Assembly (NCBI RefSeq): GCF_900176485.1
Contig: NZ_FWYD01000006.1
Location: 62,001 to 126,000 of the forward strand
Reading direction: 5' to 3'
Source of the DNA: Primorskyibacter flagellatus
GTDB lineage: Bacteria > Pseudomonadota > Alphaproteobacteria > Rhodobacterales > Rhodobacteraceae
Length of the DNA: 64,000 bases
Shown here piece after piece: positions 1-64,000 of this stretch; the first letter of the stretch is position 1, and the number at the start of each line of letters is the position of its first letter. A program made the position numbers and the translations under genes. A model generated the notes under the pieces. It saw nothing but the letters and a program-made list of their open reading frames with translations. It did no database searches and had not been told where the DNA came from.

Positions 1-258
1 GGGCCTAAGGTTGCGCTGAACTTTGCGCAGGTGATGACGCGAAGATTGACGATTACCGGGTCTACCTTGCGGCCACAGTCGGATCTGGCGAAGGCGCGGA
101 TCGCGGATGCGCTGCGCGAACAGGTCTGGCCTTTGCTGGACGCTAGCAAAGTCGCCCCGGTGATGGATTCCGAATTCCCGCTGGAACAGGCCGCCGGTGC
201 CCATGCGCGCATGGAGGGCAGCACCCATATCGGCAAGATCGTCCTGAAAGTCGGCTAA
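1..258 (+). CDS. Zinc-type alcohol dehydrogenase/quinone oxidoreductase, C-terminal end (partial)
   Basis: The frame is open from the first base of the window and ends at TAA 256-258, giving the last 85 residues of a protein whose start lies upstream. The segment LTITGSTLRPQ followed by the ending HIGKIVLKV is characteristic of the C-terminal part of NAD(P)H:quinone oxidoreductases of the PIG3/QOR branch of the medium-chain dehydrogenase family, soluble NADPH-dependent enzymes. The catalytic and nucleotide-binding parts are outside the window, so substrate cannot be judged. A GTG at 31 and ATG at 34 lie inside the domain and are not the true start. Confidence 0.75.
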   Translation, partial: GPKVALNFAQVMTRRLTITGSTLRPQSDLAKARIADALREQVWPLLDASKVAPVMDSEFPLEQAAGAHARMEGSTHIGKIVLKVG

Positions 259-291
259 GGCAATCCGCCGCGATTTGCGGGTTCTCCGAAA

Positions 292-1290
292 CTAGTGCAG
301 TTTCGGGTTCTCGTCATACATCCTGCGCGCAAGCTTTATCCAGAAGGCGGGTGGCACCCGGTTCCGGTGCACCAGATTGGGGTCTTTGTTTGGCCATGTG
401 ATTTTCAGATCATGGCCGGTCTTGTGAATGTCTTCTTCGAACGCAGTGTTGAGCGGTTCGAAAAAACTGATCATCCGCGCGACCTCTGCCTCGGAATAGA
501 CGGTGGTCTTGACGCCTTCGCGGAAATGTTGCTCCAGCACGCTGCGGGTGACGTTAAGAAGTTTCCGGCTGGACGACTGCTTGATCGATATCTGCGCCGA
601 AGCCCAGGCCGTCAACGGGTCTTGCGACACGTTGCTGTCGCCGGCGCTGAGGGCCGACAGCTGCGACGTCAGATGCCCATATCCCGCCAGATCCATGATT
701 TCGCCAATGATCCCGTCAGGCCGCCTTATGGCTTGATCGTAAACGAAGAAACTTATCTCTTCAGGGGCGAAACCACGTTTCAGATGGCCGTATAGCCAAT
801 TGAAATCCATCAGGACTCCGGTTGCCATTCGATGCGACAGCGCGCGTTCATACAGTCTGACCCACGGCACCGCGACGGTTGACTTGGCAACCTGAAGGTA
901 GATGGATTGCAGAAAGGACACTTGGTTGCGGATGCAGCAGATGACCTGAAACTCGTCAAATTCCGAGCACAGCTCGCGGATGTCGGCAAGGTTGATGCGC
1001 TGTTTCGGATCGCCGCGGGAAAACTCTTCCGAGGACACGAAAACCGTCTTGTCCGTGTTGGCATAGTCGCGCACCAGAGTCTTCCACGCGCTGACCGAGC
1101 CTTCTTCGTACTGGTATTGCGGCGGCAAGGTGATCCAGTCGGTCACCAGCCCGTGCTGGCCGCTTTCCGTTCCCAGTTTTGGAAAAATAAACCCATGCTT
1201 GGCAAGCATTTTTCGGTTGAGGGCCAGGATGTTCTGTATCGAGGTTGTGGCGGTCTTATGGGTGCCAACGTGAAGGATCAGCTTGGACAT
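292..1290 (-). CDS. Sulfotransferase-like protein
   Basis: A 332-residue protein read from ATG 1290. A longer frame to 1332 exists, but the conserved fold begins right after this Met. Residues 4-18 (LILHVGTHKTATTSI) match the PAPS 5'-phosphosulfate loop of sulfotransferases. Around residue 115-125, an Arg followed by a Ser/Tyr-containing stretch (CIRNQVSFLQSIY) matches the 3'-phosphate-binding motif. The family transfers sulfate from PAPS to carbohydrates or other acceptors, and bacterial members often act on surface polysaccharides. No polysaccharide genes are adjacent, so the acceptor is unknown. It is monocistronic, converging with the partial dehydrogenase. Confidence 0.7.
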   Translation of the reverse strand: MSKLILHVGTHKTATTSIQNILALNRKMLAKHGFIFPKLGTESGQHGLVTDWITLPPQYQYEEGSVSAWKTLVRDYANTDKTVFVSSEEFSRGDPKQRINLADIRELCSEFDEFQVICCIRNQVSFLQSIYLQVAKSTVAVPWVRLYERALSHRMATGVLMDFNWLYGHLKRGFAPEEISFFVYDQAIRRPDGIIGEIMDLAGYGHLTSQLSALSAGDSNVSQDPLTAWASAQISIKQSSSRKLLNVTRSVLEQHFREGVKTTVYSEAEVARMISFFEPLNTAFEEDIHKTGHDLKITWPNKDPNLVHRNRVPPAFWIKLARRMYDENPKLH

Positions 1291-1356
1291 TCGGGCCTCG
1301 TAACGGGTCGGTTTGCGGGGGTCTGTTAGCACCGCAGCCGATGTTGCGCCAGCCTC

Positions 1357-1989
1357 CTAGCGCACGGGGTCCAGCAGAGCATCCGTCATCCGGCAATCAC
1401 GCAGGACGTCGCTGCCACAGGGCACCGGCTCAAGGTCTTTCGACAGACAAATCCGCACCTCCTGAATGCGCGCGCTCTGGCAGGTGATGGTGACCATGTC
1501 GGGCGCGAATGTCGGGTTGGCCTTCAGGAACGCTTCTTCGACGACCAAGGCCGGTATTTTCACGGGCTGATCGAGCTTGCGAAACACGGCAGGCCGCGTG
1601 ATGCTGCCATAGGCCTTGCGGGAGAGGGCGAAATAGGCCTTCGCGGAGAGGCCGGAACAGGTGCCATGCTTTTTCCACTGGTGCCAGGCCAGCCCGCTTG
1701 TCCCCATGATGTCGGCCATCGCTGCTGTCTGTTGACGCGACGGCGCGCGTTCCTGCGTCCGGCAGTAGGACGGCCAGCCACGGTGATTTTGCGGCCAAAG
1801 CCCGTGCAGAACCCAGCCGAAATCGCGGCCAGCATCGCATTGCTGAGAGTTGCGCGCATCGCCTTCGAGCGCACACCAGGTCGGGGACCAGCTGAGCGAC
1901 AGGACGTAATAGTTGAATTTGCCCGATGGCTCGCCCTCTGCCTTGGCCAGCCCGGCACTCATCACAAACAGCAATACCAACAAGCGCAT
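1357..1989 (-). CDS. Ribonuclease T2 family protein, secreted
   Basis: A 210-residue protein with a hydrophobic N-terminal signal peptide (about residues 1-17, cleavage after AKA). Both conserved active-site segments of RNase T2 are visible: HGLWPQNH at 62-69 (CAS I) and WHQWKKHGTC at 102-111 (CAS II), with the two catalytic histidines and the Lys/His pair. Several cysteines fit the disulfides of the family. These enzymes cleave single-stranded RNA through 2',3'-cyclic phosphate intermediates, and the signal peptide places it in the periplasm or outside. It may scavenge phosphate or nucleotides from RNA. A cyclic-nucleotide phosphodiesterase that could take its products further is encoded at 8162-10141. 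Confidence 0.85.
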   Translation of the reverse strand: MRLLVLLFVMSAGLAKAEGEPSGKFNYYVLSLSWSPTWCALEGDARNSQQCDAGRDFGWVLHGLWPQNHRGWPSYCRTQERAPSRQQTAAMADIMGTSGLAWHQWKKHGTCSGLSAKAYFALSRKAYGSITRPAVFRKLDQPVKIPALVVEEAFLKANPTFAPDMVTITCQSARIQEVRICLSKDLEPVPCGSDVLRDCRMTDALLDPVR

Positions 1990-2113
1990 TTTCTCTTTCC
2001 TCTTCCGTCTTGCGCCACTATATAGGCCCGAAGTTCCCCGACAATGGTAACCGGTCCGGATCTCGGATCAGCCTCTAGGCAGGCATCGGGGAAGATTTGT
2101 AAGGAGATACCCG

Positions 2114-2887
2114 ATGGCAAAACTGCTGCATCCCAAGGCGACCGCCGTCTGGCTGGTGGACAACACCACCCTGACCTTTAAACAGATTGCCGATTTTGTC
2201 GGCATGCACGAGCTTGAGGTTCAGGGCATTGCCGATGGTGACGTGGCCACAGGCGTCAAGGGGTTCGATCCCATCGCCAACAATCAGCTGACCCAGGACG
2301 ATATCGACAACGCTGAGAAAAACCCGTTGAACCGGCTGAAGCTGAAGTTCAACGCCGCCGCCCGCGATGAGGAAAAACGCCGTGGCCCGCGCTATACACC
2401 TCTGTCAAAGCGTCAGGATCGTCCGGCCTCGATCCTGTGGCTGGTGAAATTCCACCCCGAACTGTCGGATGGCCAGATTTCCAAGCTGGTGGGCACCACG
2501 AAGCCGACAATTCAGGCGATCCGTGAACGGACGCATTGGAATATCGCGAACATTCAGCCCATCGACCCGGTCGCGCTGGGGCTGTGTAAACAGTCCGAGC
2601 TGGATGCCGCGGTGCAGAAAGCCTCGGCCAAGAAACAGGCCGAGGGAGCCGCACTGTCGGACGATGATCGTCGCAAGTTGCTGTCCACCGAACAAAGCCT
2701 TGGCCAGCCCGCTGAGCCGCGGATCCCGACGGCGATCGAAGGATTGGAAACTTTCAGCCTGTCCGACCCGCGGGGTGACGAGGACGAGGATGAGGACGAA
2801 GCGGACAAGCGCGATTCCCGCGAATATCTTGACGCGGACAGCTTCTTCAACCTGCCGGAAAGCGGCGAGGACGACGAGCAGCCGTAA
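2114..2887 (+). CDS. trcR: Cell cycle transcriptional regulator TrcR (DUF1013)
   Basis: A 257-residue protein starting at ATG 2114 behind AAGGAGAT. The opening (MAKLLHPKATAVWLVDN) and two helix-turn-helix-like repeats (about residues 20-45 and 105-135, the latter LSDGQISKLVGTTKPTIQAI) are characteristic of DUF1013, now called TrcR, a conserved alphaproteobacterial regulator linked to the CtrA/GcrA cell-cycle network. The C-terminus is very acidic (alternating D/E near 220-230), which is common in the family. It stands alone with a strong terminator just downstream. Confidence 0.85.
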   Translation: MAKLLHPKATAVWLVDNTTLTFKQIADFVGMHELEVQGIADGDVATGVKGFDPIANNQLTQDDIDNAEKNPLNRLKLKFNAAARDEEKRRGPRYTPLSKRQDRPASILWLVKFHPELSDGQISKLVGTTKPTIQAIRERTHWNIANIQPIDPVALGLCKQSELDAAVQKASAKKQAEGAALSDDDRRKLLSTEQSLGQPAEPRIPTAIEGLETFSLSDPRGDEDEDEDEADKRDSREYLDADSFFNLPESGEDDEQP

Positions 2888-2910
2888 CACGGTTTTTGAC
2901 GCGATTTCCA

Positions 2911-2947
2911 GGGACCCGTTGGCCAGCGCCCGCGGGTCCTTTTTTTG
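2911..2947 (+). terminator. Rho-independent terminator of trcR
   Basis: The arms GGACCCG (2912-2918) and CGGGTCC (2933-2939) form a stem 24 bases after the trcR stop and run straight into a seven-T tract (2940-2946). Confidence 0.85.
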
Positions 2948-2987
2948 TTGAGGCTGGTTGCTTGATGGCGCGTAGCATGGGCAGGGC

Positions 2988-3041
2988 GGGAGCGAGGGGC
3001 CAGCCCCTCGCGCTCCCCGGAGTATTTTTGCCAAGAAGAAG
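2988..3041. repeat. GC-rich inverted repeat with Rhodobacteraceae intergenic box
   Basis: Near-perfect arms at 2988-3000 (GGGAGCGAGGGGC) and 3003-3016 form a long hairpin, followed by the box CCCCGGAGTATTTTTGCC and then AAGAAGAAG (to 3041). From memory, this hairpin plus box recurs between genes in many Rhodobacteraceae genomes. On the minus strand it lies just after recR and may help end that transcript. This is the only copy noticed in the window. Confidence 0.6.
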
Positions 3042-3059
3042 GCGCAAGAAGAGGGATGA

Positions 3060-3653
3060 TCAGATCGGTTTGCGGGCGTTCAGGGCGGCTGAGATCGTGC
3101 CGTCGTCGAGGTAGTCCAGTTCGCCGCCGATCGGGACCCCCTGCGCCAGGGAGGTCAGCGTGACCCTGTCTTCCAGCTGATCGGCAATGTAATGTGCGGT
3201 GGTCTGGCCGTCGACCGTGGCGTTGAGGGCGAGGATGATTTCGGTGATGTCCTCGTCACCGATCCGGTCCGCGAGGCGGGGGATGCGCAGGTCTTCGGGG
3301 CCGACCGCATCAAGCGCGGACAGCGTGCCGCCCAGGACGTGGTAGCGGCCTTTAAAGACGCCAGATCGTTCCATTGCCCAAAGGTCGGCCACATCCTCGA
3401 CCACGCAGATCTGGCCATTGGCGCGCTTGTTGGAGGTGCAGATGTCACAGAGGTCGGCGGTGCCGATATTGCCGCAGTTCACGCATTCCCGTGCGGAGGC
3501 GGCGACGTTTTGCATGAGGTCGGCGAGCGGCGTCATTTGCAAGGCGCGCTTACGGATAAGGTGCAGCACCGCGCGGCGGGCCGAGCGGGGGCCGAGGCCT
3601 GGCAGCTTGGCCATCAGGTCGATCAGCGCGTCGATATCGCGGGTGCTGGACAA
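3060..3653 (-). CDS. recR: Recombination protein RecR
   Basis: 197 residues, the usual RecR length. In order: a helix-hairpin-helix ([10 protein letters not shown], 19-28), a four-cysteine zinc finger (C57, C60, C69, C72) and a Toprim domain beginning near [12 protein letters not shown] (82-93). RecR works with RecF/RecO to load RecA on single-stranded gaps. It lies in the classical dnaX-ybaB-recR order on the minus strand. A 58-base gap separates it from ybaB, so the three are probably co-transcribed. Confidence 0.97.
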
Positions 3654-3711
3654 GCGGGGTTTCCCTTGCAGGTAGGGCGGCGCGTCCGGAGAAGCACCGC
3701 CGGTTGCCGGA

Positions 3712-4056
3712 TCAGAAGGGCAGTTTCATGTCCTTGGGCAGGCCCATGCCTTCGGTCAGCTTGGCCATCTCGTCCTGGGCTTTCTCGCTGGCCTTGGCCT
3801 GCGCGTCCTTGATCGCGGCCAGGATCAGGTCCTCGACCACTTCCTTTTCATCCGGATTGAAGATCGACGGGTCGATATCCAGCGCCCGCAGGTCGCCCTT
3901 GGCCGAACAGGTTGCCTTGACCAGACCCGCCCCGGATTCGCCGGTGACGGTGATATTCTGCATATCTTCCTGAAGCTGGGCCATCTTGCCCTGCATTTCC
4001 TGCGCTTTCTTCATCATCCCGGCCATGTCGCCGAGATTTCCGAGGCCTTTGAACAT
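3712..4056 (-). CDS. YbaB/EbfC family nucleoid-associated protein
   Basis: A 114-residue protein with the typical start ([19 protein letters not shown]), a glutamine/methionine-rich helix and the conserved [13 protein letters not shown] strand region at about 47-60. The family forms tweezer-like dimers that bind DNA. It is almost always found between dnaX and recR, as here. Confidence 0.95.
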
Positions 4057-4128
4057 CTGAAAATCCTTTTGTTGTCGGTTTGGTCGCTGAAATACGCATT
4101 GCGGGACCGCGTCACAAGTGGCGAGGGG

Positions 4129-5892
4129 TCAGCCGTCTTCGAACGGATCCCATTCATCCTCGACCTCTGGCAGGGCTTCGGCCCCGGCTTCGGCGGCGAT
4201 GTCTTCGGGGGTGCGGATCGTGGTGATACGTGCCTTTGGGAAGGCGGCGATGACGGCTTGCCACATCGGGTGTTCCATCGCGCGGGCCTTCAGGGCGAGG
4301 GCCGCCGCATCGCGTTTCTCGGCGATGGTTTCAGCTGTGGCACCGTTCACGACCGACACCGCCCAGCGGTTGCCCGTCCAGCGTTGCAGGGCGCTGCCCA
4401 GATTCTGGGCAAGGTTCGCGGGGGCATTTTCTGTCGGTGTGAATTCGATCCGGCCGGGTTGGTAGGCGGCGAGGCGCAGGCCGGTTTCCACCTCGACCAG
4501 CAGCTTGACGTCGCGATTGGCGCGGATCAGGTCCAGCACATGTTCGAACGTGGGGAACCGCGCGAGTGCGTGATCCTGCGCGATGGCCTGTGCGGGCGCG
4601 CCACCCTGCGCGGTTGCGCCGGAAGAGGGTGCTGGTCCGCGTACGTGTTGGGCAGTTGCTTGTACGGTCGAAGCTGTGGTGCCACCTGTTGGTGCGCGGC
4701 CACCCGCTGGTCCATTGGAAGGGGGGGGCGGTGGCGTGTCCTGCAACTTGCGCAGCAATTCTTCGGGCGAGGGCAGTTCGGCCACATGGGTCAGGCGGAT
4801 GATCGCCATTTCGGCGGCCATCATCGCGTTGGGGGCGCTGGCAACCTCGTCCAGCGCTTTCAGCAGCATCTGCCACATCCGCGTCATCGCACGCATCGGC
4901 AACGCCTCGGCCATCTGCATGCCGCGGCTGCGTTCGTCGGGCGAGATCGTGGGATCTTCGGCAGCCTCGGGTGTGATCTTGACGACGGAAATCCAATGCG
5001 TGATCTCGGCCAGATCGCGCAGCACCGCCATCGGATCGGCACCATCGGCATATTGGCCGGAAAGCTCGGTCAGCGCGCCTGCCGCATCGCCGCGCATGAT
5101 CATGTCATAAAGGTCCAGCACCCGGCCACGATCAGCCAGCCCCAACATGGCGCGCACCTGCTCGGCGGTGGTTTCGCCAGCGCCATGGCTGATCGCCTGA
5201 TCCAGCAGCGAGGTGGCATCGCGGGCCGAGCCTTCGGCAGCGCGGGTGATCAGGGCCAGCGCCTCGTCGGTGATCTCTGCGCCTTCGGAGGTCGCGATCT
5301 TGCGCAGCAATGCGATCTGCGTTTCGGGTTCGATCCGGCGCAAATCAAAGCGTTGGCAGCGTGACAGCACGGTGACGGGCACCTTGCGGATCTCGGTCGT
5401 GGCGAAGATGAATTTGACGTGCTCTGGCGGCTCTTCCAGCGTCTTCAGAAGTGCGTTGAATGCGCCCGTGGACAGCATGTGAACTTCGTCGATGATATAG
5501 ACCTTGTAGCGCGCCGAGGCCGCCCGGTAATGCACCGAATCGATGATCTCGCGGATATTGGCGACGCCGGTATTCGATGCCGCGTCCATCTCCATCACAT
5601 CGACATGGCGGCCTTCCATGATGGCCACGCAATGTTCGCATTTTCCGCAGGGTTCCGTCGTCGGGCCGCCATTCCCGTCCGTGCCGATGCAGTTCATCCC
5701 CTTGGCGATGATCCGCGCGGTGGTGGTTTTGCCGGTCCCACGGATGCCCGTCATGATGAAGGCCTGCGCGATGCGGTCGGCCTTGAACGCGTTCTTCAGC
5801 GTGCGCACCATCGCGTCCTGACCGACAAGATCGGCAAAGGTTTCCGGGCGGTATTTCCGGGCGAGCACCTGATAGGCGGGAGAATCGGTCAT
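4129..5892 (-). CDS. dnaX: DNA polymerase III subunits gamma/tau
   Basis: 587 residues from ATG 5892. The frame stays open upstream to 7179, but DnaX homology starts at MTDSPAYQVLARKYRP. The Walker A motif GIRGTGKTT is at 49-57, zinc-binding cysteines at C68, C82, C85 and C88, and the Walker B motif IIDEVH at 133-138. These make up the AAA+ clamp-loader ATPase. A proline/glycine-rich linker near residues 385-420 precedes the tau-specific C-terminal domain that contacts the polymerase. The linker codes through an eight-base C tract (plus-strand G run at 4731-4738), a possible slippage point, though no gamma-type stop follows closely in either shifted frame. It heads the dnaX-ybaB-recR group. 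Confidence 0.96.
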   Translation of the reverse strand: MTDSPAYQVLARKYRPETFADLVGQDAMVRTLKNAFKADRIAQAFIMTGIRGTGKTTTARIIAKGMNCIGTDGNGGPTTEPCGKCEHCVAIMEGRHVDVMEMDAASNTGVANIREIIDSVHYRAASARYKVYIIDEVHMLSTGAFNALLKTLEEPPEHVKFIFATTEIRKVPVTVLSRCQRFDLRRIEPETQIALLRKIATSEGAEITDEALALITRAAEGSARDATSLLDQAISHGAGETTAEQVRAMLGLADRGRVLDLYDMIMRGDAAGALTELSGQYADGADPMAVLRDLAEITHWISVVKITPEAAEDPTISPDERSRGMQMAEALPMRAMTRMWQMLLKALDEVASAPNAMMAAEMAIIRLTHVAELPSPEELLRKLQDTPPPPPSNGPAGGRAPTGGTTASTVQATAQHVRGPAPSSGATAQGGAPAQAIAQDHALARFPTFEHVLDLIRANRDVKLLVEVETGLRLAAYQPGRIEFTPTENAPANLAQNLGSALQRWTGNRWAVSVVNGATAETIAEKRDAAALALKARAMEHPMWQAVIAAFPKARITTIRTPEDIAAEAGAEALPEVEDEWDPFEDG

Positions 5893-6225
5893 GCGGTCCT
5901 TGCTGGGCTTTGGCTGCGTCCGGCAGAGCGTACAAACACCCCGGCCAAAGGTCCAGCGGCGGGGTTTTCGTGTCTCGGGACGCGTACCGGAAACATGGCG
6001 TTGATTTTGGGGGTATTCCTTTCTGCTGGTGGTGAGCTTGCGCGCGGGAGGCGTAGAACACACCAAAGTCAATCGGTTGTGCGGGATTGAGGGCAGCCGA
6101 GCAAGCGTCCGGGGCAGATGTGGCGGCAATTTGCCAGACGCAACAACGCGGTCTTTTTCTGCTTCGACATGGCGGCGCTGCGTGTATGATATGCGCGGTT
6201 GGATCGGCGATTGAAAGGGGACAGA
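5893..6225. other. Intergenic region between dnaX and the ypfJ-like gene
   Basis: 333 bases between two diverging genes, so it should hold both promoters. No convincing gene is visible, and the reading frames crossing it are extensions or shadows. Only the AAAGGGG ribosome-binding site just before 6226 stands out. Confidence 0.5.
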
Positions 6226-7056
6226 ATGCGACTGAGAGGCGTGCGGGCAAGCCGTAATGTAGAGGATCGCCGCCGCTCTGGCGCGAAAGGCGCGGGCATT
6301 GGCGGCGTGGGCCTTTTGGTGGTTCTGGCAGTGGGGTATTTCGCCGGTATCGACGTGACGCCGCTGCTTCAAGGGGCCGGAACGCAGTCCAGCGCCCCTC
6401 GTGAGTTGAGTGCGCAGGAAGAGGCCGCAGGCAGCTTTGCAGCACAGGTGTTGGGCACGACAGAGCAGGTCTGGAGCCAAGTCTACCCCGCGCAGGTCGG
6501 CGAGGATTATACGCCGCCTGTCATGGTCCTGTATTCCGGGGTGACGCAATCGCCCTGCGGGTCGGCCTCTGGTGCCACGGGGCCGTTCTATTGCCCGGCG
6601 GATCGCAAGGCCTATCTGGACACCGAATTCTTCTCGACCCTGTCGCAACAACTGGGCGCGTCCGGCGATTTCGCCGCCGCCTATGTGATCGCGCATGAGG
6701 TGGCCCACCATGTTCAGAACGAGTTGGGCATCCTCGGCCAAGTCGATCAGGCCCGGCGGCAGTCGAGTGAGACGCAGGCCAACGCACTGACTGTGCGCCT
6801 GGAGTTGCAGGCCGACTGCCTGTCGGGCGTCTGGGCGCGCTCTGTCGATGGGCTGCTGGAGCCGGGCGATCTGGAAGAGGCACTGAACGCCGCGCGCAGG
6901 ATCGGCGACGATTACCTGCAAAAACGTGCCGGCAAAGTGCCTCAGCCGCATACCTTTACCCATGGCACCAGCGAACAGCGTTCTGGCTGGTTCGCGCGCG
7001 GCTATGACAGCGGGCGGATGGCCGATTGCGATACATTCAGCGCGGAACAGTTGTAA
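6226..7056 (+). CDS. Neutral zinc metallopeptidase, YpfJ/KPN_02809 family
   Basis: 276 residues from ATG 6226, preceded by AAAGGGGAC. The N-terminus (MRLRGVRASRNVEDRR) is basic and is followed by one membrane segment (about residues 25-42), so the bulk is probably periplasmic. A zinc-protease HExxH motif is at H157-E158-V-A-H161 (HEVAHHVQ), with downstream acidic residues in the LQADCLSGVWA segment that complete the site. Function in the cell is not established for this family. Confidence 0.88.
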   Translation: MRLRGVRASRNVEDRRRSGAKGAGIGGVGLLVVLAVGYFAGIDVTPLLQGAGTQSSAPRELSAQEEAAGSFAAQVLGTTEQVWSQVYPAQVGEDYTPPVMVLYSGVTQSPCGSASGATGPFYCPADRKAYLDTEFFSTLSQQLGASGDFAAAYVIAHEVAHHVQNELGILGQVDQARRQSSETQANALTVRLELQADCLSGVWARSVDGLLEPGDLEEALNAARRIGDDYLQKRAGKVPQPHTFTHGTSEQRSGWFARGYDSGRMADCDTFSAEQL

Positions 7057-7162
7057 AGCGATCGGACAGTGGGTCGGCGCGCCCGTGGTGCGCGGACCCT
7101 GACGGGCGCTGAACAGTCGCCGCCAAGGCAACCATTCGCGGATCTCGCATGATGCGGGGAAA

Positions 7163-7262
7163 GGTGAGAGGCTGGACAACGACCCAAGCGGGGCTCGTTA
7201 CGGCTGCTTCCTTCCGGATCTGACCGGGTTGGCGAGGCGCTCGCCCGCGCCAACCTCTCACC
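7163..7262 (-). ncRNA. ffs: Signal recognition particle RNA, small bacterial type (4.5S)
   Basis: Read on the minus strand, the apical core GGTCAGATCCGGAAGGAAGC (reverse complement within 7205-7224) is the conserved SRP domain IV signature, with the GGAA tetraloop region and the asymmetric internal loop. The ends pair: GGTGAGAGG at one end and CCTCTCACC at the other (plus-strand 7163-7171 and 7254-7262), giving a hairpin of about 100 nt. It binds Ffh to form the signal recognition particle for co-translational membrane targeting. Confidence 0.95.
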
Positions 7263-7281
7263 CCCTATCTAGGACGTCGGA

Positions 7282-7938
7282 TCAAGATTCGCAAGGTGCC
7301 GGTAACAACCCGGCCTGATGCGCGCCCAACAGCAGGCTGTCCGCGACGATATGGGCGAATTTTCCCGAGGCCGGAATGATGTCGGGCACCTGAATCACAT
7401 GCATTCCGGCGGCAAAGGCCGCTTGCGCGCCGGTTTCGCTATCCTCGAAGGCCAGGCAGGTTTCCGGGCTGGCGCGCAGGCGGCGCGCGGCTTCCAGATA
7501 GGGTTCGGGGTGTGGTTTGGCGTTGGTGATGCAATCCACGGTCACAACGGTTTTTATCCAACGCCCAAGCCCGGTGATGCGCAATTTCTGGTCCGTCTCT
7601 GCCTGACTGGACGAGGTGCAGATCGCGCGGGGCAGGTCACGCTCTGCGAGCCAGGTCAGCAGCTCTTCGACGCCGGGCTTCAGGGGAATTTCCGTCTCGA
7701 AATGCTCGCGCGCGACCTCGACCCAGGTCTCGAAAAGTGCCGGCAGGTCGATATCGCCAAACTCTGCCCGCAGGATCGACGATCCCGCGACCTTGTCTTT
7801 GCCGATGAGGCTGTGCAGCAGCCTGTCCGTCACAGGCAGCCCATGCGCCTCAAACGCGATCCGGGACGAATTCATCGACAGGGTTTCCGTGTCGATCAGG
7901 GTGCCATCAAGATCGAAGATTACAGCAGCGAAGGTCAT
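7282..7938 (-). CDS. HAD-superfamily phosphatase, phosphoglucomutase-like subfamily
   Basis: 218 residues from ATG 7938, behind an AGGAGA site. HAD motif I FDLDGT is at 8-13 with nucleophile D9 and acid/base D11. Motif II is the serine stretch CTSSS, motif III lies near NAKPHPEPY, and motif IV is FEDSETG. The family hydrolyses phosphate from small phosphorylated metabolites (subfamily IA, like beta-phosphoglucomutase and Gph). The exact substrate cannot be read from the sequence. Confidence 0.85.
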   Translation of the reverse strand: MTFAAVIFDLDGTLIDTETLSMNSSRIAFEAHGLPVTDRLLHSLIGKDKVAGSSILRAEFGDIDLPALFETWVEVAREHFETEIPLKPGVEELLTWLAERDLPRAICTSSSQAETDQKLRITGLGRWIKTVVTVDCITNAKPHPEPYLEAARRLRASPETCLAFEDSETGAQAAFAAGMHVIQVPDIIPASGKFAHIVADSLLLGAHQAGLLPAPCES

Positions 7939-8099
7939 GGTTTCTCCTGTAGCGCCTTTAGTCTCCAGCGCGCGTTTCGCGGGCATCAATCGTATTGCAT
8001 CACATCGAAATTACTCAGACATGTATCACGCACAGAACGGGCCACCGTGCCGAAGGACTGCATGAACCAGACCTGATGCGAGACGCTATAAACACCAGA

Positions 8100-8123
8100 C
8101 GGGCGGCCCTGTCGAGCCGCCCG
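8100..8123 (-). terminator. Possible terminator hairpin after the cpdB-like gene
   Basis: Perfect eight-base arms CGGGCGGC (8100-8107) and GCCGCCCG (8116-8123) lie 38 bases past the stop of the minus-strand phosphodiesterase. The following bases are only partly T-rich on that strand, so the call is moderate. Confidence 0.5.
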
Positions 8124-8161
8124 CGTCGTTATCGTTAGCGGTAACTTGCCGCGTCTGTGTG

Positions 8162-10141
8162 TCAGAGCATGATGCGGAATTGCGCGAACCCGTCGGCACC
8201 GTCGCCCGCATCCTCGATCGTCACGCCCTTGACGTCAGACATGTAGTCACGCGCCTTCGGGCCGGTTTCGAACAACACGCTGGTGTTTTCCAGTGGTGCG
8301 AAAGACCAGTTGGCATCGGCCGAGGGATTGATCGTGCCCTGCTCGACAATATAGCGCACGATGACGTCGCGGTTGGTGTCCGGTGCCTCGAAGATGATGG
8401 TATCGCCCATCGCGCCCGGAAAACTGCCGCCGCCGCTGGCGCGGTAGTTGTTGGTGGCGATGATGAACTCCATGTCGGGAGTCACCGGCTGGCCGTCATA
8501 GGCCAGATCCACGATGCGGTTGGCATCCGGGTTCAGCGGCTCGCCCTTGGGGCCGTATTTCGACGGCTGTGACAGATCGATCTGATAGGTCACACCGTCG
8601 ATCACGTCGAAGTTGTAGCTTGGAAATTCGGTATTGAGCAGCACCTGGTCGGCCTTGCCCACCTCTACCTGATTGAACATCCCGGCAGAGCGTTCCAGCC
8701 AGTCCTTGAGTTGCTGACCGTTCACCTTCACCGCCCGCGCCGTATTGGGATAAAGGTACAGGTCGGCCACGTTCTTGATCGCCACGTCCCCGGCAGGCAC
8801 ATCCGTGTAGTATTCCGGACCACCCCGGCCACCGGCCTTGAAGGGGGCGGCGGCGGACAGGATTGGCAGGCCCTCGTATTCAGTGCCTTCCATCATCTGC
8901 TCGATATACCATTTCTGCGCGATCGAGACGATCTGGACAGACGGATCATCGGCCACCAGCGCGAAATAGCTGTGCAGCGGCGCAGAGGTCTTGCCGACGG
9001 CGCGGCGCACATAGGCGAGCGTTTCCTCGTGCTGCTGGCGCACGCTGTCCAACACGGCCGGATCATCCTCGACCAGCGCCGTGACGGACCGATCCTCGTT
9101 GCGTTTGCTGATCGGGCGCGCCTCTGACGCGGTGGACACGACGCGCCATTCGCCGGCCTCGCGTTCCAGCATCAGGTCGATCACGCCCAGATGGCTGCCC
9201 CAGAAGCCGCCCATCGCGGCAGGCTTGCCGTGGATCGTGCCCTTGTCCACATCGACAGCGGCATAATCGGCATAGGTGGGCGATGGAAAGACGAGGTGGC
9301 TGTGGCCGGTCATCACCGCGTCCACCGCGTCAACCGAGGCAAGCGGCACGCTGGCATTTTCCATGCCGTCCGTTTCCTTGGCCGCGCCAATACCGGAATG
9401 CGAAAGCGCGATGATGATGTCGGCGCCCGCCTCTTTCATCTCGGGGATATAGGCGCGGGCGGTTTCGACGATATCGCGGGCCTCGACATTGCCTTGCAGG
9501 TGCTTGCTGTCCCAGTTCATCACTTGCGGCGGGGTAAAGCCGATGATGCCGACCTTGATGTCATGGCTGGCACCCGCACCATCGGTCACGGTGCGGTCAA
9601 GGATCACATAGGGTTTGAACAGCGTGGTGTCGTCACGCGGAGCCGCGCCCTTTTCGGTGGCCAGATTGGCCAGCACGATGGGGAATTCGGCCCCAGCGGC
9701 GGATTTCATCAGGAAATCCAACCCGTAGTTGAATTCGTGGTTGCCGATCGTGCCCGCGTCAAAGCCCACGGTGTTCATGGCGGTGATGACGGGATGCATG
9801 TCACCTTCCTTCATGCCGCGTTCATAGGCGATATAGTCGCCCATCGGGTTGCCCTGAAGAAAGTCGCCGTTGTCGACCAGCATCGAGTTGGTCGCCTCGG
9901 CGCGGATGTCGCCGATGATCGACGCGGTGCGCGACAGGCCCACGGTGTCCACCGGGCGGTCGGAATAATAGTCATACGGGAAGACATGCACATGCAGGTC
10001 TGTGGTTTCCATGATCCGCAAATGGACCTGACCTTCGGCTGCGCGGGCAGAGAAAGGATGCAAAGTGATCATCGACGCCCCCGCTGCCGTACCGGCAAGG
10101 AACGCACGTCGGGAAAGGGTCGGGAATACGGTCTTGGGCAT
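8162..10141 (-). CDS. cpdB: Periplasmic 2',3'-cyclic-nucleotide 2'-phosphodiesterase/3'-nucleotidase
   Basis: 659 residues. The N-terminus carries a twin-arginine-like signal ([15 protein letters not shown], about 9-23). The metallophosphatase domain follows, with [14 protein letters not shown] near 49, [22 protein letters not shown] and [10 protein letters not shown] supplying the two-metal ligands. A C-terminal 5'-nucleotidase domain begins near residue 380. The combination and length match CpdB, which opens 2',3'-cyclic nucleotides left by RNase action and removes the 3'-phosphate, so that nucleosides can be taken up. It could use products of the secreted RNase T2 at 1357-1989, and the BMP transporter at 37.7-42.4 kb could import the nucleosides. 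Confidence 0.88.
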
Positions 10142-10331
10142 TGTTCGGCTCCGTTAAGGCATTGACGTGACAAGAGCATGCGAAGACTACAATCCGATGA
10201 CAAGACAACTGGAGCAGGTTGCTAAAAAGAGGGTCAACTCTTGGTTGCGCAGCCGCTTGGTCAAACTCAAGGTGTTTGCCACCGGATCAGGGGCATGACA
10301 TGGAAAGTGTGACATAAATGGGAGCATTTGC

Positions 10332-11303
10332 ATGCAACTTTCTGAAACCGTGACCTTCGGCGGATCTTCGCTCGACCGGGCAGCAGAAATGCGCGGAGAT
10401 GCGCCGAAATTGAAGGCGCTGACCGATTCTGACGCGTCACGCGCGGTGCTGTTCTGGCGCGGCAAGCCGCTGGTGGCCGCGTCTGACGATGGTCTTACTT
10501 TGGCAAAGCTGTCGATGAGACACCCGATCCTGACGGGTTTGGCCGACCCTGTCTTTCTGGGGCGCGAAAGTGAAGGCACCGGATATTTTGCCTATGAGCT
10601 GCGGGGCTGGGTGCCGGAGGGGCTAGACGAGGCGGCGCTTCAGGAATTTCTCGATCAATCCGAACAGACCCATCCGGCATTGACCGAGGGGCAGCATTTT
10701 GCAGAGCTGCGCGCCGTTATGACCCGGGTGGATGCACGCGATGCTGAACTGGCCGCGACCGGCAAGGCAATCCTCGGCTGGCATGCCACGCACGGGTTCT
10801 GTGCCGCCTGCGGTGTCAAATCGGATATTTTCATGGCGGGTTGGCAGCGTATTTGCCCGGTCTGCAAAACGCATCATTTTCCGCGCACGGATCCGGTTGT
10901 GATCATGCTTGTCACCCGAGGAAATTCTGTTCTGCTGGGGCGCTCGCCACATTGGCCGGACGGTATGTATTCTCTGCTTGCAGGCTTTATCGAGCCGGGA
11001 GAAACCATGGAGGCCGCCGTGCGCCGTGAGGTCTATGAAGAGGCGGGCATTCGCATCGGGCATGTCAGATACCTCGCCAGCCAGCCCTGGGCGTTTCCAT
11101 CCTCTTTGATGCTGGGTTGTACAGGAGAGGCGCTGACGCATGAGATCACCCTGGACCCGGTGGAATTGGAGGACGCTTTGTGGATCACCCGCGAGGAATT
11201 GATGGAGGTCTTCGCCGGTAGAAGAACCGACATACTGCCCGCCCGAAAGGGCGCAATCGCGCAGTTCCTGCTGAGCAACTGGCTTGCGGACAGGGGCGAA
11301 TGA
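10332..11303 (+). CDS. nudC: NADH/NAD+ pyrophosphatase NudC
   Basis: 323 residues. The zinc ribbon has C157, C160, C175 and C178 (CAACG ... CPVCK). The Nudix box GFIEPGETMEAAVRREVYEE begins at 218. The NudC-specific signature SQPWAFPSS follows near residue 255. The enzyme splits NAD(H) to NMN(H) and AMP and can remove NAD caps from RNA. It starts at ATG 10332 and ends 61 bases before the next start. Confidence 0.95.
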   Translation: MQLSETVTFGGSSLDRAAEMRGDAPKLKALTDSDASRAVLFWRGKPLVAASDDGLTLAKLSMRHPILTGLADPVFLGRESEGTGYFAYELRGWVPEGLDEAALQEFLDQSEQTHPALTEGQHFAELRAVMTRVDARDAELAATGKAILGWHATHGFCAACGVKSDIFMAGWQRICPVCKTHHFPRTDPVVIMLVTRGNSVLLGRSPHWPDGMYSLLAGFIEPGETMEAAVRREVYEEAGIRIGHVRYLASQPWAFPSSLMLGCTGEALTHEITLDPVELEDALWITREELMEVFAGRRTDILPARKGAIAQFLLSNWLADRGE

Positions 11304-11364
11304 CGCAAAACTGGCGGTCTGTCAGATCCCGGACAGAACCACGGCAGAGCAGGGCGATCAAACG

Positions 11365-11832
11365 ATGGAATTGACGACGACCGAAGACATCGAGGCGCCT
11401 TTGGACGCGGTTTTCGCGACGGTAACGGATTTTGATGTTCTCGAACGCTCTGCCCTGCGTCGAGGGATAGATGTGCGGCGGACGGACCAAATGTTCGAAC
11501 CCGGTCCGGGCATGACCTGGGCCACGACTTTCGCGTTTCGCGGCAAGACGCGCACGGCAACCATCGAAGTGACGCAATACGAACAACCGGAGTCCTTGAC
11601 CTTCGCAGGGACGTCAGGCGGACTGGATGTCGGCGTGTCGATAGAATTGGTCGCACTCTCCCGGTCGCGCACCCGGCTGACGATGAAGGTGGTGCCGCGC
11701 CCCCGGACGCTGTCTGCGCGGCTGTTGATGCAGTCGATGAAGTTGGCAAAGGGCAATATTGGCAAGCGGTTCCGGGTGCGGATTGCCGATTACGCCAAGG
11801 ATATTGAAGATCGCGCCAAACGTAACGCGTGA
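11365..11832 (+). CDS. SRPBCC (START-like) family protein
   Basis: 155 residues from ATG 11365. The opening MELTTTEDIEAPLDAVFATV is the usual first strand and helix of the SRPBCC lipid/hydrophobic-ligand-binding fold, and the last long helix (LLMQSMKLAKGNIGKRF) closes the cavity. There are no catalytic motifs. It lies 61 bases after nudC on the same strand and may share its transcript, but no functional link is known. Confidence 0.7.
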   Translation: MELTTTEDIEAPLDAVFATVTDFDVLERSALRRGIDVRRTDQMFEPGPGMTWATTFAFRGKTRTATIEVTQYEQPESLTFAGTSGGLDVGVSIELVALSRSRTRLTMKVVPRPRTLSARLLMQSMKLAKGNIGKRFRVRIADYAKDIEDRAKRNA

Positions 11833-12010
11833 AGCGATGACGCAGGTCCTTTGATCCGAGCGCTTGCAGGTCACGTCGCTGAATCATTTCTGTCTTTTGT
11901 CTCGTGAGACAAGGGCCGCGCCTGCCACCCTCACGTATCTGTGGATTGAAACCCTGTGCAGCGCCGCTACAGTTCGGCGCTACTGCCGACCAACCGTAAG
12001 GAGTTTGCCG

Positions 12011-12808
12011 ATGCGTGCGCTTGCCTTGATTGCCGCACTCTTTCCCGTCGCGGCCTCTGCCCATGAATTCTGGATTTCGCCCTTGGAATACCAGATCGCG
12101 GTGGATGCCCCGTTGGTTGCAGATATCCGCGTCGGCGAAAATTTCGAAGGCTCGGCATTCTCCTATCTGCCGATGCGGTTTCGTCGTTTTGACCTGGCGA
12201 TGGGCGATGACCTGGCAGAGGTCCCCGGTCGTGCCGGGGACAGGCCCGCGATGACCATGCCCGCACCGCAGGAGGGGCTGGCCGTGGTGATCCATGAAAC
12301 AACCGATTACCTGCTGACCTATAAGGAGTGGGCGAAATTCGAATCCTTCACGACTCACAAGGATTTTGCCTGGGCGATGGATCGGCACCGCGAACGCGGT
12401 CTGCCGGAAGCCGGATTTCGCGAGCGCTACAGCCGGTATGGAAAAAGCCTGATCGCGGTGGGCCGGGGTGTCGGCCAAGACCGCGAAGTCGGATTGTTGA
12501 CAGAGATTGTGGCACAGGCGAATCCCTATACCGATGATCTGTCCAGAGGGTTTCCGGTGAAGGTGCTATATGAGGGGGCGCTGCGCACGGACACGCAGGT
12601 TGAACTGTTCGACAAGGCACCCGATGGCACCGTTACATCTTCGCTTTACCGCACCGACGAGGAGGGGTTGGCGATCTTCCCGGTCAGCCCCGGCCATACC
12701 TATCTTGTCGATTCCGTGGTCATGCGCCCGTTGGACCCAGAGGCGGAGGATGACCCGGTTTGGGAATCGCTTTGGGCATCGCTGACGTTCCGTGTGCCGG
12801 ACGACTGA
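12011..12808 (+). CDS. DUF4198-type periplasmic protein
   Basis: 265 residues from ATG 12011, behind TAAGGAG. A clear signal peptide (MRALALIAALFPVAASA) is followed immediately by HEFWI, a start typical of DUF4198 proteins, which are periplasmic beta-sandwich proteins often found with metal transport or nickel/cobalt uptake genes. No transporter is adjacent here. The frame is open upstream to 11864, but the signal peptide and ribosome-binding site fix this start. Confidence 0.75.
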   Translation: MRALALIAALFPVAASAHEFWISPLEYQIAVDAPLVADIRVGENFEGSAFSYLPMRFRRFDLAMGDDLAEVPGRAGDRPAMTMPAPQEGLAVVIHETTDYLLTYKEWAKFESFTTHKDFAWAMDRHRERGLPEAGFRERYSRYGKSLIAVGRGVGQDREVGLLTEIVAQANPYTDDLSRGFPVKVLYEGALRTDTQVELFDKAPDGTVTSSLYRTDEEGLAIFPVSPGHTYLVDSVVMRPLDPEAEDDPVWESLWASLTFRVPDD

Positions 12809-12863
12809 ACCGCGCCACGTGCCGCCGGACCGAGATCATTTGGCCCAGAGGGCGTGAACGCCT

Positions 12864-13823
12864 TCAGTCGCGCCAGTCAAAGAAGCCCGGTCCGCCCTGC
12901 GCCAGAAGCTTGCGCGCCATTTCATGGCCCAACGCGGCCCCGTCCTCGACCGGTGCGCTGGCATCGTCGGACACGGCATCCGAGCCGTCTGGGCGCAGGA
13001 TTTCCCCGCGCAGCCGCAAGGTGCCGCCGTCCAGTTCCGCCAGCCCGCCGATGGGGGTTTCGCAAGACCCGTCAAGCGTGGCCAGAAAGGCGCGCTCTGC
13101 CGCCAGTTGCTTGCCGGTCAGCGCATCGTGGATCGCCGCCAGCATATGGGCTGTGCGGGCATCATCGGCGCGGCGTTCGATCCCGATGGCACCCTGGGCA
13201 ATGGCGGGCAGCATGTCCTCGGGGGCAATTGCGGTACGGGGCACGTCCGCCATCGCCAGCCGGTTCAACCCGGCCATGGCAAGGAACGTGGCGTCCGCGA
13301 CGCCGTCGGACAGTTTGCGCAGCCGGGTCTGCACATTGCCGCGAAACTCGACGACAGTCAGATCCGGGCGTCGGTGCAGCAATTGCGCGCGGCGACGCAG
13401 CGACGACGTGCCCACGGTTGAGGCATGCGGCAGTTCGAAGATGCCGGTGAAGGCATTGGAGACAAACGCGTCGCGCACATCCTCGCGCGGCAGGTAGCAG
13501 TCCAGCACCAGCCCGGCGGGTTGCAGCACCGGCATGTCTTTCATCGAATGCACGGCAATGTCGATGCCGCCGGACAGAAGCTGCTCTTCGATTTCCTTGG
13601 TGAACAGGCCCTTGCCGCCGATCTCCTTCAGCGGACGGTCAGCGGCGATCAGCGCACGGTCATCGCCGGTGGTCTTGATCGGAACAATCTCAAAGGCCGC
13701 AGGGTCGAGCGCAAAGGCGGCGGCCAGTCTGTCTCGGGTCTCGTGGGCCTGGGCCAGCGCCAGCGGCGAAGCACGGGTGCCGATCTTCAGCGGGGTATCG
13801 GGGGAGGGCAAGATATACGTCAT
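12864..13823 (-). CDS. hemC: Hydroxymethylbilane synthase (porphobilinogen deaminase)
   Basis: 319 residues from ATG 13823. [14 protein letters not shown] lies at about 12-25, and the active-site region [14 protein letters not shown] is present. The cofactor-attaching cysteine is in GSCETPIGG near residue 250. The enzyme joins four porphobilinogen molecules into hydroxymethylbilane in heme, bacteriochlorophyll and cobalamin synthesis. It diverges from hemE across 100 bases, so the two heme genes probably share a control region. Confidence 0.97.
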
Positions 13824-13923
13824 GCGCCCAGCTTTAGTCGCGTCATCCTGCCCCGGCAAGTCGCGATGGCTTGACATATCGCCGCCCGCAAGGGACCACG
13901 GGTCGATTGACGAGAAGGACGAC

Positions 13924-14958
13924 ATGGCGATGAGCAAGACCATTCTGCGCGCACTGGCCGGAGAGGCACAGCCTGTCCCGCCGATCTGGATGATGCGACA
14001 GGCGGGCCGCTACCTGCCCGAATACCGCGCAACACGGGCAAAGGCCGGGGACTTCCTGTCGCTGTGCTACAATCCGGAACTGGCCGCAGAGGTGACGATG
14101 CAGCCGATCCGGCGCTATGGCTTTGACGGGGCGATCCTGTTTGCCGATATTTTGCTGGTCCCACAGGCGCTGGGCGCGGATCTGTGGTTTGTCACCGGCG
14201 AAGGCCCGCGTTTGTCTACCGTGACCGCGCAGGCGGATTTCGACCGGCTGGGGCAGGGCGAGATGATCCACGAAACCCTGTCGCCGATCTATGAGACGAT
14301 CCGCATCCTGAAGGGGGAATTGCCACCCGAGACCACGCTGATCGGCTTTGCCGGGGCACCCTGGACCGTGGCAACCTATATGATCGCCGGGAAGGGCACG
14401 CCGGATCAGGGGCCTGCCCATGCGCTCAAGGCCGAAAACCGCGCGCTGTTCGAGGCGCTGATGGACAGGCTGACAGAAGCGACCATCGACTACCTTTCCT
14501 GCCAGATCGAGGCCGGTGCAGAAGTCGTCAAACTTTTCGACAGTTGGGCGGGGTCGCTGAAAGGCGCGGATTTCGACGATTTTTGCCTGAAACCGGCACA
14601 GCGCATCATCTCGGCGCTGAAGGCCAAACACCCCGATACGCCGATCATCGCCTTTCCGCGAGAGGCCGGGGACCGCTATGTCGGGTTTGCCAAAGCAACG
14701 GGTGCTGATTGTGTGGCCATCGACAACTCTGTCAGCCCGGACTGGGCCGCCAGCCATGTGCAGGTGGATGGATGTGTGCAGGGCAACCTGGCGTCGAAAC
14801 ACATGGTCACCGGCGGACAGGATCTGGTGGACGAGACGCGGCGAGTGGTGGATGCGCTTCGCGGTGGTCCACATATTTTCAACCTCGGTCACGGGATTAC
14901 GCCGGACGCAGATCCCGACAACGTGCAGTTGATGATTGATACCGTGCGCAACGGCTAG
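13924..14958 (+). CDS. hemE: Uroporphyrinogen decarboxylase
   Basis: 344 residues from ATG 13924, behind GAGAAGGA. A second Met two codons on (13930) is also possible. The signature [17 protein letters not shown] (about 18-34) and [13 protein letters not shown] are diagnostic. It decarboxylates the four acetate side chains of uroporphyrinogen III to give coproporphyrinogen III. It sits back to back with hemC. The frame is open upstream to 13534, but that part overlaps hemC and is not coding. Confidence 0.97.
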
Positions 14959-15146
14959 GCCGGACGAACGGCAAGGCTGGCATGTGCTTCTGGATTCGTG
15001 GCGATGTTGCTGCGCCCTGCCGAGGGGCAGCCCGGAGGCAGCCCGGATTCGCGTCGAGGGCGATTTCGCACAGACCGACCTGCGCTGACGCAGGTTGCAT
15101 TCTGAACAGACAGGTTTAGTTTTCGCGTCGCATACAGGAGACGCAT

Positions 15147-16076
15147 ATGACGGCTATGGTAAAGATTTCGGACCTTCGTAAAATCTACGATGGCGGGTTC
15201 GAGGCGTTGAAAGGTGTTTCGCTGGAGATCCGCGAAGGCGAGATTCTGGCGCTGCTTGGACCCAACGGGGCAGGCAAGACCACGTTGATTTCCGCCGTTT
15301 GCGGCATCGCGGTCCCGACCTCGGGCACGATAAGCGTGGGCGGGCATGACACGATCACCGATTATCGCGCGGCGCGGCAACTGATCGGGCTTGTGCCTCA
15401 GGAAATCAATCTGGAGCCGTTTCAGAAGGTCATGGATGCGGTGCGGTTTTCGCGCGGGCTGTTCGGATGCAAGCGCGACGACGCGCTGCTGGAACGGATC
15501 CTGCGCCAACTGTCGCTGTGGGACAAGCGAAACGCCAAGGTGAATGAGCTTTCGGGCGGGATGAAGCGGCGCGTTTTGATCGCCAAGGCCTTGTCCCACG
15601 AACCGCGCGTGTTGTTTCTGGACGAGCCCACCGCCGGCGTCGATGTCGAGCTTCGGCGCGATATGTGGGACACTGTTGCGCAGCTGAAGGCCGACGGCGT
15701 GACGATCATCCTGACCACGCATTATATCGAAGAGGCAGAGGCCATCGCCGATCGGGTGGGCGTGATTGCCAAGGGCGAATTGTTGCTGGTCGAGGAAAAG
15801 GCCGCTCTTATGGCGCGGATGGGCCGCAAGGAGTTGATCGTCGATCTGCAAGAACCCGTGGCGGAGATACCGGAGGCGCTTGCGGCCTACGATCTGCGTT
15901 TGATCGAGGACGGGCGGGCGCTGGTCTATACCTATGACACTACCGCCGACCGCACGGGCATCACGAACCTGCTGGCAGAGATCGCCGCGGCGGGCCTGAC
16001 GTTGCGCGACATCCGCACCCATCAGTCCAGTCTGGAGGATATTTTTGTTGGCTTGGTGAAGGAGGATGCAGCATGA
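15147..16076 (+). CDS. ABC-2 exporter, ATP-binding subunit
   Basis: 309 residues from ATG 15147. The Walker A motif GPNGAGKTT is at 38-46, the signature LSGGMKRR near 135 and Walker [13 protein letters not shown] near 155. The C-terminal extension is typical of the NodI/DrrA/CcmA-like multidrug or polysaccharide exporters. It overlaps the permease gene by ATGA and clearly works with it. The substrate is unknown. A short spacer after hemE (188 bases) should carry the promoter. Confidence 0.9.
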
Positions 16077-16834
16077 ACCTGCAAGCGGTCCGTTCGATCT
16101 ATTATTTTGAAATGGCGCGCTTCTTTCGCACATTTCTGCAAAGTTTCATCTCGCCGGTCATCTCCACGTCGCTGTATTTCGTGGTTTTTGGCACCGCTAT
16201 CGGCAGCCGTATCGATCAGGTCGAGGGCGTCAGCTATGGTGCCTTCATCGTGCCGGGGCTGATCATGCTGACGGTGATGACGCAGGGCATCTCGAACGCC
16301 AGTTTCGGGATCTATTTTCCGAAATTCATCGGCACGATCTATGAACAGCTTTCCGCGCCGGTCAACTTTCTGGAAATCGTGCTGGGCTATGCCGGGGCGG
16401 CGGCCACCAAGGCGCTGTTCATCGGGCTGGTGATCCTTGGCACATCGGCCTTCTTCGTGGATCTGAGCATTCAGCATCCGCTGGCCATGGCGGGCTTTCT
16501 TATCCTGACCTGCATCAGTTTCGCGCTTTTCGGGTTCATCATCGGGATCTGGGCGAAGAATTTCGAACAGTTGCAACTGATTCCGCTGCTGATCGTCACG
16601 CCTTTGGTGTTTTTGGGCGGATCTTTCTACTCGATCTCCATGCTGCCGCCGATCTGGCAGACGATCACGCTGTTCAATCCGGTCGTCTACCTGATTTCCG
16701 GATTCCGTTGGGCTTTCTTCGGGACGGCGGATGTGCCGGTCGGGCTGAGCCTGCTGGCCATTGCGGGGTTCTGCGCGCTGTGCATGGCGGTGGTGTGGGT
16801 CATCTTCCGCACCGGGTGGCGTTTGCGAAGCTGA
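16073..16834 (+). CDS. ABC-2 exporter, permease subunit
   Basis: 253 residues, about six hydrophobic segments, with the ABC-2 family pattern ([21 protein letters not shown] and the [16 protein letters not shown] segment before the last helices). Its ATG overlaps the stop of the ATPase gene by four bases, so translation is coupled. Together they form a two-gene exporter of unknown cargo. Confidence 0.9.
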
Positions 16835-16904
16835 CGGGCGCGGCTTGACGGCGGACCCCTTCGCGCCTACCCGGATCGCACCACCATGCCCCGGAGACTC
16901 CGCA

Positions 16905-17783
16905 ATGCCGACATTCACCGCTTTCACCACCCTGACCGGCAAGGCCCCGGCCGAGGCGCTTGGCGCCGCGATGGAGAACATGATCCCCGAGCCAACCGGC
17001 ATCGGCGTGTTCGAGATGGAGGATGGATCCGGCCTGTGGGAAGTGGGTGGCTATTTCACCGAAACCCCGGACGATGTTGCGCTGAGCCTGTTGACCGCAG
17101 CACATGGCGCGCGCGAATTCGTGGTCAGCGAATTGCCGGATGTCGATTGGGTCGCCAAGGTGCGCCGCGATCTTGCCCCGGTCGAGGCGGGCCGCTTTTT
17201 CGTCTATGGCAGCCACGATGCCGACAAGGTTCCCGAAGGGTCCGAACCGCTGTTGATCGAGGCCGCAATGGCCTTTGGCACCGGCCATCACGGCACGACA
17301 CTGGGCTGCCTGCGCGCACTGGACCGAATTGCCAACAATGGATTTGTCGGGCGCAATGTCGCCGATATCGGCTGCGGCACGGCGGTTCTGGCAATGGCGG
17401 CCGCGCGGATCTGGACCGATCCCGTGGTGGCGTCCGATATTGACGAGGTCGCAGTGGACGTGGCGAAGGCGAATGTCGCTGCAAACGAACTGGAAGGGCG
17501 CGTGGCTTGCCTAGAGGCAATGGGGTTCGACCATCCCGACCTTGCAGCCAAAGCGCCCTTCGATCTTGTCTTTGCCAACATCCTCAAGGCCCCGTTGATT
17601 GACCTTGCGCCGGATATGGCTGCACATCTGTGCCCCGGAGGCTGGGCTATCCTGTCAGGGCTGTTGAACGAACAGGCGCAAGAGGTGATCGAGGTCTATG
17701 CTGGCCACGGCATGACCTTGTCGCATCACGAACAGATCGGTGATTGGTCGACACTTAGCCTGACGAAGAACACCGCTGAATGA
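16905..17783 (+). CDS. prmA: Ribosomal protein L11 methyltransferase
   Basis: 292 residues from ATG 16905. The SAM-binding motif VADIGCGTAVLAMAAA lies near 152-167. It is preceded by the PrmA-specific AMAFGTGHHGTT and followed by FANILKAPL, the NxL-type motif that contacts the substrate. The enzyme trimethylates lysines and the N-terminus of L11. A longer frame to 16761 overlaps the permease end and is not used. Confidence 0.93.
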   Translation: MPTFTAFTTLTGKAPAEALGAAMENMIPEPTGIGVFEMEDGSGLWEVGGYFTETPDDVALSLLTAAHGAREFVVSELPDVDWVAKVRRDLAPVEAGRFFVYGSHDADKVPEGSEPLLIEAAMAFGTGHHGTTLGCLRALDRIANNGFVGRNVADIGCGTAVLAMAAARIWTDPVVASDIDEVAVDVAKANVAANELEGRVACLEAMGFDHPDLAAKAPFDLVFANILKAPLIDLAPDMAAHLCPGGWAILSGLLNEQAQEVIEVYAGHGMTLSHHEQIGDWSTLSLTKNTAE

Positions 17784-17854
17784 CGAAGATCCTGCTTGCG
17801 CGGCGCTGAACTGCGCGGGACTGCGGCGTCTCAATCCCAAGTATTACAAAGTAA

Positions 17855-17882
17855 AACGGCCGCACCTAATGGTGCGGCCGTT
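17855..17882 (-). terminator. Terminator of the DUF1127 gene
   Basis: Perfect 12-base arms AACGGCCGCACC and GGTGCGGCCGTT enclose a four-base loop. On the minus strand they lie 27 bases after the stop of the DUF1127 gene and run into TTTTACTTTG. The hairpin may also stop prmA transcripts coming from the other side. Confidence 0.8.
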
Positions 17883-17909
17883 GGCCTGCCGTGCAAAGCC
17901 GAAATTGGC

Positions 17910-18119
17910 TTAGCGTCCTCGCGCGACAGAGTTGATCTCGCCGCGTGTCAGGCCGATATCGGCCAGCTCGGTGTCGCTAAGGCTGGACAGAACCTTGCGG
18001 GTCTGACGCTCTTCGTTCCAGCCTTTGATGCCTGCATAGGCATTGGCAAGAACCTGACCAACGCGGTCGGCCAGAAGCACGGTGTGAAAGTGGGTGCGGG
18101 TGGTGTCGATTACGGGCAT
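17910..18119 (-). CDS. DUF1127 small protein
   Basis: 69 residues. The C-terminal half (LSSLSDTELADIGLTRGEI, 45-63) is the DUF1127/YjiS-like arginine-rich motif. Small DUF1127 proteins in alphaproteobacteria influence phosphate and carbon metabolism and RNA turnover, and several act through RNA binding. This one stands alone with its own terminator, diverging from ruvC across 345 bases. Confidence 0.85.
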   Translation of the reverse strand: MPVIDTTRTHFHTVLLADRVGQVLANAYAGIKGWNEERQTRKVLSSLSDTELADIGLTRGEINSVARGR

Positions 18120-18464
18120 GTCACATACTCAAGCGGTTGGCGGGCGTCCTGCCCGAAGGTTTCATTCTGATGCCGAGTTAGGCGGGGGGGCGAATTTCGG
18201 CAAGGACCGAAAGCGCATAGGTCATATGCAGTTTTCGCAATGCTTTGAGATTAGGCGCATACCGAAAAAAATAAGTAAATTACGCCATTTATCCGCGTCG
18301 CGCTTGGCTGAAAAGAGGCGTTTTTGAGCCTCGACCAGCACCACCCTGTCGCTTTGGTCGCGTCGAAGTCGCTTTTGGACATAAAGCGAGTCGTTTTCAT
18401 TCTGCTTGGCGTTTGTTCGCGTTTCGTGCTAGTGGGTCAAAAAAACAACAACGGGTGAGCAGTG
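18120..18464. other. Intergenic region between the DUF1127 gene and ruvC
   Basis: 345 bases holding both outward promoters. A candidate LexA box lies at 18415-18429 close to ruvC (separate entry). The middle is AT-richer than the surroundings. No gene is seen. Confidence 0.5.
18415..18429 (+). promoter_or_regulatory. Candidate LexA (SOS) box upstream of ruvC
   Basis: GTTC-N7-GTGC matches the alphaproteobacterial SOS consensus GTTC-N7-GTTC at seven of eight positions. It ends 35 bases before the ruvC ATG, inside the likely promoter. ruvCAB being SOS-controlled is plausible from E. coli ruvAB. One mismatch and a short motif keep the confidence moderate. Confidence 0.45.
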
Positions 18465-18953
18465 ATGCGTGTTCTGGGGATCGATCCGGGGTTGCGGACC
18501 CTCGGATGGGGCGTGATCGACGTCGATGGCAGTCGAATCAGCCATGTCGCGAACGGGCATTGTGTTTCCGAAGGCAAAGTCCTGTCACTGCGACTGCTGG
18601 CGCTGCATAGCCAGTTGACCGATGTGCTGATGCGGTATCAACCCGACCAGGCGGCGGTGGAGCAGACCTTCGTCAACAAGGACGGGGCGGGCACGCTGAA
18701 GCTGGGGCAGGCGCGCGGTATTGCGATGCTGGTGCCCGCGCAATACGGTATCGACGTGGGCGAGTATTTTCCGAACACCATCAAGAAGACGGTTGTGGGG
18801 GTCGGACATGCCGACAAGTCTCAGGTACAGCATATGGTGAAGATGCAGCTTCCCGGTGTGACTTTTGCCGGTGCGGACGCGGCCGATGCGCTTGCGATCG
18901 CGATCTGTCACGCGCATCACGCTCGCGCCCCCGGCCTGAGGGTGCGCGCATGA
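18465..18953 (+). CDS. ruvC: Holliday junction endodeoxyribonuclease RuvC
   Basis: 162 residues from ATG 18465 (a GTG sits one codon before). The acidic catalytic residues fall at D7 (GIDPG), E66 (AVEQTF), D138 and D141 (GADAADALA), the same numbers as the E. coli enzyme. It cuts Holliday junctions held by RuvAB. The stop overlaps the ruvA start (ATGA), and the genes form ruvC-ruvA-ruvB. Confidence 0.98.
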
Positions 18954-19624
18954 TCGGCAAGATTTCCGGACGTATCGACTATCTCGGGGATGACCATGTT
19001 CTGATCGACGTGCGCGGTGTGGGCTATGTCGTCTATTGCTCGGACCGGGTGCTGATGTCGCTGCCCGGCGTGGGCGAGGCCGTGGCGCTGTATACCGATC
19101 TGTTGGTGCGTCAGGATATTCTGCAACTCTTCGGCTTTCCGACCCTGATCGAGAAAGAGTGGCATCGCCTGTTGATGAGTGTTCAGGGGGTCGGCGCAAA
19201 GGCGTCGCTGGCGATCCTCGGGGCGTTGGGGCCGGATGGCGTCAGCCGGGCGATCTCGATGGGCGACTGGAATTCCGTAAAAGCGGCCAAGGGCATCGGC
19301 CCCAAGACCGCACAGCGCGTGGTGAACGAGCTGAAAGACAAGGCACCGGCGGTCATGGCGATGGGGGGGCGAGGCGGGGCCGCCAGCCCTGCCACGCTGG
19401 ACGAGGTGATCGAAACGCCCGTTGCGGCACCGGCTGCGCGCGCCGCACCTGCGCCTGCACCGTCTGCCGCCGCACAGGCAGAGGCGCTCTCGGCCCTCTC
19501 GAACCTTGGCTACGCGCCGGGCGAGGCGGCGTCTGCCGTGGCCACCGCCGCTGCCGAGACGCCGGAGGCAGACACATCCGGCCTGATCCGCGCGGCGCTG
19601 AAACTGCTCGCGCCAAAGGGGTAA
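18950..19624 (+). CDS. ruvA: Holliday junction branch migration protein RuvA
   Basis: 224 residues. The N-terminal OB-fold ([20 protein letters not shown]) is followed by helix-hairpin-helix motifs ([13 protein letters not shown] and [13 protein letters not shown]). An Ala/Pro-rich linker comes next, and then the RuvB-contacting domain III ([19 protein letters not shown]). RuvA tetramers bind the junction and load RuvB. It overlaps ruvC by four bases and is ten bases before ruvB. Confidence 0.97.
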
Positions 19625-19633
19625 GGGGCCGAC

Positions 19634-20659
19634 ATGACCGAACCAGACCCGACATTGCGACCCGAAGCACTGCCAGAGGATCACGACCGCGCCTTGCGCC
19701 CGCAAATGCTGGGCGACTTCGTCGGACAGGCCGAGGCGCGCGCCAACCTGCGGATCTTTATCCAATCCGCGCGCCAACGCGGCGAGGCCATGGATCACAC
19801 GCTGTTTCACGGCCCCCCCGGTCTTGGCAAGACCACCTTGGCGCAGATCATGGCGCGCGAATTGGGCGTGGGGTTCCGCATGACCTCTGGCCCTGTGCTT
19901 GCCAAGGCGGGCGATCTGGCCGCGATCCTGACCAATCTTGAGGCGCGCGATGTCCTGTTCATCGACGAGATTCACCGCCTCAGCCCCGTGGTCGAAGAGG
20001 TGCTTTACCCGGCGCTTGAGGATTTCGAGCTTGATCTGGTGATCGGCGAAGGCCCCGCCGCGCGCACGGTCCGAATAGAGCTTCAACCCTTCACGCTGGT
20101 CGGGGCCACCACCCGGCTGGGCCTGCTGACCACGCCTTTGCGGGACCGGTTCGGTATCCCGACCCGGCTGGAATTCTACACGGTCGAGGAATTGCACATG
20201 ATCGTCACCCGCAACGCTGAAAAGCTTGGGGTGCAGGCGGAATCCGATGGGGCGTTGGAAATCGCCCGCCGTGCCCGTGGCACGCCGCGGATCGCCGGCC
20301 GCTTGTTGCGCCGCGTGGTGGATTTCGCCGTGGTCGAAGGGGGCGGACACCTGACGCGCAAGCTTGCCGACAATGCGCTGACCCGTCTTGGCGTCGACGA
20401 GCTGGGCCTTGATGGCGCGGACCGTCGCTATCTGAGGCTCATTGCGGAAAACTACGGCGGCGGCCCGGTCGGGATCGAGACGATCAGCGCCGCCCTGTCC
20501 GAAAGCCGCGATGCGCTGGAAGAGGTGATCGAGCCGTTTCTGCTGCAACAGGGGCTGATCCAGCGAACGCCCCGTGGCCGGATGCTGGCGCAAAAGGGCT
20601 GGACGCATCTTGGTCTGGCAGTTCCGCGCGCACTGGGGCAGGTCGATTTGTTCGACTGA
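19634..20659 (+). CDS. ruvB: Holliday junction branch migration ATPase RuvB
   Basis: 341 residues. The Walker A motif GPPGLGKTT lies near 57-65 and Walker [10 protein letters not shown] near 108-116. Sensor and arginine-finger segments ([17 protein letters not shown]) and the C-terminal winged helix ([11 protein letters not shown]) follow. It is the hexameric motor of branch migration and the last gene of ruvCAB. Confidence 0.98.
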
Positions 20660-20704
20660 TCCCTGCGGTTTGTCGGGTCCAGGCGCGGCTACAAGCCCGG
20701 TCCC

Positions 20705-20739
20705 GCCCCGGCCCCCGAGCCGGGGCCTTGCGGTTTTTC
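20705..20739 (+). terminator. Terminator-like hairpin after ruvB
   Basis: Arms GCCCCGGC (20705-20712) and GCCGGGGC (20719-20726) enclose six bases and are followed by a TTTTT tract near 20734-20738, 46 bases after ruvB. The hairpin resembles one half of the element found inside dnaE at 50137-50190. Confidence 0.6.
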
Positions 20740-20813
20740 GCGTCCGGGGCTAGAAATCCGCAACGCGCGCATTTAGTGCAACACCGCATCGAATCGCGCG
20801 ACCAGAGGATCCC

Positions 20814-21452
20814 ATGACCGCCCTGATGACCCCCGAAGAAATCGCAGCCCATTTCACACGCGCCGATGGCCAGTACCATTTCGCGCGCTGGGGACGGCCT
20901 CTTGCGCCGGTCGCCTTCGGGATCGAGGAAGAGACCCTGCCCGTCCTCAAAGGCGCGACCGAGGCAGTGGCAAAGCTGGCGGGCCATGAAGTTGTCGAGA
21001 CCGACCCGGAACTTGGTGCCAACCTGATGATCTTTTTCTTTCGCGATTGGCAGGAACTGCCCGGCGTGCCCAATCTTGACAGGCTGGTGCCGGATCTGGA
21101 ACCGCTTGTCGCACGGTTGACCAAGGCGGATGCAAGCCAGTACCGGGTGTTTCGTTTCGACGAGGCGGGCGCGATCCGGGCCTGTTTCATCTTCATCCGT
21201 ATGTCGGGGGAGATGACAGAGCAACCCGCCGAGACTCTGGCCCTGGGACAGGCGGTGCAGGCGATCCTGCTGTGGTCGGAAGAGGCGTTTGCCAGTCGCT
21301 CGCCCCTAGGGCGTCTGGAGGATGGACAAGTGATCCTGCGGCCAGAGATTGCCGGGCTGATCCGCGCGGCATACACACCCGTTCTGCCCGCCGTCGCGCA
21401 GGATGCCAGCCATGCGCTGCGTCTCTATGCCCGCCTGACGCCGCCAGAATAA
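20814..21452 (+). CDS. Conserved-looking protein of unknown function
   Basis: 212 residues with codon use like the neighbours and an ATG just after GAGGATCCC. No domain is recognised. The protein is soluble, has no signal peptide, and contains an aromatic-rich stretch (ANLMIFFFRDWQELPGVP, about 65-82). Near residues 120-130 a strand pattern reads YRVFRFDEAGAIRACFIF. It sits between ruvB and ybgC. No function is proposed. Confidence 0.6.
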   Translation: MTALMTPEEIAAHFTRADGQYHFARWGRPLAPVAFGIEEETLPVLKGATEAVAKLAGHEVVETDPELGANLMIFFFRDWQELPGVPNLDRLVPDLEPLVARLTKADASQYRVFRFDEAGAIRACFIFIRMSGEMTEQPAETLALGQAVQAILLWSEEAFASRSPLGRLEDGQVILRPEIAGLIRAAYTPVLPAVAQDASHALRLYARLTPPE

Positions 21453-21530
21453 CGCAAGCGCGTCCCGGACTTGTGCGGCCGCCTGCCTGCCCCTAGGGTC
21501 GCACCCGATGCTTGAAACAAGGGCCAGTGC

Positions 21531-21920
21531 ATGAACCACCGTTTTCCCGTGCATGTCTATTACGAGGATACCGACCTCGCGGGCATCGTCTATTACGCCA
21601 ATTACTTGAAGTTCATCGAGCGCGCCCGGACCGAATGGGTGCGCGGGCTGGGTATCGACCAATCCAGACTAAAAGAGGCCGAGGGGATCGTCTTTGCCGT
21701 GCGCCGGGTCGAGGCCGACTATCTGATGCCTGCCCGGTTCGACGATGCGTTGGAGGTGGACACCACGGTCGAGCAGGTCAAAGGCGCGCGGATCGTGCTG
21801 AAACAGGACGTGCTGCGCGATGGCGAACGGCTATTTTCAGCCATCGTGACGCTGGTTGCCTTGCAGGAAAGCGGCCAGCCAGCCCGGCTTCCGGCAAATA
21901 TCCGCCTGATTTTGCACTGA
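21531..21920 (+). CDS. ybgC: Tol-Pal-associated acyl-CoA thioesterase YbgC
   Basis: 129 residues. The hot-dog thioesterase signature YYEDTDLAGIVYYANYLKF (10-28) contains the catalytic aspartate. YbgC hydrolyses acyl-CoAs and is coupled to phospholipid metabolism at the inner membrane. It begins the standard ybgC-tolQRAB-pal-cpoB order. A 126-base gap with a likely separate promoter precedes tolQ. Confidence 0.95.
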   Translation: MNHRFPVHVYYEDTDLAGIVYYANYLKFIERARTEWVRGLGIDQSRLKEAEGIVFAVRRVEADYLMPARFDDALEVDTTVEQVKGARIVLKQDVLRDGERLFSAIVTLVALQESGQPARLPANIRLILH

Positions 21921-21955
21921 AGATCGGTGCTGTCGCGCTCGTGATGCGGCAGTTG

Positions 21956-21984
21956 TTGGTTTCCCCTGTGTTTTCCGCTAGAAT
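21956..21984 (+). promoter_or_regulatory. Candidate promoter of tolQRAB-pal
   Basis: A TTGGTT -35 hexamer (21956-21961), a 17-base spacer and a TAGAAT -10 hexamer (21979-21984) lie about 60 bases ahead of tolQ. Neither box is perfect, but the spacing is ideal and the segment is AT-rich against the local background. Confidence 0.4.
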
Positions 21985-22046
21985 CACTGACAATGAGAAC
22001 GGTCCGGGCGATAACGCACCGGCGGCGGAACCGAGTGAGCAGGTAA

Positions 22047-22742
22047 ATGGAAGCTGAAACCCTTGCCCTGGCGCAGGAGATTGATTTCTCCATGTGGGGG
22101 CTTTTTGCGCGGGCCACGATAACCGTGAAACTGGTGATGATCCTGCTGATCGTTGCCTCTTTCTGGTCATGGTCGATCATCATTCAGAAACTGATTTCCT
22201 ACAGGCAGGCCCGGCGCGAGGCGGCGATCTTTGATCGCGCTTTCTGGTCGGGCGAGCCGCTGGACGAGTTGTTCGGGCAGATCGGTGTCGACCCTTCCGG
22301 ACGGGCAGAGCGGGTGTTTGCGGCCGGTATGGTCGAATGGCAACGCAGCCACCGCGAGGATGGCGCGCTGATTGCAGGCGCTCAGGCGCGGATTGATCGC
22401 AGCATGGATGTGTCGATCCAGAAAGAGGCCGAAGAGTTGCAAGGCGGTCTGCCGGTGCTGGCCACGGTTGGCTCTACCGCGCCTTTCGTGGGACTGTTCG
22501 GCACGGTTTTCGGCATCATGAACGCCTTTATCGAGATTGCAGCGCAGCAGAACACCTCGCTCGTCGTCGTGGCCCCCGGTATTGCCGAGGCGCTGCTGGC
22601 CACCGCACTGGGTCTTCTGGCCGCCATTCCGGCGGTGATCTTCTACAACAAGCTGAGCGCCGACAGCGACCGTATCATTGCAGGCTACGAGGCATTCGCG
22701 GACGAATTCTCGACCATCCTCAGCCGTCAGTTGGATAGCTGA
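22047..22742 (+). CDS. tolQ: Tol-Pal system inner-membrane protein TolQ
   Basis: 231 residues with three transmembrane segments: one near 30-48 and two in the C-terminal half flanking TVGSTAPFVGLFGTVFGIM, the MotA/TolQ/ExbB proton-channel signature. With TolR it forms the proton-driven stator that powers TolA during outer-membrane constriction at division. It is four bases before tolR. Confidence 0.96.
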   Translation: MEAETLALAQEIDFSMWGLFARATITVKLVMILLIVASFWSWSIIIQKLISYRQARREAAIFDRAFWSGEPLDELFGQIGVDPSGRAERVFAAGMVEWQRSHREDGALIAGAQARIDRSMDVSIQKEAEELQGGLPVLATVGSTAPFVGLFGTVFGIMNAFIEIAAQQNTSLVVVAPGIAEALLATALGLLAAIPAVIFYNKLSADSDRIIAGYEAFADEFSTILSRQLDS

Positions 22743-22745
22743 GCG

Positions 22746-23225
22746 ATGGCGGCGGGGCTTCTCAATTCCTCGGGCGGCGGTGGCCGCAGGCGCAGGCGTG
22801 GCGGCGGACGCCGCGCGCGGCCGATGTCCGAGATCAACGTCACGCCGTTTGTGGACGTCATGCTGGTGCTGCTCATCATCTTCATGGTTGCCGCGCCGCT
22901 GCTGACGGTTGGCGTGCCGGTGGAGTTGCCAAAGACGGCTGCGGGTGCCTTGCCCAACGAGACCGAAGAGCCGCTGACCATCACCATCACAGCCGAGGGC
23001 GGCATCCTGATCCAGAACACCGAAACCCCGCGCGATCAACTGGTCGCCAAACTGCGCGCGATTGCCGCTGAACGCTCGGATGACCGGGTGTTCCTGCGCG
23101 CGGATGGCATCGTGTCGTATGAGACCGTGGCGCAGGTCATGGGCGCGCTCAATGCGGGCGGCTTTTCGTCGATCGGGTTGGTGACGGATATCGGTGGACC
23201 CGCTCTCGACCAGAGCGATGGCTGA
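22746..23225 (+). CDS. tolR: Tol-Pal system protein TolR
   Basis: 159 residues. A basic glycine/arginine-rich N-terminus is followed by the signature MSEINVTPFVDVMLVLLIIF, whose aspartate in the membrane helix carries protons, and then a periplasmic ExbD/TolR domain. It partners TolQ. The gene lies between tolQ and tolA, with spacings of 3 and 8 bases. Confidence 0.95.
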   Translation: MAAGLLNSSGGGGRRRRRGGGRRARPMSEINVTPFVDVMLVLLIIFMVAAPLLTVGVPVELPKTAAGALPNETEEPLTITITAEGGILIQNTETPRDQLVAKLRAIAAERSDDRVFLRADGIVSYETVAQVMGALNAGGFSSIGLVTDIGGPALDQSDG

Positions 23226-23233
23226 GGCCAGAC

Positions 23234-24379
23234 GTGCATACGGGGCAATATATTTCAGGAGCAGGTCATCTGGGCCTGATCGTCTGGCTTCTTCTGGGGC
23301 CGGTGTTTTCTGCCGATCCGCCAGAGATGCAGGTGACTGACGTCTCGGTGATCTCGTCAGAGGAATTCGCCGCGTTGACCGAGGCATCGAATGCGCCGCA
23401 AAGCGTGCCCGAACCGACGGTTCCGCAGCAGCCGGATATTCCCGAAGACACGGCCCCCGACGTTCCGGCAGATGCCCCGGCCCCCGAACAGGTCGCCGAG
23501 CCACAAGCGCCAGCGCCAGAGGAGCCCGCCGATGCTGTTCCGGATGTGCCCGAACCCGCGCCTCTGCCGTCGCCGGACGTTTCAGAACCCAGCCCGCAGC
23601 CAGAGCCGCCCGCACCAGATCCGGAGCCGGATTTTGACGTGCCGACGGCCGCGCTGCGTCCGCAACCTCGTCCGGCACCGCGCGTCGCCCCCGAACCCGT
23701 GGCCCCGCCGGAACCGGATGTGACCATCGCAGATCAGACCCAGACGGCACCGGACCCGGAGGCCACGACCGACACGCCCCCAGATGCCGAAGAAACCACC
23801 GCCGAAGCAGAGGCCGCGACAGAGATCGTGACCGAGGCCGAGGAACCGGCAGCGTTGGCACCGACACGGTCTGTGCGGCCAAGAACCCGGCCTGAACGCG
23901 TGGCTGCGACCGAGCCGGAGACACAAGCCGAGACGCAACCGCCCGCAACCACGCCCGACGCGCCTGCGCCACAGCCAAGCGTGTCCGAGGACGCAGTGCA
24001 GGCGGCATTGGCCGAAGCGCTTGGCGGCGCGGCAGATCCGGAACCGTCGGCACCATCCGGGCCGCCTCTGACCAGTGGCGAACGCGAGGCATTGCGCGTC
24101 GCCGTGCAGGATTGCTGGGTTGTCGATGTTGGCAGCGAAGCCGCGAATATCACCGTGACGCTTGCGATGTCGCTGGATCGCAGCGGCAAGGTGGTCGGCG
24201 AGATGCGCATGATCGGCTCTGAAGGGGGCAGCGGATCTTCTGTGGATGTCGCGTTTCAGGCCGCACGCCGGGCCGTGCTGCGTTGCCAGAAAGATGGCTA
24301 CGACCTGCCGGCCGAGAAATATGAGCAATGGCGCGATATAGAGATGACGTTCAACCCCGAGAAAATGAGGCTGAGATGA
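23234..24379 (+). CDS. tolA: TolA-type energy transducer
   Basis: 381 residues starting at GTG 23234. There is one N-terminal membrane segment (about 8-28). A very long Pro/Ala/Glu-rich periplasmic spacer (about 45-275) replaces the Ala/Lys-rich helix of E. coli TolA. A C-terminal TonB/TolA-like domain (from about 285, [14 protein letters not shown]) contacts Pal/TolB. Identity rests mainly on position between tolR and tolB and on architecture. Its stop overlaps the tolB start. Confidence 0.88.
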
Positions 24380-25698
24380 TGATGACACGCCTGCTGGCCC
24401 TGATTTCCGCCCTGTTCATGCTGTCGCTTCCGGCGCTGGCGCAGGATGGTCCGCTACGGATCGAGATCACCGAAGGCGTGGTTGAACCTTTGCCCTATGC
24501 CGTGCCCGATTTCGTTTCTGAAAGCGCGGGCGGGTCCGAGATGGCGGCCCAGCTTGCAAGGGTGGTGGCGGACGACCTGACCGGCACCGGGCTGTTCCGC
24601 GAAATCCCGCGCGACGCTTTCATCAGCCAGATCACCAGCTTTGCCAGCCCGGTGCAATTTGCCGATTGGAAAGCAATCAACGCACAGGCGCTGATCACCG
24701 GGGCCGTCACCGTCAATGGCGATCAGCTTGTGGTCAAGTTCCGGGTCTATGATGTCTTTGCCGGAACCGAGCTTGGATCAGGGCTGCAATTTGCCGGCAC
24801 AACCGATGGCTGGCGTCGCATGGCGCATAAAGTGTCCGACGCGGTTTACAGTCGGATCACCGGCGAGGGCGGCTATTTCGACAGCCGTGTAGTTTTCGTA
24901 TCCGAAACCGGCCCGAAGGACGACCGCCGCAAGCGTTTGGGGATCATGGATTACGACGGCGCGAATGTGCAGTACCTGACCGACAGTTCATCCATCGTTC
25001 TGGCACCGCGCTTTTCGCCAACCGGCGACCGCGTGCTTTATACCAGCTATGAGACCGGCTTTCCCCGTATCCACATCATCAATGTGGGCAACGTGCAAAG
25101 CACCATCCTTGAAAACCGCGAGGGCGATATGAGTTTTGCGCCGCGCTTTGCGCCCAACGGTGAAACGGTGATCTATTCGCTGACCCAAGGGGCAAATACC
25201 GATATTTTCTCGATGGACGTGAATTCCCGGCAGACATCGCAGCTGACCTCCGCGCCGTCGATCGAAACCGCGCCCAGCTATTCGCCGGATGGCAACCGGA
25301 TTGTTTTCGAAAGCGACCGGTCCGGAACGCAGCAGCTCTATATCATGCCCACCGGCGGTGGAGAGGCGCAACGGATCAGCTTTGGCCCCGGTCGTTACGG
25401 CACGCCCGTGTGGTCGCCGCGTGGTGATCTGATCGCCTTTACCAAACAGAATGCGGGACGTTTTCATATCGGCGTCATGCGCACCGATGGCAGCGAAGAG
25501 CGTTTGCTGACCGCGTCCTTCCTTGACGAGGGGCCGACATGGGCACCCAATGGAAGGGTCATCATGTTCACCCGCGAAACCCAGGGCGAAGCCGGCGAGG
25601 CGTCGCTGTATTCGGTCGATATTTCGGGCCGGAACCTCAAGAAAGTGCGCACACCCGGCGGCGCATCTGATCCAAGCTGGGGGCCACTTCAGCCATAA
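24376..25698 (+). CDS. tolB: Tol-Pal system beta-propeller protein TolB
   Basis: 440 residues from ATG 24376, overlapping tolA by four bases. A signal peptide (about 1-22, cleavage after ALA) is followed by the N-terminal TolB domain and then WD40-like PD40 repeats ([55 protein letters not shown]). It is a periplasmic adaptor between TolA and Pal. Confidence 0.96.
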
Positions 25699-25768
25699 AG
25701 CGTGTGGGCGTTTCCAGACGCCCGAAAATATGTTAGAAACCCAAGAAAATATGAGCAGGACAGTAGCC

Positions 25769-26296
25769 ATGAGTAGAATTTCCACCGCCTTGATGCTGAG
25801 CGCGGCGCTTGCCGTATCGGCCTGTGCCAATGCCGACCGGTTCAACGGCATGGGCGATGGCAGCAATGCAGGCCTGAATAACGGGTCTTTGTCGAATGCC
25901 CCGGTGCCGGGCAGTGCGCAGGACCCACGCTCTCCGGCGTATTTCCAGCAGACCGTCGGTGACCGTGTGCTGTTCTTGATTGACCAGTCCACGCTGACAC
26001 CTGAAGGGCGCGCCACGCTGGATGGGCAGGCACAATGGCTGCAAACCAATTCAGACTATCTCGCGGTGATCGAAGGCCATGCCGACGAACAGGGCACACG
26101 CGAATACAACTTGGCTCTTGGCGCGCGCCGCGCGAGTGCCGTGCAGCAATACCTGATCTCCAAGGGGATCTCGCCATCGCGGCTGAAATTCGTAAGCTAC
26201 GGCAAGGAGCGTCCGATCGCGATCTGTTCGGAAGAGGCATGTTATGCCAAGAACCGCCGCGCGGTCACGATTATCTCTGCCGGGCTGACCAGCTAA
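25769..26296 (+). CDS. pal: Peptidoglycan-associated lipoprotein Pal
   Basis: 175 residues from ATG 25769, preceded by GCAGGA. The signal ends in a lipobox (LAVSAC, lipidated C19). The OmpA-like peptidoglycan-binding domain occupies about 65-173, with EGHADEQGTREYNLALGARRA as its core. It anchors the outer membrane to the wall. It follows tolB in the standard order. Confidence 0.96.
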   Translation: MSRISTALMLSAALAVSACANADRFNGMGDGSNAGLNNGSLSNAPVPGSAQDPRSPAYFQQTVGDRVLFLIDQSTLTPEGRATLDGQAQWLQTNSDYLAVIEGHADEQGTREYNLALGARRASAVQQYLISKGISPSRLKFVSYGKERPIAICSEEACYAKNRRAVTIISAGLTS

Positions 26297-26320
26297 GACC
26301 GACCTGAAGGAACCCAGCCC

Positions 26321-27157
26321 ATGTTCAGAGCCACGCTTCTGATCCTTTCCCTTGCGCTGCCCGGCACATTGCTGGCGCAGGACCGCGCGCAATCCCTGGC
26401 CGATATTCGGCAGGACCTGACCTTGCTGAGCATCGAGGTAAAACGGCTCCGGACGGAGCTGTCGACGACCGGGGCCGCGCAGGTCAACGTGGCAGGTGAT
26501 ACGCTGGAACGGGTCAACTCCATCGAGGCTGAATTGCAGCGTCTGACGTCCAAGACCGAAGAGTTGGAGTTCCGCATCGACAAGGTGATCGAAGACGGCA
26601 CCAACCGGATCGGCGATCTGGAGTTTCGGTTGGTCGAACTGGAAGGCGGCGATGTCTCGAAGCTGGGCGAAACGTCGACGCTTGGTGGCGGCGCGGCACC
26701 TGCGGTGTCTTCGGGTGCTGTGCAGCCGGCGAAACCGGAGGCTTCATCCGCGTCCGGTGGCGAGTCACAACTGGCCGTGGGCGAAGAGACAGACTTTCGG
26801 CGGGCGTCGGAGGCGCTCGCCAATGGTGACTTTCAAAGCGCCGCGGACCAGTTTGAGACCTTTCGCCAGACCTATCCCGGCGGACCGCTAGAACCTGACG
26901 CCCTGCTGGGGCGGGGCCGGGCGCTGGAAGGCGCGGGCGACATGCGAGAGGCAGCGCGGGCATATCTTGACAGCTATTCCGGGTATCCGCAAAGCAAGGT
27001 CGCGGATGTGGCGCTGTTCAAGCTGGGCGAGGCGCTTGGCAAGCTGGGCAAGACCATTGAAGCCTGTCTGACGCTGGCAGAGGTGGAACAGCGCTTTCCC
27101 TCTTCGGCTCAGGTCGTCGAAGCGCAACAGGCGATGGCGGGCCTGTCCTGCCAGTGA
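26321..27157 (+). CDS. cpoB: Tol-Pal system protein YbgF/CpoB
   Basis: 278 residues. A signal peptide (about 1-19) is followed by a trimeric coiled coil (about 22-105) and a low-complexity Gly/Ser/Ala linker. Tetratricopeptide-like repeats (about 155-275, DFQSAADQFETFRQTYPG and similar) make up the rest. CpoB coordinates outer-membrane constriction with peptidoglycan synthesis. Its stop overlaps the tilS GTG start. Confidence 0.93.
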   Translation: MFRATLLILSLALPGTLLAQDRAQSLADIRQDLTLLSIEVKRLRTELSTTGAAQVNVAGDTLERVNSIEAELQRLTSKTEELEFRIDKVIEDGTNRIGDLEFRLVELEGGDVSKLGETSTLGGGAAPAVSSGAVQPAKPEASSASGGESQLAVGEETDFRRASEALANGDFQSAADQFETFRQTYPGGPLEPDALLGRGRALEGAGDMREAARAYLDSYSGYPQSKVADVALFKLGEALGKLGKTIEACLTLAEVEQRFPSSAQVVEAQQAMAGLSCQ

Positions 27158-28515
27158 GTGGGCAGCCATCGCTGGACCAGCGATTTGCCGACAATATGGG
27201 GCAGCTGTTAGGCCCCGATTTTCCCAACGATATTGCGCTGGCTGTTTCTGGCGGCGGGGACAGCATGGCGATGCTGACACTTGCGCATAACTGGGCGCGT
27301 GTGTGGGGCGTGCGCCTTTGGGTGGTGACGGTGGATCACGGTTTGCGCGCCGAAAGCGCCGCCGAGGCCGCGATGGTCGCTGAGGAATGCACGGTGCTGG
27401 GCCAGCCTCATACAACGCTGCGCTGGCATTGGGACGGGCAGGGCAACCTGATGGATGCGGCCCGCCGCGCGCGCCTGTCGTTGATTGACCGCTGGCGCGC
27501 CGGGCTTGAACATGTGCTGATGGCGCATACGCAGGACGACGTGGCCGAAACTTTTCTGATGCGGCTGAAGCGCGGCTCTGGCGTCGAAGGGCTGGCCGCG
27601 ATGCAGGCCTCTGCCAATGCGTGCCCGCATCCGGGGGCCAAGCCCGCTTTGCCGGCCCGAGATGTCTGTTGGACGGCACCGCCGCCGGCATCTGTTGACG
27701 GCCACAAACAATCGCGGGGCTTCCGTGTTCTGCGACCCTGCCTCGACATGAGCCGCGCCGAGTTGCGCCACTACCTGCGCACATTACAGGGCCGTTGGTT
27801 CGATGATCCCACAAATGATGACACCACCTATGACCGGGTGCGCATGCGAAAGCTACTGGACGTGTTAGACGCTGAAGGATTGGACCGCGAGACGCTGAGC
27901 GCCACGGCGCATCGCTTGACGCGCGCGCGGAATGCGCTGAACGCCCGTGCCCGTGACGTGGCGGGGCGGATCGCCGAGGAAGAAACTCTGAACGGCCTGC
28001 GCACCGGTGCCGTGCTGATTGACCGCGACGGCTTTGCCGAGGCCGAGGACGACACCCGGCTGCGCATCCTTGCGCAAGCGCTTCGCTGGGTTGCATCGGC
28101 CGAATATCGCCCAAGATTGCAGTCCCTCGAACAGTTGGCAGAGCGGTTGATGGCGGGCGGAATGGGGACGTTGCACGGTTGCGACGTGCGCTGTGTCGAC
28201 GCGCAAATTCGGGTGGGCCGCGAATTCTCTGCCGTCAGCGCGCCCGCGCAACCCGGCAAGATCTGGGACGGCTGCTGGCAGATCTGCGGTGATGTGCCGA
28301 ATGGCAGCTATCTGCGCGCTTTGGGGCCGGACGGGCTGAAACAGGCGGGCGGGCGGCCGCGGGGCGCACCTGTTGCGAAGATGCTATACGCATTCCCGGC
28401 CGCGTTTCGCGCCGAAGTTCTGGTCGCTTGCCCGCATCTGGGGTATGGTGAAAAGATCGATATCCAGAGGCTGGATCCCGGATCTTCCTTTGCTGCGTCA
28501 TTCGTTCTGCATTGA
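27154..28515 (+). CDS. tilS: tRNA(Ile)-lysidine synthase
   Basis: 453 residues from GTG 27154. The PP-loop ATPase motif SGGGDS is at 32-37, and the family signature [19 protein letters not shown] spans 125-143. The enzyme converts C34 of tRNA-Ile(CAU) to lysidine. Between GLAAM (150) and the next conserved segment FRVLRP (190), about 38 residues rich in Pro/Ala/Cys (151-188) are more than expected from memory of related enzymes, so they may be an in-frame insertion. Translation is likely coupled to cpoB. Confidence 0.93.
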
Positions 28516-28594
28516 ATACGCGCCCGCGATCTCTATTTTAGTTCCAAGCGCCCTGTGCTACGGACGGGCCAACCGAATTTTGGGAGAAGTTTCC

Positions 28595-30511
28595 TTGGGC
28601 AATCTGCGCAACATCGCCTTCTGGGTGGTTCTGTTCCTGCTTATCCTTGCACTGTTCAATCTGTTCTCGGGTGGCGGCAACACGCTCCAGAGCCGCGAGA
28701 TCAGCTATTCCGACTTTGTGGAGTCGGTCGAATCCAAAACGGTCTCTTCGGCCACGCTGGACGGTGAGCAGATCCGCTTTCGCGGAAATGACGGCAACGA
28801 TTACGTGACCATCAAACCCGAAGATGCCGCAGCGACAGAATTGCTGATGAACAATGGTGTGACGATCCGGGCCGAAAGCCAGGAACAGTCCGGTTTCCAG
28901 ACCTTCATCCTGTCACTACTGCCCTTCCTTCTGCTGATCGGCGTGTGGATCTACTTCATGAACCGCATGCAGGGCGGCGGCAAAGGCGGGGCGATGGGCT
29001 TTGGCAAGTCGCGCGCCAAGCTGCTAACCGAAAAGCATGGCCGGGTGACGTTTGACGATGTCGCGGGCATTGACGAGGCCAAGGAAGAGCTGGAAGAGAT
29101 TGTCGAATTCCTGCGCAATCCGCAGAAATTCAGCCGTCTTGGTGGCAAGATCCCCAAAGGCGCGCTGCTTGTTGGCCCACCGGGGACGGGTAAAACCCTG
29201 CTGGCCCGCGCGATCGCGGGCGAGGCGGGTGTGCCGTTCTTCACCATTTCAGGCTCTGATTTTGTCGAGATGTTCGTCGGTGTTGGTGCGTCGCGTGTCC
29301 GGGATATGTTCGAGCAGGCCAAGAAGAACGCGCCCTGTATCGTTTTTATCGACGAGATCGACGCCGTGGGCCGAAACCGTGGTGCCGGCCATGGCGGTGG
29401 CAACGACGAGCGTGAACAGACGTTGAACCAGCTTCTGGTCGAAATGGACGGCTTTGAGACCAATGAGGGCGTGATCATCCTTGCCGCGACCAACCGTCGC
29501 GATGTTCTGGATCCCGCACTTCTGCGGCCGGGACGTTTTGACCGGCAGGTGACGGTCCCCAACCCAGACATCAAGGGCCGCGAAAAGATCCTGGCCGTTC
29601 ATGCGCGCAAGACGCCTTTGGGGCCGGATGTGGACCTGCGCATCATCGCGCGTGGTTCGCCGGGCTTCTCCGGCGCGGATCTGGCCAATCTGGTGAACGA
29701 AGCGGCCCTGATGGCGGCCCGCGTCGGCAGACGTTTCGTGACGATGGAAGATTTCGAGAATGCCAAGGACAAGGTGATGATGGGCGCTGAACGGCGTTCC
29801 ATGGTCCTGACGCCCGAGCAGAAGGAAAAGACCGCTTATCACGAGGCCGGTCATGCCATCGTCGGTATCAGCCTTCCGCAATGTGATCCGGTCTACAAGG
29901 CAACGATCATCCCGCGCGGCGGGGCGCTGGGGATGGTGGTCAGCCTGCCAGAAATTGACCGGCTGAACTGGCACAAATCCGAATGCGAGGAAAAGCTCGC
30001 GATGACGATGGCCGGCAAGGCCGCGGAAATCATCAAATACGGTGAAGGCAACGTGTCGAACGGCCCGGCCGGCGACATTCAGCAAGCCTCGGCCTTGGCG
30101 CGCGCGATGGTGTTGCGTTGGGGAATGTCCGACAAGATCGGCAATATCGACTATTCCGAAGCGCACGAGGGCTATAGCGGCAATACCGCTGGCCTGTCGG
30201 TGTCGGCCAACACCAAGGAGTTGATCGAGGAAGAGGTCAAGCGCTTCATCGGAGAGGCCTACGATTGTGCCTACAAAATCCTGACCGACAAAAAAGAAGA
30301 ATGGGACCGTCTGGCGCAAGGGCTCTTGGAATACGAAACCCTGACCGGTGACGAAATCAAACGCGTCATTCGGGGCGAGCCTCCGCAATCGAACGATGAT
30401 GACAGCGGAACGCCCGAGGCAGAAGACAAGCCAAGCGTCACAGCGATTCCCAAGACTAAGGCCAAGGCCAAACCTGACGATTCGGGGCTGGAACCCGAGC
30501 CCACCGCATGA
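28595..30511 (+). CDS. ftsH: ATP-dependent zinc metalloprotease FtsH
   Basis: 638 residues. No ATG fits the conserved N-terminus, so the start is TTG 28595, behind GGGAGAAG. Two membrane helices (about 7-23 and 104-122) flank a short periplasmic domain. The AAA domain has Walker A GPPGTGKT at 194-201 and Walker B VFIDEID, and the protease has H416-E417-A-G-H420. It degrades misfolded membrane proteins and short-lived regulators. A polar tail rich in Pro/Lys/Asp closes the protein. The frame upstream of the TTG overlaps tilS and is not used. Confidence 0.97.
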
Positions 30512-31296
30512 GCGCATCCGCGCATACCGATTGGAACCCCGGGGCCTATGCAAGGTTCCGGGGTTTGCGTTTGCGCCCGGCGCTGGATCTGCTGAAGGCC
30601 GTGCCGTCTTTGCCATCTGGCGGGGTGGTTGATCTTGGATGTGGCAACGGCGCAGTGGGACAGGCACTTGCAACACTTGGTCGGCCTCTCATCGGCGTCG
30701 ACAGTTCCGACAAGATGCTGGAAGAGGCCCGCAAGACCGAGACCTATGCAGAATTGCTCAAGACGGATATTGCCGGTTGGGTGCCCGCCGGCGCGCCGGC
30801 GCTGATCTTTTCCAATGCCGCCCTGCAATGGCTGCCAGATCATTCGCACCTTTTGCCCCGACTTGCGGGGCTGCTCGCGCCGGGCGGAACACTTGCAATT
30901 CAGGTGCCGCATCAGAACAATGCGCCGTCGCACCGGGTCTGGCGGTCGTTGATGGATGAACATTTTCCCGGCCGGGTAGACTGGCAGGCTGGTCCATCTG
31001 TAATGTTGCCGGCCGAGTATTTCCACTTGCTGTCGCCGCTGGGGGCGTTTGATATGTGGGAGACCGATTACTATCAGGTGCTTGCCGCCGAAAAAGATGC
31101 CCATCCGGTGCGCAAGTTTACCGAGAGCACATATGCCCGCCCGTTGCTGGACCGGCTCGCGCCGTCCGAAGCCGACCGGCTGATCGCCTTCTACGAAACG
31201 GTCATGGAAAAGGCTTATCCGCGCGGTGGCGACGGGCAAGTGCTGTTCCCGATGCGACGGCTGTTTCTGCTGTTGACACGGCCTGCCTCTGCCTGA
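30508..31296 (+). CDS. SAM-dependent methyltransferase, trans-aconitate 2-methyltransferase type
   Basis: 262 residues, overlapping the ftsH stop by four bases. The opening [21 protein letters not shown] (given here as an N-terminal pattern near residues 9-29) and the SAM motif [12 protein letters not shown] (about 41-52), followed by [11 protein letters not shown], are features of Tam. That enzyme methylates trans-aconitate, an aconitase inhibitor. Substrate is inferred from family resemblance only. Confidence 0.8.
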
Positions 31297-31595
31297 CGGC
31301 GGATCGCATCAGTCGTCTTCTGGCCGCAATGTGTTTCAATGCGAAGGCAAAATCGTCATCGGGGGCAGGTGGGGCTGTATATCTTGCACCTGTCGTCTTG
31401 GATGCATCTCGATGAGGTTCAAGAGAGCTTTATAGATTGAACCCGCCAGAGCCGCTGGCCGCGTAACGTTTGCTGGTCATTTGTGACTTGCGCCCTGACG
31501 GCCGGCTATGCCGGGCGATGATGATCGCGCGTATTCTGCCCAATCCGGTGTCGTGCGACTGGCGACCTGAAGCAGACGTATAACGGGTCACATGC
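31297..31595. other. Intergenic region, nothing recognised
   Basis: 299 bases between convergent genes. No supported gene, and only a short GC-rich inverted repeat (GCCGGC region near 31500-31515) without a T tract. Confidence 0.4.
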
Positions 31596-32012
31596 TCAGG
31601 TGGGGGCGGGCACCATGGTGCCTTGGGCGATCGCGATCAGCGTCTCGATCTCGCCGGTTCGGGCGCTGACCTCTGCTGTCACCACGACCAGACGCCTACC
31701 GTTGCGAATGATCTTTCCGCGGGCGATCAGTTCGTCCCCTTTGGCGGGGCCAAGGAAGTTGATCTTCATCTCGGCGGTCACGACTTCCTGATCCGGCGGC
31801 AGCATCGACAGGGCAGAATAGCCCGCAGCGCTGTCGCCCAGCGAAAACACCAGCCCTCCGTGACCGAACCCCGCTTGCTGAAGCGCCAGCGGGAGGATTG
31901 GCGCGCGGATAGTAACGGCACCTTGCGTGACGGATGCCAGCGATGCGCCGAACGTGGCCATCAGGCTTTGCCGGGCAAAGCTGTCGTGAATGCGCTGTGT
32001 GATCTGATCCAT
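31596..32012 (-). CDS. PaaI-type hot-dog thioesterase
   Basis: 138 residues from ATG 32012; an upstream TTG at 32048 is a weaker alternative. The hot-dog core includes QAGFGHGGLVFSLGDSAAGY, with the glycine-rich segment and acidic residue of PaaI-like acyl-CoA thioesterases, followed by TAEMKINFLGPAKGDEL. Members hydrolyse (hydroxy)phenylacetyl-CoA and related thioesters. No paa genes are adjacent, so the substrate is open. Confidence 0.8.
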   Translation of the reverse strand: MDQITQRIHDSFARQSLMATFGASLASVTQGAVTIRAPILPLALQQAGFGHGGLVFSLGDSAAGYSALSMLPPDQEVVTAEMKINFLGPAKGDELIARGKIIRNGRRLVVVTAEVSARTGEIETLIAIAQGTMVPAPT

Positions 32013-32095
32013 GTCGCGGATGAAGCCATGTCGCGCGGCCTTTGGCAATGGGCGTTATGGTTGCCGCGTTGACGGGACCCATAGAGAGGATCTGC

Positions 32096-32755
32096 CTAGC
32101 GCGGCATCGGGATACGCCGCAGGGTCGGACCTGTCAGTATCGCCTGCGCTTCTGGTCCCATCATTGTGGTCAGAGGCGCGCGGTCGCACCGCAGCCCGCC
32201 GGTATAGGTGCCATAGGCGGGCAGGATCAAACGTCGGGTATCAGACAGAAAACACGGGCGCGACAGGCTCCGCGAACGCGTACGGATCAACGCCTTGGGG
32301 TGATAATGGCCCGAGACTTCGGCAGTGCTCTCACTGCATATGTGACGAAAGGTCAGCGGGCCAATCCTTACCTCGCTTTGATGACTGCCGCCAAGCCCGA
32401 CAGGGCCGGGATCGTGATTGCCTTCGATCCAGAGCCATTCACGCCCGGCCTGAAGACGGGCGATATGCAGGCAGGCATCCTCTGACAACCGTTGCGCGGC
32501 GTCTGCATCGTCGAAGCTGTCACCGAGGCAGATCACCATCCGCGCGCGCGTGAATTGCAGGTCGCGGTCCAGACGTTGCAGCGTGTCTGCAACCTCGTAG
32601 GGTGGCAGTTCCATCCCGCCGCTACGGGCGGCGCGTGCGGATTTCCCCAAATGAAGGTCCGAGACACAGAGCACCCCCCGCGTCTGCCACCAAAGCGCGC
32701 CGGACCCGAGCGCCCGCAGGTCAGCACCCGCAAAGTGAAACGGTAGCGTGTTCAT
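32096..32755 (-). CDS. pdeM: Ligase-associated DNA damage response endonuclease PdeM
   Basis: 219 residues from ATG 32755. Calcineurin-like phosphoesterase motifs are visible: CVSDLHLGKSARAA near 29-42, LGDSFDDADA, the EGNHD motif and GHYHP. This set is diagnostic of PdeM, normally encoded with a Lhr-like helicase, an ATP-dependent DNA ligase and a metallo-beta-lactamase exonuclease in a repair module. Here only the helicase accompanies it, 127 bases upstream. A perfect GTTC-N7-GTTC SOS-type box overlaps its start codon. Confidence 0.9.
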   Translation of the reverse strand: MNTLPFHFAGADLRALGSGALWWQTRGVLCVSDLHLGKSARAARSGGMELPPYEVADTLQRLDRDLQFTRARMVICLGDSFDDADAAQRLSEDACLHIARLQAGREWLWIEGNHDPGPVGLGGSHQSEVRIGPLTFRHICSESTAEVSGHYHPKALIRTRSRSLSRPCFLSDTRRLILPAYGTYTGGLRCDRAPLTTMMGPEAQAILTGPTLRRIPMPR

Positions 32756-32764
32756 GGCTTGTTC
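32750..32764 (-). promoter_or_regulatory. Candidate LexA (SOS) box overlapping the pdeM start
   Basis: The plus-strand sequence GTTC-ATGGCTT-GTTC is a perfect match to the alphaproteobacterial SOS consensus (GAAC-N7-GAAC when read with the gene). It spans the pdeM start codon, so a repressor here would sit at or just past a transcription start. About two perfect matches are expected by chance in 64 kb counting both strands, so location is the main support. Confidence 0.4.
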
Positions 32765-32882
32765 TTGCATTTGGACCGCTTGGGGGCAAGAGTCGGATGT
32801 ATGGGGACCGGCCTCCTTGTGCAAACGGTTCGCTGTCTCAAATCCAGCTCAGTCCAAAGATCTGTCCTTGCCGATAAAATGT

Positions 32883-35315
32883 TCAGTCGGCACCAATGTC
32901 TATTTGCGCCAGACCGCTTTCATCCATCAGCCGCTGCGCCTCTTCCGCCAGCAGGCGTTCGTCGGCATCGCCCGCGACGGGCACTCTGCCGACCTCAAGG
33001 AACAGCGGCGCGGCCAGCGGCGTGACGCGTGACAGGCGCAGCGTGTCGATCCGGCCGCCGACCCGGTCCAGCATCTCGCGGATGCGGCTGAAATCGACCA
33101 GCCCGCGCAAAGCCTCTTCGCGGGTGATGCGCATCAGCAGGTGATCGGGGTCGTATTTCAGCAATGTGTCATACAGGATATCCGAGGACATTGTCGCCTG
33201 CCGTCCGGTCTTGCGCTGCCCGGCGAAGTTGCGCTCTATCAGCCCGGCAATGGTGGCAGAGGCGCGAAAGGTGCGTTTCATCACCGCATTGCCCGCCAGC
33301 CAGCCTTCCAGCCCGTCCTCCAGCGCGGCCGGGTCGAACAGCGGCACCGGGTCCAGAACGGCGTCCAGCCCCCAGATCAGCGTCGCGTAATCGGTCGCGA
33401 CAAAGCCAAGCGGTGCCAGACCCATCTCCTCCATCCGTTTCGTCAGCAACAGGCCCAGGGTCTGCTGCGCGTTGCGCCCGGCAAAGCCATAGACGCACAG
33501 ATGTTCGCGCCCATCATGGGGGAAGCTTTCTATCAGCAATCGGCCGGGCTGCGGCAGGCGGCTGACTTCGCGTTGCAGGCCCAGCAACTGCGCAGTGTGA
33601 TCGGGCAGGTCCGGCCAGTCGTCCTGTTGAAACATTCGCAGAATGCGCTGGCTCAACTGCGTGGATGTGGCGAATTTCGTGCCCATGAAATTGGCGATCT
33701 TGGGCTTGCGACCGGGATCGCGCGTGACCTCTACGGTCATGTCGCGCAGGCCCTCGTAGCGCACGATCTTGCCGCCAATCAGGAACGTGTCGCCCTGGCT
33801 AAGCGACGCGGCAAAGCTCTCCTCGATTTCGCCCAGGGGCTTGCCGCCGCGACCGCGAAACCGTACCTTGAGCGTGTCCGTATCCTGTATCGTGCCGATA
33901 TTCATGCGGATCCGCTGCGCGCTGCGCGGGTCGCGCAATTGCCACAGACCATCGGCGCGCTGCATCAAGCGTTGCCACTTGTCATAGGCGCGCAAGGCAT
34001 AGCCACCGGTGGCGCAGAAATCGAGGCAGTCGTCAAACGCGGCTCGGGTCAGCGTCGCATAGGCCCCGGCGCTGGTCATTTCAGCATAGAGCGCATCCGC
34101 ATTGATCGGCCCAGAACAGGCCGCGATCAGGATATGCTGGCACAGGACGTCGCGGGGGCCGGGGCCTCGGGTCTCGCCGTCCAGATCATGTTCCTTCGCG
34201 GCCTCAAGGGCGGCCACGCATTCCACGACCTCGAACCGGTTGGCGGGCACAAGCAGCGCCTTTGACGGCGCGTTGTAGCGATGATTGGCGCGCCCGATGC
34301 GCTGCACCAGCCGTTTCACGTTTTTCGGCGCACCGACCTGAATGACCAGATCCACATCGCCCCAGTCGATGCCCAGGTCTAGTGATCCGGTGCAGACGAT
34401 GGCGCGCAAGTCGCCGCGCACCATCGCGGCCTCGACGCGTTCGCGTTGGGTGCGATCGAGAGAACCGTGGTGAATGCCGATCGGCAGGCCCTCGTCATTC
34501 GCAAGCCACAAGTTGTGAAAGAATATCTCGGCCTGCGCGCGGGTGTTGTGAAAGATCAGCGTGGTCCTGTGCTGGCGGACCTGTTCCAGAACGGCGGGTA
34601 TGGCATAGGCAGCCCCGCCGCCGGACCATGGAGGGGCCGCGTCGGTGGTCAGCATCGCGATGTCCGGATCGGGGCCGGGATCGGCGAGGATGATCTCGCA
34701 GGGGTCGGGATGGCGCGCCAGAAGCCGGGCAATGGCTTGCGGGTCTTCGACCGTCGCGGACAGACCGACGCGGCGCATATCCGGGCAAAGCGTCTGCAAC
34801 CGGGCCAGCGCCAGCATAAGTTGATCGCCGCGTTTGCTTTCGGCCAGTGCGTGAATTTCGTCCACGATGACGCGTTGCAGCCCGGCGAACATGCGCGGCG
34901 CGTCCTCGTAAGAGGTCAGCAGCGCAAGGCTTTCGGGCGTGGTCAGCAGGATATGCGGCGGATCGGCACGCTGGCGTTTCTTTTGCGTGGCGGTGGTGTC
35001 GCCGGTGCGGTCCTCGATGCGGATGGCCATGCCTGCCTCGTCCACCGGGGTGCGCAGGTTGCGCCGGATATCGGCCGCCAGCGCCTTGAGCGGGCTGACG
35101 TAAAGCGTGTGCAGGCCCGGCGCGGGGTCGGCACCAAGCTCTGCCAGCGTTGGCAGGAACCCAGCCAGCGTCTTGCCGCCACCGGTGGGCGCGATCAACA
35201 GCAGCGCCGGGGCGTTGGCCCTGTCCAGCATTGCCTGCTGGTGCGGGTGGATCTGCCAGCCGCGCGTGTCGAACCAGCGCTGAAGAGGGACAGGAAGCGA
35301 TGTCATCCTTGGCAT
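32883..35315 (-). CDS. Ligase-associated DNA damage response DEXH-box helicase (Lhr-like)
   Basis: 810 residues from ATG 35315; ATG 35306 is an alternative. Superfamily 2 motifs appear in order: a Q-like HPHQQAML, Walker A APTGGGKT, TTPESLALL, the DEIH box (VDEIHALAESKRG) and later RIGRANH (motif VI). A long C-terminal region follows, as in Lhr helicases. The pairing with PdeM identifies it as the helicase of the ligase-associated repair module. The ligase and exonuclease partners are not in this window. Confidence 0.92.
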   Translation of the reverse strand: MPRMTSLPVPLQRWFDTRGWQIHPHQQAMLDRANAPALLLIAPTGGGKTLAGFLPTLAELGADPAPGLHTLYVSPLKALAADIRRNLRTPVDEAGMAIRIEDRTGDTTATQKKRQRADPPHILLTTPESLALLTSYEDAPRMFAGLQRVIVDEIHALAESKRGDQLMLALARLQTLCPDMRRVGLSATVEDPQAIARLLARHPDPCEIILADPGPDPDIAMLTTDAAPPWSGGGAAYAIPAVLEQVRQHRTTLIFHNTRAQAEIFFHNLWLANDEGLPIGIHHGSLDRTQRERVEAAMVRGDLRAIVCTGSLDLGIDWGDVDLVIQVGAPKNVKRLVQRIGRANHRYNAPSKALLVPANRFEVVECVAALEAAKEHDLDGETRGPGPRDVLCQHILIAACSGPINADALYAEMTSAGAYATLTRAAFDDCLDFCATGGYALRAYDKWQRLMQRADGLWQLRDPRSAQRIRMNIGTIQDTDTLKVRFRGRGGKPLGEIEESFAASLSQGDTFLIGGKIVRYEGLRDMTVEVTRDPGRKPKIANFMGTKFATSTQLSQRILRMFQQDDWPDLPDHTAQLLGLQREVSRLPQPGRLLIESFPHDGREHLCVYGFAGRNAQQTLGLLLTKRMEEMGLAPLGFVATDYATLIWGLDAVLDPVPLFDPAALEDGLEGWLAGNAVMKRTFRASATIAGLIERNFAGQRKTGRQATMSSDILYDTLLKYDPDHLLMRITREEALRGLVDFSRIREMLDRVGGRIDTLRLSRVTPLAAPLFLEVGRVPVAGDADERLLAEEAQRLMDESGLAQIDIGAD

Positions 35316-35519
35316 GTAGTCCCGTGCGCGCCGATTGTCAGCCTTGGCTGTGGCCGTCCCAGTATACGGGTCCACAAGAAGCGGGAAGTGAAGCTTGAAC
35401 TGCCCGTGTCTTGGGCCATTGGCATTGGTGCCGGTGGCCCTGTCCCGATGCGTCGGCCAAGTGCTTTCGTACCGAAAGCGCGCTGTTGGAGGAAATCTCG
35501 CGTTGGCGCGGTTGAGATG

Positions 35520-36596
35520 TCAGCGGAACCGGGCAGGTGACAGGGCCGCCACCGTGGTCGCGTCGAGCACAGGCGGGGTTCCGTTTAGCAACTGTGCCAC
35601 CAGATCGGCGACTGCGGCGCAGGTCTGAAAGCCGTAGCCCCCCTGACCGGCGACCCAGATGAACTCCGGCTCCGCCGGATCTGCCCCGACCACCAGCGCG
35701 TGGTCGGGGGCAAAGCTGCGAAGCCCGGCCCAGTTGGACAACACGCGGGTCACGGGTGCCGTCACCATTTCCTCGTAGCGGGCAAGCCCTTCGGCCAGTA
35801 CCATATCGTCGGCCCATGCGTCATGCGGCTCCATCGGGTCTGCCTCGGACGGCGAGACCAGCAACGCGCCCGCATCGGGTTTGGCATACCAGCGGTCGTC
35901 AACAGCGGCGAAAAAGGGCCAATCCTGCACATCGTGGCCCCCCGGTGCAGGCAGACGCGCCATGGACCGCCGATAGGGCTGGATGCCCAGGGGCACGATC
36001 CCGGCCAGAGCGGCGATCTGATCGGCCCAGGCACCCGCCGCGTTCACCAGATGCGTACCCGTCCACTCGCGCGCGCCGTCAGAGACGCGCCAGCGGCCAT
36101 TCTTGCGACTGATCGCAGAGATACGGGCGCGGGTTACAACCTCGGCACCATTGCCGCGTGCTTCGCGCAGGAAATTCTGCAACAGCAGATCGGTGTCGAG
36201 GTCAAAGACATCCGGACGCCAGGCGGCGCGCGTGGCAGTTGCCGGGTTGAGAATGGGCACTTTTGCGCGGGCATCTGTGGCCGAGATTTCGGTCAGCCCG
36301 AAATCCACCGCCTGTGCGGAAAAACTGTCGGCCTCATCCGGCCCTCCGACCAGCAACTGTCCACGCGGCGACAGAACGCCACCGTTTGCATTGTGCAGAT
36401 GGTCGGCACTGGCCCGATTGAGGGCGCGCACCACGTCGTTGCCATAGTTTTCCAGAAAGGCTGCCGCTGAACGTCCGCTGGCGTGATAGCTCAACGCATC
36501 CTCGGCCTCTAACAGGGTGACGCTGCCCAATTCGGACAGACGCGCCGCAGCAGACACCCCGGCAATGCCGCCGCCGATAATCAGAAAGTCGGTCAC
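35520..36596 (-). CDS. FAD-dependent oxidoreductase, D-amino acid oxidase/glycine oxidase type
   Basis: 358 residues. The FAD-binding Rossmann motif is FLIIGGGIAGVSAAARL (4-20), followed by an acidic residue at the end of strand 2 (LLEAED). The C-terminal motif VWVAGQGGYGFQTCAAVADL matches the DAO family, which oxidises amines and amino acids such as glycine, sarcosine or D-amino acids. The ATG overlaps the stop of the aldo/keto reductase gene upstream, so the two are co-translated. Confidence 0.85.
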   Translation of the reverse strand: MTDFLIIGGGIAGVSAAARLSELGSVTLLEAEDALSYHASGRSAAAFLENYGNDVVRALNRASADHLHNANGGVLSPRGQLLVGGPDEADSFSAQAVDFGLTEISATDARAKVPILNPATATRAAWRPDVFDLDTDLLLQNFLREARGNGAEVVTRARISAISRKNGRWRVSDGAREWTGTHLVNAAGAWADQIAALAGIVPLGIQPYRRSMARLPAPGGHDVQDWPFFAAVDDRWYAKPDAGALLVSPSEADPMEPHDAWADDMVLAEGLARYEEMVTAPVTRVLSNWAGLRSFAPDHALVVGADPAEPEFIWVAGQGGYGFQTCAAVADLVAQLLNGTPPVLDATTVAALSPARFR

Positions 36597-37528
36597 GCTT
36601 CCTCCAGCCGGTCAGTGGCGGGGGGCGGTGCAGGATAAAGCGCCGAGATCCGGGCATAGAGCGCGTCGTCCATCTGTAGCTGCATGGCGTCCAGCGAGGG
36701 GGCCAACTGTTCCGGCGTCCGCGCTGACAGCAACGGCACCGGCCCGGACGGATGCCGCGCCACCCAGGCCGCCGCCAGCGTGGCCGGGTCCGTGCGCAGC
36801 TCTTCCGCCAGTTCAGCCAGTCCGGACGCGGCCTTGTGCATCGCGGCGGGGCCGTAACGCTTGGTATAGCGCGCATCGCTGTCAAGTCGCCCACTGTCGC
36901 CGCGCGCGTATTTGCCCGTCAGCAACCCACCGCCAAGCGGCGAATAGGTGGCCGCAAGAATGCCTTCGGAGGCGCACATCGGCAGGAGTTCAACCTCGGC
37001 CTGACGCTTGACCAGATTATACATTGGTTGCAGCACGTCGATGCGCAGATCGAACCCGGCGGCAACAGCCTGTGCTTTCATCACTTGCCACGCGGCGTAG
37101 TTGGACACGCCGATATAGCGGATCGCGCCGCGTTGTTTCAGTTGCGCAAGCGCGTCGAAGGTTTCCTCCAAGGGCGTGTCGTTATCCCAGCGATGCATGT
37201 AATAGATGTCGACCATATCCATGCCCAGCCGTTTCCTGCTGGTGTCGAAGCTGTTCAGGATGTTGTCCCGCGTGCCGCCGCCCGGAAAATTGGCCTTGGT
37301 CGCGATAATCAGCCGGTCGCGATCCGGTCCGGCAAACTTGCCCAACAGCTCTTCGGATCGGCCGTCTGTGTAGACATGGGCGGTGTCGAAATGCACGATC
37401 CCGGCCTCGCGGCAGGCCTCATACATGGCACGCGATTGCGTTTCGTCCGCGCGACCGCCCCATTGCATTGCGCCAAAGGCGAATTGCGGACCATGGGTGC
37501 CATCGGGGCTTGTGATATGCTGGGTCAT
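36593..37528 (-). CDS. Aldo/keto reductase
   Basis: 311 residues from ATG 37528. The active-site region FDTAHVYTDGRSEELLG contains the catalytic Asp and Tyr. The (alpha/beta)8 pattern continues with YYMHRWDNDTPLEET, and an NADPH-binding segment lies near the C-terminus. The family reduces carbonyls with NADPH; substrate is not evident. The stop overlaps the start of the FAD oxidoreductase gene by four bases. Confidence 0.88.
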   Translation of the reverse strand: MTQHITSPDGTHGPQFAFGAMQWGGRADETQSRAMYEACREAGIVHFDTAHVYTDGRSEELLGKFAGPDRDRLIIATKANFPGGGTRDNILNSFDTSRKRLGMDMVDIYYMHRWDNDTPLEETFDALAQLKQRGAIRYIGVSNYAAWQVMKAQAVAAGFDLRIDVLQPMYNLVKRQAEVELLPMCASEGILAATYSPLGGGLLTGKYARGDSGRLDSDARYTKRYGPAAMHKAASGLAELAEELRTDPATLAAAWVARHPSGPVPLLSARTPEQLAPSLDAMQLQMDDALYARISALYPAPPPATDRLEEA

Positions 37529-37687
37529 AGGGGGACGGTGGCACGGCGCGCAGGCAAAGAAAAGACCCGATCTAAGATGGATCAGGCCGCGCATTGTTCC
37601 AAAGCCGTTAGCAGAACGCCCAGACGTAAGCAGGCGCCCCAACCGGCAGGTCAGGACGCCTGAATACTGCGTATTGCGAAGGGTGGC

Positions 37688-38764
37688 TTAGTTCGGGATT
37701 TCTGCGGTCAGACCTTCAACATAGAAATCCATGCCCGCCAGCGTGCCATCATCGGCCACTTCGCCCTCTGCCAGCCAATCGCTGCCATCCTGCTTTTTCA
37801 GCGGTCCGGTGAAGGCATGGTATTCGCCCGAAGCCAGAGCCTCTTTCAGGGCCAGTGCTTCGGCTTTCACATCTGCTGGAACCGCGTCAGTGATCTCGCC
37901 GATGCCGACCATGCCCGCGCCGATACCGTCCCATGTGTCGGTGGATTCCCACGTTCCGTCCAGCACGGCCTGTACGCGGGCGATATAATAGGGGGCCCAG
38001 TCGTCGATGATCGACGAGACGCGCGGCATGGGTGCATATTCCGCCATGTCGGATGCCTGACCGAAGGTAATGACATTGCCCGCCTCCTGCGCGGCGGCTT
38101 GCGGTGCGGTGGAGTCGGTGTGTTGCAGCACCACGTCAGCCCCGTTTTCAATCAGCGCGCGGGCGGCGTCCGCCTCTTTTGCCGGGTCGAACCATGTGTA
38201 AAGCCAGATCACCGAAAACTCGACATCCGGGTTCACTTTCTTGGCGTGGATATAGGCAGAGTTGATGCCGCGAATAACCTCGGGGATCGGCACGGAGGCG
38301 ATGTAGCCGATCTTGTTGGTCTTGGTCATCTTGCCCGCAATATGGCCTTGAACCGCGCGGCCTTCATAAAAGCGCGCCGAGTAGGTCGACACGTTGTCAG
38401 CGCGTTTGTACCCGGTGGCATGTTCGAACTTCACATCCGGGAATTTCTGGGCCACCGCGATCGTCGGGTCCATGTAGCCGAAAGAGGTGGTAAAGATGAT
38501 GTCCGCCCCGGTCAGTGCCATCTGGGTGATTGCCCGTTCCGCATCCGCGGATTCCGGCACGTTTTCCTGGTAGATGGTTTTCACCTTGCCGTCGAAATGT
38601 GCCTCCATCTTCTGGCGGGCCTGATCGTGCTCGTAAGTCCAGCCGCCGTCACCCGGAGGGCCGATATAGATAAAACCGGCGGTGATCTCTTCGTCCTGCG
38701 CGAATGCGGTCGTAGCAAGGGCCAGCGCAAGCGCGGCTGAGGTCAGTAGAGTTCTTCTGTTCAT
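37688..38764 (-). CDS. BMP family ABC transporter substrate-binding protein
   Basis: 358 residues with a signal peptide (about 1-22, cleavage after AFA). The mature start (ITAGFIYIGPPGDGGWTYEHDQ) and the segment ITQMALTGADIIFTTSFGY match Bmp/PnrA-type periplasmic proteins, which bind purine nucleosides or bases. It is the last gene of the operon that runs down from xdhA, 33 bases after the permease. The nearby xanthine dehydrogenase suggests purine or nucleoside cargo. Confidence 0.9.
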   Translation of the reverse strand: MNRRTLLTSAALALALATTAFAQDEEITAGFIYIGPPGDGGWTYEHDQARQKMEAHFDGKVKTIYQENVPESADAERAITQMALTGADIIFTTSFGYMDPTIAVAQKFPDVKFEHATGYKRADNVSTYSARFYEGRAVQGHIAGKMTKTNKIGYIASVPIPEVIRGINSAYIHAKKVNPDVEFSVIWLYTWFDPAKEADAARALIENGADVVLQHTDSTAPQAAAQEAGNVITFGQASDMAEYAPMPRVSSIIDDWAPYYIARVQAVLDGTWESTDTWDGIGAGMVGIGEITDAVPADVKAEALALKEALASGEYHAFTGPLKKQDGSDWLAEGEVADDGTLAGMDFYVEGLTAEIPN

Positions 38765-38797
38765 GTAAGGTTTCCCCGTTGGTGGTAAATGCGACCT

Positions 38798-39721
38798 CTA
38801 GTGAGAGGCATGGAAAGGACGGCCAAGGGAGGCAGGCGCCGCATGCGCGCCCCGGGCCGAGATGATCACCAGCACAAGGATGGTAATCAGATAGGGCGAT
38901 GCCGACAAGAGCGCGACAGGCACGTCCGCGCCGGCGGCTTGCAGGTTGAGTTGCAGGACACTGACGCCGCCAAACAGGTAAGCACCCACCGCGACACGAC
39001 CCGGACGCCAGGAGGCAAAGACCACGATAGCCAGCGCGATCCAGCCCGCGCCTGCGGTCATGCCTTCGGTCCATTGCGGCACGCGCACCAGTGACAGGTA
39101 TGCGCCGCCAAGCCCGGCACAGGCACCGCCGAACAGGATGGCCAGAATGCGGATATGCCGGACCTTGTAGCCAAGCGCATGGGCGCTGTCATGCGCCTCG
39201 CCCACCGCGCGCAGGATCAGACCGGCGCGGGTGTATTTCAGAAACGCCCAGACTGCGACCACGAGGGCCACGCTGAAATAGACCATGATGTCATGCGAAA
39301 ACAGCATTCTGCCAAAGATCGGCAGGTCCGACAGAAGCGGGATCTCAACCTTCGGGAAGGGGGGGGCCTTCATCCCCTCATAGGGCTTGCCGATCAGGCT
39401 GGACAGGCCCAGCCCCACCATCATCAGACCCAGCCCGGTGGCGACCTGATTTGACATCAGATACTGCGTGAGCAGCGCAAATGGCAAGCTGAGCAGCGCG
39501 CCCGCCAGGGCCGCCCCGACAAACCCCAATCCCGGTGACGTATTGCTGACGGCAACGGCAAAGCCCACGACGGCGCCGGTGATCATCATCCCTTCGACGC
39601 CCAGATTCAAAACGCCGGATTTCTCGACCACCAATTCGCCGATGGCGGCCAGCAGGATCGGTGTCGCCGACACCATGATAGAGGCGATCAGCAGGACCGG
39701 ATTGATAGAGGACAGATCCAT
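38798..39721 (-). CDS. Nucleoside/purine ABC transporter permease, subunit 2
   Basis: 307 residues from ATG 39721, with about eight to nine membrane segments. The segment LLAAIGELVVEKSGVLNLGV followed by EGMM is the hallmark of the YufQ/NupC-like permease of BMP transporters. The start codon shares its last base with the TGA of the preceding permease gene (TGATG), so translation is coupled. Confidence 0.9.
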   Translation of the reverse strand: MDLSSINPVLLIASIMVSATPILLAAIGELVVEKSGVLNLGVEGMMITGAVVGFAVAVSNTSPGLGFVGAALAGALLSLPFALLTQYLMSNQVATGLGLMMVGLGLSSLIGKPYEGMKAPPFPKVEIPLLSDLPIFGRMLFSHDIMVYFSVALVVAVWAFLKYTRAGLILRAVGEAHDSAHALGYKVRHIRILAILFGGACAGLGGAYLSLVRVPQWTEGMTAGAGWIALAIVVFASWRPGRVAVGAYLFGGVSVLQLNLQAAGADVPVALLSASPYLITILVLVIISARGAHAAPASLGRPFHASH

Positions 39722-40806
39722 CAGGCAACACCTTTCTTGCCAAAGCGTAGCCGGAAGTTGGTGAACACATCCGCCGCGAGCAGGAAAAACAGCATCATGC
39801 CCTGAAACAGCTGGATCGCCGCGCCGGGCAGGCCCAGCATCAGCTGTGCCAGCTCGCCACCGATATAGGTCAGCGCCATCAACAACCCGGCCAGCAGGAT
39901 GCCCACGGGGTGCAGACGCCCCAGAAAGGCGACGATGATCGCGGTAAACCCGTAGCCTGCGTTGAATGATCCGGTAAGCTGTCCGGCAGGGCCGGTGACC
40001 TCGAACAGGCCCGCCGCACCGGCCAGCAGTCCGGCGATGCCAAGGCAGAAGAACACCACCCGCGCCGGCTTGACGCCCGAAAAACGCGCGGCGCGCGGGG
40101 CCTCGCCGGTCAGGCGGATGTTGAACCCCATGATATGGCGGCTCATCAGCAGATAGGCCCCGATCACGGCGATCAGCGCCGTGACGACGCCCCAATGCAG
40201 GCCGGTATTGGCAATCAGCTCGGCATTGAAGGCCGCGTCCCACTGCTTGAAATTGCGCGAGCCGGGAAAACCCATGCCCTCGGGGTTCCGCAACAGGCCC
40301 GACGAGACCGAGATCAGAATGCTTTGCGCCACATATGTCAGCATCAGCGAGACGAGGATTTCATTGGTGCCAAAGCGGGTTTTCAGCACAGCAGGGACCA
40401 TCGCCCAGGCCCAGCCGCCAAGCCCACCGGCCAGAACCATTGCTGGAAATATCAGAAAGCTTTCAGATGGGTAGAAGGCCAATCCCGCCCCCGCGCCACA
40501 GATTGCGCCCATGATGTATTGGCCTTCGGCGCCGATATTCCAGATGCCCGCCTTGAAGCCGATCGACAGGCCAATGGCGATCAGGATCAGCGGACCCGCC
40601 TTGACCAGCAATTGCGGTCGCGAATAGGCCGCGAACTGGTCGTTGAACAGGGGGTCCCAGAAAATCACCTTGATCGCCTCGAACGGTGGCTTTCCAAGGA
40701 TCGCAAACATGATGCCACCGACGATCATCGTCAGGAACACGGCAATGATTGGCGACAGCACCATCCAAAGCTGCGATGGCTGTGGTCGCTTCTCCAGCCT
40801 CAGCAT
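39721..40806 (-). CDS. Nucleoside/purine ABC transporter permease, subunit 1
   Basis: 361 residues. There is an N-terminal helix (about 15-35) and then multiple membrane segments. The motif FKAGIWNIGAEGQYIMGAI (near 84-102) is diagnostic of the YufP/NupB-like permease. It heterodimerises with the downstream permease. It starts 51 bases after the ATPase stop. Confidence 0.9.
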   Translation of the reverse strand: MLRLEKRPQPSQLWMVLSPIIAVFLTMIVGGIMFAILGKPPFEAIKVIFWDPLFNDQFAAYSRPQLLVKAGPLILIAIGLSIGFKAGIWNIGAEGQYIMGAICGAGAGLAFYPSESFLIFPAMVLAGGLGGWAWAMVPAVLKTRFGTNEILVSLMLTYVAQSILISVSSGLLRNPEGMGFPGSRNFKQWDAAFNAELIANTGLHWGVVTALIAVIGAYLLMSRHIMGFNIRLTGEAPRAARFSGVKPARVVFFCLGIAGLLAGAAGLFEVTGPAGQLTGSFNAGYGFTAIIVAFLGRLHPVGILLAGLLMALTYIGGELAQLMLGLPGAAIQLFQGMMLFFLLAADVFTNFRLRFGKKGVA

Positions 40807-40857
40807 CTGTGGCCTGTGCGCATTCGCGTGGACTCCCTCATGCCGGTTTGCGGATGG

Positions 40858-42381
40858 TTACGCGTCAACATGGGCCACCTCCATATCATGCGCGCCGCCC
40901 ATCATCAGCCCGATCTCTTCCACCGTCAGCCCGTCAACCGGGCGCAAGTCCGACAGGCGGCCTTCGTTAAGCGCGCCAAAGCGGTCGCTGACCTCCATCA
41001 GCTCGTCCAGATCCTGGCTGATGACCACCAGTGCGGCCCCGTTGGCGGCAAGGTTCAAAAGCGCCTGCCGGATGGCCGCAGCGGCGGCGGCATCGACGCC
41101 CCATGTAGGTTGGTTCACGATCAGCACCTCAGGCGATTGCAGTACCTCGCGGCCAATGACGAACTTCTGCAAATTGCCGCCCGATAGTGCCCGCGCCGCT
41201 GTGCCCGATCCGGGGGTGCGGACGTCGAAGGTGCGAATGACGTCTTCGGCAAAACCCTTGGACTTGGGCCAGTTGATAAAGCCGCCAGACAGCAGCCCCA
41301 TGCGGTCCGCGCCGGTCAGAACGGCGTTCTCGACCAGGCTCATATCCGGGGCGGCGGCGTGGCCCAGCCGTTCTTCGGGGCCGCTGAGCACGCCAAGCGC
41401 GCGGCGTTCCGTCGGTCCCATATTGCCAATCGGTTGATCGCGCAGCCGGATGACATCGGCCCCGGTGGTGCGTTCGCCCGACAGGGCCGCCAGCAATTCA
41501 TCCTGACCGTTGCCCGCCACCCCGCCAAGGCCCAGCACCTCGCCCGCGCGGACCTGAAAGCTTATTTCGCGCAGCGGCGTGCCAAAGGCACCGGGGGCGG
41601 GCAGGGACAGACCGCGCACATCCAGCATCACCTCGCCCAATGGCCTGTCGGCTTTTTGCGGCGTCTCGAAACTGGCACCCACCATCATCTCGGCCAGCTC
41701 ACGCGCCGAAGCCTCGGCCGGGGTGCAGGTCGCCACCTTTTTGCCGAGCCGCAGGATGGTGGCGTGGTCGCACAGGCTGCGGATCTCTTCCAGCTTGTGG
41801 CTGATATACAGGATTGCCGTGCCCTCGGAGGCCAGTTTTCGGAGGGTTTCGAACAGGATCTCCACCTCTTGCGGCGTCAGGACAGACGTCGGCTCGTCCA
41901 TGATCAGCAGTTTGGGATCCTGTAGCAGGCAGCGAATGATCTCGACCCGCTGGCGTTCTCCGGCGGACAGCGTACCGACGGTGCGTCCGGGGTCCAGCGG
42001 CAAGCCGTAGGTTTCCGAAACCTCGCGGATCTGCCGTGCCAGATCACGCGGTTTTGGCGGGTTTTCCATACCTAGCGCCACGTTTTCGGCAACGCTGAGC
42101 GCATCGAACAGCGAAAAATGCTGAAAAACCATCGCCACGCCTGCGGCCCGCGCGGCGCGCGGCTCTGCCGGTTCAAACGCCGCGCCGCGCAGCGTCATCG
42201 TGCCGCTGTCGGGTTTGACCAGCCCGTAGATCATCTTGACCAGCGTCGACTTGCCCGCGCCGTTTTCACCCAGCAGCGCATGGATCTCGCCTTCGCGGAT
42301 GTCGAAGGACACATCGTCATTGGCCACCACGCCGGGATAGGCCTTTGTCAGACCTTCTAGCCCGAGAAGCACGTCATTCAT
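40858..42381 (-). CDS. Nucleoside/purine ABC transporter ATP-binding protein, two NBDs
   Basis: 507 residues from ATG 42381, with two nucleotide-binding domains in one chain. NBD1 has Walker A GENGAGKST, signature LSAGERQRVEI and Walker B LLIMDEPTS. NBD2 has a degenerate Walker A (GVAGNGQDEL) but an intact signature (LSGGNLQKFVIGRE), as in the sugar/nucleoside importers of this class. The ATG overlaps the xdhC stop by four bases, tying the transporter to purine oxidation. The frame is open upstream to 42630, but that part lies inside xdhC. Confidence 0.93.
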   Translation of the reverse strand: MNDVLLGLEGLTKAYPGVVANDDVSFDIREGEIHALLGENGAGKSTLVKMIYGLVKPDSGTMTLRGAAFEPAEPRAARAAGVAMVFQHFSLFDALSVAENVALGMENPPKPRDLARQIREVSETYGLPLDPGRTVGTLSAGERQRVEIIRCLLQDPKLLIMDEPTSVLTPQEVEILFETLRKLASEGTAILYISHKLEEIRSLCDHATILRLGKKVATCTPAEASARELAEMMVGASFETPQKADRPLGEVMLDVRGLSLPAPGAFGTPLREISFQVRAGEVLGLGGVAGNGQDELLAALSGERTTGADVIRLRDQPIGNMGPTERRALGVLSGPEERLGHAAAPDMSLVENAVLTGADRMGLLSGGFINWPKSKGFAEDVIRTFDVRTPGSGTAARALSGGNLQKFVIGREVLQSPEVLIVNQPTWGVDAAAAAAIRQALLNLAANGAALVVISQDLDELMEVSDRFGALNEGRLSDLRPVDGLTVEEIGLMMGGAHDMEVAHVDA

Positions 42382-43322
42382 GCACAATTGTCCTTTACGC
42401 CGCTGCGGCACGCTGTTGCTGTGTCGCGCGCCAGTATGGCCGCTGCGACGCCGACCGCAATCGCCTGCGGATGTTTCCCCAACGTCGTGTCGCCAATCGG
42501 GCAATCTATGCGCGAAATTGAGGCTTTTGCATGGCCCAATGCCGCCAGACGGCTGCGAAACCGCGCCCATTTCGTGGCAGAGCCGATCAGCCCCGCGCTG
42601 GCGAATCCGTGGCCAAGCAGACGGTGGCACAGTTCCAGGTCCAGCGCGTGCGAGAAGGTCAGAATCAGGTGATGGGCGTCTTTCGGGGCGTGGGGCACCA
42701 GCAGTTCAGGTTTTGCGGCGGGCAATATTTCGACACTGGCGGGCACGTTATCGGGAAAGCGTTCCGGTCCTGTGTCCACCCAGGTGATCGCCATGCCGGG
42801 CAGAGGGGCCAGAACCTGCGTCAGCGCGCGGCCAACATGGCCTGCGCCCCAGATCCACAGCCGGATTTGTGGCCGGACAACCGGCTCGATCAGCCAACCG
42901 TCAAGGCGTTGCACCTCTGGTTGGCGTCCTTGGCTGCGGGCCGCTGCCAGCAGGTGTCGGACCGAGAGGGGTATCTCGCCGGGACCGCGTGCAATGACAT
43001 CGTCGCTAAGCGTGTCCACGCGGACCATATCGTAAATCTCGGTCCGCAGAACGGTTGCGCCGCCGCAGCATTGTCCAAGCGATGGGCCAAGCGCGTGACG
43101 CACCTCATTGTCGCCGCCCGTTTCCAGCATCGCGCGGGCTTCTTTTGCGGCGCGGTATTCCAACTCTCCGCCGCCGATGGTCCCGGATTGCCCATCAGTC
43201 CAGACAAGCATCGCCGCGCCCTGTTCGCGGGGCGTCGATCCGGCAGTATCGGCCACGACCACCCGCGCGACGCTGCCATGCGACGTTACCGCGTTTCGCA
43301 ATCCGTGCAGGTCAAACGCCAT
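42378..43322 (-). CDS. xdhC: Xanthine dehydrogenase accessory protein XdhC
   Basis: 314 residues from ATG 43322, overlapping the xdhB stop. The conserved ADTAGSTPREQGAAMLV segment and the GGELEYRAA and SLGQCCGG motifs are those of XdhC. XdhC binds molybdenum cofactor, helps sulfurate it and inserts it into the large subunit. The C-terminal half has a Rossmann-like region (LWIWGAGHVGRAL). It lies third in xdhABC. Confidence 0.93.
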   Translation of the reverse strand: MAFDLHGLRNAVTSHGSVARVVVADTAGSTPREQGAAMLVWTDGQSGTIGGGELEYRAAKEARAMLETGGDNEVRHALGPSLGQCCGGATVLRTEIYDMVRVDTLSDDVIARGPGEIPLSVRHLLAAARSQGRQPEVQRLDGWLIEPVVRPQIRLWIWGAGHVGRALTQVLAPLPGMAITWVDTGPERFPDNVPASVEILPAAKPELLVPHAPKDAHHLILTFSHALDLELCHRLLGHGFASAGLIGSATKWARFRSRLAALGHAKASISRIDCPIGDTTLGKHPQAIAVGVAAAILARDTATACRSGVKDNCA

Positions 43323-45738
43323 CACGGACCCTTTGCACCGCCGCAAGCACCCGTTCGGGTGTTGCTGGTGCGTCCAGCGCCGGATAGGCCGTTCCGCAGG
43401 CTGCCACCGCGTCTGAAAGCGCCATCAGAGCGGAAATTCCCAGCATCAAGGGGGGCTCGCCCACGGCCTTGGAGCGGTAGATCGTGTCCTCGCGGTTGTC
43501 GCCGTCCCAAAGTGCTACGTTGAAAACCTCGGGCAAATCGCCCGCTGCCGGGATCTTGTAGGTCGATGGCGCATGGGTGCGCAGTCGGCCCTTGTCATCC
43601 CAGACCAGCTCTTCCGTGGTCAGCCATCCTGCGCCCTGCACATAGCCGCCCTCGATCTGGCCTATGTCGATGGCCGGGTTCAGCGAGGCACCGCAATCGT
43701 GCAAAATATCGGCGCGCAGGATGCGGTATTCGCCAGTGAAAGTGTCGATCACCACCTCGCTGACCGCCACCCCATAGGCAAAGTAGAAGAACGGGCGCCC
43801 CTGACCTTTGATCCGGTCCCATTGCACCTTGGGCGTCTTGTAGAACCCCGTGGCGGACAGGCTGATCCGTGCCTCATAGGACAGCATGACGGCGTCTTCG
43901 AAGGCATAGGATTCCTCTGCAACGAACACGCGCCCATCGGCAAAGCGCACCTTTTCGACGGGCACCTGATGCAATCCGCCCAGATGGGCCGCGATGCGCC
44001 CGGCAATTTCGTCACAGGCGGCCTTGACCGCCATGCCGTTCAGATCAGACCCGGACGAGGCCGCAGTGGCCGAGGTATTGGGGACCTTGCCGGTATCGGT
44101 CGCGGTGATCTTCACCGCTTCCAGCGGGATGCCAAATCGTGCGGCGGCGACCTGCGCCACCTTCTGGAACAGCCCCTGGCCCATCTCTGTGCCGCCATGG
44201 TTCAGATGAACAGAGCCGTCCTGATAGACATGCACCAACGCGCCCGCTTGATTGAGATGCGTGAGCGTGAAGGAAATCCCGAACTTCACCGGCGTCATTG
44301 CGATGCCACGCTTCAGTACGTCATTCTGGGCGTTCCATTCCGCGACACGCGCCCGCCGCTGGTTATAGTCAGAGCTTTCCAGCAGCGCGTCGGTCATCTT
44401 ATGCAGAATGAAATCCTCGACCGGTTGGCCATATGGGGTGGTTTGATGCCCCCCCGGATCTGGGGCCACGCCGTTTTGTGCGACTGCCCCGACAGCGCCG
44501 CGGGATGCGACATCCACATCCGCGTTTTCCGGTTTGGGGAGGTTTTCAGGGGGGCTTGTCTCTGGCTCAGTCGGGCCGGTCTTACCCGCGTCGGAATTCG
44601 CTGCATAGTAGTTCCGTTGACGGATCTGCGCCGGGTCGAGTCCCAGATCATGCGAGACGTGATCCATGACACGCTCTATCCCCACCATGCCCTGCGGCCC
44701 CCCAAAGCCGCGAAAGGCGGTGGCGGATTGGGTATTGGTGCGCAAACGGTGGCTTTCGATCCGGGCGGCGGGCAGATTATAGGCGTTGTCGGCATGCAGC
44801 ATCGCCCGGTCAGCGACGGGCAATGACAAGTCCTGCGCCCAGCCACAGCGGGTGTATTGCAGGAACTCCACACCGGTCAGAACGCCGTCCTCGTCAAAGC
44901 CCGCGCGATAGTCGATGCGGAAATCGTGACGCTTGCCGGTGATGGTCATGTCGTCATCGCGGTCATAGCGCATCTTGCAGGGCTTGCCGGTCAGGCGCGC
45001 GGCCACGGCGCAGGCAACGGCGAGCGCGTTGCCCTGGCTTTCCTTGCCGCCAAATCCGCCGCCCATACGGCGGGTTTCCACCCGTACGGCATGCATGGGC
45101 TTTCCGATGGCCTCGGCCACCTTGTGCTGGATTTCGGTCGGATGCTGGGTGGAACTCATCACCAGCATGTCGCCGCTTTCCTGCGGCCAGGCCATGGCGG
45201 CCTGACCTTCAAGGTAGAAATGCTCTTGCCCGCCCATCTCGATCCGGCCCTCGACGCGGTGCGGGGCGCTATCGATTGCCTCTTCGGCGTCGCCCTTTTC
45301 CCAGATCCGCGGACCTTCCTCGAAACGCGCATCGGCGTCCAAAGCGTCTTCGATGGTCAGGATGGCGTCTCGTTCCTGATAGTCGATTTGAGCCAAACGA
45401 GCGGCCTTGCGGGCTGCAAGATGGCTGGTCGCCACGACCATGAAGATCGGCTGGCCGACGTAATGCACCGATTTGCCGGAAAGCAGCGGCTCGTCATGGA
45501 TAGAGGGAGACACATCGTTGTCAAAGGGCAGATCGCCTGCTTCGAGCACCGCCACCACGCCGGAGGCGCTGCGCACCGCGGCAAGATCAATCGCGGTAAT
45601 GCGGCCAGAGGCAATTTCCGACAGGCCAAAAGCAAGGTGCAGCGTGCCGACCGGGCTGGGAATGTCGTCTATATAGCGCGCCGTGCCCTGAACATGCAGC
45701 GCGGCGGAATCGTGGGGCAGAGGTTTGGTCACACTCAT
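43312..45738 (-). CDS. xdhB: Xanthine dehydrogenase, molybdopterin-binding subunit
   Basis: 808 residues. The aldehyde-oxidase/xanthine-dehydrogenase fold is clear: [10 protein letters not shown] near the start, GGFGGKESQ (Moco-binding), [11 protein letters not shown] with the substrate arginine, and [11 protein letters not shown] at the end, with the catalytic Glu region. The enzyme oxidises hypoxanthine and xanthine to urate. About 48 residues near 380-428, rich in Pro/Glu/Asp/Ala, lie between NYYAANS and [10 protein letters not shown] and look like an added segment. It overlaps xdhA and xdhC by short ATGA junctions. Confidence 0.95.
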
Positions 45739-47156
45739 GGCGTCACCTCAGAGATTGTGCAAAGGCCGGATGCATCCTCCAGAAAATATCGCAGGATCAT
45801 GTTGCGCGCGGCATCCAGCCTGTAGGCGGCGCTGGCGCGCATGTCGGACATCGGCTCGAAATCATTGTCCAGTTCCGGCATTGCGTCGACAACCGCCTCG
45901 CGGGTCCAAGGTTGTCCGATAAGGGCGGTTTCCAGCGCAGCGGCCCGTTTCGGAGTGCCGGCCATGCCCCCGAAAGCAATACGCGCGTCGGTGACGGTCT
46001 GGTCCTCTATGGTGAGGCTGAAACAGCCACAGACAGCCGAGATGTCCTGATCGAACCGTTTCGACAGTTTGTAGCATTTCAGCCGGTCGGGTTGGCGCGG
46101 AATGCTGACGGCCTCGACAAATTCGGACTCGGCGCGGTCCTGTTTGCCGTAATCCAGAAAGAACGCCTCGATGGGCAGGTCGCGGCGCGTGTCGCCCCGG
46201 CGAAGATGCAGCGTCGCGTCAAGCGCGATCAGCGCCGGCGGGTTGTCCCCGATGGGCGAGCCATTGGCGATATTGCCGCCGATGGTCGCTGCCGCCCGGA
46301 CCTGGGCAGAGCCGTAGCGGCGGATCATCGCGGCATAGGAGGGGTGGTGGTCCTCCATTAACGTCAGAACGCGGTCCATGGTGACGGCGGCGCCGATGCG
46401 GAGGGTGTCATCGGTGATGTCGATGTCTTGCAGATCGCGGCAAAGATGCAGGAAGGCCGTGCGCGGCAGTTCGCGCAGCTGTTTCGTGACCCAGAGACCG
46501 ACATCTGTGGCACCAGCGATCAGCGTGGTTTCGGGATGTTCCAGCAAAAGGGCGGCGAGCGCGTCGGAGGACCCCGGCAGAGCCGCGGCCGCCTCCGCGC
46601 TCGCGTCGGGCTGATCGCCCTCCGGCGCGGGGGAGGATGTGTCGGACCCAGTATCGGCCAGCGCGTAGTCCCGATCTGTCTTGAGCCATGCGGGTTTTGC
46701 CTGAGCCTCGGCCGCTTTTGCGGCGCGCAGGATGGGGGCATAGCCGGTGCAGCGACACAGGTTGCCTGCAAGCGCGGTTGCGTGATCGGTCTCTTCATTG
46801 GCATGGCTGGTCGCCATTGCGACCACAAAGCCCGGCGTACAGAAGCCGCACTGGCTGCCGTGATGGTCGACCATCGATTGTTGCACCGGGTGCAGCACGC
46901 CATCCGTGGCCAGCCCTTCGACCGTGCGCACAGCCTTGCCATGCAATTGCGGCAAAAGAAGGATGCAGGCATTGAGCGCATGCGTGCCCCGATCATCCGT
47001 GACCATGACGGTGCAGGCACCGCAATCGCCTTCGTTGCAGCCTTCCTTTGTGCCGGTGAGATGCTGGCTCTCGCGCAGCCAATCCAGGAATGTGGCCGTC
47101 GCGGGCACCGCCGGGGCGGACACGGTCTCTCCGTTCAGAAGAAACGTGATGTTCAT
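45735..47156 (-). CDS. xdhA: Xanthine dehydrogenase, FeS/FAD subunit
   Basis: 473 residues from ATG 47156. The 2Fe-2S ferredoxin domain ([13 protein letters not shown] near 38-50) is followed by the second 2Fe-2S domain ([15 protein letters not shown], then [11 protein letters not shown]). A linker rich in Pro/Asp/Ala (about 170-205) leads to the FAD domain ([16 protein letters not shown] and [14 protein letters not shown]). It passes electrons from molybdenum to NAD+. It is the first gene of the operon; a TATAAT lies about 85 bases upstream. Confidence 0.95.
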
Positions 47157-47240
47157 TTTGAAAACCTGCCGCCTTACCCTGATGCCCCCATGAAGCGCGC
47201 CCTCGATGCGGCGTAGAAGGTGCGTGGGCCTGATTGTTTC

Positions 47241-47246
47241 ATTATA
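47241..47246 (-). promoter_or_regulatory. Candidate -10 box of the xdhA operon
   Basis: On the minus strand the sequence is a perfect TATAAT, placing the transcription start about 75-80 bases before the xdhA ATG. No good -35 box stands at 16-18 bases, which would fit an activator-dependent promoter. This is inference from one hexamer. Confidence 0.4.
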
Positions 47247-47396
47247 CAGGCTAGTCAGGAGGAAATCGGCTTGGCAAGGAAAAAGTGGCGACAACTGCGG
47301 AGAAGCCGGACAACTACCATGTTTGTATGAGGTCGCCGTTCAGAAAATGCAGAGGTGTTTGGAGAGGAGTCATTACAAAGATCAAGTCTTGGCCGC

Positions 47397-47423
47397 AATC
47401 CTATGCAGAAATTGCATAGGATT
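47397..47423. promoter_or_regulatory. Palindromic operator-like site between xdhA and dnaE
   Basis: Perfect 11-base arms AATCCTATGCA and TGCATAGGATT enclose GAAAT. There is no T tract or GC-rich stem, so it is not a terminator. It has the form of a binding site for a dimeric regulator. It lies 240 bases from xdhA and 106 from dnaE. The regulator is not encoded nearby. Confidence 0.6.
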
Positions 47424-47529
47424 CAGTTAGCTTAACGAAACGGAAAACCTGTCGCTTGGCTTTATCACAATGACAGCGGGTCTGGGATTTGGGGTTTCCG
47501 CCACGCGCGCCGCCCCATATCGTGCCCCC

Positions 47530-50500
47530 ATGAGCAATGATCCCCGATTCATCCACCTTCGCGTCCATACCGAATACTCGCTTCTGGAGGGCGCGGTTCG
47601 GCTAAAAAAACTGCCGGAGCTGTGCAAAGCGGCAGGCATGCCCGCCGTCGCGGTGACGGACAGAAACAACCTGTTCGCGGCGCTTGAATTTTCGGTCACG
47701 GCCAGCGGGGCAGGCATCCAGCCGATCATCGGCTGTCAGGTAGATCTGCAATTCGCGACACCCGCGCCGGGCGAGCGGATGCGAGACCCGGCGCCTCTGG
47801 TGCTGCTGGCGCAGAACGAACGTGGTTACGAAAACCTGATGAAGCTCAACAGTTGCCTCTACCTGCGCGGCGACGGGGCGCTGCCGCATGTCACGCTGGA
47901 GGATCTGGACCGCCATGCCGAAGGGCTGATCTGCCTGTCAGGCGGGCCGGATGGACCGGTGGGTTTGCTGCTGCAACAGGGGCATCGCCCCGCGGCGCAA
48001 GAACTGATGCAACGGCTGCACAAGATCTTTGCCGACGGGCTGTATGTGGAGTTGCAGCGCCATCCCGGCGAAGGCGGCCTGCCCGAAAAAGAGCGCCTGA
48101 CCGAACGCGGCCATGTCGAGATGGCCTATGCGATGAATATCCCGCTGGTTGCCACCAATGACGTGCATTTCCCCAAACCCGAAATGTACGAGGCGCATGA
48201 CGCGCTGATCTGCATTGCCGAAGGCTCTTACGTCGATCAGCAGGCACCGCGCCGCCGCCTGACCGCGCAGCATTATTTCAAATCGCAGCAAGAGATGGTC
48301 ACGCTGTTCGCGGATCTGCCTGAGGCAATTGAAAACACCGTCGAAATCGCGAAGCGCTGCGCCTTCATGGCTTACAGGCGCGACCCGATCCTGCCGAAAT
48401 TTGCCGATGACGAGGTCGAGGAACTGCGCCGCCAGGCCAATGCCGGGTTGCAGGCACGGCTGGCGGTGATCCCGCATGCCGCTTCGGTTGAAGAGTATCA
48501 GAAGCGGTTGGATTTCGAACTTGATATCATCGAGGGCATGGGCTTTCCGGGCTATTTCCTGATCGTTGCCGACTTTATCAAATGGGGTAAGGATCACGAT
48601 ATTCCGGTGGGTCCGGGGCGCGGGTCCGGTGCGGGCTCGCTCGTGGCTTACGCGCTGACTGTGACGGACCTTGATCCCTTGCGATATTCGCTGCTGTTCG
48701 AACGGTTCCTGAACCCGGAACGCGTCAGCATGCCCGACTTCGACATCGATTTCTGCATGGACCGGCGTGAAGAAGTCATCCAATACGTCCAGCAGAAATA
48801 CGGCCGCGACAAGGTGGGGCAGATCATCACCTTCGGCGCGCTTCTGTCCAAGGCGGCGGTGCGCGATATCGGCCGCGTCTTGCAGATGCCATACGGTCAG
48901 GTGGATCGGCTGTCCAAGATGATCCCGGTCGAGGGCGTGAAACCCGTCTCGATCGAACAGGCCCTGACCGACGAGCCGCGCCTGCGCGAAGAAGCCCGCA
49001 ATGAAGAGGTCGTTGCCCGGCTTCTGGACTACGGCCAGCAGGTCGAAGGATTATTGCGCAACGCCTCGACCCACGCGGCCGGCGTTGTGATCGGCGACCG
49101 CCCGATTGACGAGCTTGTGCCGCTCTATCAGGATCCCCGGTCCGATATGCCGGCCACGCAGTTCAACATGAAATGGGTCGAACAGGCGGGACTGGTGAAA
49201 TTCGACTTTCTGGGGCTGAAAACACTGACGGTGATCCAGAACGCCGTCGACCTGATCCAGAAATCGGGCCGCCCCTTGCATGTGGCGGCCGACGGGACGC
49301 AGCTATATGAACCCGCCCCCGGTGCCGAAAACCAGATGAACCTCATCCCGCTGGAAGATGAAAAGACCTACAAGCTCTATGCGGCGGCCAGGACCGTCGC
49401 CGTGTTCCAGGTGGAAAGTTCCGGCATGATGTCCGCGCTGCGGCAGATGAAACCCACCTGTATCGAGGATATCGTGGCTCTGGTGGCGCTCTACCGTCCC
49501 GGCCCGATGGAGAATATCCCGACCTATTGCGATGTAAAGCACGGCCGCAAAGACCTCGAAAGCATCCATCCGTCGATCGATCACATCCTGGCGGAAACGC
49601 AGGGCATCATCGTGTACCAGGAACAGGTGATGCAGATCGCGCAGGAAATGGCGGGATACAGCCTTGGCGGTGCCGACCTGCTGCGCCGTGCGATGGGCAA
49701 GAAGATCAAGGAGGCGATGGATGCCGAGCGCCCGAAATTCGAGGCGGGGGCGGCGAAGAACGGCGTCGACAAGAAAAAGGCCAGCGAGGTGTTCGACCTG
49801 CTGGAAAAATTCGCGAATTACGGCTTCAACAAATCCCACGCGGCGGCCTATGCGGTGGTCAGCTACCAGACCGGCTGGCTGAAGGCGAACCATCCGGTCG
49901 AATTCATGGCCGGTGTGATGAATTGCGATATCCACCTGACGGAAAAGCTGGCGGTCTATGCCGAAGAGGTCCGGCGCGGACTGGATATTGCTATCGTCCC
50001 TCCCTGCGTGAACCGCTCGCAAGCGGGTTTTGACGTGGTCGATCAGCAGTTGGTCTACGCGCTGGGGGCGCTCAAGAACGTCGGCGGCGATGCTATGCAG
50101 ATGATCGTGAACGCGCGCTGTGGCGAGGCGGCACCTGTCCCGGGCCCGACCCGGGACCTCGCGGCAGAGGCCCCGGATCACGTCCGGGGCGGGCAGGGCA
50201 AGCCGTTCTCGACGCTCTTCGATTTTGCGCGGCGGGTGGATCTGAAACGTGTCGGGAAACGGGCGCTGGAGATGCTGGCGCGGGCCGGTGGATTTGATCA
50301 ACTCGACCCCAACCGGCGTAAGGTTTTCGACAGCCTTGATGCGCTGGTTGCTTATTCGGCAGCGATCCATGAACAGAAAGCTTCGGCTCAGGTGTCGCTG
50401 TTTGGCGAGGCGGGCGAGGATTTGCCGGAACCGCGGCTGAGCCCGGTGGCCGACTGGGTCGCGTCGGAACGCTTGATGGAAGAGCAAAAAGCCATCGGCT

Positions 50501-51120
50501 TTTTCCTGTCAGGGCATCCGCTGGATGACTATGCAGCAGCTTTGAAGCGAAAGGGCGTCTCGACAATTGCCGATGCGCAGGCCAAGGCAGAGCAGGACGG
50601 CGCGGCCGTCGTCAGGGTGGGCGTCATGGTGTCGGGGTTTCGCGAGATGAAATCCTCGCGCGGGTCACGGTATTTCCGGATGAATATTTCTGATCCGACA
50701 GGCCAACTGGCAGGCATCGCGATGTTCGCACGCGAGGAAAAGGACCTGACCGCTGCCCGGCAAGTGTTCGAATCCACCGACAAGGTAATCGTCACGCTCG
50801 AGGCTCGGTTCAATGACGGGCAGTTCGATCCAACCATCAGGTCAGCCGCGAAGATGGACGACATGGTCATCGACGCGGGCAGCGCGGGGTTGCGGATCTT
50901 CGTCGAGGAGGCTGTCGCCATCGCGGCTGTGGCGCAGGTTCTGGAAAACGCGTCGGGCCAGATGGAACGTGCCGCGCGCGGACCCATCCAGCTGTGTCTG
51001 ATGGATGCAGGGCTGCCGGGCGAGGTGGAGATTGATCTGGAGCGCCAGTTTCCGATCACGCCCGAGATCAAAGGCGCGATCAAAAGCTTGGGCGGCGTGA
51101 TGGCTGTCGAGGAGCTTTAG
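47530..51120 (+). CDS. dnaE: DNA polymerase III subunit alpha
   Basis: 1196 residues from ATG 47530. The N-terminal PHP domain (FIHLRVHTEYSLLEGAV, about 6-22) is followed by the polymerase core with GPGRGSGAGSLVAY and PDFDIDFCMDRR (catalytic aspartates near 405-407), helix-hairpin-helix region, an OB fold (VGVMVSGFREMKSSRG) and the tau-binding C-terminus. It is the replicative polymerase. Residues about 868-890 (GEAAPVPGPTRD and on to VRGG) are coded by a double-hairpin repeat and seem inserted in a loop. Confidence 0.96.
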   Translation: MSNDPRFIHLRVHTEYSLLEGAVRLKKLPELCKAAGMPAVAVTDRNNLFAALEFSVTASGAGIQPIIGCQVDLQFATPAPGERMRDPAPLVLLAQNERGYENLMKLNSCLYLRGDGALPHVTLEDLDRHAEGLICLSGGPDGPVGLLLQQGHRPAAQELMQRLHKIFADGLYVELQRHPGEGGLPEKERLTERGHVEMAYAMNIPLVATNDVHFPKPEMYEAHDALICIAEGSYVDQQAPRRRLTAQHYFKSQQEMVTLFADLPEAIENTVEIAKRCAFMAYRRDPILPKFADDEVEELRRQANAGLQARLAVIPHAASVEEYQKRLDFELDIIEGMGFPGYFLIVADFIKWGKDHDIPVGPGRGSGAGSLVAYALTVTDLDPLRYSLLFERFLNPERVSMPDFDIDFCMDRREEVIQYVQQKYGRDKVGQIITFGALLSKAAVRDIGRVLQMPYGQVDRLSKMIPVEGVKPVSIEQALTDEPRLREEARNEEVVARLLDYGQQVEGLLRNASTHAAGVVIGDRPIDELVPLYQDPRSDMPATQFNMKWVEQAGLVKFDFLGLKTLTVIQNAVDLIQKSGRPLHVAADGTQLYEPAPGAENQMNLIPLEDEKTYKLYAAARTVAVFQVESSGMMSALRQMKPTCIEDIVALVALYRPGPMENIPTYCDVKHGRKDLESIHPSIDHILAETQGIIVYQEQVMQIAQEMAGYSLGGADLLRRAMGKKIKEAMDAERPKFEAGAAKNGVDKKKASEVFDLLEKFANYGFNKSHAAAYAVVSYQTGWLKANHPVEFMAGVMNCDIHLTEKLAVYAEEVRRGLDIAIVPPCVNRSQAGFDVVDQQLVYALGALKNVGGDAMQMIVNARCGEAAPVPGPTRDLAAEAPDHVRGGQGKPFSTLFDFARRVDLKRVGKRALEMLARAGGFDQLDPNRRKVFDSLDALVAYSAAIHEQKASAQVSLFGEAGEDLPEPRLSPVADWVASERLMEEQKAIGFFLSGHPLDDYAAALKRKGVSTIADAQAKAEQDGAAVVRVGVMVSGFREMKSSRGSRYFRMNISDPTGQLAGIAMFAREEKDLTAARQVFESTDKVIVTLEARFNDGQFDPTIRSAAKMDDMVIDAGSAGLRIFVEEAVAIAAVAQVLENASGQMERAARGPIQLCLMDAGLPGEVEIDLERQFPITPEIKGAIKSLGGVMAVEEL
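50137..50190. repeat. REP-like double hairpin inside dnaE
   Basis: Hairpin 1 has arms GTCCCGGG (50137-50144) and CCCGGGAC (50150-50157). Hairpin 2 has arms GCCCCGGA (50170-50177) and TCCGGGGC (50183-50190). Both have five-base loops and a 12-base spacer between them. The whole is in frame and translated. A related single hairpin lies after ruvB (20705-20726). Confidence 0.7.
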
Positions 51121-51280
51121 TCCGTAGCGGGGCTGAACGAAGTGGCGGCGTCCCGCGCAAGTCGTGCCCAATGACTTCGTCGTCGGGTGGAACCGCTTGC
51201 TGGTGACAGAACCCGCGGAACTCCGCCGGTTCGCTGGACCCGGTCGGGGGCGTTACGCTATGTTTGAATTTCTGAACGGG

Positions 51281-51988
51281 ATGGATGTTGCTTTGAGAAG
51301 ACTGTTTCTTGCGATCGCGGCGACCCTGACGCTCGCAGCTTGCGCCGACCCACTGGAACAGGTGGGACGGCTGGAAGATGTGGATATTGCCGAAGATGCC
51401 ACGATGGTCGAAGCGCTGCCCGCCCCGGCGGAATCGCGGCCCGAAGGCGGTTTCTTTTCGCGGTTCTTCGAAGGCGGATCTGCCAAGGGGGCGACCCAGG
51501 GCGGCACAGTGAGTAACGGGCAGACCCTGCCATATGGCGAGGTGGGCGTGCTGTGCGGCGTGTCCGACCGCAAACTGGGAAAGGCCATCGCCCGCCACCC
51601 GGAACGTGGCCGCGGATACACGTTGTATGACAGTGCGCCGGGATCGACGGCGCCACATAGTTTTTATGTGACCGGGTTTGACGACCAATGCGCAAGGCAG
51701 ATCACCGGGGCGCTGGTGATGTTCGGATCGCCTTCGATGCACGAGCAGCTGCGCTATGGATTGCCCGCGGAATCTCAACCCGTCTCGGCCACGGACGAGG
51801 CGTATGAGACGCTCAAACGCAGGGTGTGTGGTGCGGCGCGCGGCAAACCTTGTGGCAGAGGGATCGCGCGGATGGAGAAGAACACCGTCTTTGTCACGAT
51901 CTACGAGAATTTCGCCAGCAACCCCCGCTGGGCCGAACTGCTTCTGCATGATGGAGAGCTGCTGGCGCAGGGAATGAAAGGCCGCTGA
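51281..51988 (+). CDS. Lipoprotein of unknown function
   Basis: 235 residues from ATG 51281, with ATG 51260 as an alternative start. A short basic N-terminus and hydrophobic stretch end in a lipobox (LTLAAC), so it should be lipid-anchored in the envelope. A linker rich in Gly/Glu/Ala (about 30-75) leads to a C-terminal domain with several cysteines (VLCGVSD, DDQCARQI, RVCGAARGKPC) that could form disulfides. No named domain is recognised. It follows dnaE by 160 bases and converges with slyX. Confidence 0.65.
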   Translation: MDVALRRLFLAIAATLTLAACADPLEQVGRLEDVDIAEDATMVEALPAPAESRPEGGFFSRFFEGGSAKGATQGGTVSNGQTLPYGEVGVLCGVSDRKLGKAIARHPERGRGYTLYDSAPGSTAPHSFYVTGFDDQCARQITGALVMFGSPSMHEQLRYGLPAESQPVSATDEAYETLKRRVCGAARGKPCGRGIARMEKNTVFVTIYENFASNPRWAELLLHDGELLAQGMKGR

Positions 51989-52015
51989 GCCTCGTCCGTC
52001 TCAATCATGTCCGCC

Positions 52016-52222
52016 TCAGTAATGTGGCGGACGTTCATCCCCAAGGACGACACCGCCGGTGCCTTCGGCCTCGCGCCCGGCTTCGCGCTGCATCAGCATT
52101 TCGACCCGCCGGGTCAGCGTGGCGATTTCCGTATCCTGACGGGCCACGACCTCAGACAGATCGTCGAGGGCGCGCATCATATGGGCGAGCTTTTCCTGAA
52201 GGGTCTCGATTTCCGTGGGCAT
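52016..52222 (-). CDS. slyX: SlyX family protein
   Basis: 68 residues from ATG 52222 behind AAAGGATC. One long coiled-coil helix (about 3-50, with [20 protein letters not shown]) and a short tail ending in PPHY, the SlyX C-terminal signature. Its role is unknown; E. coli slyX neighbours slyD but here it stands between dnaE and hisS. Confidence 0.88.
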
Positions 52223-52468
52223 GGGGGATCCTTTCGTCCGTGCCATAGCGCGGGCTTGCGGCTTGTGCAATCGGCGGCGCGTGACCTCGCGGAGTGCGCG
52301 TGCCGCGCACACAGTTTACAATTTGCGTACACGCAGTTGGGGCATCCTGCCCCCGGCGCGTGCCGCGACCTCCCCCGGTGGCCAAATCTCCGGACGTATC
52401 GCATTGCTTGCCCCTGTCGGAACGAGCGGCTACACGGGCGGCGCATGAGTTGGAGCCGGATGCACGCC

Positions 52469-53938
52469 ATGGCGAAAGTGAAGAAACAACCCCGTCCCAA
52501 GGCGGTCACCCCCAAGGGGTTCCGCGACTATTTCGGTGCAGAGGTCAGTGACCGCGCCGCGATGCTGTCAAAGATTGCCGGGGTGTATCATCGCTACGGG
52601 TTCGATGCGCTGGAAAGCAGTGCGGTAGAGACCGTCGAGGCGTTGGGCAAGTTCCTGCCCGATGTGGACCGCCCGAACGAGGGTGTCTTTGCCTGGCAGG
52701 ACGAGGATGACGCCTGGGTCGCGCTGCGCTATGATCTGACGGCACCGCTTGCGCGCGTCTACGCCCAGCACCGCAACGATCTGCCGCTGCCTTACCGTCG
52801 CTATGCGATGGGGCCGGTCTGGCGCAATGAAAAGCCGGGGCCGGGACGATATCGGCAATTCTATCAATGCGACGCGGATACGGTCGGGGCGGCGTCGGTA
52901 GCTGCTGATGCCGAGATTTGCGCGATGCTGTCGGATGTGCTGGAGGATGTGGGCATACCCCGCGGGGATTACATCGTGCGGGTCAATAACCGCAAAGTTT
53001 TGAACGGGGTTCTGGAATGCATGGGGCTTTCCGATGATGGCCAGCGTGACGCGGTTCTGCGGACCATCGACAAGTTCGATAAGGTGGGCGAGGCGGGCGT
53101 GCGCGAGCTGTTGGGCAAGGGGAGGCTGGATGCCTCTGGCGCCTATATCGATGGAGTCGGTCTGAGCGTTGAGCAGGCCGAACCAGTGTTGGCCTTTCTG
53201 ACATCCAAGGGCGCAGACGCGGCAGCGACCCTGACGAAATTGCGCGCGGCGATTGGGGAGTCCTTGATAGGTGCTGAAGGCGTTGATGAACTCCGGCAGA
53301 TTGCTGACCTTCTGGTAGCCCAGGGCTACGGCCCCGACCGGATCGTGATTGACCCGTCCGTCGTGCGCGGGCTTGGCTATTACACCGGGCCGGTGTTCGA
53401 AGCGGAGCTGACGTTTGAAATCCTCGACGAGAAGGGGCGCAAGCGTCAGTTTGGCTCTGTTGCCGGGGGTGGGCGTTATGATGACCTCGTCAAGCGCTTT
53501 ACCGGGCAGGAAGTGCCTGCGACGGGCGTTTCCATCGGGGTGGACCGGCTGCTGGCGGCGCTGCGTGAAAAGGGCCGGATTCAAAGCGTTGAGTCCGGGC
53601 CGGTCGTCGTGACCGTGATGGACCGCGACCGCATGGCCGATTATCAGGCGATGGTGGCGGAACTGCGGGCGGCCGGTATCCGGGCAGAGGTCTACCTTGG
53701 CAATCCCAAGAACTTCGGCAACCAGTTGAAATACGCGGACAAGCGCAACTCGCCTGTCGCGGTGATCGAGGGCGGTGACGAGAAGGCGCAGGGCGTCGTG
53801 CAGATCAAGGATCTGATCCTCGGCAAGCAGATGGCCGAGAACGCGACGTTGGAAGAGTGGAAGGAACGCCCCTCGCAATACGAGGTCGCTCGCGGCGATC
53901 TGGTGGCGAAGGTCCGCGAGATCCTGGAGCAGCAATGA
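52469..53938 (+). CDS. hisS: Histidyl-tRNA synthetase
   Basis: 489 residues from ATG 52469, where the family start ([20 protein letters not shown]) begins; in-frame ATGs at 52445 and 52460 are alternatives. Class II motifs are seen: motif 2 with [20 protein letters not shown], the histidine-specific [11 protein letters not shown], and motif 3 with [15 protein letters not shown]-terminal anticodon-binding domain follows. It is longer than the roughly 425-residue E. coli enzyme, which is usual for this branch in alphaproteobacteria. It overlaps hisZ (ATGA). Confidence 0.96.
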
Positions 53939-55023
53939 GTGTCCCGTCTTCTGTGACCCGCGCCGAAGCTGCGCGGCTGCTGGCGCTTTTCGAACAGGCC
54001 GGCGCGCAGCGTGTGGATTGCGGCATTCTGCAACCCGCCGAGGTTCTGCTGGATCTTTACGGCGAGGATATTCGCGGACGGGCTTATGTCACGCAGGACC
54101 CGTCACGCGGCGAGCAGATGTTGCGTCCGGATTTCACCGTGCCGGTGGTGCAGATGCACATGACAGGCGGGGCGGAGCCCGCGCGCTATACTTACGCCGG
54201 GGAGGTGTTTCGCCGTCAGGAGGACCACCCCGAGCGCGAGAACGAATATATCCAGGTCGGCTATGAGGTGTTCGATCGTGTGGATCCGGACGCCGCCGAC
54301 GCAGAGGTGTTTGCGCTGTTTCACACCGCGCTTGCGCCGTTGGGGCTGCACCCGGCAACTGGCGATATCGGCATCCTGATGGCCGCGGTCGAAGGGCTGG
54401 ACACCAGCGCGCGGCGTCGTGCCGCGCTGATGCGGCATATCTGGCGGCCCCGGCGCTTTCGGGCGCTTCTGGATCGGTTCGCGGGGCGCAGTCCCGTGCC
54501 TGCGTCGCGTGCGGCGCTGCTCCGCGCCGAAGATGCGTTGGCAGATGCCGGCCCGATGATCGGACTGCGCAGCCCGGCGGAAATCTCGGCGCGTATCGAG
54601 GCGCTGCGCGAGGATGCGCAGGATCGCCCGCTGTCCGAGGCACAGGTCGCCGCGCTCGACGCGGTTTTGGCGGTGCGTGAAACCTGTCCATTTGCGCTGG
54701 AACGGTTGCGCGACATTGCAGTGGACCTGCCCGCTATTTCGGGCGCGCTGGACCGGTTTGCGCGCCGGATCGACGCGCTGGACAAACGCGGGATCGACAT
54801 CGAACACCTTGATTTCGAAGCCAGCTATGGCCGTACCTCGATGGAATATTACGATGGGTTCGTCTTTGGTTTTTACGCTGCCGGACGTCCCGATCTGCCG
54901 CCGGTAGCGACCGGCGGGCGATATGACGCGCTGACCCGTAGGCTGGGTAACGGGGCCGAGATTCCGGCGGTCGGGGGCGTGATCCGGGCTGGATTGATCG
55001 AAATTCTGGGAGGCGGGCAATGA
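53935..55023 (+). CDS. hisZ: ATP phosphoribosyltransferase regulatory subunit HisZ
   Basis: 362 residues from ATG 53935. It resembles the catalytic core of histidyl-tRNA synthetase ([13 protein letters not shown] and the [13 protein letters not shown] motif 2-like segment) but lacks the anticodon domain, as HisZ does. It is needed for activity and feedback inhibition of the short HisG. The four-base overlaps at both ends (hisS-hisZ-hisG) show one translated unit. Confidence 0.95.
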
Positions 55024-55712
55024 CCGTCAAACTGGGTGTGCCGTCCAAGGGGCGGTTGATGGAAAAGACGTTCGACTGGTTCGGCGAGCGCGGCGTGACC
55101 TTGTCTCGCACCGGGTCGGAACGCGAATATTCCGGCAAGGTCGACGGAGTGGACGGCGTGCAGCTTGTGCTGCTCTCGGCGGGAGAGATTCCGCGCGAAC
55201 TTGCGGCGGGGCGGTTGCATCTTGGCGTGACCGGTACTGATCTTGTCCGCGAGAAGCTGGTGCAATGGGATCAGCAGGTCGAAGAGATGGCCGCGCTTGG
55301 TTTCGGATTTGCCGATCTGATTGTCGCGGTGCCGAGTTGCTGGGTGGATGTCGATTGTCTGGATGATCTTGATGCGGCGGCCTCGGCGTTTCGGGCCGAA
55401 CATGGCCACAGGCTGCGCATTGCAACAAAATATCACCGCCTCGTGCGGGACTACCTGCGCGCAGGCGGCGTGGCCGATTACCAGCTTGTCGACAGTCAGG
55501 GGGCCACCGAAGGCACGGTTAAGAACCTGACGGCAGAGGCGATTGCCGATATTACCTCGACCGGCGAGACGCTGCGCGCGAACCACCTCAAGATCTTGGG
55601 AGACGGGCCGATCCTGCGATCACAGGCGACGCTGTTTCGCAGCCGCAAAGCGCAGAAGGCCGTGGCGGAACGCGCGGCATTGAAGCAGTTGCTGGACAAG
55701 CTTGGCCTTTAG
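55020..55712 (+). CDS. hisG: ATP phosphoribosyltransferase, short form HisG
   Basis: 230 residues, the short HisG without the C-terminal regulatory domain. KLGVPSKGRLMEKT is near the N-terminus, GVTGTDLVRE in the middle, and the PRPP-binding pattern (DSQGATEGTVKNL) near 158-170. It makes the first committed step of histidine synthesis and depends on HisZ, encoded immediately upstream. Confidence 0.96.
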   Translation: MTVKLGVPSKGRLMEKTFDWFGERGVTLSRTGSEREYSGKVDGVDGVQLVLLSAGEIPRELAAGRLHLGVTGTDLVREKLVQWDQQVEEMAALGFGFADLIVAVPSCWVDVDCLDDLDAAASAFRAEHGHRLRIATKYHRLVRDYLRAGGVADYQLVDSQGATEGTVKNLTAEAIADITSTGETLRANHLKILGDGPILRSQATLFRSRKAQKAVAERAALKQLLDKLGL

Positions 55713-55781
55713 GGACAGGCAAGGGACCTTTAGTTGAATGCGCCGCATGGGCTGTTCAGCGCCTGGCGCAAAACGCTGCTG

Positions 55782-56216
55782 TCAAAGCACGCCAATCTCG
55801 GCCAGCGCGCCCGCCAGTTCCGGCGGCAAACTGTCTTCGCAGGCGCGGCGCGCCCCCAGATCGGCGGGCGAATCTTCCGGCTGCAAATAGCGCCAGCCCT
55901 GAAAGGGGCGCTTTTGCGAGGGCGCAACACGGATGATTTCCGGGTCCAGAACGATGGCGCAGCGGCGGATGCCGTCTTCGCCGATGACCTCATCCAGTCG
56001 CAACACGCGCTGCCGACATTGCACCAGCCCCTTGATGACCCAATACAGCGATCCGCCATTGAGGATCTCTTCGCTGCGTTTTGGCCACATTCGCGTGACG
56101 TGCCGCGGTAACCCGTCGGCCGTCTGCGCACGGCGCGACGTTTGCCAGTCCGCCATGGATTCGACGCTTTCGCTGCCGACGCTGAGCTTGATGAGATTGG
56201 TGAAACGAGTCGTCAT
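55782..56216 (-). CDS. DUF1489 family protein
   Basis: 144 residues from ATG 56216; an ATG three codons upstream is the alternative. The segments NLIKLSVGSESVESMADWQ, TRMWPKR and GGSLYWVIKG match the alphaproteobacterial DUF1489 family, of unknown function. It converges with hisG across 69 bases with no clear terminator. Confidence 0.85.
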   Translation of the reverse strand: MTTRFTNLIKLSVGSESVESMADWQTSRRAQTADGLPRHVTRMWPKRSEEILNGGSLYWVIKGLVQCRQRVLRLDEVIGEDGIRRCAIVLDPEIIRVAPSQKRPFQGWRYLQPEDSPADLGARRACEDSLPPELAGALAEIGVL

Positions 56217-56648
56217 GGCGATCATTGTAGCCTGCCAGGCGGCGGCGGCAATGTCCCCGGTTCAGAAACTCTGGCACTCCCCAAAGCGTTCCGAACCGAG
56301 GATGCACCGTACAAGCGCAACAGAAACAATACTGAACATGAACGCTAAGATCATGGCGCTTGGCCTTTCGACCGGGATGCGCAACCACTCACAACAACTA
56401 CAACACCCTCGCACGGCACTCTGCGAGTCAATAATCATGTTTGGGTGATTCTTGTCAATGCATTGGGAATGCTATAAAAAATATACTGTAAAGGCTGAAA
56501 CTTCTTTCTTTTCAGAGCGTGTATTCTTCTCTGGGGGAGTCCATTTTTGCCGCGTCCTCGTGGCAAGATGGAGCGACCGGTCTGCTTGACCGCAGCACCC
56601 CGGCGGCCTAATCTGACAAGCCTTCTTCCAGTTGCCATAGGACTTGCC
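56217..56648. other. Upstream region of nrdJ
   Basis: 432 bases. The right half is conspicuously AT-rich (56430-56520) and holds a candidate promoter: TTGTCA at 56452-56457 and TATAAA at 56473-56478 (15-base spacing). A B12-riboswitch box was looked for and not found. The left half has no supported gene. Frames starting at 56547 run into nrdJ but precede the conserved start. Confidence 0.45.
56452..56478 (+). promoter_or_regulatory. Candidate nrdJ promoter
   Basis: TTGTCA, a 15-base spacer and TATAAA in the only strongly AT-rich stretch before nrdJ, about 170 bases ahead of the ATG. Spacing is short of the ideal 17, so confidence is low to moderate. Confidence 0.35.
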
Positions 56649-59159
56649 ATGACCCGTTTCGCCGTGCCGATCTCTGAACAGATCTGGGACATGAAGTACC
56701 GGCTGAAAGAGGCTGATGGAACGCCTGTCGACCAGACGGTCGAGGATAGCTGGCGTCGCATTGCCCGCGCGCTCGCCTCTGTCGAGGAAGACGCCGATCT
56801 GTGGCAGGATCGGTTCTACGGCGCGCTGGAGGACTTCCAGTTTCTGCCAGCGGGCCGGATCACGGCGGGGGCAGGCACCGGGCGGGCGGTGACGCTGTTC
56901 AACTGTTTCGTGATGGGCACCGTACCCGACAGCATGGGTGGCATCTTCGAGATGCTGAGAGAGGCCGCGCTGACCATGCAGCAGGGCGGTGGCATCGGCT
57001 ATGATTTCTCGACCATCCGGCCGCGCGGGGCAGATGTGAAAGGCGTGGCCGCCGATGCGTCTGGTCCGCTGTCGTTCATGGATGTCTGGGATGCGATGTG
57101 CCGTACGATCATGTCGGCGGGATCACGCCGTGGCGCGATGATGGCGACAATGCGCTGCGACCACCCCGATGTTGAGGATTTTATCAGCGCCAAGTCTGAC
57201 AGCGCGCGCCTGCGGATGTTCAACCTGTCGGTGCTGGTCACGGATGCCTTCATGGACGCGGTGAAATCCGACGGCAGTTGGGACCTGCAATTCGACGGCA
57301 AGATCTATCACACCGTCAAGGCGCGCGATCTGTGGAACCGGATCATGCGCGCAACTTATGACTACGCAGAGCCGGGCGTAATCTTCATCGACCGGATCAA
57401 TCAGGCCAACAACCTCAGCTATGTCGAAACCATCGCCGCCACGAATCCCTGCGGCGAACAGCCCCTTCCGCCATATGGGGCCTGCCTGCTTGGGTCGGTC
57501 AACCTTGCCCGTCTGGTCGATCGCCCGTTCGAGACAGGCGCACAGATCGACGAGGCCGCGCTGTCCAGACTGGTGGCCGTGGCGATCCGGATGATGGACA
57601 ACACCGTGGATGCCAGCCGCTTTCCGTTGGAGCAACAGCGCCAGGAGGCGATGAACAAGCGCCGCATCGGCCTGGGGGTCACCGGGCTGGCAGACGCGCT
57701 GCTGATGTGCGGCATTCGCTACGGATCGGACGCAGCGGCACAGCAGACAGAGCGCTGGCTGCATGCCATCGCCCGCGCGGCCTATCTGGCAAGCGTCGAA
57801 CTGGCGAAGGAAAAGGGCGCTTTCCCGCTGTTCGATGCGGAAAAATACCTGGCCTCCGGCACCATGCAGCAGATGGACGAAGACGTCCGTGCCGCCATCG
57901 CCGAACACGGCATCCGCAACGCATTGCTGACCTCCATCGCGCCCACCGGTACGATCTCGCTTTACGCGGGCAACGTGTCTTCGGGGATCGAGCCGGTCTT
58001 CGCCTATGCCTATACGCGCAAGGTGCTGCAAAAGGACGGCTCGCGCACCGAGGAAGAGGTCGTCGATTACGCCGTGCAAATGTGGCGCGACAAGTTCGGC
58101 GATGCAGATCTGCCTGATTATTTCGTCAACGCTCAGACGCTTGCACCGCTGGATCACGTCAAGATGCAGGCAGCAGCCCAGAAATGGGTGGACAGCTCGA
58201 TCTCCAAGACGATCAACTGCCCCGTGGACATCTCGTTCGAGGCGTTCAAGGACGTCTATATGGAGGCCTTCGAGTCCGGCTGCAAAGGCTGCACCACCTA
58301 CCGCCCGAACGATGTGACGGGGAGTGTGTTGAGTGTGTCGGAGGAGACAAAAGAACTGCCTGATCTCGCTACTACCGGAGACCGATTAGTATGGGCTATG
58401 GCGCAAAAGAACATCAAAAATGCGTCCGAACTGTCTCGCCTCAGCAGCGTTTCTAAGAGTTACCTGAGCGAAGGCATGTCGGGCGTAAAACAGTTGGGCC
58501 GCGATACCGCAACCAAACTCGCCACTGTGCTGGATGTAAGCGCAGGCTGGCTTCTTTTCGGAGATGCGAACCCGGGCCCTGAAATCCTCGCCACCACCGA
58601 CGCCGAACCGCAAACCCCGCATGGCGACGTGATCTACATGTCCGAACCGCTCGACCGGCCCCAGACGCTCGAAGGTGCCACCTACAAGCTGAAATGGCCC
58701 GATAGCGAGCACGCCATCTATCTGACAATCAACGATCTTATCGTCGGCGGGCGCAGGCGCCCGTTCGAGGTTTTCATCAACTCCAAGAACATGGAGCATT
58801 TCGCCTGGACCGTGGCCCTGACCCGCATGATCTCGGCCGTGTTCCGGCGCGGCGGCGACGTGTCCTTCGTCGTCGAAGAATTGAAAGCCGTCTTCGACCC
58901 GCGCGGCGGCGCATGGGTGAAGGGCAAATACATCCCCTCCATCCTGGCGGCCATCGGCGGCGTGATAGAACAACACCTCATCGCCATCGGCTTTCTTGAA
59001 GGCGAGGGCATGGGCCTGAAGTCCGACCCCAAAGCCCAGGTCGTCGGCCTCGACACCCCCAAAGGCCCCGCCTGCCCATCCTGCGGCCAGTACACAATGA
59101 TCATGGCCGAAGGCTGCCTGACCTGCTCATCCTGCGGACACAGCAAATGTTCTGGTTGA
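56649..59159 (+). CDS. nrdJ: Class II (adenosylcobalamin-dependent) ribonucleotide reductase with embedded HTH segment
   Basis: 836 residues from ATG 56649. The core of class II reductases is present: TLFNCFVMGTVPDSMGGIF with a redox cysteine, ATNPCGEQPLPPYGACLLGS with the radical-site cysteine, SIAPTGTISLYAGN, and the GCKGCTTYRPND segment. A C-terminal cysteine cluster (CPSCG and CSSCGHSKC) follows, likely for zinc or thiol transfer. It reduces ribonucleotides using a B12-derived radical without oxygen. Between SVLSVSEETKE and GDVIYMSEPLDRP a segment of about 65 residues (575-640) reads as an XRE/Cro helix-turn-helix, foreign to the family and lower in GC. Confidence 0.95.
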   Translation: MTRFAVPISEQIWDMKYRLKEADGTPVDQTVEDSWRRIARALASVEEDADLWQDRFYGALEDFQFLPAGRITAGAGTGRAVTLFNCFVMGTVPDSMGGIFEMLREAALTMQQGGGIGYDFSTIRPRGADVKGVAADASGPLSFMDVWDAMCRTIMSAGSRRGAMMATMRCDHPDVEDFISAKSDSARLRMFNLSVLVTDAFMDAVKSDGSWDLQFDGKIYHTVKARDLWNRIMRATYDYAEPGVIFIDRINQANNLSYVETIAATNPCGEQPLPPYGACLLGSVNLARLVDRPFETGAQIDEAALSRLVAVAIRMMDNTVDASRFPLEQQRQEAMNKRRIGLGVTGLADALLMCGIRYGSDAAAQQTERWLHAIARAAYLASVELAKEKGAFPLFDAEKYLASGTMQQMDEDVRAAIAEHGIRNALLTSIAPTGTISLYAGNVSSGIEPVFAYAYTRKVLQKDGSRTEEEVVDYAVQMWRDKFGDADLPDYFVNAQTLAPLDHVKMQAAAQKWVDSSISKTINCPVDISFEAFKDVYMEAFESGCKGCTTYRPNDVTGSVLSVSEETKELPDLATTGDRLVWAMAQKNIKNASELSRLSSVSKSYLSEGMSGVKQLGRDTATKLATVLDVSAGWLLFGDANPGPEILATTDAEPQTPHGDVIYMSEPLDRPQTLEGATYKLKWPDSEHAIYLTINDLIVGGRRRPFEVFINSKNMEHFAWTVALTRMISAVFRRGGDVSFVVEELKAVFDPRGGAWVKGKYIPSILAAIGGVIEQHLIAIGFLEGEGMGLKSDPKAQVVGLDTPKGPACPSCGQYTMIMAEGCLTCSSCGHSKCSG
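58351..58569 (+). other. XRE-like helix-turn-helix coding segment within nrdJ
   Basis: The protein here reads TTGDRLVWAMAQKNIK, then ASELSRLSSVSKSYLSEG, then TATKLATVLDVSAGWLLFG (residues 575-638). These are helix 1, the turn and recognition helices 2-3, and the closing helices of phage-repressor/XRE domains, down to the typical WLLFG ending. Codons such as TTA, GTA, CGA and AAA, rare in the flanks, cluster here. The frame is unbroken on both sides, so it is translated as part of the reductase. Confidence 0.8.
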
Positions 59160-59529
59160 TGCTTTAGGCAGAGTATTGTCGCCACTATCAATTAGTGGCC
59201 ACCGGCGGGCTTGAAACGTCCATTCCGCAAGCGAAAAAGGTCAATCGGGCAAAGGAGCCCGATTTTCCGCTATTTCTGCCATTTTCGCGCAGGAAAGCGC
59301 TTTCGGCTCTGTCCTGAAGGATATGGGCATCGAAAACGGGCGACCAAAACGGTTTTCGAATTTTTTGGGCTTATCGGTGGCCGATAGAGCTCTTGGGCTC
59401 GGGCGCGGCTCTGGTTCCGTTCCGAGTAGACCAGTTCGCCAGGAAAGAATACGGCGTCCGTTTCTAAGACTTGCCGGGAATTCGATGCGCAATGTCGGTA
59501 GGTATCGGCCCAAGAAAAGATAGGAACGC
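59160..59529. other. Region after nrdJ, border to the accessory part
   Basis: About 370 bases with the nrdJ terminator at 59243-59266 and AT-rich, irregular sequence after it (for example a six-T run at 59362-59367). No gene is supported. It marks where gene style changes from housekeeping to accessory. Confidence 0.45.
59243..59266 (+). terminator. Rho-independent terminator of nrdJ
   Basis: Arms AATCGGGC (59243-59250) and GCCCGATT (59257-59264) with six loop bases, then T residues to 59266; 83 bases after the nrdJ stop. Confidence 0.75.
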
Positions 59530-59557
59530 AAAAAGGGCGGCTTGCGCCGCCCTTTTT
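59530..59557 (-). terminator. Terminator of the small accessory genes
   Basis: Perfect arms AAAAAGGGCGGC and GCCGCCCTTTTT around a four-base loop, 19 bases past the stop of the minus-strand gene at 59577. The A/T ends make it work in both directions. Confidence 0.85.
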
Positions 59558-59576
59558 CAAGGTTCCGATGAATTTC

Positions 59577-59975
59577 CTACTGTGATCGCCAGCGCCGCAC
59601 CGCATTCTCGATGCGCGCGTAGGCCTGGATCGCCTCGTGCTTCGAATGGTGACCGTCGCAGAATTGATGGCCGTAAGTGTCTGCGCCCGTGTCTTCGATC
59701 GTGTAGCCGAGCGCGAGAAACGCCTCGTGCGCCGCTTCGGTCAGCCGCGCGGGGTGTGTCGGCGAAGTGATGACAGTCACGCCGGCGATCTCCCGGCCGA
59801 TCTGGGTGTAGTGCCGGTCCACCCAGACGTGGACGCGAGATAGGCTGTGCTTCTCGATGAGCCACAGCGTCACGTCGCAGATGTCCTGCTCCATCCCGAA
59901 CTGATCGGGATGGACGCTCAGGCGGCGCCGGCGCGCCAGCTGAAGCACGCAGCGTGCCCCGGTCTCAGTCGGCAT
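59577..59975 (-). CDS. Unknown accessory protein
   Basis: 132 residues from ATG 59975 (an upstream start at 60014 would lengthen the overlap). It overlaps the end of the preceding gene, suggesting coupling. It has a basic N-terminal part (LQLARRRRLSVHPDQFG), then alternating strands and helices (VHVWVDRHYTQIGREIAG) and a His-rich stretch (QFCDGHHSKHEA). No family is recognised. A strong terminator follows. Confidence 0.6.
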   Translation of the reverse strand: MPTETGARCVLQLARRRRLSVHPDQFGMEQDICDVTLWLIEKHSLSRVHVWVDRHYTQIGREIAGVTVITSPTHPARLTEAAHEAFLALGYTIEDTGADTYGHQFCDGHHSKHEAIQAYARIENAVRRWRSQ

Positions 59976-60315
59976 GTCGGAACCGCCCGAGAAGCTCGCT
60001 GACGCGCGCGCCATGCCACCGGGTCATGTCGGAAGCTGGCAGGCCCCTCTCATGCCCGATCCTGTCGAGCGACGTCGGTGCCTGGTCGGCCAGGATACGA
60101 CGGATATCGCGCAGCGCGGCCTCGACGGCATCGGCATCCGGGATAGGCTGCCCGAAGGCGCCATGCAGGTCACAGAGCGCCGCGAACCCGCTCGGATCAT
60201 CGAGAGCGTCGAGCAGGTCGCAGAGGCTCGCACCGTGGTGGCGGAGGTGTCGCTCGACCGTGTAGGCCGCGCCAAGACGCGCCTCGGCGGCGCCGAGGGT
60301 GGTGGTGTTGAGCAT
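59965..60315 (-). CDS. Unknown accessory protein with HGAxLC motif
   Basis: 116 residues from ATG 60315, behind AAGGGAG. Mostly helical and acidic. Residues 27-43 (HGASLCDLLDALDDPSG) match, at the same position, a segment of the next protein upstream (HGAALCNAAGLIDDEAG), with about 10 identities in 26, so the two may be distant paralogues. No known domain. Co-directional with its neighbours. Confidence 0.65.
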   Translation of the reverse strand: MLNTTTLGAAEARLGAAYTVERHLRHHGASLCDLLDALDDPSGFAALCDLHGAFGQPIPDADAVEAALRDIRRILADQAPTSLDRIGHERGLPASDMTRWHGARVSELLGRFRHAD

Positions 60316-60626
60316 GTTGATCTCCCTTCATTCAGTGGCGGAAACGGTGCGGGGTGCCTGATTCATCGGCGTCATGTTCCGTCGCGTGGGAGAAATCGGG
60401 CGTTGGCTGGGGCCTTTCGGTCGGTGTCAAAAGCTGGTCTTGGGTGCTGGTGACGAGAACATTGGTCGTTCTTTTGGATGACGAAGAAGAAATCTGCCCA
60501 ATGCTTGAGATTTCTTTGGCGGCCGCCAACGATGTCCCGAGGCGGTTGACGGCCGGGTATCGGACCTTGCGTTGGTCCGAGGTCAGGACGTCGGCCATGC
60601 AAACCCTGCATGGCCGAAGCCACTCT
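60316..60626. other. Gap between small accessory genes
   Basis: 311 bases. A frame of 83 codons on the minus strand (60372-60623) has no ribosome-binding site and an implausible composition, so it is not called. Nothing else is recognised. Confidence 0.4.
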
Positions 60627-61040
60627 TCAGGCCGCGTCCTCAGCCAGGAGGGCGAGCGCCAGGGCGTCCCGATCGTCATCCATTTCTCCCATCTCGACCA
60701 GGAGATCGTAGAGCCGGTCAGTGAGCTGGCAGAGCTCTTCCACTTCGGGACTGGCAGGGTCGAGGAGCATCCAAGACGACAGGTCAGGCTCGAACGCGTC
60801 GATGACGGGGTCGAGCGACAGAAGCCGATGCAGATCGACGAGCCTACGTCGCGTCGCCCGCTCGAGGCGCGGCGCTTCGCGCAAGCGGGACATGAGGCGC
60901 AGAACGCGGGCCGTTCCGGCCTCGTCGTCGATAAGCCCGGCGGCGTTGCACAGCGCGGCTCCGTGCTTGTCGAAAAACTCGCGGACGGCGGTGAGTTGCG
61001 GGTCTGCGGACAGGGTCTTCGTTGGGAGCTTGCGCAGCAT
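60627..61040 (-). CDS. Unknown acidic helical accessory protein with HGAxLC motif
   Basis: 137 residues from ATG 61040, behind a full AGGAGG. The frame stays open upstream to 61667 but the ribosome-binding site fixes this start. The protein is helical and acidic toward the end (VEMGEMDDDRDALALALLAED). Residues 26-42 carry the HGAxLC motif shared with the 59965-60315 product. Function unknown. Confidence 0.7.
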   Translation of the reverse strand: MLRKLPTKTLSADPQLTAVREFFDKHGAALCNAAGLIDDEAGTARVLRLMSRLREAPRLERATRRRLVDLHRLLSLDPVIDAFEPDLSSWMLLDPASPEVEELCQLTDRLYDLLVEMGEMDDDRDALALALLAEDAA

Positions 61041-62180
61041 GTAGGGCCTCCTGATTGTTGCGCGTCTGCCGGTCGTGGCAGCATCAAGCCTGTCCGCGGT
61101 CTTTGCTTCGGTTGACCTTCCTTGTTCCTGCTTGGGGCTGAATGGCCGTTGCTTCGCGTCTCTCGATTTGGAGATTGGCCAGCCGCCCGCGGCACGAAGA
61201 AAAAACTTCCGCTCTGTTCGAGACCGAAGCCGATTTCCTCTGACCAGAGCCGTTGCTCGGCCCCGTGACACCGATCGAATACTCTGGAATAGAAGCGTGG
61301 TGTGCCCATCTGAAGGACGCTGTCCTCGTCTCCATCGGACGGCTCGTTGGGAGTAGGCTGGAAACCTGCGAACCGTGAGAGCGATGCCAGATCCAACTTT
61401 TTTGATTTCTGACCACGGAAGTGTTTTGGTCCGGATCTTGTCGTTCCATTTCTTCCCTATGACGGACGGGCATGAGGATGCCGCCGAGGACTGCACGGTC
61501 GAGAAAAGAGAGAGGAGGCAACACCAGTTCCAGAACGACTGGACGCTCGCGAGAAACCGTTGCGCATCACCGAAAACGCAGCGCGCTGTGGGGATCTGAT
61601 CACTCCCCGGTGGTGATGGCATCCGCGAGAGCGGAAGCGACGACGTGCATCCGTGGCGAAGTTCCATTTCGTCTGTCAGAGAGGGCCGTCCCGGGCGGTC
61701 TTCGAAGTCCCGGCCACCGACGGGAGACGACCACGAGCGCGGTGGCGCTCGTTTTCATGAACAGAGGAAACGCATCAAGGCTGAAAACGGAAGACGGAAA
61801 TTTCAATAAGAGGACTACGCGGATGGCGCCCCCGGGGCGTGACGATCCGGGATCGGCGGCGCGCACATTGCCGCGACCGGCGCTTGCCTACGGTCTCCGT
61901 CAGCCCGCTGGCGGGCGGAGGGAGACCGTGTGCTATCTCGGGACTAACTCATGAACGCGACCGGCCCATTGCGGCCACTCGTCAGCAACTTCGATTGCTG
62001 CGGTGCAGCCTGCGCGAACAGCCATTCGCTGCAAGTGCGAGGTCGAACCGACTGCGAACCTGTTGTTGGTGGCATCGACCTCCGCCGCCGTTACTACATG
62101 GCCCGTCGCTCAATCAGCCCACATCTGTCCTATTTCGTTGCGTTGCGGTTTCGGATCGTGGATAATCACGTAGTTGTGTA
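61041..62180. other. Long apparently non-coding stretch
   Basis: About 1.14 kb between genes facing away from each other. Frames exist on both strands (for example 61472-61954 and 61600-61866) but none has a convincing start site, domain or composition. An inverted repeat at 61891-61928 is the only clear structure. It may be a decayed gene or a control/mobility region. Confidence 0.5.
61891..61928. repeat. Inverted repeat in the non-coding stretch
   Basis: Outer arms CGGTCTCC (61891-61898) and GGAGACCG (61921-61928) enclose an inner GCCCGC/GCGGGC stem around 61903-61916, giving a two-step hairpin. No T tract follows. Confidence 0.55.
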
Positions 62181-63050
62181 TTGGTGCCTCAAGTGAAGGT
62201 TGGAGAAGCATTTTTGTCTTTTGTAGAAAACCAACGCGCGGCTCAGCAGCAATTTTCGATGCTCCATCAGAAGAAAGATCAGGTGATCCTGATTCATTAC
62301 TCGTGCGAGAGCTTTTATGACTCTGAAGACGGGCGCACACCCAGAATAACATCGATTGCATGTCGCAATTTTGGGAATGGGCAAACACGTTCTTTCTCAA
62401 TCCACCAAGTTTCGGAACTGCCCAAGTTTGCGGGTAAGGATGCATGGGATATCTATGACGATATAGAGAAAGAGCTCTTGGATCAGTTCTTTGATTATGT
62501 TCGAGCACACGTTGCTCATGCGTTTTGGGTCCACTGGAATATGCGGGACATAAACTATGGCTTTCAGGCGATTGAACACCGCTACGAAGTCTTGGGAGGT
62601 GCGCCGGTAGAGGTTCCCGATGAGAAGAAATTCGATCTGGCGCGCATGTTTGTTGCGAGATACGGCAAGCGCTACGCTGGGCATCCTCGCCTCGAAAGTA
62701 TTATGAAGATCAACAAGATAACCGATAAGGACTTTTTGTCAGGCAAAGACGAGGCTTACGCCTTCAAGGATCGAAAGTTTCTTGCGCTGCATCAGAGCAC
62801 ACTAAGGAAAGCCGACGTAATTTCGAGTCTGCTTGAAGCAGAAATCGGCGGAAATCTAAAAACGAAAGCGAAATGGTGGGATGTTCACGGCGGGTCCGTA
62901 AGATTTGTATGGGAGAAGTATATTTGGACTCCCGCCGGGCAAGTCGTTTCCGCGCTGGCAATCATTCTCGCGCTAACCGAGTGGTTTTATCCAGATGCTA
63001 AGCACGACTTCGCGGCATGGGTGAAAGGCTTCGTAAAGACGACCGATTGA
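62181..63050 (+). CDS. Unknown membrane-anchored protein with exonuclease-like pattern
   Basis: 289 residues from TTG 62181; GTG at 62184 or 62193 are equally possible starts. The soluble part has a faint DnaQ/RNase H-fold layout: a strand ending IHYSCES (39-44), HWNMRDINYGF (118-128) where DEDD exonucleases have HN-x-x-x-D, and ALHQSTLRKAD (202-212) where they have H and D. The first acidic residue of DxE appears replaced by Ser, so activity is doubtful. A single membrane helix (about 253-271) is near the C-terminus. GC looks lower than upstream, as in transferred genes. Function unknown; an envelope-tethered defence or toxin-type role is only a guess. Confidence 0.65.
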   Translation: MVPQVKVGEAFLSFVENQRAAQQQFSMLHQKKDQVILIHYSCESFYDSEDGRTPRITSIACRNFGNGQTRSFSIHQVSELPKFAGKDAWDIYDDIEKELLDQFFDYVRAHVAHAFWVHWNMRDINYGFQAIEHRYEVLGGAPVEVPDEKKFDLARMFVARYGKRYAGHPRLESIMKINKITDKDFLSGKDEAYAFKDRKFLALHQSTLRKADVISSLLEAEIGGNLKTKAKWWDVHGGSVRFVWEKYIWTPAGQVVSALAIILALTEWFYPDAKHDFAAWVKGFVKTTD

Positions 63051-63349
63051 CCTGTGCACTAACGCCATTCTTGCCAGGCGCCGCCAAATCGCACTCACCG
63101 TCCTGACTGCTGGACGGGTAGCGACCGGCCCAATCCGGACCTTCGCCCGGATCGTCTAAGCTGCACCGCAGCTTCCCGAAAGCGGACGCCGCTGCCGCGA
63201 GAGCGGGTTGAAACCGCACGTTTGTGCTAACCAAGCTGCTCCAAACTGAATTGTAGTAAGCTCGGCAAGGCCAGCCCTGTTTAAGGTTGTGCACAAATCC
63301 GAAATAAGGAACGCTCAGATCAGTTCATGTTCAATACGAGGGCACCAAA
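63051..63349. other. Gap between the last two genes
   Basis: 299 bases. GCGACCGGCCCAAT at 63121 echoes GCGACCGGCCCATT at 61957 on the other side of the preceding gene. A minus-strand frame of 98 codons has no support. Otherwise nothing is recognised. Confidence 0.4.
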
Positions 63350-64000
63350 TTGAATTCGCATGAAGAAGTGGCGAGTATTGTCATCGTCATTGAAAACATA
63401 CAGCCGGTTCCGGCCCTTGCGTTGAGCGAGCTTTTAGCTGCTCTCGCAAGAGACTACCGCAAACAAAACCGCGCCAGAACACTTGTAGTCGAGCGTGTCG
63501 AAGATGGTTCAATCTGGATCACCCTTCTGGATATGGCTCAAGCGGCACTACCTTACGCCAAGGGCGCAGTCGAAACTGCTAAAGGGAGCAAAGCAATCAT
63601 TGATTTTGGCAAGAGCCTTATCGGATTGTTAAAGGCAAAAAAGAATCATCCAGCTTCAGCCGAACAACTCCAATCAAAAGCCCCAGAGCGATCCATTGAG
63701 AAGCTGGTTAAGCTTGCGGTAGATGCAAATTGCAACGTGCGGCTCCGGCAGGTCGAGGCCGACGGGAGTTGCCTTGAAGTTGAAGTCACACGTTCGGAAG
63801 CGGTGGCAATCCAAGAGAGCGAGCACTACGCGAAGGAGGCGAGGAAGCTCAGCCATCCGATCATTGCTCATGAAAGAGACCTGGACGCAAAACGTGCCGC
63901 AGAAATCGCGGACGAATTCGAACGGCTGCAGATATCGGAAGAGTCGACGGTCAATGACGCGCTACAAATCATCCTCGGTGTAATCAAACGATCCGGCGAC
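63350..64000 (+). CDS. Unknown protein, C-terminus cut by the window end
   Basis: The frame is open from 63308 to the last base. The best start is TTG 63350, behind GAGGG with seven bases between, giving 217 codons without a stop. The N-terminal third reads like a small alpha/beta domain (ASIVIVIENIQPVPALAL, later RTLVVERVEDGSIWITLL). A Gly/Lys-rich helix (AKGAVETAKGSKAIIDFGK) follows, then charged helices with many Glu and Lys (ESEHYAKEARKL). It has no signal peptide. No family is recognised. Same strand as the preceding membrane-anchored gene, 299 bases apart. Confidence 0.6.
   Translation, partial: MNSHEEVASIVIVIENIQPVPALALSELLAALARDYRKQNRARTLVVERVEDGSIWITLLDMAQAALPYAKGAVETAKGSKAIIDFGKSLIGLLKAKKNHPASAEQLQSKAPERSIEKLVKLAVDANCNVRLRQVEADGSCLEVEVTRSEAVAIQESEHYAKEARKLSHPIIAHERDLDAKRAAEIADEFERLQISEESTVNDALQIILGVIKRSGD

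Follow-up and report, generated by a model that had tools for sequence, protein, structure and literature searches.

The B12-dependent class II ribonucleotide reductase (NrdJ) encoded in the window, the stretch of 64,000 nucleotides of Primorskyibacter flagellatus analyzed here, carries a helix-turn-helix (HTH) domain of the XRE type at a fixed position. Among the nrdJ genes of its family (Rhodobacterales), found in marine bacteria, such domains come and go at this position and give way to members of unrelated XRE subfamilies, even between sister species, while the remainder of the gene keeps its synteny and has a tree of its own. This turnover looks like evolutionary conflict within a metabolic enzyme. 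We tentatively favor the reading that the HTH is an exchangeable specificity module of the phage-repressor type, putatively recognizing mobile DNA, and that its turnover may follow changing phages.

NrdJ matches the NCBIfam model NrdJ_Z (TIGR02504) over its full length with 584.8 bits (cut-off 399.95). Its start was set by alignment with relatives, the earliest start codon in the open reading frame being the TTG at 56547. An alignment of 36 rows has N266, C268, E270 and C279 as well as the tail cysteines C809, C812, C823, C826, C829 and C834 invariant; we take the former to be active-site residues and the latter to be redox cysteines. The locus is syntenic in loci with the HTH (carriers) and without it, with a divergent DUF1489 gene upstream of nrdJ in 51 of the 57 carriers and in 67 of 70 loci that lack the HTH. 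The TSCPD domain probably corresponds to the region named IscU-like in PMC9669993 (section 2.4), an equation of our own. The structure model of full-length NrdJ is mediocre (pLDDT 71) and gives no basis for a domain arrangement.

Table 1. Features of the nrdJ locus in the window (aa, amino acids; residues are numbered in NrdJ).
Feature	Position	Strand	Basis
DUF1489 gene, divergent upstream neighbor of nrdJ	55782-56225	-	Pfam PF07370, synteny
Intergenic region upstream of nrdJ	56226-56648		operator search, none clear
nrdJ, B12-dependent class II ribonucleotide reductase, 836 aa	56649-59159	+	NCBIfam NrdJ_Z
Ribonucleotide reductase N-terminal all-alpha domain, residues 9-79	56673-56885	+	Pfam PF00317
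Catalytic barrel, residues 85-551	56901-58301	+	Pfam PF02867
Left linker VLSVSEETK	58326-58352	+	alignment with relatives
XRE/Cro-CI type HTH insert, residues 569-643	58353-58577	+	missing in HTH-free relatives, Pfam, fold
HTH_3 core within the insert, residues 587-635	58407-58553	+	Pfam PF01381
Right linker PEILATTDAEPQTPHGDV	58578-58631	+	alignment with relatives
TSCPD domain, residues 679-777	58683-58979	+	Pfam PF12637
C-terminal cysteine-rich Zn-ribbon/redox tail, residues 809-834	59073-59150	+	invariant cysteines; PMC5704485

Judged by sequence and structure prediction, a 75-residue XRE-type HTH sits in the linker that leads from the barrel to the TSCPD/Zn-ribbon tail. The preliminary description had reported such a domain at 58351-58569, nearly the span that comparison with HTH-free relatives gives, and the reading frame is indeed unbroken on either side. 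The profile search and fold model that it had proposed agree with it. Pfam HTH_3 matches the 100-aa segment at 23.0 bits (E 8e-5; cut-off 23), while the whole protein falls below the cut-off (18.8 bits, E 0.0017); the genome-level profile search gives 23.4 bits. The best PHROGs match of the segment is a phage 'transcriptional repressor' family (E 4.5e-9). AlphaFold2 predicts five helices for the insert (pLDDT 84, core blocks 94-97) in a fold that matches the P22 c2 repressor (Z 11.5, rmsd 1.4, 67 residues aligned) and also 434 Cro. The best Foldseek E-value is 3.2e-3. Further structure matches include the SaPI Stl repressor and XRE-like folds inside non-regulator enzymes such as HEPD/MPnS, and a sequence search of solved structures returned a single, unrelated and weak result (spidroin, E 0.047).

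Three other identities were considered for the insert. The segment has four Pfam matches at E<=1, three of the HTH type and a weak HRDC (E 0.066) with no intein family among them, so a self-splicing element is rejected. The same holds for a known anti-phage system, as a PADLOC scan of 8 proteins at E<=0.01 has every match confined to the HTH region of the query. An assembly artefact is dismissed because carrier contigs reach 4.3-4.4 Mb (genomes G141 and G101) and different HTHs occur in many genomes.

The insert with its linkers has a GC3 of 0.61 against 0.79 for the nrdJ gene, in which no window of equal length is as low; its codons thus differ from the flanks, as had been noted before. Identity between NrdJs remains high until the HTH and the short linkers on its two sides are reached; these linkers are predicted to be disordered (pLDDT <50 at residues 555-568 and 640-671). 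The codon haplotype GTG TTG AGT for VLS in the left linker is found in 11 of 57 carriers and in none of 67 non-carriers. The right linker contains PHGD in 46/57 carriers, and PHGD, PHSD or AHGD in 14/67 non-carriers.

An HTH at the same point of NrdJ is present in at least 45 of the 356 family genomes that have this NrdJ. The earlier statement that related reductases have just a short linker here consequently holds for most relatives (there is no HTH in 60 of the best 80 bacterial loci, a sample enriched for carriers) and fails for these 45 or more. HTH_3 matches 53 of the 57 carrier inserts at E<=0.01, and the phage-regulator family phrog_8 likewise has matches in 53 of the 57. Among the four inserts left over by HTH_3, one alone (L022) could be identified, at E 0.04. 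One of five species in the genus of G031 carries the HTH, judged by match ranges, which points to a recent change there. No HTH was seen beyond the family: 132 genomes of the class have a listed match at E<=1e-150, and in none of them does it run past residue 587, a test that a very dissimilar HTH might escape.

NrdJs of the same family are found in many Roseobacter-group phages. We saw no HTH insert by eye in 54 viral loci, of which three (L114, L115 and L137) end before or inside the linker and several others shortly after it, and four long viral linkers yielded no Pfam match at E<=0.1. The 30 phage NrdJ records among the matches listed all align in two pieces. Phage NrdJs were rejected as the source of the HTH on these grounds.

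The 57 carriers have a mean core identity of 82% and a mean HTH identity of 30%, and the two are uncorrelated (Spearman 0.03, p 0.21, 1596 pairs). The NrdJ core of the window's sister species is 92% identical and its HTH 27%, the latter belonging to a different XRE subfamily. The core tree implies 33 changes in presence of the HTH, of which firm branches force at least 12. The subtype labels A, B, C and E (40 of 57 carriers) need 19 changes on this tree, compared with 21.1 +/- 1.6 for shuffled labels (30 of 200 shuffles as low). A single clade of NrdJ HTHs is rejected (AU p 3e-5), and solo repressors are nested inside two NrdJ-HTH clades. As far as sequence trees can tell, the NrdJ HTHs are polyphyletic, and the presence changes together with the AU test rule out one ancient insertion with later divergence for the set as a whole. 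The N subtype looks partly vertical. Capture by recombination, suggested in the preliminary description, is well supported by the presence changes, the polyphyly, the identity pattern and the carrier haplotype, yet as many events and not as one.

Some NrdJ HTHs group with S24/phage-type repressors, and their source-like relatives include S24 repressors and phage-like neighborhoods. In many cases an NrdJ HTH is closest to another NrdJ HTH, and new captures may therefore be rare. The HTH of the window has no match in phage or plasmid collections. Searches of viral contigs with three other HTHs gave no match for two and 8 matches for the third, and three HTHs had 6, 0 and 1 plasmid records, all below 60% identity. 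No cognate phage or DNA target was found in the phage, viral-contig and plasmid searches.

In the mechanism that we propose, repressor genes, in part of prophage CI/S24 type, would be the source of new HTHs, and homologous recombination within the conserved linkers would carry existing HTHs from one species to another, perhaps with gene transfer agents or transformation as vehicles. If the HTH retains repressor-like binding, the host enzyme could contact mobile DNA in an allele-specific way. Such contact might be with operators of temperate phages, giving an immunity-like effect, or with phage proteins that attack repressors, the HTH being a decoy. Turnover would then mirror a shifting set of phages and not dNTP metabolism, which in most of the relatives seen works without the HTH. 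A more far-reaching version, possible but doubtful, has NrdJ as the chassis of an innate system against mobile elements, in which a repressor HTH in each lineage would block prophage operators or decoy antirepressors and HTHs would be traded by homologous recombination.

The HTH might instead be a protein-protein or allosteric module that sets the oligomer state or stops dimers of the host reductase from mixing with NrdJ of paralogous or phage origin; binding to DNA would then be irrelevant. XRE domains pair, the HTH is placed between barrel and tail, the phage NrdJs provide possible partners, and XRE-like folds do occur inside non-regulator enzymes. The N subtype is strongly acidic (net charge -8.0) yet conserved, and its acidity speaks against DNA binding in this subtype. 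Such a module alone leaves the replacement by unrelated XRE subfamilies in sister species unexplained, most relatives seen lack the HTH, and we consider it unlikely. We see slightly less chance still that the HTH is a functionless passenger, swapped by recombination in a permissive linker, although its patchy presence, foreign-like GC3 and disordered linkers fit that idea, as does one carrier of the 57 (L181) with barrel and tail in different frames, owing either to a frame break downstream of the HTH or to faulty assembly. Nearly all inserts are of one fold, and pN is below pS in all 17 same-subtype HTH pairs tested. Same-subtype HTHs thus appear to be under purifying selection, which counts against the 'harmless passenger' offered earlier; this selection may in part be history from before capture, and the extraction of carriers from open frames may have overlooked broken copies. 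No hypervariable recognition helix was seen by eye within subtypes; variation in these helices does not clearly exceed that of the remaining domain, a point against the reading that we favor.

That NrdJ represses its own promoter, as a trigger enzyme bearing a DNA-binding-type domain, is improbable. A divergent promoter region does lie upstream of nrdJ, and promoters are only 69% and 63% identical in the two closest carrier pairs (window/L140 and L016/L144). Over 775 pairs with at least 87% core identity, however, promoter identity is much alike at equal core identity with 0, 1 or 2 carriers (53.9, 54.0 and 54.4% at a core identity of 87-88.5%). Promoters are 92% identical between carrier L146 and HTH-free L034, and 83% for the pair L010/L154, in which HTH identity is about 21%. 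Promoter identity is thus largely independent of the HTH, which counts against autoregulation, which the preliminary description had raised. Upstream palindromes, scored with 20 mononucleotide shuffles per sequence, reach p<=0.05 in 7/56 carriers and 6/70 non-carriers, which is no clear enrichment. Upstream NrdR-like boxes with up to four mismatches occur in 5/56 carriers and 10/70 others, which is uninformative. No Rfam element such as a cobalamin riboswitch reaches its gathering score in 54000-62000. NrdR is the usual regulator of ribonucleotide reductase genes and is present in all 16 genomes tested (9/9 carriers, 7/7 non-carriers), for which reason the HTH was also rejected as a replacement for it. 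Just as improbable is a tether function, in which the HTH would anchor the enzyme to the nucleoid, to a plasmid or to a site of replication for local supply of dNTPs. The predicted fold speaks for it; a tether would have no need of a domain that keeps changing, and the mean net charge of the NrdJ HTHs is neutral (0.0, versus +1.7 for solo XREs, on stretches trimmed unequally), with +1 for the HTH of the window.

Ribonucleotide reductase ranks among the best-studied and most conserved of enzymes, and the domains added to it are regarded as long-lasting. A position that changes even between sister species, nearly always with one DNA-binding fold, has the pattern expected for recognition under conflict. 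The PMC literature searched contains neither a description of an exchangeable XRE HTH within NrdJ nor this link; insertions or duplications are mentioned for some clusters in the class II NrdJ literature. What each HTH allele recognizes is a concrete, testable question, and natural domain-swap sets with and without HTH exist, many in cultured marine bacteria.

The NrdJ of the window shares with other class II reductases of TIGR02504 the whole catalytic core, the active-site and tail cysteines and the syntenic gene, and differs by the XRE HTH between barrel and tail. With Cro/CI-type repressors (HTH_3/HTH_26; P22 c2, 434 Cro, S24) the NrdJ HTHs have fold, domain length and family matches in common, but they lack a dimerization or peptidase partner of their own and are embedded within a metabolic enzyme. 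PutA, a trigger enzyme, likewise joins a metabolic enzyme to a DNA-binding-type domain; reportedly, it has one conserved DNA-binding domain and its own operator and represses its own promoter. The NrdJ domain, in contrast, differs even in sister species, and the promoter does not clearly track it. With the SaPI Stl repressor and phage dUTPase, an XRE-like repressor also meets an enzyme of dNTP metabolism in a phage conflict, there as two separate proteins that bind each other, whereas in NrdJ the domain forms part of the enzyme itself. HsdS of type I restriction and the integrated domains of plant NLRs are exchangeable recognition cassettes. They have the same combination of a fixed insertion point, a conserved chassis and a changing recognition part, with the difference that the chassis here is a reductase and not a known defence protein.

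The short class II ribonucleotide reductase of the window (see the table) contains an XRE-type HTH between barrel and tail, as the preliminary description had proposed. The match of this insert to HTH_3 is modest yet real: the score is 23.0 bits on a 100-residue segment, exactly the curated cut-off, and only 18.8 bits on the whole NrdJ. PHROGs phage-repressor families outscore HTH_3 for the same segment (E 4.5e-9). AlphaFold2, run with 43 relatives, predicts five helices for the insert (pLDDT 84, with block means of 94-97 across residues 11-70 of the model), and structure comparison ranks P22 c2 (Z 11.5, rmsd 1.4 over 67), 434 Cro (11.2) and SinR (11.1) highest. Foldseek alone gave nothing at E ≤ 0.001 for this model, its best match being SinR (3.2e-3). 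The full-length model, which is mediocre overall (pLDDT 71.2), shows the same five helices bordered by stretches with a pLDDT below 50 (residues 555-568 and 640-671). Another class II reductase of this genome is longer, with an open frame of about 1264 aa, and the short NrdJ may therefore not be the sole source of dNTPs.

Features of the nrdJ locus in the window and domains of the encoded protein
Feature	Position	Strand	Evidence
nrdJ, class II ribonucleotide reductase, 836 residues	56649-59159	+	NCBIfam NrdJ_Z, 584.8 bits (cut-off 399.95)
NrdJ N-terminal domain	residues 9-79		Pfam
NrdJ barrel	residues 85-551		Pfam
NrdJ HTH_3	residues 587-635		Pfam
NrdJ TSCPD	residues 679-777		Pfam
ORF 3' of nrdJ	59577-60014	-	no Pfam match above cut-off
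ORF 3' of nrdJ	59965-60315	-	no Pfam match above cut-off

Related reductases had been described as having only a short linker at this point. This holds for 60 of the best 80 loci kept from at least 592 NrdJ loci in a genome-contig scan, but the other 20 have an XRE-like domain there. The window's family was also sampled evenly (394 genomes). Of these, 356 possess NrdJ, and at least 43 HTH carriers occur among the matches listed (the window's own genome and 42 others that were read as sequence). Later searches added L202, assigned by its NrdJ-type linker, and L208, assigned only by its HTH, frame length and an NrdJ hit in its genome, which gives at least 45 of 356. In 385 genomes of the class, 132 from outside the family are among the matches listed, and in none of them does the match run beyond residue 587. 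Nine exact duplicates (six carriers, three non-carriers) were dropped, leaving a working set of 127 NrdJ proteins, 57 with the HTH; this set is enriched for carriers and prevalence cannot be taken from it.

The HTH is replaced rather than inherited, although part of its pattern is inherited. Mean identity across the 57 carriers (all-vs-all, 1596 pairs) is 82% for the core and 30% for the HTH, with no correlation between the two (Spearman 0.03, p 0.21). HTH identity is at most 76% in any pair, and the closest core pairs, L016/L144 (92.8%) and the window with its congener L140 (92.2%), share 27% in the HTH. On the core tree, HTH presence requires 33 changes, and starred branches force at least 12 of these. 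The tree is a quick one in which several branches are long, a situation that makes stars less trustworthy. Presence is somewhat clustered (shuffled mean 42.1; one of 500 shuffles as low), and in the genus of genome G031 only one of five species has the HTH, judged by match ranges. A single clade of NrdJ HTHs is rejected (AU p 3e-5; 57 HTHs and 54 solo XRE domains over only 72 columns). Solo proteins L205 and L207 nest in one NrdJ-HTH clade and L212-L215, L230, L231, L235 and L237 in another, all of them having been picked by similarity to NrdJ HTHs. Subtypes A, B, C and E (40 of the 57 carriers) are near-random on the core tree (19 changes vs 21.1 ± 1.6 shuffled, 30 of 200 as low). Adding the small subtypes N and D (48 carriers; nine have no subtype) gives 24 changes vs 28.8 ± 1.6, the lowest shuffle being 24, and part of the HTH pattern is therefore inherited. 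Three of the five N-subtype members form one branch on the core tree. Genome G180 has two short NrdJs, L167 with an N-type HTH and L182 without HTH on a 3.3-kb contig; the latter could be a paralogue or contamination.

Gene order at nrdJ is conserved. Its upstream neighbour is a divergently oriented DUF1489 gene in 51 of 57 carriers and in 67 of 70 non-carriers; the upstream sequence is shorter than 900 bp in two carriers and one non-carrier. The three non-carriers that lack DUF1489 are the distant L028, L033 and L053. The distance from DUF1489 to nrdJ is mostly 100-200 bp, with about 1 kb or more in L027 (976 bp), L031 (964 bp) and L189 (1351 bp). Between carrier L146 and HTH-free L034, identity is 97, 97, 97 and 87% in the last four 90-nt windows left of the insert and 96 and 94% in the first two to its right. 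The codon haplotype GTG TTG AGT just left of the insert occurs in 11 of 57 carriers and 0 of 67 non-carriers (p 1e-4). To the right, 46 of 57 carriers have a PHGD linker, while 14 of 67 non-carriers have PHGD, PHSD or AHGD (p 2e-11); these counts exclude the three distant non-carriers, and the p values treat related, non-independent sequences. With identity high up to the insert border, a left codon haplotype shared by some carriers and a PHGD linker in most, the sequences suggest that the HTH and its short linkers are exchanged as a unit by homologous recombination. The early proposal of a fragment captured by recombination is thus strengthened by replacement between close NrdJs, tight borders and the rejected single clade. 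As to its codon argument, insert GC3 is indeed low (mean 0.64 vs 0.83 for the gene; in 52 of 57 carriers it is under the 5% level for equally long stretches of the same gene), but HTH-free linkers (0.71 vs 0.78) and the 54 solo XRE domains (mean 0.74) are low as well, so low GC3 alone is no proof of origin.

Among the solo relatives, L212, L214 and L232 have a Peptidase_S24 domain above the cut-off and L213 below it, while in L205 and L207 an HTH is the sole domain seen. Peptidase_S24 is carried by CI/LexA-type repressors. Two of four neighbours match phage families both for L207 (FtsK-like/unknown, replication protein) and for L212 (ParB-like, CII-like), the other two matching none. For the HTH of the window, the phage and plasmid collections yielded nothing at E 0.01. 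Phage NrdJs L088, L091, L110 and L113 have long linkers of unrelated sequence at the HTH position (97-181 aa between the same anchors), with no Pfam match at E ≤ 0.1. NrdJs of the same protein family in the viral contigs L132 (4838-5899), L134 (4904-5683) and L135 (4820-5704) have intein-like inserts by active-site C268, directly following the residues aligned to 268-273. All three match Intein_splicing, above the cut-off only in L134, and contain LAGLIDADG (L132, L135) or HNH (L134) endonuclease domains; L133 and L125 show large gaps as well.

A harmless passenger in a permissive linker, one of the readings initially envisaged, is unlikely because the inserts share one fold and are under purifying selection. 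HTH_3 is found at E ≤ 0.01 in 53 of 57 inserts (nine of ten scanned singly, the exception being L022 of subtype N). Among the 30 closest HTH pairs listed, 17 same-subtype pairs were compared, and each has pN (0.16-0.35) below pS (0.52-0.86); where dS is unsaturated (nine pairs), dN/dS is 0.13-0.26. Part of this signal may be older than capture. In carrier L181 (genome G009), barrel and tail lie in different frames of the locus, either through a frame break following the HTH or through misassembly. Three HTH-free rows (L182, L190, L191) also have an incomplete tail; they end at the edge of their contig or of the sequence stretch used. N-type HTHs (L013, L022, L167, L170, L171) resemble one another although they are strongly acidic (net charge -8 on average), and possibly represent an XRE fold that has lost DNA binding. 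Another envisaged role, control of the reductase's own promoter through the HTH, is not supported. In the 775 pairs whose cores share 87% or more, promoter identity tracks the core without consistent dependence on the number of carriers: for 0, 1 and 2 carriers, it is 53.9, 54.0 and 54.4% at core 87-88.5, and 64.2, 75.2 and 60.0% (36, 4 and 2 pairs) at core 92 or more, pairs with carriers being few in the highest bins. Individual pairs vary, with promoter identities (gaps left out) of 92% in L146/L034, 83% in L010/L154, 69% in window/L140 and 63% in L016/L144. NrdR was found in all 16 genomes tested.

We tentatively favor a module that would serve recognition under conflict with mobile DNA, because its version often changes while the fold is kept and some relatives are phage-type repressors; the neutral average net charge of NrdJ HTHs and the acidic N subtype weigh against this. 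RNR insertions and class II tails are the topic of a dedicated study (PMC9669993), and the titles and abstract openings of the literature searched describe no HTH insert in NrdJ. The strongest rival to recognition under conflict, though itself rather unlikely, is a protein-protein role: Roseobacter-group phages have an HTH-free NrdJ of the same family among the matches listed, and XRE-like folds exist within ordinary enzymes, with HEPD/MPnS among the structure matches of the insert.
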